A DNA stretch of 33,276 bases from Saprospiraceae bacterium (GTDB lineage Bacteria > Bacteroidota > Bacteroidia > Chitinophagales > Saprospiraceae), in contig JALHMA010000019.1 of the NCBI GenBank assembly GCA_022844265.1, positions 1-33,276 of the forward strand, read 5' to 3'. Numbering within the stretch: the first letter of the stretch is position 1; the number at the start of each line of letters is the position of its first letter. This document shows, in pieces, positions 1-33,276 of this stretch. The translations under genes were made by a program, and so were the position numbers. The notes below the pieces were generated by a model. That model worked only from the letters and a program-made list of their open reading frames with translations. It made no database searches and had not been told where the DNA came from.

Positions 1-2704
1 CAAGCGCATGTTCCGGGAGACTGATCCGTACGAACTCGCTCGCAGGATTAGGTGAAATCTGTACGTGGAATTTCCCGGCAGCAGGCGCTTCCGTGTGCAC
101 GATTTGCACTTCCAGAAAATCCTCACAAACTGTATGAAAGGGGGTATTTGTCAGCACCGGTTCATTTTCGTCGAAATAAATGGCTGCCTGGTTGAAAATG
201 ACCGCTCCGACCGGATTGCCGGCTCTTTGGGCGATTCGGAAACTGACGAAGCCGTTGGAGGCACGCTCGTTCACGTTGGAATCCGGCAGCATGATATCGT
301 CAAACAACACTGACAGGATGCCCGTTCCGTTCAGGGTCCAGGTGTACGGATGGCTGGATGCACCGGGCCGGATGCTCGACGATTGAAGCCAGGCCGAAAG
401 TGTATCGCGGATTTCCACCCGGAAGGCCGTATCCGTTCCCGTATTTTGAAAACGCACCAGGTATTCCAGTTCCTGATCGGCTTCGATACAATGCGCGTCG
501 TCTACGCCGTATGGGAAACCGGTTTTATCGTTCGGGTCGTAACTGCCGATAACTTCTTTGCAAAAAATATCACCGAAACTATTGCCGCTGTGATTGGCGA
601 AGAGGTTGAACATACCGGTCGTAAAGTTACCTGTCACCGTGCAGCCTTCTACCGCTACTGTCGGGTTCTGATTACTCAGGGGGTGTCCGGGTTCTTGTGT
701 CGCAGTGAGCCGCCAGGTGTGCCCGGTGGCCGGTACCGTTACGACGTTTGTTTCGCCCGCCAAAAGATTCGTTTGGCCTTCCCGTGTGATAACATGGTCG
801 TCAATAATCACATAATCAACAGGTTGTGAAGTGGGTTGGTAGCCTCGATTGGTCAGGAACAAGCGCACGGAGTCGCCTTCACAGGAGCCGCCCACTTGAA
901 TACTGGCGCCCGACCACATATCGGAAGGTGGCAAACAAATCGAATCCGGCCGGGCATGGGCCTCGATACAAAGTGTCTGCCCCAGCGGCGCATTGCAGTC
1001 GACAAAGGCCGTCATATAAACTACCCGGCATTCCAGCGGCGGTAAAGAGTCGAAGGTGACAACAATCGTGTCGCCCTCCAGGGTGAAAGGAACCGAGAGA
1101 TCGGAGAGTGTAATCAGCGGGTCGGGCAGGATCCGGATTTGTGCAGGAACAGCTGTGGCATTACCCAGGTTGCAAATTTTGACACTCGTTTGGAGGTCGG
1201 CGCAGCGGCGAAAATTCGGCGCCGCCACATCCACTTCCAGAACGGGACAATCGATCTGTGACTGCACGGCAAAGTCGGTCGTGTCGATAACAGGCTGTCC
1301 GCCCGGCAGGAAAAAAACGGTCACCGTGTCGGCACAAGACTGCCAGACGTAGCTGGGCGGAGAGAGAAAAACCTGATAAGCACCGGTATCGATAAAAGGA
1401 ATCCGGTAATGCCCGGCGGCATCGGTGACCCCGAACAGGGAAAATTCCGGCCCATCGACCGTCACAATCCAGTTTTGCAAAGGCGTTTCGCCATTGTCTG
1501 TCAGGCAGTTAACGTTGTCGTCGATCAGCACCCTGCCTTCGATCACATTTTGATAACTATCGAGATCGCCGTCGGCTGATATTTTGAGCACCACGATTTT
1601 GTTGTCGTCTCGGCGGCCTGCGGCCACCAGACTCCCGTCGGACAAAACACGGCCTGCTTTAAGGTCGATGGTCCCCAGCGGCAGGTTGGGAAACGAGCGC
1701 GTCCAGGCAATGCTCCCGTCGGCGTTCACCCTGGCCACCGTAGCGTTCAGTTGGTTCAGGTTGTCTAAATAATTGATTCCCAACACATAAAAACCGCTGT
1801 TTCCAATCGGCAACACCAAAGTCGCCTCCAATTGGCACATGGCAGGCACATCGTTCAGGTAGCGGTGCCAGATGGTATCGCCGATGGGGTCGAGTAAAAG
1901 CAGCCAGGTGGTGTCGTTGCCCTGATAATTGTCCGACTGCACGATGAGGCTTTGTTCTGCGTCGTTGATGCCGAATCCTTTCGGCCTCAGGCTCAAATTG
2001 GGATAGGTTTTGTGGTGCCAGGCTACAGAGCCGTCCGGCAGGTAGCGCGTCAGCAAATAATAAAACGGATTGGGATTGCCAGAAAGAATCGTGTCGATCA
2101 TTGGCCAACCCGACAGTCCGCCGCCCGAACCATCCGGCGCTATCCCTAACGAAGCTTGATAATCATTCGTCGTAACGGTATTTTTCCATAAAAACGCGCC
2201 GTCGGCAGCGAATTTTGTCGTGAAATATTGAAAGTGATTCGACGGGTTGGTGTAGTAATAACCTTTGACAAAAATTTCGCCGGCGTTATTTTCCTCTACT
2301 TCCCAGACTTGCAGCCCAGCGATTGCCGGCGCCAACCGCTGCGCCGTACGCCAAACGGTATCCTGCGCGGGATTGCGTTTCCACACCACCAGCGAATCGG
2401 CCAGTTTGAAGGCCGTCACCACCGAGCCGTCCAACTCGCGAAAATGCGGATTATTTTCCGGCATCAGTTGCGCGGTGAAAGTAATCGGCAGGCCGTTGTC
2501 CTCCGTACGCAGCAAAGCCACCGCGTTGTTGGGTCGGCGCAAGGCAATCCCGTAGTCGCCATTGGGATAAAGAAAGACGGACTGCGCTTCCAGGTTCAAA
2601 CCCTGAGGCGGATCGTAAAATTTCAAAAACGATTGAGCGGAACCATTGGCCAGGTTTAACAGCCAGCAAAGCACGATGGGCAGGTAATAGAAGTGTCTAT
2701 TCAT
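1..2704 (-). CDS. Secreted protein with DUF7619-like repeat region and C-terminal T9SS type A sorting domain (3' end truncated by window edge)
   Basis: Minus frame read from ATG at 2704: MNRHFYYLPIVLCWLLNLANGSAQSFLKFYDPPQGLN (signal peptide). Contains SYDPNDK..YLVRFQNTGTDTAF..YFDENEPVLTN and ends ..KFHVQISPNPASEFVRISLPEHAL at the edge. Absent from the ORF track because its stop lies outside the window. Confidence 0.85.
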   Translation of the reverse strand, partial: MNRHFYYLPIVLCWLLNLANGSAQSFLKFYDPPQGLNLEAQSVFLYPNGDYGIALRRPNNAVALLRTEDNGLPITFTAQLMPENNPHFRELDGSVVTAFKLADSLVVWKRNPAQDTVWRTAQRLAPAIAGLQVWEVEENNAGEIFVKGYYYTNPSNHFQYFTTKFAADGAFLWKNTVTTNDYQASLGIAPDGSGGGLSGWPMIDTILSGNPNPFYYLLTRYLPDGSVAWHHKTYPNLSLRPKGFGINDAEQSLIVQSDNYQGNDTTWLLLLDPIGDTIWHRYLNDVPAMCQLEATLVLPIGNSGFYVLGINYLDNLNQLNATVARVNADGSIAWTRSFPNLPLGTIDLKAGRVLSDGSLVAAGRRDDNKIVVLKISADGDLDSYQNVIEGRVLIDDNVNCLTDNGETPLQNWIVTVDGPEFSLFGVTDAAGHYRIPFIDTGAYQVFLSPPSYVWQSCADTVTVFFLPGGQPVIDTTDFAVQSQIDCPVLEVDVAAPNFRRCADLQTSVKICNLGNATAVPAQIRILPDPLITLSDLSVPFTLEGDTIVVTFDSLPPLECRVVYMTAFVDCNAPLGQTLCIEAHARPDSICLPPSDMWSGASIQVGGSCEGDSVRLFLTNRGYQPTSQPVDYVIIDDHVITREGQTNLLAGETNVVTVPATGHTWRLTATQEPGHPLSNQNPTVAVEGCTVTGNFTTGMFNLFANHSGNSFGDIFCKEVIGSYDPNDKTGFPYGVDDAHCIEADQELEYLVRFQNTGTDTAFRVEIRDTLSAWLQSSSIRPGASSHPYTWTLNGTGILSVLFDDIMLPDSNVNERASNGFVSFRIAQRAGNPVGAVIFNQAAIYFDENEPVLTNTPFHTVCEDFLEVQIVHTEAPAAGKFHVQISPNPASEFVRISLPEHAL

Positions 2705-2729
2705 CTTTTGTTGATTTCTTTTTTCGGTA

Positions 2730-2737
2730 CAAAAGTG
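2730..2737 (-). promoter_or_regulatory. Candidate Bacteroidota -7 element (CACTTTTG, near TAnnTTTG) for the 1..2704 gene
   Basis: Minus-strand CACTTTTG about 26 nt upstream of ATG 2704, with a TTG about 23 nt further upstream. Confidence 0.35.
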
Positions 2738-2924
2738 CGGGAACGAGGCAGCATAAAATGCAACATATTTATCTTGCAATCAAAAAGGCGTTGAGGGTGT
2801 TGAAAGGTTGAGAATGTTGAGTAAAGTTAAGAAGTGGCCAAATCCCGCTTTTTTTTAATGATTTTTGTTTATTTTTAATTTTATCGACCCTTCATTTATT
2901 ACATAGAATACAACTACAATCAAA

Positions 2925-4334
2925 ATGAAAGATACGCTCGCATTGCATCTTTTTCAGTCGCTTTCTGCCAAAGAAGTGCTGCGACTGGGCAAATTTCTCC
3001 AATCGCCGTACTTCAACCATCGCAGCGACGTGCAGGTTTTATATCGTGTGCTGGCCGAACATGCGGCTTCCGGCTCGCCCGTTCCGCCCGAAAAGGAACA
3101 CGTTTTCGCCGTTGTTTACCCGGAAAAACCGTGGGACCGGCTGCAATTCAATTACCTGGCCGGTTTTTTTGTCGAACTGCTGGAGCAATTTATGGCTTGC
3201 GAGGAGTTGCTGTCCGACCGCATGCAAAACCGTTTGTTCAGATGCCGCGCTTTCCGAAAACGCGGTTTGAGCCGCCATTTTGAAAAAAACGCTGCGGAAC
3301 TGCTGCGCCAACACCACGCCACACCGCACCGCAATGCGGGTTTCTGGCTGTTTGAATATCAACTTCAAAATGAAATCTTTGGCCACCAGCTCCTGCAAAG
3401 CGGCGGCAAACAGACCAACCTGGCTGCTGTAACGGAGGGTCTGACCAATTTTTACCTGCTGGAACACCTCAAATGGGCGGGTGCGACGCGTTCGCTGCAA
3501 TCCTATTCCCGCCAGGCCCTGCCGCCGCTGCCGCTTTCGGAAGGTGTGCTGGCAACCGTGGAAGCAGTCGGGGAGCATGAAAATCCGGCGCTGTCGCTCA
3601 TGCACGCAGGCCTGACCGCGCTCCGCGAGCCGGAAAACGAGGAAAATTTCAGCCGCCTGAAAACCTTGCTGCGCACCCACCGCGACCTGTTTCCTGCCGC
3701 TGAACGCCGCGACCTGTATATGACGGCCATCAATTTTGCTATCCGCCGGCACAATCGCGGCGAACGCCCGTATACGCTCGAAGCCTTCGAACTGTACCGG
3801 GAAGCGCTGGAATTGGGTATCCTGCATGAAAACGGCTTACTGTCGAAACACACGTATATCAATGTCCAGAACCTGGCACAACTCACGGGCGCACATGACT
3901 GGGCTTTGCATTTTCTGGAAAGCAGCCGCGCGGCCCTGCCACCCGCCGAACGCGACAATATATACCGCTATGCACTGGCCGGTTTTCATTTCCGGCACTC
4001 CGAGTACCGCGCGGTGCTCGAACTGCTGCGGGAAGTGGATTTTTCCGATATTTTTATCCAGTTGGACGCGCGTAAAATGTTGTTGCGCAGTTATTTCGAA
4101 TTGGGCGAGTGGTTGTCATTGGCCAGTTTGCTCGACAGTTTCAAGGCGTTTTTACTGCGTCAGAAAAACCTGGGCTACCACCGGGAGAGCTATCTCAGTC
4201 TGGTAAAATTCACAAAAAAACTAGCCAAAACGGTACGGGCGGGCCGCTCCAAACGCACGGCGCTGGCCAACCAGATTCGCCTGTCGGAAGCCGTTGCGGA
4301 ACGGGAATGGTTGTTGGAAAAATTGTCAGTATGA
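2925..4334 (+). CDS. Conserved hypothetical protein, 469 aa
   Basis: Long ORF with alpha-helical, Leu/Arg-rich composition; overlapping minus-strand ORFs are shorter and low-complexity. Confidence 0.85.
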   Translation: MKDTLALHLFQSLSAKEVLRLGKFLQSPYFNHRSDVQVLYRVLAEHAASGSPVPPEKEHVFAVVYPEKPWDRLQFNYLAGFFVELLEQFMACEELLSDRMQNRLFRCRAFRKRGLSRHFEKNAAELLRQHHATPHRNAGFWLFEYQLQNEIFGHQLLQSGGKQTNLAAVTEGLTNFYLLEHLKWAGATRSLQSYSRQALPPLPLSEGVLATVEAVGEHENPALSLMHAGLTALREPENEENFSRLKTLLRTHRDLFPAAERRDLYMTAINFAIRRHNRGERPYTLEAFELYREALELGILHENGLLSKHTYINVQNLAQLTGAHDWALHFLESSRAALPPAERDNIYRYALAGFHFRHSEYRAVLELLREVDFSDIFIQLDARKMLLRSYFELGEWLSLASLLDSFKAFLLRQKNLGYHRESYLSLVKFTKKLAKTVRAGRSKRTALANQIRLSEAVAEREWLLEKLSV

Positions 4335-4473
4335 CATCTCTCTTTGCACAATCCCGACAATACCACCCCTATATTTTCCCCCACACGCCCAACCCCAACT
4401 AATTGCTCTATTATTGCGTCTTTTTGAAAAAATACCGAATAAGAATATTCGATTTTCACCCGATTCAGCATAA

Positions 4474-6906
4474 ATGACGCGACTTTTACTACTTTTTGAT
4501 GCCCGCCGCCTGAGCCTTTTTATTCTTTTTTTTCCTGTCATGCTCGCCGCGCAAACGCCCTGCTATTTTATGCCCAGGGTGACGGATTCCCAGACCGGCG
4601 AAGCCCTGGTCGGCGCTTCCCTGAAAATGGACGGGCAGGAAACCAGCATGTCGACCGACTCGCTGGGAGAACTCAAGATACCGGTCACTTGTGCGGAACA
4701 TACAGTCAGGTTTCAATTGCTGGGGTACAAGCCGTTTTCCCGGAAAGTTGTCGTCAAAGGTCAAACGATCGTTGCCATCGAAATGGAAAACATCGCCACA
4801 CAGATCGAGGAAGTGGTGGTCAGTTCGCAGGGCGCCAACCGCACGATGGAAACGCCTGCGCTGGGCGTCAGTATGTTGAACATGAAAGCGGTGCAGAAAC
4901 TGCCGCCCGCCGCCGGAGAAGTGGATATTTTACGCGGCATTCAGACGCTGCCGGGCATTTCCGCCGTGGGTGAAGGCGCCAATGGCGTCAATATCCGGGG
5001 CGGGGCAGTGGATCAAAATTTGATCCTGCTGGACAATATGCCGGTGTTTAACCCCACCCACCTGCTGGGCCTTTTTTCGCTGTTCCCGACGGACGCGATC
5101 CGGGAAATGCAGATTTACAAAGGCTCCATTCCGGCGCGTTACGGGGGCCGCACTGCGGGTGTACTCGATGTAAAAATGAGCGAACCCAACGCGGAAAAAT
5201 TTAAAATGAAAGGTGGTATCGGACTCATTTCCAACAGATTACACGCTGAAATACCGATTGTAAAGGAAAAAATAGCCTGGATGACTTCCGCCCGGTTTTC
5301 TTTCAACGAATACCTGATTAATTTTTACAACAAGGCCCTGGTCGGTACTTTTGCCAAACGAGTGATTCCCAACAACAAACCCGTTTTTTTCGATCTGGCG
5401 AATAAAATCACCTGGCGACCGACGAACCGGGACAATATTTCATTTACCAGTTATATCAGCCACGACTCGTACCGGGTCGATTCTTTGTTCGGCATTGCCA
5501 ATATTGTTCCCCGGCAATCGACCATGCAATACGGGCACAACAACCTGGCCCTGCGCTGGAACCACAATTATTCGGACCAACTTAACCTCAATGTGCTGGC
5601 CGTTCAGTCGCTGTACAATACCAGCACAAAGGCGTCGGACGAAAGAGCGGGATTCGATTTTGACACCCGCCTCCGCTACCACAACGCCAAAGCGGAACTG
5701 ACTTACGCGCCCGATGCCAAACAGCGCATCAACGTGGGCGCCTCCATTACGCGCTACGGCATCAGCCCCGCCGAACTGCAACCGCGCGAAGGTTCATCCG
5801 TCTCCACGGTGCTGCTGCCCGACGAGCAGGCCTGGGAAATGGCGGTTTTTATTTCAGATGAATACGAACTGAGCGACCGGCTGCTCATCGAACCCGGCCT
5901 GCGCTATGTCAATTACTGGAATATGGGGCCGCTGGCGGTGCCCGTTTTTTCGGAGGATGCGCCGAAATCGCCGGGTAGCGTACTGGACTACCTGGCTTTG
6001 GGCAACGGCGCCGTGGAATCGCATTACGGCAGGCTGGAACCGCGCCTGGCGCTGCGGTACAAACTGAACAATCAAAGTTCGGTCAAGGTCGGTTACAACC
6101 GGATGAACCAGTTCCTGCAGATCATCGCCAACAACACTACCCCACTCCCGAATGCCCGCTGGAAAACCTCCAACCGCTACGTGCCGCCCGCGCAAAGCGA
6201 CCTGTTTTCCGCAGGGTATTTCCGCGACACCCGCAACCGGATGTGGGAATGGTCGGTGGAAGGGTACTACCGCCGGCAAGGTTCCATTTTCGATTACCTG
6301 AACGGGGCAGAACTCGCCATCAACCCGATTGTGGAGACCCAATTGCTGCAAGGTTCGGCCAAAGCCTACGGCGCCGAATTGTTTATCAACAAAAAGAAAG
6401 GTGTGATGACGGGCTGGCTGAGTTATACCTATGCCCGCAGTTTTCAGCAAATTACCGGCGATTTCCCGGCCTTGCAACAACTCAACGGCGGCGACTGGTT
6501 TCGCACCAACATAGATAAACCGCACACAATCAATGTGTTGTTGAATTTCCAGACCGAACGCCACAATTCCGTGTCCTTTACGTTTGTGTACAGCACCGGA
6601 CGACCTTACACCGCGCCGGTCAGTTTTTACCAAAACGGTTTCACGATCGTCCCGGTGTACACGGATCGCAACAATGCACGTATTGCAGACTACCACCGGC
6701 TCGATTTTTCCTGGACGATCAACAATCCTTCCATGAAAGATCGCAAATGGGAAAGTTCCTGGGTTGTTACCGTGTATAACCTGTATGGCCGTAAAAATGC
6801 GTTTTCGTATTTTTTCAATCCCAACCTGGAGTCTTTTCAACCGTTCAAAGTGAGTGTGTTTCCCACGCCGCTGTTTTCGCTGACCTACAATTTTAAATTT
6901 GAATAA
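4474..6906 (+). CDS. TonB-dependent receptor with N-terminal carboxypeptidase-regulatory-like domain
   Basis: VTDSQTGEALVGASLKMDG.., plug region DILRGIQTLPGISAVGEGANGVNIRGGAVDQNLILLDNMPVFNPTHLLG, C-terminal beta-barrel strands. Confidence 0.93.
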   Translation: MTRLLLLFDARRLSLFILFFPVMLAAQTPCYFMPRVTDSQTGEALVGASLKMDGQETSMSTDSLGELKIPVTCAEHTVRFQLLGYKPFSRKVVVKGQTIVAIEMENIATQIEEVVVSSQGANRTMETPALGVSMLNMKAVQKLPPAAGEVDILRGIQTLPGISAVGEGANGVNIRGGAVDQNLILLDNMPVFNPTHLLGLFSLFPTDAIREMQIYKGSIPARYGGRTAGVLDVKMSEPNAEKFKMKGGIGLISNRLHAEIPIVKEKIAWMTSARFSFNEYLINFYNKALVGTFAKRVIPNNKPVFFDLANKITWRPTNRDNISFTSYISHDSYRVDSLFGIANIVPRQSTMQYGHNNLALRWNHNYSDQLNLNVLAVQSLYNTSTKASDERAGFDFDTRLRYHNAKAELTYAPDAKQRINVGASITRYGISPAELQPREGSSVSTVLLPDEQAWEMAVFISDEYELSDRLLIEPGLRYVNYWNMGPLAVPVFSEDAPKSPGSVLDYLALGNGAVESHYGRLEPRLALRYKLNNQSSVKVGYNRMNQFLQIIANNTTPLPNARWKTSNRYVPPAQSDLFSAGYFRDTRNRMWEWSVEGYYRRQGSIFDYLNGAELAINPIVETQLLQGSAKAYGAELFINKKKGVMTGWLSYTYARSFQQITGDFPALQQLNGGDWFRTNIDKPHTINVLLNFQTERHNSVSFTFVYSTGRPYTAPVSFYQNGFTIVPVYTDRNNARIADYHRLDFSWTINNPSMKDRKWESSWVVTVYNLYGRKNAFSYFFNPNLESFQPFKVSVFPTPLFSLTYNFKFE

Positions 6907-6907
6907 G

Positions 6908-8026
6908 ATGCATCGCCCTTTCCTTGCCTCATCCCTCATCCCTCATTCCTCATTCCTAATCCTTCATCCCCCAAAAATACGCCCTTTACTTACGGCGGCC
7001 CTGCTGTTGCTGCTGAATGCCTGTCAATACCCGGTCGATTCCTCGGCCTTGCCCGATCTGAAACAATTCCTCGTGATCGATGCGGAGTTGACGGAAAATT
7101 ACGGAAAAGTGCGGGTCAACTATACCCTGACGGACGTGACTACGCAGGGCGCGTATTTGTTTCCGCCGCCGCCCGCCAATGCCTCCGCTTATGTGCTGGA
7201 CAGCCAGGGAAACAAGACGGATTTCCAAATCGACGGCAGCATTAATACCGCTTTTCAGGGAGTGGCGGGCGAAACGTATCGTTTATTCGTTTTCGCAGAT
7301 GGCAAAACGTACGAATCGAAACCCGAAACCATGCCGGCCTGCCCGGAACTGGATTCGCTTTCGGTCATTTTTTCACAGGAGAATACCCGTTCGCCAAACG
7401 ATCTGTCCTACTACGGATTCGATGTGTACGCACAAGCGAGCGACATCCCGAATCAGAACAATTTTTACCAGTGGGACTGGATTCATTACGAAAAAGCCGT
7501 GGGTTGCGAAGTAGTACAGGAATTCGGACGGGATGTCATTTACCCCTGCGATCCGAGCGATTGCTGGAATATTGCGTACAATACCCGCATTGTGGTGCAG
7601 TCCGATCAACTGCGCGACGGGCAGCCGCTGGCCCACAAAGTGGTGCGCGTGCCCTTCGCCACGCCGCCCAACAAATACTATCTGCGGGTGGAACAACGGG
7701 CCATCACACCTTCCGTTTTTGCATACCTGCAATCGCTGCAAACGCAGACGCAAAATGTCGGCTCCATTTTCGACATTCCCGCCCAGACCCGCTTCAATCC
7801 CAATGTGTACAACGCAAATAACCCGGACGAGCAAATCCTGGGCGTTTTCAGCGTTTTTTCTTACCGAAGGAAGGTTATTTATATCGACCGTTCACAGGAA
7901 ATAAACGGTGTCAGGGCCAAAATTGCTAAAATCAGCCCGCCTTACACCAGCGACCCGTTTGCGTCGTCGCCTTGTGTGGAGTCGTTGTATAGGACGCAGG
8001 TAAGGCCGGAGGGGTGGGAGGATTAG
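6908..8026 (+). CDS. DUF4249-type outer-membrane lipoprotein paired with the TonB receptor
   Basis: Lipobox LLLLLNAC followed by QYPVDSS..LVIDAELTE; ATG at 6908 just after the receptor stop. The ORF-track start at 6899 is a TTG. Confidence 0.85.
   Translation: MHRPFLASSLIPHSSFLILHPPKIRPLLTAALLLLLNACQYPVDSSALPDLKQFLVIDAELTENYGKVRVNYTLTDVTTQGAYLFPPPPANASAYVLDSQGNKTDFQIDGSINTAFQGVAGETYRLFVFADGKTYESKPETMPACPELDSLSVIFSQENTRSPNDLSYYGFDVYAQASDIPNQNNFYQWDWIHYEKAVGCEVVQEFGRDVIYPCDPSDCWNIAYNTRIVVQSDQLRDGQPLAHKVVRVPFATPPNKYYLRVEQRAITPSVFAYLQSLQTQTQNVGSIFDIPAQTRFNPNVYNANNPDEQILGVFSVFSYRRKVIYIDRSQEINGVRAKIAKISPPYTSDPFASSPCVESLYRTQVRPEGWED
6927..6970 (+). repeat. Heptameric array (CCTCATC/CCTCATT, 6 degenerate units) inside the DUF4249 N-terminal coding region
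   Basis: CCTCATC CCTCATC CCTCATT CCTCATT CCTAATC CTTCATC. Confidence 0.85.
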
Positions 8027-8071
8027 AGGTGAGAAGTGAGTGGTGAGTAGTGAGTAGTGAGTAGTGAGTGG
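8027..8071 (+). repeat. Heptameric array (AGGTGAG/AAGTGAG/TAGTGAG) starting directly after the DUF4249 stop
   Basis: TAG(stop)AGGTGAGAAGTGAGTGGTGAGTAGTGAGTAGTGAGTAGTGAGTGG. Confidence 0.9.
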
Positions 8072-8091
8072 CATACCGTTGCAAGAATATT

Positions 8092-8183
8092 GAGTTAGGG
8101 TTGTACGAAAAATTTCGGAGATGGTTTGAGCCCAAAAACAGGATGTTTGTCAATTACTTTAATCCTTCGTACAACCCTAATTC
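8092..8183. repeat. 18-bp inverted repeat (17/18) between convergent DUF4249 and gcvH genes
   Basis: GAGTTAGGGTTGTACGAA (8092-8109) versus TTCGTACAACCCTAATTC (8166-8183). Confidence 0.8.
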
Positions 8184-8198
8184 ATCATTCATCATTCA

Positions 8199-8585
8199 TC
8201 AACCTACCACCTTCTCATACGCTGCCGCATCCAGCAAACCGTCCAGATCAGCCGGGTTGGCTACTTCAATTTTAATGATCCAGCCTTTGCCGTAGGGGTC
8301 TTCATTGACCAATGCCGGATCGCCGCTGTCGCCTACTGCGGCATTGAATTCCAATACTTTAGCCGTTACGGGCATAAACAGGTCGGAAGTGGTTTTCACC
8401 GCTTCCACGGTGCCGAAAATGGTATTGGCTTCCACCGTTTCACCCACGGTTTCCACTTCGATATATACCAGTTCGCCCAGTTCGCTTTGAGCGTATTCCG
8501 TAATGCCCACATAGGCGATGTTTCCACTTTCAATGCGGAGCCATTCGTGGTCTTCCGTGTATTTGCAATTTGCCGGGAATTTCAT
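8199..8585 (-). CDS. gcvH: Glycine cleavage system H protein
   Basis: [68 protein letters not shown]: lipoyl-domain signature. ATG 8585 preferred over the ORF-track start at 8744. Confidence 0.96.
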
Positions 8586-8594
8586 TGTATTGTC

Positions 8595-8622
8595 GTGAGT
8601 TGTGAATAGTGAGTGGTGAGTA
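8595..8622. repeat. Heptameric array in gcvH 5' leader (GTGAGTT GTGAATA GTGAGTG GTGAGTA on + strand)
   Basis: Four consecutive 7-nt units, ending 9 nt from the gcvH ATG. Confidence 0.85.
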
Positions 8623-8633
8623 TTAAGCAGCGG

Positions 8634-8641
8634 CAAAAGTA
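8634..8641 (-). promoter_or_regulatory. Candidate -7 element TACTTTTG for gcvH
   Basis: Exact TAnnTTTG match on the minus strand upstream of the leader array. Confidence 0.5.
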
Positions 8642-8793
8642 GCATTTTCGGGCAGGGCTGAAATGATGTTGCCGGAAAAATGTTATTCATACCCCGCATC
8701 TTGGTCGTTATGGGACAAAGTGAAATATTTAAGCCAATAACCATTCATCCATTGCGGTAAAAGTCCCATTTTTGGCGATCAAAACCTTCCAGC

Positions 8794-8822
8794 GCTAACC
8801 GATAACTAATAACGGATAACTA
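8794..8822 (+). repeat. Heptameric leader array (GCTAACC GATAACT AATAACG GATAACT) directly upstream of pepP
   Basis: Period-7 xATAACx units ending 3 nt before ATG 8826. Confidence 0.85.
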
Positions 8823-8825
8823 CGC

Positions 8826-10124
8826 ATGAAATACCAGGCACTCAGTCCCGAACTGTTCCAATTCAACCGCAAGCGTTTCGCCCGCGAAATGAAACCCAAT
8901 ACCCTTGCCATTTTTAATGCCAACGATCAGATGCCTCGCTCGGGCGATTCGTACCATAATTTTCGCCAAAATGCCGGTCTGTACTATCTCTCCGGCATCG
9001 ATCAGGAAGAAACGATGTTGCTGCTTTTCCCAGACTGCCCCCGCGAGGGACACAAGGAAGTGCTGGTGATCCGGCGCACCAATGAGCACTTAGCCGTTTG
9101 GGAAGGGCACAAATACACCAAGGAGGAGGCCCGCCAGGCTTCCGGAATCGAAAAAGTCTATTTCCTCGATGAAGCCGATCAGGTGATCAACGAAATGATC
9201 CTGCTTTCGGAGGGCATCTACCTGAACCTCAACGAGAACGATCGTTTTCTTTCGCCGGTCGAGTACCGCGATTTGCGCTATGCCCGCGGCATCCAGCAGC
9301 GGTATCCCGCTCACACCATCCTGCGCGCGCAACCGCTGTTGAAAAAATTGCAGACTGTAAAAAGCCAGTGGGAGGTGGATGTGACCCAACATTGCGTAGA
9401 TATTACGGAAAAAGCATTTCGCAGGGTGCTCGAATTTGTCAAACCAGGCGTCTGGGAATATGAAGTGGAAGCCGAAATTATCCACGAATTCATCCGAAAC
9501 CGCGCCACGGGCCATGCCTACACGCCTATTATCGGTTCGGGTAAAAATGCCTGCGTGCTGCATTACATTGATAACAACCAGCAATGCAAGAGCGGCGAGG
9601 TGCTGCTGATGGACTTCGGGGCTGAATATGGCAACTACAACGCCGACCTCACCCGTTCTATCCCGGTGAGCGGCACTTTTACCGACCGCCAGCGGGCCGT
9701 GTACAATGCCGTGCTGCGGGTGTTCAAAGAGGCCCGCGCCATGCTGGTGCCGGGAACTACCCTGGAAGAATACCACAAGGAAGTGGGCAAATTTATGGAA
9801 AGTGAACTGCTCGGCCTCGGACTGATCAGCCGCGACGACATCGAAAAGCAGGACAAAAACTGGCCCGCCTATAAAAAGTATTTCATGCACGGCACCAGCC
9901 ACCACCTGGGCCTCGATGTGCACGATATTATGTTCCGCTACGATCCATTCCGCGCCGGAAATCTGTTCACCTGCGAGCCTGGCATTTATATCCCGGAAGA
10001 AAACCTGGGCATCCGCCTCGAAAATGATATCCTGATTACCGATAACGGGCCGGTGGATTTGTTCAAAAACATTCCGATTGAAGCGGAGGAAATCGAGGAA
10101 CTGATGAATGCGATGGTTGCCTGA
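8826..10124 (+). CDS. pepP: Xaa-Pro aminopeptidase (aminopeptidase P family, M24)
   Basis: N-terminal AMP_N-like MPRSGDSYHNFRQNAGLYYLSGIDQEETMLLLFP; M24 metal site region LLMDFGAEYGNYNADLTRSIPVSG, HGTSHHLGLDVHD, EPGIYIPEENLGIRLEND. Confidence 0.93.
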   Translation: MKYQALSPELFQFNRKRFAREMKPNTLAIFNANDQMPRSGDSYHNFRQNAGLYYLSGIDQEETMLLLFPDCPREGHKEVLVIRRTNEHLAVWEGHKYTKEEARQASGIEKVYFLDEADQVINEMILLSEGIYLNLNENDRFLSPVEYRDLRYARGIQQRYPAHTILRAQPLLKKLQTVKSQWEVDVTQHCVDITEKAFRRVLEFVKPGVWEYEVEAEIIHEFIRNRATGHAYTPIIGSGKNACVLHYIDNNQQCKSGEVLLMDFGAEYGNYNADLTRSIPVSGTFTDRQRAVYNAVLRVFKEARAMLVPGTTLEEYHKEVGKFMESELLGLGLISRDDIEKQDKNWPAYKKYFMHGTSHHLGLDVHDIMFRYDPFRAGNLFTCEPGIYIPEENLGIRLENDILITDNGPVDLFKNIPIEAEEIEELMNAMVA

Positions 10125-10206
10125 AAAGTAAAAGGCAAAGGGCAAAAAGCAAAAATAGCTACTCGGCAAATTTTGCCTTTTGCTTTTTGCCCTTTGCTCT
10201 TTTACT
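10125..10206. repeat. Inverted repeat of AAAGGC-type heptamers after the pepP stop
   Basis: AAGTAAAAGGCAAAGGGCAAAAAGCAAAAA (10125-) versus the rc of TTTTGCTTTTTGCCCTTTGCTCTTTTACTT (10177-10206). Confidence 0.85.
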
Positions 10207-10211
10207 TATAA

Positions 10212-10250
10212 AACAGACCGCCAGGTGACTGATTCACCCGACGGCCTGTT
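10212..10250. terminator. Intrinsic terminator-like hairpin between convergent pepP and the DUF4394 gene
   Basis: ACAGACCGCCAGGTGA-ctgat-TCACCCGACGGCCTGT stem with G-T pairs; TTTT on the minus side. Confidence 0.6.
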
Positions 10251-10348
10251 CATTTCACAAAACAAATTCCCTTCAGCCTTTTGCTGTTACGGATACGCCT
10301 GAAATTTTCGGGCTTATCTGCAAAAGCAGGGCCTGAAATGCCCAATTT

Positions 10349-10473
10349 TCAAAAGGTTTATAAGGTTTATAAGGTTGATGAGGTTCATAAGGGCCGCTCA
10401 AAATGAGAGAAATCACTTCATAGAGTGGCTCTTATAAACCTCATCAACCTTATAAACCTTATAAACCCTTTGA
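10349..10473. repeat. 51-bp-arm inverted repeat composed of AAGGTTTAT-type 9-mers
   Basis: 10349-10399 versus 10423-10473, 47/51 matching by eye, 23-nt loop. Confidence 0.9.
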
Positions 10474-10486
10474 GACAGCCACCATT

Positions 10487-13400
10487 TTATTTACTGCGCT
10501 GAACCAGCACTTTGGCCGTGCCGCGCAACGATTGATCAATAAACATTTGAACAAAATATATGCCTTCAGCCTGTGCTGCGACATTCCACTCCACCTGGTG
10601 GGGACCGGCCGGCATGGAGCGATCGAGTACCGTTGCGATGCGGCGACCGCTCAGGTCGGTTACTTCCATTCGGATATCGGCTGACTGGTTTAGTTCAAAG
10701 GAAAACACAGCCTGTTGTGGCGCAGGATTAGGGAATACCCCGATGTACTGCGAACGAATCAAAGGATCATTGACGCTGACAATTAAGACGGAATCAATCA
10801 GAATGGCGATGTCGCGGACGGCAATGCCATTGCCTATTTTCCCAATCAGGTTGGTGCTGCCGGATGCCAGATCCATCGTATAAAAATTATCGCTGGAAGA
10901 GGCGCCGGGATTGGCGGACAGGTAAGCGTCGTTCATGCCCGTTTCAAAATTGTAGTAAATATCAAAATCCACGCTGGGGTCCGCCGGATTAAGGACAATA
11001 CCTGTGTTGCCGAGTGTATTCAGCACCCCGTTGTTGGGTGGAATCTGGGTGGTCAACACATTCAGGGAATCGTCGTAATTGTACAAGGTCGTCGTCGTGG
11101 CCCCGTTAAAACTATTGGTATAGGCTACCGCGCCCACAGCCGGATTCATCCCGGCATTGATATCTCCGGGAGCAAAAACCAGGTTCATATCCGTGGCGGC
11201 AATCGCGCCGGTTACGGGATGCATGCGGTAATTGGCGTTGTTGGCGCCTACCACCCGAATGCGGTCGACCGTTGGGTTAAAATCAAAACCGACATCGCCG
11301 GCGCCCAAAGCAAGTGTAACAGAAGCGGCCCCAATGGCGGTAGCCACACCTGAAATGCGGTCAATGTTGTACAGGCGCGCCTCTCCGTTGGTGGCATTGT
11401 AACCAAGTCCGTACAATTCACCCGTAGCAGGGCGAAAATCGGTACCCACCAGGTTCTGGCCTGCTGCCACCCCTGTAACTGTAACCAGATTACGCACCAC
11501 TTCCGGCAAATCGGAGTCGAAGGAAATCAGGCTGTTGTTTGCCGTGAGGGCATACACCAATTGTCCGGTCACTTCTTCCGGCACGGCGCGTTCGATCAGA
11601 ACGGCGATGTCATTGACAGCAATGCCCAGGCCAATTTGGCCGATCAGCGTTGCGCTGCCGTTGGTCAGGTTGAGGCTGTAAAAATTATCGGACAGCAAAG
11701 CGCCTGTGTTGGAGGATAAAAAGGCGAGGTTGCTGCTGCTTTCCGCATCAAAAAAGATGTCCATATCGGCGGAAGGGTCCAGTAAGTTCAGGGTTAGACC
11801 GCTGTTGCCGATAGTATTCAGCACCCCGTTGTTGGGTGGAATTTGTGTAGTCAGTACGTTCAGCGAGTCGTCGTAGTTAAACAAAACGGTAGAAGTAGCG
11901 CCGATATAACTGTTGGTGTAAGCCAAGGCGCCAACGGAAGGATTGGCTGCGGCATTTACGTCACCTGCGGCAAAAGCCAGGTCGGCGTCCGTGGCGGCGA
12001 TGCCACCTGTAATGGGGTTGAGGCGGTAGTTGGCGTTGTTGCTGCCTGTTACGCGAATGCGGTCGACGGTCGGATTGAAATCAAAGCCGATTTTGCCCAT
12101 ACCTGCTTCCAGGGTGATGGCAGCGGCGCCAATGGCGGTAGCAACACCCGTTGATGCTGCAATCGTGTACAAACGCGCTTCGCCGTTGGTGTTGTTGTAG
12201 CCCAGGGCTAATAACTCACCCGTAGCCGGGCGGAAATCCATACCAACCAACACCTGTCCCATAGCGACTCCGCTTACAGTAACCAGATTACGCACCACTT
12301 CCGGCAAATCGGAGTCAAAGGAAATCAGGCTGTTGTTTGCCGTGAGGGCATACACCAATTGTCCGGTCACTTCTTCCGGCACGGCGCGTTCGATCAGAAC
12401 GGCGATGTCATTGACAGCAATGCCCAAACCAATTTGGCCGATCAGCGTTGCGCTGCCGTTCGTCAGGTTGAGGCTGTAAAAATTATCGGACAGCAACGCG
12501 CCTGTGTTGGAGGATAAAAAGGCGAGGTTGCTGCTGCTTTCCGCATCAAAAAAGATGTCCATATCGGCGGAAGGGTCCAGTAAGTTCAGGGTTAGACCGC
12601 TGTTGCCGATAGTATTCAGCACCCCGTTGTTGGGTGGAATTTGTGTAGTCAGTACGTTCAGCGAGTCGTCGTAGTTAAACAAAACGGTAGAAGTAGCGCC
12701 GATATAACTGTTGGTGTAAGCCAAGGCGCCAACGGAAGGATTGGCTGCGGCATTTACGTCACCTGCGGCAAAAGCCAGGTCGGCGTCCGTGGCGGCGATG
12801 CCACCTGTAATGGGGTTGAGGCGGTAGTTGGCGTTGTTGCTGCCTGTTACGCGAATGCGGTCGACGGTCGGATTGAAATCAAAGCCGATTTTGCCCATAC
12901 CTGCTTCCAGGGTGATGGCAGCGGCGCCAATGGCGGTAGCAACACCCGTTGATGCTGCAATCGTGTACAAACGCGCTTCGCCGTTGGTGTTGTTGTAGCC
13001 CAGGGCTAATAACTCACCCGTGGCCGGGCGGAAATCCATACCAACCAACACCTGTCCCATGGCGACCCCGCTTACGGCGACGAGGTTGCGCACGACGCCC
13101 GGCAAATCGGAGTCGAAGGAAATCAGGCTGTTGTTTGCCGTCAGGGCGTACACCAGTTGTCCGGTCACTTCTTCCGGCACGGCGCGTTCGATCAGAACGG
13201 CGATGTCGTCTACTTCAAGACCCAAACCGATCGGCCCTACCAGCGTGGCCAGGCCTGTTGTGAGATTGACCGTGTACAGTTGGTCTGATAAACTGACGTT
13301 GTCATTGGCTACCAGGTAGGCTACATTCTGGCCGGTGACCGGATTGATAGCAATGTCTATATCCGATGTCTCGTTATTCGGGTTCAAAAGGATGCCCACG

Positions 13401-14059
13401 GCGCCCACAGTGTTCAGCGTACCGTTATTGGGTGGAATCTGCGTGGTGAGTACCCCGAGCGAATCATCAAAATTGAACAAGGTAGTACTGGTAGCACCGA
13501 TATAACTATTCGTGTAAGCCACCGCGCCTATGGAAGGATTTTGGGCTGCATTCACATCCGTTATTGCAAATGCGAGGTTGCCATCTGTGGCTACCAACGC
13601 ACCGGTGACCGGGTGCAGGCGATAATTGACATTGTTACTGCCGGTCACGCGGATGCGGTCGACCGTAGGGTTAAAATCGAAACCGACCTTCACCATATCT
13701 GAAGCCAGCGTGATGGGGCCGGCGCCAATGGCCGTCGCGACGGCTGTGGTGGTATTCAGGGTGTACAATCGCGCTTCGCCGGTAGTTTGGCGATAACCCA
13801 AAATGTATAGCTCTCCGGTAACAGGTCTGCTATCCATCCCTGCAATAATGTAGTTGGCCTCAATGCCGGAGATAGCAGTACTCGACAATACCAGTGCCGG
13901 GGTCAGGGCATTGAAAGAAATCAGGTTATTGCCGGAAAGTGCAAAAATAGTTTGTGCATGGAGGGAGGAAAAAGCGCCGATCCATAGCATCAGCACGAAT
14001 GACAATACTGTTCGGTGCAGGCGGAAATGGGAAAAAAAGGTAGAAAGGTTGTTGAGCAT
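10487..14059 (-). CDS. Secreted protein with four tandem DUF4394 domains and C-terminal T9SS type A sorting domain
   Basis: Four repeats of ~265 aa (NxLISFxxxxP..GFDFNPTVDRIRVTGSNNxNYRLxPxTG..PPNNGxLNTxG); C-terminus VFPNPAPQQAVFSFEL..GIYFVQMFIDQSLRGTAKVLVQ. Confidence 0.92.
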   Translation of the reverse strand: MLNNLSTFFSHFRLHRTVLSFVLMLWIGAFSSLHAQTIFALSGNNLISFNALTPALVLSSTAISGIEANYIIAGMDSRPVTGELYILGYRQTTGEARLYTLNTTTAVATAIGAGPITLASDMVKVGFDFNPTVDRIRVTGSNNVNYRLHPVTGALVATDGNLAFAITDVNAAQNPSIGAVAYTNSYIGATSTTLFNFDDSLGVLTTQIPPNNGTLNTVGAVGILLNPNNETSDIDIAINPVTGQNVAYLVANDNVSLSDQLYTVNLTTGLATLVGPIGLGLEVDDIAVLIERAVPEEVTGQLVYALTANNSLISFDSDLPGVVRNLVAVSGVAMGQVLVGMDFRPATGELLALGYNNTNGEARLYTIAASTGVATAIGAAAITLEAGMGKIGFDFNPTVDRIRVTGSNNANYRLNPITGGIAATDADLAFAAGDVNAAANPSVGALAYTNSYIGATSTVLFNYDDSLNVLTTQIPPNNGVLNTIGNSGLTLNLLDPSADMDIFFDAESSSNLAFLSSNTGALLSDNFYSLNLTNGSATLIGQIGLGIAVNDIAVLIERAVPEEVTGQLVYALTANNSLISFDSDLPEVVRNLVTVSGVAMGQVLVGMDFRPATGELLALGYNNTNGEARLYTIAASTGVATAIGAAAITLEAGMGKIGFDFNPTVDRIRVTGSNNANYRLNPITGGIAATDADLAFAAGDVNAAANPSVGALAYTNSYIGATSTVLFNYDDSLNVLTTQIPPNNGVLNTIGNSGLTLNLLDPSADMDIFFDAESSSNLAFLSSNTGALLSDNFYSLNLTNGSATLIGQIGLGIAVNDIAVLIERAVPEEVTGQLVYALTANNSLISFDSDLPEVVRNLVTVTGVAAGQNLVGTDFRPATGELYGLGYNATNGEARLYNIDRISGVATAIGAASVTLALGAGDVGFDFNPTVDRIRVVGANNANYRMHPVTGAIAATDMNLVFAPGDINAGMNPAVGAVAYTNSFNGATTTTLYNYDDSLNVLTTQIPPNNGVLNTLGNTGIVLNPADPSVDFDIYYNFETGMNDAYLSANPGASSSDNFYTMDLASGSTNLIGKIGNGIAVRDIAILIDSVLIVSVNDPLIRSQYIGVFPNPAPQQAVFSFELNQSADIRMEVTDLSGRRIATVLDRSMPAGPHQVEWNVAAQAEGIYFVQMFIDQSLRGTAKVLVQRSK
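11480..13076 (-). repeat. 798-bp tandem near-identical intragenic duplication (DUF4394 domains 2 and 3)
   Basis: Plus-strand ORFs 11843..12154 and 12641..12952 encode identical 103-aa translations, offset 798 nt; flanking DNA differs by only a few bases. Confidence 0.93.
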
Positions 14060-14175
14060 CGTAGTTTAGTTGAAATGTTATGGGAAATAGTTGGAATAGG
14101 ATAACCCTGCTATTTCCCTACCTACGAGTGACGACTCAACTTTGGTTTTTGGTTTTTTGGGTTTTGTTTAAAAAA

Positions 14176-14448
14176 GGAACACGGATTGAAAGGATGGGAC
14201 ACGGATTTTTGCGCTTACGCGCACGTAGGAATAATAGCAACGCGGATCACGCGGATGAGGCGGATTTACGCGGATTTTTCCGCCTTAGAGTTGACACGGA
14301 TCAAATATGATCACTTTTAAAAAAACAGGTCAACTCTAACGCGGGAAAATCCGCGTAAATCCGCCTCATCCGCATGATCCGCGTTGCTATTATTCCTACG
14401 TGCGCGTAAGCGCAAAAATCCGTGTCCAATCCTTTCAATCCGTGTTCC
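14176..14448. repeat. Large inverted repeat, 120-nt arms (116/120 matching), 33-nt loop
   Basis: 14176-14295 versus 14329-14448; arms built of degenerate (A/G)CGGATT words. Confidence 0.95.
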
Positions 14449-14479
14449 ATCACGCTACGAAGGAGATCCCATTTTGATC

Positions 14480-15751
14480 TTACCGCACAATCAACTTCTC
14501 CCGTTCCGGCCCCGTAGAGATCATCGTAAAAGGAACCCCGAGGTACGCTTCCAGTTCCTCCAAAAAAACGCGGGCCTGTGCAGGCAGCGCCTCATACGTC
14601 AGCGCCTCATCCAGAGAACAATTCCAGCCGGCGAATTGCCGCAATACCGGCGCCACAGGCGTATGGCACAAGTCGAAAGGAAGTCGATCCGTTTCAATAT
14701 TGTTGTAGCGGTACTGCGTGGCGGCGGCGATTTCTGAAAAAATGTTCAGCACATCAATTTTGGTCATGCACAATTCTGTGACGCCATTGAGCAGAATAGT
14801 GTAGCGGAGTTGTGGTAAGTCGATCCATCCGCAGCGCCGCGGCCGGCCGGTGGTAGAACCGAATTCCATGCCTTCCTGGCGCAGTTTTTCACCGGTTTCA
14901 TTGTCCTCCTCTGTTGGAAACGGGCCGCCGCCCACACGGGTACAGTAGGCCTTGGTAATCCCGATCACGCGCCCGATGCGCTGCGGCGCTACACCCAGGC
15001 CTGTGCAGACGCCGGCTGTAATGGTATTGGAAGAGGTTACAAAAGGATAAGTGCCGAAATCAATATCGAGCATACTGCCTTGTGCGCCTTCAGCCAGTAT
15101 TTTTTTTCCGGCCTTCAGGGCGTCGTTGATATAGTATTCACAATCGACAAAGGGCAGCGCCAGCAGATCGTCCAGGCTGGCAAACCAGGCTTTTTCTTCC
15201 GCTTCCAGGTCGAAGGATACTTCCGGGTAAATTTTCAGCAACTCTAAATGTTTGGCTTTCAGGGCCTCATATTGATCGCGGAACGCAGGCGATTCCACAT
15301 CGCCGATACGAAGCCCGTTTCGGCCGGTTTTGTCCATATAGGTAGGGCCGATGCCTTTGAGTGTCGAACCGATTTTTTCTTTCCCCTTGTGCGCCTCGCT
15401 GGCTGCATCGAGCCAGCGATGGGTGGGTAAAATGAGGTGCGCTTTGCGGGAAACCAGCAGGCGGTCATGGAATTTAACGTCCGTTTGTTCGAGCGAACGC
15501 AGCTCGCGCTGGAAAACAAGTGGATCGAGTACGACGCCGTTGCCGATCAGGTTGATGAGGCCCGCACGAAAGATACCGGATGGAATGGTATGCAAAACAT
15601 ATTTATTTCCTCCGAACTTGAGGGTATGACCGGCATTCGGGCCGCCCTGAAAACGGGCCACTATGTCGTAGTCATTTGCCAGATAGTCCACAATTTTACC
15701 TTTCCCCTCATCGCCCCATTGCAGCCCCAGAATCACATCAATTTGTTGCAT
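14480..15751 (-). CDS. purA: Adenylosuccinate synthase
   Basis: IDVILGLQWGDEGKGKIVDYLA, GGPNAGHTLKF, GIGPTYMDKTGRNGLRIGD, EGAQGSMLDIDFGTYPFVTSSNT. Confidence 0.98.
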   Translation of the reverse strand: MQQIDVILGLQWGDEGKGKIVDYLANDYDIVARFQGGPNAGHTLKFGGNKYVLHTIPSGIFRAGLINLIGNGVVLDPLVFQRELRSLEQTDVKFHDRLLVSRKAHLILPTHRWLDAASEAHKGKEKIGSTLKGIGPTYMDKTGRNGLRIGDVESPAFRDQYEALKAKHLELLKIYPEVSFDLEAEEKAWFASLDDLLALPFVDCEYYINDALKAGKKILAEGAQGSMLDIDFGTYPFVTSSNTITAGVCTGLGVAPQRIGRVIGITKAYCTRVGGGPFPTEEDNETGEKLRQEGMEFGSTTGRPRRCGWIDLPQLRYTILLNGVTELCMTKIDVLNIFSEIAAATQYRYNNIETDRLPFDLCHTPVAPVLRQFAGWNCSLDEALTYEALPAQARVFLEELEAYLGVPFTMISTGPEREKLIVR

Positions 15752-15888
15752 ATTATTGATTTTAAATGATTTGCAGGCAAATATGGCCCCTAAAACGGGT
15801 ATCCTGACACTTTTTTGCCCACCTGAAAATGAGGGGACAAAAGTAGGAAAACAAAAAGCAATGGGATGGGAAAGAGCGGGCTTTTCTT

Positions 15889-15896
15889 ACCTTTGC
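15889..15896 (+). promoter_or_regulatory. Candidate -7 element TACCTTTG immediately before the DUF4271 gene
   Basis: Exact TAnnTTTG ending 4 nt before ATG 15901; no clear -33 element seen. Confidence 0.4.
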
Positions 15897-15900
15897 AGCA

Positions 15901-16805
15901 TGATTAGGTTGGCTTCGCTTTTTTTGCTGTTTCAATTATACATTGTGCAGGCACATGGGCAGGCAGCCGTGAATCCCTTCGACCTCATTCACCGGCTGCC
16001 TAAACAGGCACTGACTGGCTCCGATGCAGCGCAAACGGAATCGGCAGTCAATCCCTTTAACGTAGTGGCGCACCGTACGCCCGGAGCCAGCCAGATACTT
16101 GCCGAAAATAAAACGGAAGCATTTCGCCCCTTTTCCATTCTTCCGCGCGGCGGCGGACTCTCCAACGGTTTGTTGTTCGGCTTGCTGGTGCTCATGTTTG
16201 CGATACTGACTTTGTCGGTGGCAACCAATCGCAGTGCAGTAGGAAAGGCCTGGCGCGGTTTTTTAAATGATAATGCCCTGACACAGGCACAGCGCGAAGC
16301 GACCGGCCTGGTTGGAAGTACGCCTTATTACCTGTTGTACCTCAATTTTTTGCTCAATATGGGGCTTTTTATCTTTCTGGTGACGCGTTTTTTCACCCAG
16401 GATAAATTTAATAACACCCCGTTTTTACTCATCTGCATTGTGGGCGGCGCTGCCATGTTTTTATCCAAACACGTGATTCTGGCGATCGTACGGTACCTTT
16501 TTCAGGTAGAAACAGAAGTGACCCGCTACAATTTTTTAGTGATTATCTTCAACTGCGTGCTGGGGCTGTTTCTGGTTCCCTTCAATTTTATGATTGCACT
16601 GGGAGCGGAGAAATTCTACCAGGGCTTGCTGGTGTTCTGGGTATTGGGGCTGGTGAGCATATTTTACATTTATCGTTCGCTGCGGGCTTTGAATATTGGC
16701 AGTAAATTTTTGGTGGGTGACCAATTTCACTTTTTATTATACCTTTGCACTGTCGAAGCAGCACCCGTCCTCCTCCTTACAAAATTAGCCATGATGCAAT
16801 CCTGA
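15901..16805 (+). CDS. DUF4271-type integral membrane protein
   Basis: Signal peptide MIRLASLFLLFQLYIVQAHGQA then multiple TM helices; adjacent to hemD. Start at 15901 preferred over 15756. Confidence 0.75.
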
Positions 16806-16925
16806 CGAATTTGATTGATAAGGGTTCCTGCCTGCCGGGGGAATTCTCGGAATAACGCCTTGTTTAACAATACGCTATTTTCATTGGAAGAAACCTTACA
16901 AATTTCACGAAACATACCAGTCCGA

Positions 16926-17708
16926 ATGTCTGCAACCGCTGCATCCGCTCAGGAAGGAGCCTTCAAAACAGTCCAGAACATACTCATTTCTCAAGCCCAA
17001 CCGGCCATCCGTACACAGTACGACGAGTTGGAAAAACGATTTGATGTACGCATCGACTTTGTCCCATTTGTGACGATTGAAGGCCTTACGGAAAAGGAAT
17101 ACCGCAAAAATCGGGTTTATCCGAACGATTACACGGCCATCGTTTTTACCAGTAAAAATGCGGTGGATCATTTTTTTCGCCTCTGTGGAGAATTGCGCAT
17201 CAAAATGTCGGAGGAAATGAAATACTTCTGTTCGACTGAAGCGATTGCCAATTATCTGCAAAAATTTATCATGTTCCGAAAAAGAAAGGTGTTCAACGGC
17301 ACCAAATCTATCCCGGAACTCAAATCCTACATCCTCCGCAACAAGGAAGAAAAATTCTTCCTGCCCTGCAACGACCAGGGCAATCCCGATGTGATCCGGT
17401 TTTTCCGCGACCTGAAAGTGCCGATCCAGGAAGCCGTGATGTACCGCACCGTCAATAACGATCTTACCGAACTGAAGGACATCAAGTACGACATCATTGC
17501 GTTCTTTTCGGCTCTTGAAATAAAATCCATGTTCGAGCAGTTCCCGGATTTCAAGCAGGAAGACCGCCGCATCTGTGTATTTGGAACATCTGCCAGCAAG
17601 GCCGTTACCGAACGCGGCATGACGGTCAGTATGCAGGCCGGTACACCGGAAGCGCCTTCTATTGCAGTGGCTTTGGAGAACTATTTGAAGGTGTCGAATA
17701 AGAAGTAA
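16926..17708 (+). CDS. hemD: Uroporphyrinogen-III synthase
   Basis: VQNILISQAQPAIRTQYDELEKRFDVRIDFVPFVTIEGL..YTAIVFTSKNAVDHFFRLC..IAFFSALEIKSMFEQFP; internal ATG 16926 is the likely start. Confidence 0.85.
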   Translation: MSATAASAQEGAFKTVQNILISQAQPAIRTQYDELEKRFDVRIDFVPFVTIEGLTEKEYRKNRVYPNDYTAIVFTSKNAVDHFFRLCGELRIKMSEEMKYFCSTEAIANYLQKFIMFRKRKVFNGTKSIPELKSYILRNKEEKFFLPCNDQGNPDVIRFFRDLKVPIQEAVMYRTVNNDLTELKDIKYDIIAFFSALEIKSMFEQFPDFKQEDRRICVFGTSASKAVTERGMTVSMQAGTPEAPSIAVALENYLKVSNKK

Positions 17709-17726
17709 ATACCTTATTCCCCAACC

Positions 17727-18371
17727 ATGCTGTTTACCCTGCTAAAAAAGGAATTTTTACTCGAATTCCGCCAACGCTACGCCATCAGCGGCATTGTGTT
17801 GTATGTATTCAGTATGGTCTTCGTGGTGTATGCCGCCAGCATCAAAGTACAGCCCCAGGTCTGGAATGTATTGTTTTGGCTGATCGTCCTCTTCGCCAGT
17901 ATCAATGCCGTAGTGAAAAGTTTTGTGCAGGAGAGCGGCGCCAGGCAGTTGTATTACTACCAACTGGCTGACCCTGCCATGTTGCTGCTGGCCAAAATTA
18001 TTTACAACACCTTGTTATTGCTGGTATTAAGCCTGCTGGCATTCGGTTCGTACAGCATCGTAGCGGGCAATCCGGTGAAGGACATCGGGTTGTTTGCGCT
18101 GATCCTGTTGCTGGGCAGCCTGGGGTTCAGCATCGCCTTCACCTTTATCGCGTCCATCGCCGCAAAAGCCAACAACAGCGCAACGCTGATGGCCATTCTG
18201 AGTTTTCCGGTGATTATGCCCATTTTGCTGACGCTGGTGCGACTTTCTGCCATTGCCCTGCGTCTCATACAGGATACTTCCTATCAACGCGATATTGTAA
18301 ATCTCCTGGCCATAGATACCATCCTGATCACACTTACATTTGTGCTTTTTCCGTATGTTTGGCGTGATTGA
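17727..18371 (+). CDS. ccmB: Heme exporter protein CcmB
   Basis: KKEFLLEFRQRYAISGIVLYVFSMVFVVY..SFVQESGARQLYYYQLADPAMLLLAKI..; followed by ccmC. Confidence 0.9.
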   Translation: MLFTLLKKEFLLEFRQRYAISGIVLYVFSMVFVVYAASIKVQPQVWNVLFWLIVLFASINAVVKSFVQESGARQLYYYQLADPAMLLLAKIIYNTLLLLVLSLLAFGSYSIVAGNPVKDIGLFALILLLGSLGFSIAFTFIASIAAKANNSATLMAILSFPVIMPILLTLVRLSAIALRLIQDTSYQRDIVNLLAIDTILITLTFVLFPYVWRD

Positions 18372-18398
18372 GTTTTTTTAACGATCAAATTAGCAGCC

Positions 18399-19484
18399 AT
18401 GTGGTGGAAAACAGCCTCCGTCGTACTTATTGTATATACACTTCTTGCCGGCACGCTGCTGCCGCTCAAGCCGGGCATTACCTACATCAGCCCGCAAACA
18501 GCGCGTTCGGGTCAAACCGTGACCTTGCAACTACACGGATACAACAGTTTTTACACGAAAAGCCCCGCCAATGAAATACGGGTGTGGTTGCAATACGACT
18601 CCGTACACGCGCTCACAGGCCAAAATATCCGGGTGCTGAGCGATACCACGCTCGAAGTCAGTTTTCAAATTCCAACCCAACTGCCCCGTCCTACCCCTTC
18701 CGTGATGCTCAATGCCATTATTGACCATCCTTCGGACGGCGTGTCGCTGCTGCCGAGTGCCGTGGAAGTGGTGAAGGACACGATAGCCTCGCCTGCTACA
18801 TGGACGCAGAGCGAAATCAGTCAATTGCATGTCAAGAAGGATTTTTCGTTCCCTTACCGGAATGTCATTTACGAAAGTATCCGAAATACATACTTTCACG
18901 TGCCGATGTGGTTTGTACTGATGTTTCTTTTTGTTGCGTCGGCCTGGAACAGCATTCAATTCCTGCGATATTCCAACCCGGCCCAGGCAGCTGCGCTGGA
19001 CGCCAAAAAAGGCCAGTCGCTGCTCGATTTTGACCGCAAAGCAGCTGCTTATGCGGAAACCGGTTTGCTGTTTGGCATACTGGGATTGATTACCGGCATG
19101 CTTTGGGCACATTATGCCTGGGGAGCCGCCTGGAGCAACGACATCAAACAACTGATGACCGCCGTGGCGCTGCTTATTTATCTGGCCTATTTTATCCTGC
19201 GCCGCTCCTTCGACGAGCCGGAAAAGGGCGCCCGCCTGGCTGCCGTGTATAATATTTTCGCTTTTTCTTCGCTGATACCGCTCCTGTATATCGTGCCGCG
19301 TATGTTTGCCAGCCTTCACCCCGGCGCTACCGGCAATCCGGCATTCGGCAGCGAAGACCTGGACAATACCATGCGTATGGTGTTTTATCCGGCTATAATC
19401 GGCTGGAGTTTATTCGGTTTCTGGCTGGCGCAATTGAGGTTTCGCTACCAGCGCCTGCTCGATACCGCTACGGGGATTGATTGA
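18399..19484 (+). CDS. ccmC: CcmC/CcsA-family cytochrome c biogenesis protein with an extra N-terminal periplasmic domain
   Basis: NTYFHVPMWFVLMFLFVAS, GLITGMLWAHYAWGAAWSNDIKQLMTAVALLIYLAYF, SLHPG; plus a ~130-aa insert after TM1 (ITYISPQTARSGQTVTLQLHGYN..). Confidence 0.88.
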   Translation: MWWKTASVVLIVYTLLAGTLLPLKPGITYISPQTARSGQTVTLQLHGYNSFYTKSPANEIRVWLQYDSVHALTGQNIRVLSDTTLEVSFQIPTQLPRPTPSVMLNAIIDHPSDGVSLLPSAVEVVKDTIASPATWTQSEISQLHVKKDFSFPYRNVIYESIRNTYFHVPMWFVLMFLFVASAWNSIQFLRYSNPAQAAALDAKKGQSLLDFDRKAAAYAETGLLFGILGLITGMLWAHYAWGAAWSNDIKQLMTAVALLIYLAYFILRRSFDEPEKGARLAAVYNIFAFSSLIPLLYIVPRMFASLHPGATGNPAFGSEDLDNTMRMVFYPAIIGWSLFGFWLAQLRFRYQRLLDTATGID

Positions 19485-19525
19485 GAGATTCCGCTTTTCT
19501 TTTACCGAACAAAGCATTTTATAAC

Positions 19526-19765
19526 ATGAAATTTTTTAAAACCCGCATTTTTTTTACAATTATTCTGTTTCTGGCAATATCTTTGCCGTCCGTTTGGGCG
19601 CAGGGCAATCGCGACTATATGCGGGAAACAGGTAAAATAAACGTCGTTATCGGCGTTATTGTGCTCATTTTTCTCGGCATCGTCGTCTATGTGCTCCGCT
19701 TAGATCGGAAGCTAACCAAATTAGAGCACCAACTCAAAGACGACAAAAATGGGTGGACACATTAG
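19526..19765 (+). CDS. CcmD family protein
   Basis: Short single-TM protein: MKFFKTRIFFTIILFLAISLPSVWAQGNRDYMRETGKINVVIGVIVLIFLGIVVYVLRLDRKLTKLEHQ; directly after ccmC. Confidence 0.8.
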   Translation: MKFFKTRIFFTIILFLAISLPSVWAQGNRDYMRETGKINVVIGVIVLIFLGIVVYVLRLDRKLTKLEHQLKDDKNGWTH

Positions 19766-21164
19766 TTTTTTTAACAGCGTAGAAAACTACGTGGATAAGG
19801 CCGCAGCGTTTACAGACATACCGCGGGGGCTTATCGAACAAATCAAAGCGTGTAATCTTGTCCTGCAAATCCGGTTCCCGGTTCGTGTAGGCAATGATTA
19901 CGAGGTAATTGAAGCCTATCGCGTACAGCATAGCCACCACCGGTTGCCGACGAAAGGCGGTATCCGCTATGCCGAATCGGTAGACCAGGACGAAGTGATG
20001 GCATTGGCCGCGCTGATGTCTTACAAATGCGCTTTGGTGGATGTGCCTTTTGGCGGCGCCAAAGGTGGTATCAAAATTAATCCGGCCAAGTACACAACGG
20101 AACAGTTGCAAGGCATCACCCGCCGCTATACCGCCGAATTGGTCAAGAAAAACTTTATCGGCCCTGGTATCGATGTGCCTGCGCCCGATTATGGCACAGG
20201 CCCGCGTGAAATGGCCTGGATCCTGGACACTTACCAGGCATTGCGCCATGGCGAAATCGACTCCATTGCCTGTGTCACCGGCAAACCGGTCACACAAAAT
20301 GGTATCCGCGGCCGGGCGGAGGCGACCGGCAGGGGCGTATTCTACGGATTGCGCGAGTGCATTTCCCACGAGGAGGATATGAAAAAAATCGGCCTGACCA
20401 AAGGGATTGCCGGTAAAACAATGGTGGTGCAGGGTTTGGGTAATGTAGGTAGCAACACGGCACTCATCAGCCAAACGGAAGGTGACGTCAAAATCATCGG
20501 CATTGCAGAAAGGGAAGGTTCTATATACAACCCGAATGGAATTGATGTGGAAAAACTGCTCGCTTTCCGAAAAGAAACCGGCTCCATTATGGGTTTTCCG
20601 GGCTCTACTGCTTTGGAAAACAACCTGGCGGCCCTGGAACTCGAATGTGATATCCTGGTACCTGCTGCCCTGGAAAATCAGATTACGGTGGCCAATGCGC
20701 ACCGGATCAAGGCAAAGATTATTGCAGAGGCCGCCAATGGCCCCGTAACGGCAGACGCAGATCCAATTCTCCTGCAGAAAGGAATCATTATCCTGCCCGA
20801 CTTCTACATCAATGCAGGCGGTGTAACGGTTTCGTACTTCGAGTGGCTGAAAAACCTGTCGCACCACCGTTTCGGTCGCCTGGAAAACCGCTTCCACCAC
20901 AACCAGTTTGATGGTATTATCAGCAAAGTGGAAGAACTCACCGGCAAATCGATCAATGTCCGGGAGCGCGACTTCCTGACGCGCGGTGGTACGGAAATTG
21001 AATTGGTCAACTCCGGCCTGGAAGACACCATGATTACCGCTTATCAACAGATACGGGAAACAATGAAACAGCACCCGGATATTCCAGATATACGTACTGC
21101 TGCATTTGTCTGTTCGCTCAAAAAGATTGCCAGCGATTATATCTCGATGGGCATCTTCCCATAA
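19749..21164 (+). CDS. Glu/Leu/Phe/Val dehydrogenase (glutamate dehydrogenase)
   Basis: HHRLPTKGGIRYAESVDQDEVMALAALMSYKCALVDVPFGGAKGGIKINP, PAPDYGTGPREMAWILDTY, VVQGLGNVGSNTA. Confidence 0.96.
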   Translation: MGGHISFFNSVENYVDKAAAFTDIPRGLIEQIKACNLVLQIRFPVRVGNDYEVIEAYRVQHSHHRLPTKGGIRYAESVDQDEVMALAALMSYKCALVDVPFGGAKGGIKINPAKYTTEQLQGITRRYTAELVKKNFIGPGIDVPAPDYGTGPREMAWILDTYQALRHGEIDSIACVTGKPVTQNGIRGRAEATGRGVFYGLRECISHEEDMKKIGLTKGIAGKTMVVQGLGNVGSNTALISQTEGDVKIIGIAEREGSIYNPNGIDVEKLLAFRKETGSIMGFPGSTALENNLAALELECDILVPAALENQITVANAHRIKAKIIAEAANGPVTADADPILLQKGIIILPDFYINAGGVTVSYFEWLKNLSHHRFGRLENRFHHNQFDGIISKVEELTGKSINVRERDFLTRGGTEIELVNSGLEDTMITAYQQIRETMKQHPDIPDIRTAAFVCSLKKIASDYISMGIFP

Positions 21165-21191
21165 TCGGGCGCTGCGCACATCATTCGCCAA

Positions 21192-21260
21192 AAGGTCGAA
21201 TCAGCAGGTTTTGTTTGGCACTTTTTCGCCCAACGCCTGCCGATTCGGCCTTTTTGTGTT
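21192..21260 (+). terminator. Intrinsic terminator of the glutamate dehydrogenase gene
   Basis: GGTCGAATCAGCAGG ... CCTGCCGATTCGGCC then TTTTTGTGTTTTT. Confidence 0.75.
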
Positions 21261-21399
21261 TTTGTCATTTATATTACATTTATCAACAAATATTTTTTGG
21301 TGATTTTGCAAAATGATGGCTTGGCGGGTGTTTTTTTATACACGAAACTGTCAAAAGTAGTTCATTAACAAAATTTACAAAGGTTTATTGGGCTACGGG

Positions 21400-21430
21400 T
21401 TGCATATTATTTTTTACTGACCTACCTTTG
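21400..21430 (+). promoter_or_regulatory. Bacteroidota-type promoter (TTG-N20-TACCTTTG) for the Lrp/AsnC gene
   Basis: TTG 21400-21402; TACCTTTG 21423-21430; ATG at 21479. Confidence 0.6.
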
Positions 21431-21478
21431 ACCAACTTTTCCAAACCGAAATAAAATTTCATCAACTTAAGAAGTCCC

Positions 21479-21958
21479 ATGTCAGAGAAATTAGATAAAA
21501 TAGATTTGAAAATCCTCAAAATTTTGCAGGAAAACAGCAAAATTACCAACCTGGATTTGTCTAAAAAAATCGGCCTGTCGCCCGCACCAACCCTGGAGCG
21601 CGTTAAGAAACTAGAACAAAGCGATATTATTCAAAGCTACCACGCCCAGGTCAACCCACACCAAATGGGCCTGAATGTGAAAACATTTGTGCTGGTTTCT
21701 CTCGCATGGAAAAAAGAAAATGCACTCAATAATTTCCTGGAAAAGATTTCTCAAATTGATGAAGTAACTGAATGCTACATCATTACCGGTGAAGCGGACT
21801 TCCTGATGAAAATTGTTTGCCGCGATATTCCTACCTACGAACAGTTGTTGTTCAAAACGATCAGCCAAATCGAAGAAATTGAGCGCCTGAAAACATTGAT
21901 GACCCTTTCTACTGTGAAGGACTCTAAGGTGCTTCCTTATAACTATGATGAGAAGTGA
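21479..21958 (+). CDS. Lrp/AsnC family transcriptional regulator
   Basis: LDKIDLKILKILQENSKITNLDLSKKIGLSPAPTLERVKKLE..; C-terminal RAM/AsnC ligand domain ..TECYIITGEADFLMKIVCRD. Confidence 0.97.
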   Translation: MSEKLDKIDLKILKILQENSKITNLDLSKKIGLSPAPTLERVKKLEQSDIIQSYHAQVNPHQMGLNVKTFVLVSLAWKKENALNNFLEKISQIDEVTECYIITGEADFLMKIVCRDIPTYEQLLFKTISQIEEIERLKTLMTLSTVKDSKVLPYNYDEK

Positions 21959-22006
21959 GAGATGTGAGAGAGTGAGAGATGTGAGAGATGTGAGAGAGTG
22001 AGAGAC
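21951..22006 (+). repeat. AGTGAGAG/ATGTGAGAG array overlapping the lrp stop codon
   Basis: GAGAAGTGAGAGATGTGAGAGAGTGAGAGATGTGAGAGATGTGAGAGAGTGAGAGACG; stop TGA (21956-21958) is inside the array. Confidence 0.88.
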
Positions 22007-22077
22007 GTAGAGTACACCGCTTCGAGTTAATCGTTTTCATATTAAGTGCTAGATCATTATTGCTTCCCGCACTTTTT

Positions 22078-22124
22078 CCAATAAAAAAGGAGAACGCTGA
22101 AAATGCGTTCTCCTTTTTTATTGG
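22078..22124. terminator. Bidirectional intrinsic terminator, perfect 20-bp stem
   Basis: CCAATAAAAAAGGAGAACGC-tgaaaat-GCGTTCTCCTTTTTTATTGG. Confidence 0.88.
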
Positions 22125-22149
22125 ATGTGATTTAAAATGGTCTTTATGA

Positions 22150-22177
22150 CCTCACCCCCCGCCCCCCTCTCCAATGG
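22150..22177. repeat. C-rich dispersed repeat copy 1 (CCTCACCCCCCGCCCCCCTCTCCAATGG)
   Basis: 27/28 match to the copy at 33132. Confidence 0.85.
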
Positions 22178-22281
22178 CATTCTTATCAGGGAATGCTAAG
22201 AGTACTCGCTGGGGTTGTGTCAAAAGCCTCGCCAGTGAAAATTCGACCAAAGAGTGCCGAATAATGTTTGGCGCTGGCACT

Positions 22282-22314
22282 AAAGTTGTCAACTTTTAAA
22301 AAGTTGACAACTTT
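22282..22314. promoter_or_regulatory. Perfect 16-1-16 palindrome, possible operator or hairpin
   Basis: AAAGTTGTCAACTTTT-A-AAAAGTTGACAACTTT. Confidence 0.65.
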
Positions 22315-22395
22315 TTACATTACTTTTGGCAACAATAATTTGGTGCGAAAAAACGAATTCCTTCTACAAAGACTTTCGACAAAACCCGGTCGGGG

Positions 22396-22417
22396 CTCTC
22401 TCACCCTCTCACCTCTA
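22396..22417 (-). repeat. TAGAGGTGAGAGGGTGAGAGAG array, distal half beyond the gldN terminator
   Basis: Minus strand TTATTAGAGGTGAGAGGGTGAGAGAG. Confidence 0.8.
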
Positions 22418-22422
22418 ATAAA

Positions 22423-22457
22423 AAAGGCGTAGCGTACATGGTGTACGCTACGCCTTT
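22423..22457 (-). terminator. Intrinsic terminator downstream of gldN
   Basis: AAAGGCGTAGCGTACA-cca-TGTACGCTACGCCTTT then TTTATT on the minus strand; perfect 16-bp stem. Confidence 0.88.
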
Positions 22458-22488
22458 CTCACTTCTCACCTCTCACTTCTCACCTCTA
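22458..22488 (-). repeat. Heptameric AGGTGAG/AAGTGAG array directly after the gldN stop
   Basis: Minus strand TAG(stop)AGGTGAGAAGTGAGAGGTGAGAAGTGAG. Confidence 0.9.
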
Positions 22489-23376
22489 GTACTGCCAGAG
22501 GTCGTGCTCGAAGTTAAAAATATCGTTTTTGATTCTTTCAGACTCCATCAGCATATCCACACCCTGTACATAATCGTCGATTTTACGGTCGTGTACGTTT
22601 GATTCCTTGTAGATATAGCTGGCGAAATAGCGCATTTCAAACATATCTTCCCAGGAGATTGTGGCATTGGTATTGCCACCCAGGGTAAATACGCGGTGAC
22701 GGGCGAACATTTCGCGGGCCTGTGGGTAGTACACCCAGAACATGGGTTTTTCAAAACGGAAGTTGCCTTCATTGTCCGTTACGTCAATCATCGGTGCAAT
22801 ACCGAGGATGCGCACCTGCAATTGAGAAACTTCTTTGTCGAAGAACCAGATTTCCTTGATACGGAAGCGTTTTACATTTTCCCAGTTGACGTCGTTGCGA
22901 ACGATAGCCACCTTCTCTTCGTAGGTTTCCGGGTCGAACGTAACAACAGTATCCGTTTTGGACAGTTGCGACAATACGTCGTCGGTACTCATACGTTTTT
23001 TAAATTTTGCACCGTCTTCATCGGTGGTATACACCGGCAAATCGCCTTTAGAGGCTGCATCGGACAAAATTTTGAAGAAAGGCTCTTCCGGGTACGCAAA
23101 TGGAAGATTCATTTTTTCGCGTACGTCGATCACACGCCAAACGCGTTTTTCCCAGAAGATATCGCTTTCGCGCACCGGCTGGTAGGAAAGCACTTTGCGC
23201 TCCAGCATGATTTCTTTTTTCACCACGTCATCCAGCGGCATTTCACCCGGCTCTTCTATTGTGATTTCTTCAGAAGGTTCGGTAGTCTCAATTTCTTCGG
23301 GGTCTTGGGCCAGCAGTGTTGTTCCGGACAGGAACATCAACAGGCATAAGCAAGTCCATTTCATAAAAGTTTGCAT
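22486..23376 (-). CDS. gldN: Gliding motility / T9SS protein GldN (PorN)
   Basis: VLSYQPVRESDIFWEKRVWRVIDVREKMNLPFAYPEEPFFKILSDAASKGDLPVYT..; C-term FNFEHDLWQY; next to gldM. Confidence 0.95.
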   Translation of the reverse strand: MQTFMKWTCLCLLMFLSGTTLLAQDPEEIETTEPSEEITIEEPGEMPLDDVVKKEIMLERKVLSYQPVRESDIFWEKRVWRVIDVREKMNLPFAYPEEPFFKILSDAASKGDLPVYTTDEDGAKFKKRMSTDDVLSQLSKTDTVVTFDPETYEEKVAIVRNDVNWENVKRFRIKEIWFFDKEVSQLQVRILGIAPMIDVTDNEGNFRFEKPMFWVYYPQAREMFARHRVFTLGGNTNATISWEDMFEMRYFASYIYKESNVHDRKIDDYVQGVDMLMESERIKNDIFNFEHDLWQY

Positions 23377-23430
23377 GACTCGCAATTGGATTGTTGAGTG
23401 ATGAAAAATGTGTTTAGTAAGGAAGAAGAA

Positions 23431-23464
23431 GTCTTCAACCGGCTAAGAAACGCCGGTTGAAGAC
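23431..23464. other. Perfect 13-bp hairpin in the gldM-gldN intergenic gap
   Basis: GTCTTCAACCGGC-taagaaac-GCCGGTTGAAGAC. Confidence 0.8.
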
Positions 23465-23477
23465 TAATATTTTTCTC

Positions 23478-24995
23478 TTAACGAATCTTAATAGCGATAG
23501 AGCCGATATTACGGGCTGCAATGTCGCCGGGGCACTTACATTTAATATCGTCGAAGAAGTAAGCATCGCCTGGTTTGGCTTTGTTTACCATGTCCGCCGC
23601 TTGTCCGCCCCAGCGGGCGCCGCTGTTGCTGACAACAATCGGGTCCTGACGTTTCGGGTAGTAAGTGAATTCAAAACCCACCATATCGCATTTTGCATCG
23701 AAGTCGAAGTTCTCGAGCACGGCAGAAATACCGCCTTGCGCTTTGAACTCGCCGTTGCCCAACTGGCCGCCTTTGTACTTACCAAGGCGTGGAGCGGGGT
23801 CAGGGATACGTTTTACACGATAGTTGAAGGTTTGGGATGCACCGCCGCCGGAAACCGTCAGTTTGGCTTCGCCGGGTGTGGTAGCACGAACGTTGAATTT
23901 ACCACCGCCCGAAGGGCTAACAGTAACGCCGCTGGCAGAAACGCGCACTTCATTGGAAGAAACACCGGCAGCGGAAACGCTGATCGGGTTGTCTACACCA
24001 ATATAGAACACGTTCATTTTGTCGAGCGATACGGCTACGGAACGTTGACCAACTTCGTATTTGAAATCTTTAGAGAAATTCTCTGTTTGGCCGGTCAGCG
24101 GGTTTTTTACGTTGATACTTACTTTGTAAGAGCGTTCGCCCACGCCGCTGGTGGACGTTTCGTAACGTGCAATACCATCTTTCAATGGAAGATTGCTGCC
24201 ACCAACATTAATGCTGATATTGTCAGCAGAAGAGCTGTACGCGCTTAGGAATACATCAGCAACATATCGGTCACCCGAGATGACATAACTCTTCTCGGCA
24301 GAAACAGCCGGAGTAAATTTGTCGAATTTGATGTCTTCTCCGCCTACTTTTTTGGCGCAGAAGTTCAAGATTGCTGTTGCGGAGTTTTTAGCATCCGACT
24401 GCATTTTACCCAGAATCGGGAAAACGGCAGCCACAGGCATTTGTTTGAACTTAAACTCAGGCCAGTTTTTAGACTTTGAATTGGCGGGCAACTCTTCCAC
24501 CATCAGGGGAAGCGCCGTTTCCACACTTTTATCGTTATCGGCGAGTGCAAGCAATTTCTGGCGGGTCTCGTTGATTTTGTCTTCGATCTCCTTACCCTTG
24601 TTCTCATTGATAAAATAACGGGTGGTCACATCTTTATTGCGAATATCCATCGGAATGTCGGGGTCATTCTTGGAAGGACCTTTTCCGAGATCGAATACCT
24701 CTTTGCGGATGGTTTCAATATAAGCAGTAAATTCGTTGGCTACGACTTGAGCCTCTTGAGCGTTTTTACGATACTTCTCGTTGCTTTCGTTGCGGTATGC
24801 ATCTGCCTGCTTGTCTATGCTTGCCATCAGTTGAGCGTTGTTGTTTTCAACGATCGTACGGCTGGATTTCAGGCCCTTATCGAGCGAGAAGAAAGCATTC
24901 ATTACCTCGGCAGATACGTTGAGTGCCAGCAGCGCGGTCAACACCAGATACATCAGGTTGATCATTAATTGCCGCGGCTCCTTTGGTATTGACAT
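23478..24995 (-). CDS. gldM: Gliding motility / T9SS protein GldM (PorM)
   Basis: MSIPKEPRQLMINLMYLVLTALLALNVSAEVMNAFFSLDKGLKSS; 505 aa; adjacent to gldL and gldN. Confidence 0.97.
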   Translation of the reverse strand: MSIPKEPRQLMINLMYLVLTALLALNVSAEVMNAFFSLDKGLKSSRTIVENNNAQLMASIDKQADAYRNESNEKYRKNAQEAQVVANEFTAYIETIRKEVFDLGKGPSKNDPDIPMDIRNKDVTTRYFINENKGKEIEDKINETRQKLLALADNDKSVETALPLMVEELPANSKSKNWPEFKFKQMPVAAVFPILGKMQSDAKNSATAILNFCAKKVGGEDIKFDKFTPAVSAEKSYVISGDRYVADVFLSAYSSSADNISINVGGSNLPLKDGIARYETSTSGVGERSYKVSINVKNPLTGQTENFSKDFKYEVGQRSVAVSLDKMNVFYIGVDNPISVSAAGVSSNEVRVSASGVTVSPSGGGKFNVRATTPGEAKLTVSGGGASQTFNYRVKRIPDPAPRLGKYKGGQLGNGEFKAQGGISAVLENFDFDAKCDMVGFEFTYYPKRQDPIVVSNSGARWGGQAADMVNKAKPGDAYFFDDIKCKCPGDIAARNIGSIAIKIR

Positions 24996-25050
24996 AAGTC
25001 TTTACTTTTTGATTGTGAAATAGGAAATGGACATCAAAAATGCGCGAAAA

Positions 25051-25641
25051 TTATTGACGACCGATGTTGGCCATAGCAGCCAGCATATTGCCGTAAACAG
25101 TATTCAAAGAACCGAGATTCTTATTCAGAGCACCCAGTTGATCTTTGTATGATTTTACATCTTCGGCAGACTTAGCCATGTCGGACATAGCCTCGTTCAT
25201 CTTGGTGTAGAAGTTGCTCATGCTTTTGATTTGCTCCTGTGTACCGGAGAAATCAACTTCCTGCAACGATTTCAGTGCGCTCATGCTTTTCGACATAGAC
25301 TGCAATTCGGTCAGCATACCGCCCAACTGGCGTTCTACCACGTCGCCGTGCAATGGAACAATATCAGGATTGTTAGCAGCACCGGCAGTTAATGGTTGCA
25401 GGCGTGCATCGTAGTCGTCGAGACCCGGGTACAGTTTGTGCCAGTAGTAATCCGGTTCTGGTCCGAGGATACCCAGCATCAAGAAGATGATGGCTTCCAT
25501 GGTAAGACCGAAGATGAGGAGTTCAGAGGCATACTCCCAGCTTTCGAGTTTGAAAAGCGCGCCAATCAGAACGATAGCGGCGCCTACGCCGATGAGCAGA
25601 TTTTTGAAATACTTGAATGACTTTGATTTGACGAAACTCAT
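25051..25641 (-). CDS. gldL: Gliding motility / T9SS protein GldL (PorL)
   Basis: FKYFKNLLIGVGAAIVLIGALFKLESWEYASELLIFGLTMEAIIFLMLGILGPEPDYYWHKLYPGLDDY. Confidence 0.96.
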   Translation of the reverse strand: MSFVKSKSFKYFKNLLIGVGAAIVLIGALFKLESWEYASELLIFGLTMEAIIFLMLGILGPEPDYYWHKLYPGLDDYDARLQPLTAGAANNPDIVPLHGDVVERQLGGMLTELQSMSKSMSALKSLQEVDFSGTQEQIKSMSNFYTKMNEAMSDMAKSAEDVKSYKDQLGALNKNLGSLNTVYGNMLAAMANIGRQ

Positions 25642-25708
25642 TGTTTTTAAAACTTTTTAGCAGATGACAAAAAGGTTCAGAATTGTTAAGGCTTTGGCGA
25701 AAACGCCG

Positions 25709-25716
25709 CAAAAGTA
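25709..25716 (-). promoter_or_regulatory. Candidate internal -7 element TACTTTTG upstream of gldL
   Basis: Exact TAnnTTTG on the minus strand, about 68 nt upstream of gldL ATG. Confidence 0.45.
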
Positions 25717-25860
25717 GCAATCAATCATTAACTTATCCGAAGAAAATTTTGCTTGAAAAAATATATACCTCCACAATTGTCTGCTGTTGGCAGATTTTAG
25801 GAGTTGTATGTCAGGCGAACGCCATTTACCAAACTTTTATGAGGAGGGAGAATGGCATTT

Positions 25861-25948
25861 TTCGTGTTTGGTGTTTCGTGTTTGGTGTTTCGGTTGCGTA
25901 TGAACAGTCGCTTATCCGAAACACCAAACACGAAAAACGAAAAACGCA
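25861..25948. repeat. Inverted repeat of TCGTGTT/TGGTGTT heptamers adjacent to the gldK stop
   Basis: TTCGTGTTTGGTGTTTCGG (25875-25893) versus CCGAAACACCAAACACGAA (25916-25934), perfect 19 bp; an extra repeat unit lies on each side. Confidence 0.9.
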
Positions 25949-25950
25949 AA

Positions 25951-27198
25951 CTAGAAGTCGTTGATAGAGCGACCGAGGAAGGTCAGCACACAGCGGAATC
26001 CAATATAGCATTTGGTTGTATCCTGGTATTCCCAGGAGCGGGTACCGGTTTGCATAAAGAATGCAACATCTTTCCAGGAACCTCCGCGAATAACTTTGCG
26101 TTTGGCGGTTTTAGGATCGTCTTCTTTGGCGTCTACCCGAATATCGGAGTTCAGGTCATGAACGAAAGAGTACGCGTTTTCGAAGTATGCTGTTTCAGTC
26201 CATTCAGCCACGTTGCCGGACATGCAATACAGGCCGTAATCGTTGGGGTAGTAACCATCGGCTTTCACCGTGTACAAACCTCCGTCTTCAGCATAGTTGC
26301 CGCGACCGGGTTTGAAGTTAGCCAACAGGCAACCTTTTGCATTGCGGGTGTAGTAGGCGCCCCATGGATATGGCGCTTCTGCGCGACCGCCACGAGCGGC
26401 ATATTCCCATTCAAATTCTGTTGGAAGGCGGAAATCTTCCGTGTTGACATCGCCGTCGGAATACATATCCCAGACTTTGCCGCGCCAGTAGCAGAATGCT
26501 TTGGACATTTTCCAGTTTACCCCGACCACAGGGTAATCGTCAAAAGCAGGGTGCCAGAAGTAGTTCCGTGTCATCGGCTCATTGTAGGAATACGCAAAAT
26601 CGCGGATCCAGCTGAGCGTATCGGGATAAACCCGCACTTTTTCTTTGTGGATGTGGCTGGTACGATTGCTGTTGCGATCGTGCGCAGCGCGCTGCCAGTC
26701 GTACCACTGGTATTCAAACACCAGTTTGCTGACGTCCAGTTCTTTACGACCGGCAAAACGTTCGTTGCCCTGGTAGTAAAGGTCTTGCAATTCTTCAGCG
26801 TTGTCTTCCCAATCGACATCCTCTTCCCAGTCAACCAGGGGTTTGTCGCTGTCGCCATCGTCTTCGATAACGTGTTGCAGGGTTTCATGTGCCAGGGAGT
26901 CGGACACCCACTTTACGAATTGGCGGTATTCGTTGTTGGTGATCTCCGTGTCGTCCATAAAGAAGCCCTGGATAGAGATGGACTTCGGACGTGCGACCAG
27001 GGATTTGCTGAGGTCCTCATCGCCGGAGCCGATGTGAAGCGTACCGGAAGGTACGTACACCATACCGTAAGGATTAACGCCGCTCCATTTTGGGCGACTG
27101 ACGACGCCGACCAGTTGGCCGCTTTCTTTCCGACCGCATGATGCGACCGCAGCCGCAAAGAAGAGCAATAGCAGAATAGATTTCTGTAGTTTTTTCAT
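25951..27198 (-). CDS. gldK: Gliding motility lipoprotein GldK (FGE-sulfatase-like domain)
   Basis: Lipobox AAAVASCG; MVYVPSGTLHIGSGDED..EITNNEYRQFVKWV..RLPTEFEWEYAARGG..CMSGNVAEWTETAY..VIRGGSWKD. ATG at 27198; the track start at 27207 is GTG. Confidence 0.96.
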   Translation of the reverse strand: MKKLQKSILLLLFFAAAVASCGRKESGQLVGVVSRPKWSGVNPYGMVYVPSGTLHIGSGDEDLSKSLVARPKSISIQGFFMDDTEITNNEYRQFVKWVSDSLAHETLQHVIEDDGDSDKPLVDWEEDVDWEDNAEELQDLYYQGNERFAGRKELDVSKLVFEYQWYDWQRAAHDRNSNRTSHIHKEKVRVYPDTLSWIRDFAYSYNEPMTRNYFWHPAFDDYPVVGVNWKMSKAFCYWRGKVWDMYSDGDVNTEDFRLPTEFEWEYAARGGRAEAPYPWGAYYTRNAKGCLLANFKPGRGNYAEDGGLYTVKADGYYPNDYGLYCMSGNVAEWTETAYFENAYSFVHDLNSDIRVDAKEDDPKTAKRKVIRGGSWKDVAFFMQTGTRSWEYQDTTKCYIGFRCVLTFLGRSINDF

Positions 27199-27485
27199 GT
27201 TAAACACCCGTGTTTCCTACTTTAATTGTTGTTTCTGGAAAAAGTGGTCGTAAAGGTAGAAGTTTAAATTCTATGCGAAAAAGTTTTCCAAATAAAATTG
27301 GCTGAAATGCAATAGCAAGACTCTAAAAGCAACAGACAAACGTCTTTTTAACTTTTCATTGTATCCAAGCCAATTTTTTTTATCGCCTTTGTTCAAATCG
27401 CGGGCAAAAATACTTTTAAACTGGCTTATCCGTGCATCAATTGATAAATTTACAAATACGATGCCGAATTTTTTTTCAAAGGCGC

Positions 27486-28460
27486 TCAAAAGAAGCGGGG
27501 ATTGTAGATTACCGGGGGTAATTTGCCTGCCCCGATCTGTTTGTTCAGGTTATACCGGATGAGTAGTTCGTGGCTTCCCCGATTGGCTACATTCAGTGCC
27601 GAAAGTGGAATATCGAACGCGTAGGCCAGTATGGTTTTTTCGTTGAGTTTGACGCCTGCCAGCAAAACAGCGGCATCTCTTGATGTCTTTGTAAAGCCCC
27701 TAAACGATCCGCCGGCAAAGATATTTTCCCGCCAGCGCGCTACAAGCGAAATTTCTGATTGTGTCTCGGCTATGTCAGTTTTAACTAAAAAAGCGGGCCG
27801 AAGCGTCAGATCGTCACTGATGTCAAAGGAATATGTTAACGATGCATTGTAATGTGAAATTGTTTGCAGCCGGAAAGTTCCGTTTGTCGTGGTCGACCGA
27901 AGTGCGGGGGCATAAACCGGCTGCATAGCCAATCCGATTTCCAATTTATTTAATTGGGCAAAAACGCCGATTTCAAAAATCGGTGTGCCGGCCCGAACGG
28001 TGCCTTCCGACAGCAGTACATCGTTGTGGCTGAAGACGGGTTCTACATAGGTGCCTTCCGGCGCGCGCAGTTTGCTGCCATCCAGCGCATATTGCAAATA
28101 GCCGCCGCTTACCCCGAGCGACAATAAACTGTTCCGGCCCAGTTCCATCTGGTAGTTGTAACTCAAAACCGCCTGGGTAACCGAGTGGGCGCCAATGACA
28201 TCGTTGTCGACCCGCAAACCCACACCGCTGTTGATGACATACAGCGGCATGTGCGCATTGATATGCTGCGTAACGGGTGCGCCTTTCAAACCAGACCATT
28301 GCTGCCGGTAAACGCCATTGACGATCAGGGAGTTTTCCAGGCCTGCATTGGCAGGGTTGTACGCGTATGGATTGAGCATATACAAGCTGTACTGCGGCGC
28401 TTGTTGCGCGACAGACCAACCCGACATACACAATAATATATAGGTAATGGTCTTTCTCAT
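27486..28460 (-). CDS. PorP/SprF family type IX secretion system membrane protein
   Basis: QQAPQYSLYMLNPYAYNPANAGLENSLIVNGVYRQQWSGLKGAPVTQHINAHMPLY signature. Confidence 0.94.
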   Translation of the reverse strand: MRKTITYILLCMSGWSVAQQAPQYSLYMLNPYAYNPANAGLENSLIVNGVYRQQWSGLKGAPVTQHINAHMPLYVINSGVGLRVDNDVIGAHSVTQAVLSYNYQMELGRNSLLSLGVSGGYLQYALDGSKLRAPEGTYVEPVFSHNDVLLSEGTVRAGTPIFEIGVFAQLNKLEIGLAMQPVYAPALRSTTTNGTFRLQTISHYNASLTYSFDISDDLTLRPAFLVKTDIAETQSEISLVARWRENIFAGGSFRGFTKTSRDAAVLLAGVKLNEKTILAYAFDIPLSALNVANRGSHELLIRYNLNKQIGAGKLPPVIYNPRFF

Positions 28461-28465
28461 ATCAT

Positions 28466-28760
28466 TGAGTATCTGAAGATTTGAGGATTCGAGTATTTGA
28501 AAGATTCGAGTATCTGCCTTGTAACTTTTGGTGATAGTAGGAGAAGGTAGTTGAATGCTCGTAACCTATTCAGTACTGTGTTATCTAAATTTTTGAATAT
28601 TCGAGGATGCGAGTATTTGAGTATAAATGATTCGTTATCGGTCAGATACTCGAATACTCAAATCTTCGGATACTCAAAAAATTAGGCGACTATGTATTCT
28701 GTAAGAGACCTAAAGCTGCCAGTCAGATACTCGAATCTCCAAATACTCGAATACTCAATA
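28466..28760. repeat. Multi-copy 8-mer arrays (GAGTATTT/GAGTATTC) in alternating orientation between the DUF255 gene and porP
   Basis: Arrays at 28466-28516, 28590-28625, 28642-28677 and 28723-28760; the first two show GAGTAT on +, the last two on -. Confidence 0.88.
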
Positions 28761-30834
28761 AAAAGTCATCCAACCCGGTCACCGGGCGCTGACAACTGAA
28801 ATCCCGACAAACATAAATCAAAGCATCGGTATCTCCTGCTACCTTTTCAGCCAATAAGGGCAAATCATCTGTAATTTGTTCAGAAGCGGCTATTACACTG
28901 TTTGGAAGGAAGAAACGTTGTATCGCCGCCGCCTTTTCGAATGCATTTTTTCCCAGCACAGCTATTTCATGGTACGGATGCACTTCCATCATCATGGCCA
29001 AGGCCCAACGCTCGAACGAACGCGGATACTTCCTGATGGCGTCTTCCACCCGCAGGAGCATTTGCCGCGCCATCTCCCGCCAATCTGTTCGTCCCATCAA
29101 AATGCCCAGCCTTTGCAGGTTGTGTACCATCGTACTGTTCCCGGAAGGTGTGGCATTGTCCTGCAAATCTTTTTTGCGCAAAACAATATCCGTCTGGTCG
29201 CTGCCTGTAAAATAAAAAAGGCCCGTCGCCGAATCGTAGAAATAACTCAAAACCAGGCGGGTATATTTTTCAGCCTGCCGTAAATAGTTGAGGTCGAAGG
29301 TAATTTCGTACAGATCAATCAGCGCTGCAATCAAAAAAGCGTAATCTTCCAGAAATGCGTCGTATTGTGCGTGGCCGTCTTTCCATGTATGCAGCAGGGC
29401 GCCATCAGCCGCGCCGGGTTTGGCAAATTTTTCGAGCAGGAAATCCATGTTGCGCGCGGCAGTCTGGCGATACGTTTCATCGCCCAGCACTTTGAACGCA
29501 GCAATATGCGCGGAACACATGAGGGCATTCCAGCCGAGCAATATTTTATCGTCCAGGCCCGGCCAGATGCGCTGCGACCGAACGGCAAACAGTTTTTCCC
29601 GACTGTGTTGCAAACGTGTTTTGAGTTCCGCTACACCTATATCATTAGCACTGGCAAACGCTTCGAAGCCGGATGGCCGCCAAATAATATTCTTTTCCTC
29701 CCAGTTGCCCGATTCGGTCACGCCGTAAAAAGCGCAAAACAGCTCCGATTCAGGGCCGAGTACCTGTTCGATTTCAGATTGTTCCCACACATAAAATTTA
29801 CCTTCCACGCCCTCTGAATCCGCATCCTGCGCCGAATAAAATCCACCTTCAGGGTGCGTCATTTCCGCTGCCACGTAGCGGAGCGTTTCTTCGATGGTTT
29901 CCCGGTACAAACCGGCCCTGGCTGAGGCTCCCGGCGAATAAGCGGCATTCGCCTGCGCCCATTTACAGGCTTCCGAAATGACCGAAACCAGCAGCGCATT
30001 GTCGTACAGCATTTTTTCAAAATGCGGAACCAGCCAGGCCCTGTCGGTGGCGTATCGCGCAAAACCGCCGCCAATTTGGTCGTAAATACCGCCCTGGATC
30101 ATTTTATCTAACGACAACAGGGCATGTTCGATGGCCTCGGGCTGAGGGCTGAAATAATGGTAATTCAGTAAAAAATGGATGGCCATGGTGGCCGGAAATT
30201 TGGGCGCGCCGCCAAAACCGCCTTCGAGCGGATCAAAATCCTGCTTCAGACGGTTAAAAATGGCGTCCAGATCGGACTGCTGAAAGGAGACCGAGCGCAG
30301 GTCTTCGGGCGCATCCGCGTTTTTGACAAACAAACCGTCGTTGCGTTCGATATGCCGCATCAGGTTTTCAGCCTGATCGATGGCTTTTTGCGGTTCTTTT
30401 TGCCAGATATTGCTGAGGTGTTGCAACAGTTGTATCCAGGAAGGCCTGTTAAATGCCGGGCGGGGCGGAAAATAGGTGCCCGCATAAAAAGGTTTGCCTT
30501 CCGGGGTGAGAAAACAATTGAGGGGCCAGCCGCCGCCGCCGGTGAGTATCTGGCAAGCCTCCATATAAATGGCGTCCACATCGGGCCGTTCTTCCCGGTC
30601 CACTTTGATGTTGATAAAGTGCTCGTTCATAAACCGCGCAATGTCCTCATTTTCAAATGATTCGCGTTCCATCACATGGCACCAGTGGCAGGTGGAATAC
30701 CCGATGCTGACCAATATGGGTTTTTGTTCGGCCCGGGCGCGTTCAAATGCTTCCGGTTTCCAGGCATACCAGTCTACTGGATTGTGTGCGTGTTGCAGCA
30801 GGTATGGAGAGCGTTCGTGTTGGAGGTAATTCAC
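28723..30834 (-). CDS. DUF255 / thioredoxin-domain protein (YyaL, SSP411-like)
   Basis: [89 protein letters not shown] start at 30834. Confidence 0.96.
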
Positions 30835-30837
30835 TAT

Positions 30838-30859
30838 TAGTTATCGGTTATTAGTTATC
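30838..30859 (-). repeat. Leader element GATAACTAATAACCGATAACTA, 3 nt before the DUF255 start codon
   Basis: 21/22 match to 8801-8822 upstream of pepP, same orientation relative to the gene. Confidence 0.88.
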
Positions 30860-30896
30860 AGTGTTGATAATCAGGCATTTACAAAGAACCAGATTC

Positions 30897-30904
30897 CAAA
30901 GGTA
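30897..30904 (-). promoter_or_regulatory. Candidate -7 element TACCTTTG for the DUF255 gene
   Basis: Exact TAnnTTTG on the minus strand upstream of the leader element. Confidence 0.5.
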
Positions 30905-30920
30905 TAGTTTTACATAACTC

Positions 30921-30957
30921 AATAAAAAAAGTCTGCCCTGCATTGCGCAGAGCAGAC
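30921..30957 (-). terminator. Intrinsic terminator of the HtrA-like protease gene
   Basis: Minus: GTCTGCTCTGCGCAATGCAGGGCAGACTTTTTTTATT. Confidence 0.8.
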
Positions 30958-31002
30958 ACATCAAAACAAAACGAAAAACCAACTTTTATTTTACCAGACG
31001 GG

Positions 31003-31135
31003 GTTGGGAGTGGGATATTGGGATATTATGATATTAGGATATTATGGTATTGGGATATTGGATAATTTATTGGTAATCGACCTATTGGGTGATAATATCT
31101 CAATATCATAATATCCCAATATCTCACCCAACTCA
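31003..31135. repeat. Inverted repeat of GGATATTATGATATT-type 8-mers after the HtrA-like stop
   Basis: GATATTGGGATATTATGATATT 31014-31035 versus its exact reverse complement at 31102-31123; flanked by GTTGGG arms. Confidence 0.92.
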
Positions 31136-32284
31136 ACCGTCAGTTTTTGTTTTAAGCCGTACCGGAATCACCCGTGCTTTACCGTCGCGTATGACGGACA
31201 CCTCCACTGTTTCACCCACTTTAGAACGACCGATGTACTCCATAAGTTCTGAAGTGGTTGTCACATTTTTGCCATTTACTTTCGTAATGATATCTTTTTG
31301 CAGAATTCCGGCCAGTGCGGCAGAACCTTGAAGGTCTGCCACTTCCACTACTGCAACACCTTTCGAGTATTCGATATTGAGTTCGCGGGCGACACTGGAA
31401 TCCATCGTGGCAATATTCACACCGAGGTATGCGCGTTTGAAGGTGCCGTATTTGATCAGGTCGTCGGCAATCCGTTTGACCAGGTTGACCGGGATGGCGA
31501 AGGAATAACCTGCAAACACACCTGTCGGGGTAGCAATGGCTGAATTGATGCCAATCAGCCGGCCCTCCACATCTACCAGGGCGCCGCCGGAATTACCCGG
31601 ATTGACGGCAGCATCAGTTTGAATAAACGATTCGATGGCGCGCCCGCCTTTAATAATGTCGATGTCCCGCGCTTTTGCGCTGATAATACCCGCTGTAACG
31701 GTGGAAGTCAGGTCGAACGGATTGCCTACGGCCAACACCCATTCACCTACTTTTACATCATCGGAATTGCCTATTTCGATAGCGGGCAGGTCTTTGGAGT
31801 CAATTTTTATCACGGCCATATCGGTGCTTTCGTCGCGGCCCACCAGCCGCGCCTTGAACTCGCGGTTGTCGTGCAGGGTCACTTCAAACTCGTCGGCAAA
31901 TTCCACCACATGGTTGTTCGTCAGGATATAACCGTCTTCGGTATAAATCACACCGGAACCGGTGCCTGAACGCGGCTGTTGCTCATATTGAAAGCGCTGT
32001 CCGAAGAAATATTGAAACGGATCGACAGACCGTTGATTGCGTTGGCGCTGCACCGCCGCTTCCCTGCTTTCCGTAGCTTTGATGTGCACAACGGCATCCA
32101 TGGAACGCTCCGCTGCTTTTATGAAATCAAAAGGAACCGGCGCAGCGCCAAAATTCGCCTGCCGGACATACGAAGTTGTCTCAGGAATTTGAACGACCTG
32201 TGGTTTTTCGAGCAATTTTGCTGCACCAAGTGTCATCAGGCCACCGGCAGCGCCAGCAAGAAGTGTGGACCAAAATTTATTCAT
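31133..32284 (-). CDS. Trypsin-like serine peptidase with one PDZ domain (HtrA/Deg family)
   Basis: GSGVIYTEDGYILTNNHVV, DMAVIKI, TDAAVNPGNSGGALVDVEGRLIGIN; C-terminal PDZ. Confidence 0.96.
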   Translation of the reverse strand: MNKFWSTLLAGAAGGLMTLGAAKLLEKPQVVQIPETTSYVRQANFGAAPVPFDFIKAAERSMDAVVHIKATESREAAVQRQRNQRSVDPFQYFFGQRFQYEQQPRSGTGSGVIYTEDGYILTNNHVVEFADEFEVTLHDNREFKARLVGRDESTDMAVIKIDSKDLPAIEIGNSDDVKVGEWVLAVGNPFDLTSTVTAGIISAKARDIDIIKGGRAIESFIQTDAAVNPGNSGGALVDVEGRLIGINSAIATPTGVFAGYSFAIPVNLVKRIADDLIKYGTFKRAYLGVNIATMDSSVARELNIEYSKGVAVVEVADLQGSAALAGILQKDIITKVNGKNVTTTSELMEYIGRSKVGETVEVSVIRDGKARVIPVRLKTKTDG

Positions 32285-32450
32285 AATGCAAACTAATTGA
32301 AAATTATGGGTGAATAACTTTGTTAAACGAGATGGCTAAGAAACGCATGAAAGGCATATTTGCTGCCGGAAATGAACATTTTAACGTCCTGTTAACCAGC
32401 AGAGGCGTCTACGCCTTTTGGTATAAAAGCAGGGTCTGAAACGTCAAAAT

Positions 32451-32481
32451 TTTGCGTCTATGATAAGCCCGCTTACCTTCG
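32451..32481 (+). promoter_or_regulatory. Candidate promoter TTTG-N19-TACCTTCG overlapping the annotated HD-gene start
   Basis: TTTG 32451-32454; TACCTTCG 32474-32481, one mismatch to TAnnTTTG. Confidence 0.4.
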
Positions 32482-33113
32482 ACCGACCAAATACAGTTTT
32501 TGACCGACCAACACCGCTGATGAAGCGTTTTTTAGAAGAACCGAACGCGCTGGAGAAACTCCTTCAACCGGAAAATACCCTGGAGGAACTGCTGCTTACC
32601 ATCCCTGAATTTCGATACGGGTTGTTGTGGGGCGAACCGCGTTATGGCCACCCCGAAGGCCGTGTATGTTTCCATGTCCGGGAGGTATTTAATAATATAG
32701 ACCTGATCACTGAACTGTCAGCGGAGGACAGGCGCAGGTTGCGACTGATCTCCCTGGCACACGATACGTTCAAGTATGCGGAGGATCGCACCCGCCCCCG
32801 CGACTGGTCGAAACACCACAGCCTGCTGGCCCGAAATTTTATGGAAAAGTATACCGATGACCCTGTCATTCTGGACATCATCGAAACCCACGACGACGCT
32901 TATTACATCTGGCTGGACGCCCGGCACGATCAAACGCTGCCTGATACACGCCGCACTTCACTTGGCCTGCTGCTCCAGCGCATGGATTATTGCCTCCAGA
33001 TGTATTACCTGTTTTTCAAGTGCGATACACAAACGGGCGATAAAACCCAGGCGCCGCTGAAGTGGTTTGAAAAAACGGCGCCGGGTATTCGGGTGGTGAA
33101 AATCAAGGAGTAA
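32460..33113 (+). CDS. HD-domain protein (start 32460 or 32520)
   Basis: HPEGRVCFHVREVFNNIDLI..LISLAHDTFKYAEDRTRPRDWSKHHSLLARNFMEKYTDDPVILDIIETHDDAYYIW. Confidence 0.8.
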   Translation: MISPLTFDRPNTVFDRPTPLMKRFLEEPNALEKLLQPENTLEELLLTIPEFRYGLLWGEPRYGHPEGRVCFHVREVFNNIDLITELSAEDRRRLRLISLAHDTFKYAEDRTRPRDWSKHHSLLARNFMEKYTDDPVILDIIETHDDAYYIWLDARHDQTLPDTRRTSLGLLLQRMDYCLQMYYLFFKCDTQTGDKTQAPLKWFEKTAPGIRVVKIKE

Positions 33114-33131
33114 TGTTTGGTGTTTTGCGGG

Positions 33132-33165
33132 CCTCACCCCCCGGCCCCCTCTCCAATGGGTGAGG
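33132..33165. repeat. C-rich dispersed repeat copy 2 with terminal inverted CCTCACCC/GGGTGAGG
   Basis: CCTCACCCCCCGGCCCCCTCTCCAATGGGTGAGG. Confidence 0.85.
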
Positions 33166-33241
33166 TTAACCCACAAGTCAGGGTTTTTTGAAAAAAGTTG
33201 TAGTTCTTTGACAGACTGAAACCATCTAAAGTTATTTTGCT

Positions 33242-33276
33242 ATGATTTTAGAACCAATAATACATCAACAGATGTT
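33242..33276 (+). CDS. Possible start of a CDS truncated by the window edge (MILEPIIHQQM..)
   Basis: ATG 33242 open to the edge, preceded by TTTG-N21-TTATTTTG (33207-33239). Confidence 0.25.
   Translation, partial: MILEPIIHQQM

Follow-up and report, generated by a model that had tools for sequence, protein, structure and literature searches.

The region behind purA in the Saprospiraceae genome studied here carries a 273-bp layered palindrome which, judged by comparison of its copies, is one member of a dispersed repeat family restricted to a single clade of the genus. The element is on balance probably a bacterial small interspersed palindrome similar to REP and ERIC sequences, but longer and modular, with arms that are homogenised by template switching and with a putative role as the purA terminator. 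All positions refer to the window, i.e. the whole stretch of DNA analyzed (33,276 nucleotides, contig JALHMA010000019.1).

Position and structure of the palindrome behind purA

The original prediction of a near-perfect inverted repeat was recovered exactly, with arms of 120 nt each at positions 14176-14295 and 14329-14448 that are 97% complementary and separated by a loop of 33 nt. Folding of the strand yielded a z-score of -28.7 compared to 100 dinucleotide shuffles, and no hairpin above threshold appeared when the full window was shuffled five times by mononucleotides. No Rfam family exceeded its gathering score in the window. Gene coordinates place the element (14176..14448) as predicted, 31 nt from the stop codon of purA (adenylosuccinate synthetase, 14480..15751, minus strand) and before the next gene, which encodes a DUF4394 protein (10487-14059, minus strand). 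On the strand of purA, the stem is directly followed by TTTTTT (14170..14175, minus strand).

Comparison of copies resolved each arm into four layers. The left arm begins with an outer module A (GGAACACGGATTGAAAGGATGGGACACGGATTTT, 14176..14209, plus strand), which also occurs alone as short hairpins, followed by a linker or core (TGCGCTTACGCGCACGTAGGAATAATAGCA, 14210..14239, plus strand), a block of four CGGATT words with a period of 9-10 nt (14240..14276, plus strand), and the inner stem (TTTCCGCCTTAGAGTTGAC, 14277..14295, plus strand). The loop (14296..14328, plus strand) is non-palindromic and conserved between copies, with the consensus ACGGATCAAATA.TGTTCACTTTTAGAAAAAAGCAG. The right arm mirrors the left one on the minus strand, with the inner stem at 14329..14347, the word block at 14348..14384, the linker or core at 14385..14414, and module A on the purA side at 14415..14448. 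The core GCGCTTACGCGCACGTAGGAATAATAGC is present exactly once per arm, as had been noted, and has no other mismatch-free occurrence anywhere in the genome; diverged copies of the element were found at dozens of places. The exact core had been taken to argue for duplication-inversion or a mobile element. It gives no particular support to one recent duplication-inversion at this site, as a slightly variant core, CGCGCTTCGCGCTCGTAGGAATAATGG, is mirrored in many copies.

The window contains eight more hairpins of unrelated sequence (10126-10207, 10349-10473, 22077-22125, 22282-22314, 22423-22457, 25859-25950, 28481-28758, and 31010-31127), several of which are built from heptamer or 8-9-mer words.

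The element belongs to a dispersed, clade-restricted family

With the whole element as BLAST query, the genome yielded 113 matches, which fall at about 50 places; several of them are full-length with 75-87% identity. The outer module, searched as ACACGGATTNNANRGATNRGACACGGATTT, occurs 129 times (62 + 67), while the reversed-pattern control gave no match. Within the genus, the nearest sister genome (G030) has 202 occurrences of the module, G009 has 52, G061 has 31, and two others have 14-18; it is absent or rare in the remaining genomes of the genus. Among 395 further Bacteroidota genomes in the sample, only three gave matches, one or two each and all of them weak. The closest named relatives of purA place the organism in Saprospiraceae. 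Nearly all of 30 aligned copies retain the non-palindromic loop, and its presence in the full copies shows that they descend from one dispersed sequence. The proposal that a mobile or dispersed element rather than simple slippage is involved is thus borne out by the dispersed copies, the outer modules, and the common loop. Viral carriage was also considered and rejected: 11 matches to the module pattern in viral contigs, none of them within a hairpin, are ascribed to chance. Among open-access papers, searches by sequence words and by topic found no description of these repeats in Saprospiraceae.

Short and long forms reveal a layered anatomy

The structure of the element is nested and layered. 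Full copies follow the order module A, linker (TTTTCCCTCGTAGAGTNAATGG or CGCGCTTCGCGCTCGTAGGAATAATGG), CGGAT words, TTTTCCCGCTTTAGAGTTGAC, and loop, and then the mirror image. Alongside these composites, copies consisting of module A only form hairpins of 73-91 bp with an inner part of 15-33 nt. The tip of such A-only hairpins, for example CCCTCGTAGAGTTAAT, recurs in mirrored form as the linker of long forms; likewise, the linker TTTTCCCTCGTAGAGTTAATGG seen in other copies resembles this tip. A deletion in a long form at a common GGG could also generate the A-only tip.

Nesting also crosses family borders. Two A hairpins (L354 and L355) carry a hairpin of the unrelated CACATAG-word family at their tip, and further cross-family nests lie at L232:14697-15001 and 16364-16648. 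Under a strict criterion, requiring two word families in both arms, 0 of 180 hairpins qualified; the nests at the three loci are real examples, but such cases are either rare or missed by this criterion. The linker GTAGAGT/ACTCTAC recurs across word families in 16 of 107 hairpins of the genome (e.g. L220:8204-8312, L234:19797-19924, and L228:2469-2576).

The site behind purA, compared in relatives as had been proposed, carries an A-only hairpin of 97 bp in the sister genome G030 and the 273-bp form in the genome studied here, with TTTTTT coming directly behind the hairpin in both. More distant congeners have either other hairpins with ACGGTGG words (L203, L205, and L207) or none at this position. 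As the next relatives lack a hairpin there, the change between short and long form is not polarised at this site. In L203, L205, and L207, purA itself ends in ACGGTAG, stop codon included, and the words ACGGTGG/ACGGTAG start directly thereafter, as if the terminal sequence of purA had served as seed or as junction for the hairpin word.

At orthologous sites in a second region (G000:C6), we observed one family kept with differing words mirrored in both arms, a swap of families (GAATGAGG words versus GGTTGATAAGG words), and a nested 305-bp form facing a simple 114-bp form. The comparison with the sister species covers a small sample of about seven sites.

The DUF4394 gene beyond the element encodes a protein of 1190 aa, which matches DUF4394 several times and carries a type IX secretion tail, and lies between purA and an aminopeptidase P gene. 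In G030, purA directly adjoins the aminopeptidase P gene in convergent orientation, indicating that the DUF4394 gene was either gained in the genome studied here or lost in G030.

Long hairpins are frequent at gene ends

We found 180 self-symmetric long hairpins in 800 kb of sampled contigs, corresponding to about 22 per 100 kb; by extrapolation, the 6.05-Mb genome would contain more than 1000 of them, belonging to many sequence families. The density varies across the genus from 30 per 100 kb in G034 to about 7 in G006, and samples of 19-20 kb per genome from G002, G010, G018, G031, and G035 contained no long hairpin. The words are mostly heptamers, with an autocorrelation of 0.41 at 7 nt and 0.39 at 14 nt.

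Hairpins occupy 49 of 95 convergent gene pairs, 81 of 357 tandem pairs, and 12 of 99 divergent pairs (convergent versus divergent, p = 2e-9). They lie a median of 9 nt behind the stop codon, and 56 of the 81 hairpins between tandem genes are closer to the stop than to the next start (p = 0.0008). The leading arm (outer 36 nt of 322 hairpin arms in this genome) is G-rich and poor in C (11%). Stop codons in all three frames occur in a fraction of 0.33 of leading arms compared to 0.15 of shuffled arms; a heptamer word that contains a stop codon provides a stop in every frame.

Regarding transcription termination, a GC-rich stem immediately followed by TTTTTT on the transcribed strand, the arrangement of an intrinsic terminator, was found for the purA copy only. 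T-runs of at least four are present within 20 nt downstream of 12 of the 19 copies of the purA-element family in tandem context. Across all families, the 12 nt behind the hairpins in transcript direction showed no T excess (3.3 T versus 4.5 A), and termination is therefore not a general property of these hairpins. A terminator scan with a loop limit of 8 nt, which excludes the 33-nt loop, did not report the full hairpin. At purA, both species retain the TTTTTT tail despite remodelling of the stem, which makes a role as terminator or 3' end protector plausible; the element probably acts as the terminator of purA.

The arms change in concert, probably at the DNA level

A hairpin of this length had been expected to be either very recent or maintained, and our data speak for maintenance. 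Mean arm identity is 0.834 within a copy and 0.666 between copies. In 12 aligned copies, 96.5% of the cells pair, and two-sided changes affect 38 of 109 pairs and 107 cells, compared to means of 19.9 and 36.6 in shuffled data. The observed values were not reached in any of 500 shuffles, although the relatedness of the aligned copies means that this is not a strict probability; register-shifted controls, which retain the relatedness, gave 5-11 cells. Many of the pair changes are direct exchanges of G-C and C-G or of A-U and U-A, with no G-U step.

If pairing were selected at the level of the transcript, G-U mispairs should exceed A-C mispairs on the transcript strand. Taking gene orientation from simple ORF calls, we counted 144 G-U and 150 A-C mispairs in the 81 tandem-gene hairpins (p = 0.77), 66 and 56 in hairpins of convergent pairs, and 20 and 18 in the purA-element family alone. 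This parity indicates that complementarity of the arms is preserved in the DNA itself. Together, covariation and mispair parity favor DNA copying from arm to arm, i.e. template switching, over RNA selection, and we infer that the arms are maintained in this way. Template switching has been documented as able to create and to maintain hairpins (PMC8794818). SbcD, a candidate explanation for the tolerance of palindromes, gave a strong family match in 6 of 41 congeners only and weak matches nearly everywhere else.

Alternative explanations

The dispersed copies with defined ends and a common loop, and their confinement to one clade of the genus, would also suit a MITE, i.e. a non-autonomous transposon whose terminal inverted repeats are very long and which is mobilised in trans by a transposase cutting at its outer ends. 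We regard this as improbable. Border direct repeats indicative of target-site duplication are missing (longest direct word 4.2 nt versus 4.4 nt in mismatched-pair controls); instead, the flanks match in the inverted sense (7.0 nt), and the borders are fuzzy because mirroring extends into the flanks. A cut-and-paste element would not be expected to show layered short and long forms with concerted arms, and a search limited to Y1 transposases identified no parent insertion sequence. Those Y1 genes, three of which are present in the genome, raise a different possibility, namely that the element is a REP or REPIN mobilised by TnpA-REP (RAYT) proteins. Like REP, REPIN, and BIME sequences, the element is a dispersed extragenic palindrome of high copy number near gene ends. 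Y1 genes were found in all 17 genus genomes with element matches, and none of the seven Y1-free genomes has a match (Fisher p = 0.009), but the Y1-free genomes are mostly smaller, such that genome size and phylogeny act as confounders of this association; moreover, 13 genomes have Y1 genes and lack the element. Most REPs of E. coli measure 10-30 nt (PMC12306157), several times less than the element, and REPs are tagged by GTAG or GTGG beside the stem (PMC6006769). The element, at 273 bp, is not a short hairpin with such a tag beside the stem foot; its GTAG lies inside the arms only. Unlike in a REP/RAYT pair, both full-length Y1 genes (loci C3 and C123) adjoin a different palindrome, TTGCGCCCTTTCAGGGCT, and not CGGATT hairpins. 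We regard mobilisation by RAYT proteins as improbable. The RAYT-type genes flanked by TTGCGCCCTTTCAGGGCT palindromes (L290:2832-2937 and L292:2218-2380) probably have a REP family of their own.

Selection on the transcript would offer another reason for complementary arms, if the hairpins were RNA-level terminators or 3' end protectors. Their placement directly behind stop codons, the avoidance of divergent promoters, the TTTTTT tail conserved in the sister genome, and the T-runs in tandem-context copies of the family are in line with this idea. The equal frequency of G-U and A-C mispairs, where a G-U excess would be expected, and the lack of a T-tail in other families make it improbable as the general cause, although an RNA-level role may still apply to purA on top of copying at the DNA level. 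Finally, false palindromes can arise during assembly, the outcome named in the original prediction as its refutation, or during whole-genome amplification, and the assembly is indeed fragmented (561 contigs, with several element copies at contig ends). This origin is very unlikely: a related hairpin occupies the corresponding site in the independently assembled sister genome, the arms carry true mismatches, the conserved loop consists of unique sequence, and long hairpins are present also in congeners whose assemblies comprise 7 and 9 contigs.

Proposed mechanism

For the favored reading, i.e. a dispersed modular palindrome homogenised by template switching, we propose that one arm would template the other at the replication fork, rewriting both arms together. 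Layers could be gained or lost at the hairpin tip by similar template switching, or by deletion across the hairpin. With less certainty, the GC-rich stem together with TTTTTT might end or protect the purA transcript, and gene ends might represent a tolerated or favored slot in which one hairpin can be replaced by another. Template switching alone does not explain the conserved 33-nt loop. More tentatively, the hairpins might constitute a self-homogenising system, in which more than 1000 layered palindromes at gene ends have their arms co-rewritten, exchange layers and whole families at a given site between sister species, and act as a replaceable 3'-end module with stops in all frames in the leading arm.

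Relation to known palindromic repeats

ERIC/IRU and YPAL sequences of enterobacteria are intergenic, palindromic, and present in multiple copies, with lengths of about 127 and 168 bp, respectively; they are often co-transcribed with neighbouring genes and affect mRNA stability (PMC2229807). The element resembles ERIC/IRU as an imperfect, multi-copy intergenic palindrome whose forms include the range of 100-200 bp; the likeness to ERIC and YPAL is one of description, and no sequence relation was seen. In contrast to them, the units described here extend from 75 to 440 bp, occur in layered short and long forms, and possess a conserved 33-nt loop, CGGATT words, and strongly concerted arms.

Short tandem heptamer repeats (STRR) of cyanobacteria consist of such words in intergenic DNA. 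Other hairpin families of the genome share the 7-nt period, whereas the words of the purA family have a period of 9-10 nt and are always arranged as hairpins.

With respect to the concerted arms, quasipalindrome correction renders imperfect inverted-repeat arms identical by copying one from the other (PMC8794818, PMC7202029, PMC8604942). This process is known mainly from mutation hotspots or RNA genes, whereas here it would act on the extrapolated set of intergenic hairpins. Mitochondria of Nematomorpha have been described to harbour numerous long inverted repeats per genome, of up to 284 bp, with concerted arms for which template switching was proposed (PMC6649704); those palindromes lie in the coding sequence of animal mitochondria, while the ones reported here lie behind bacterial genes and form dispersed families. 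Among bacterial intergenic palindromes, the repeat stands out by its layering, density, and concerted arms.

Long palindromes are considered unstable in bacteria. In the genome studied here, hairpins are tolerated at about every second convergent gene pair, and the concerted evolution of their arms carries no G-U signature of selection acting on RNA. This also calls for caution, since strong covariation in an alignment does not by itself prove a functional RNA. Overall, the lineage offers a natural setting in which to test template switching as a process that builds and maintains hairpins, and to address the question of whether interchangeable structures can serve the ends of bacterial genes.
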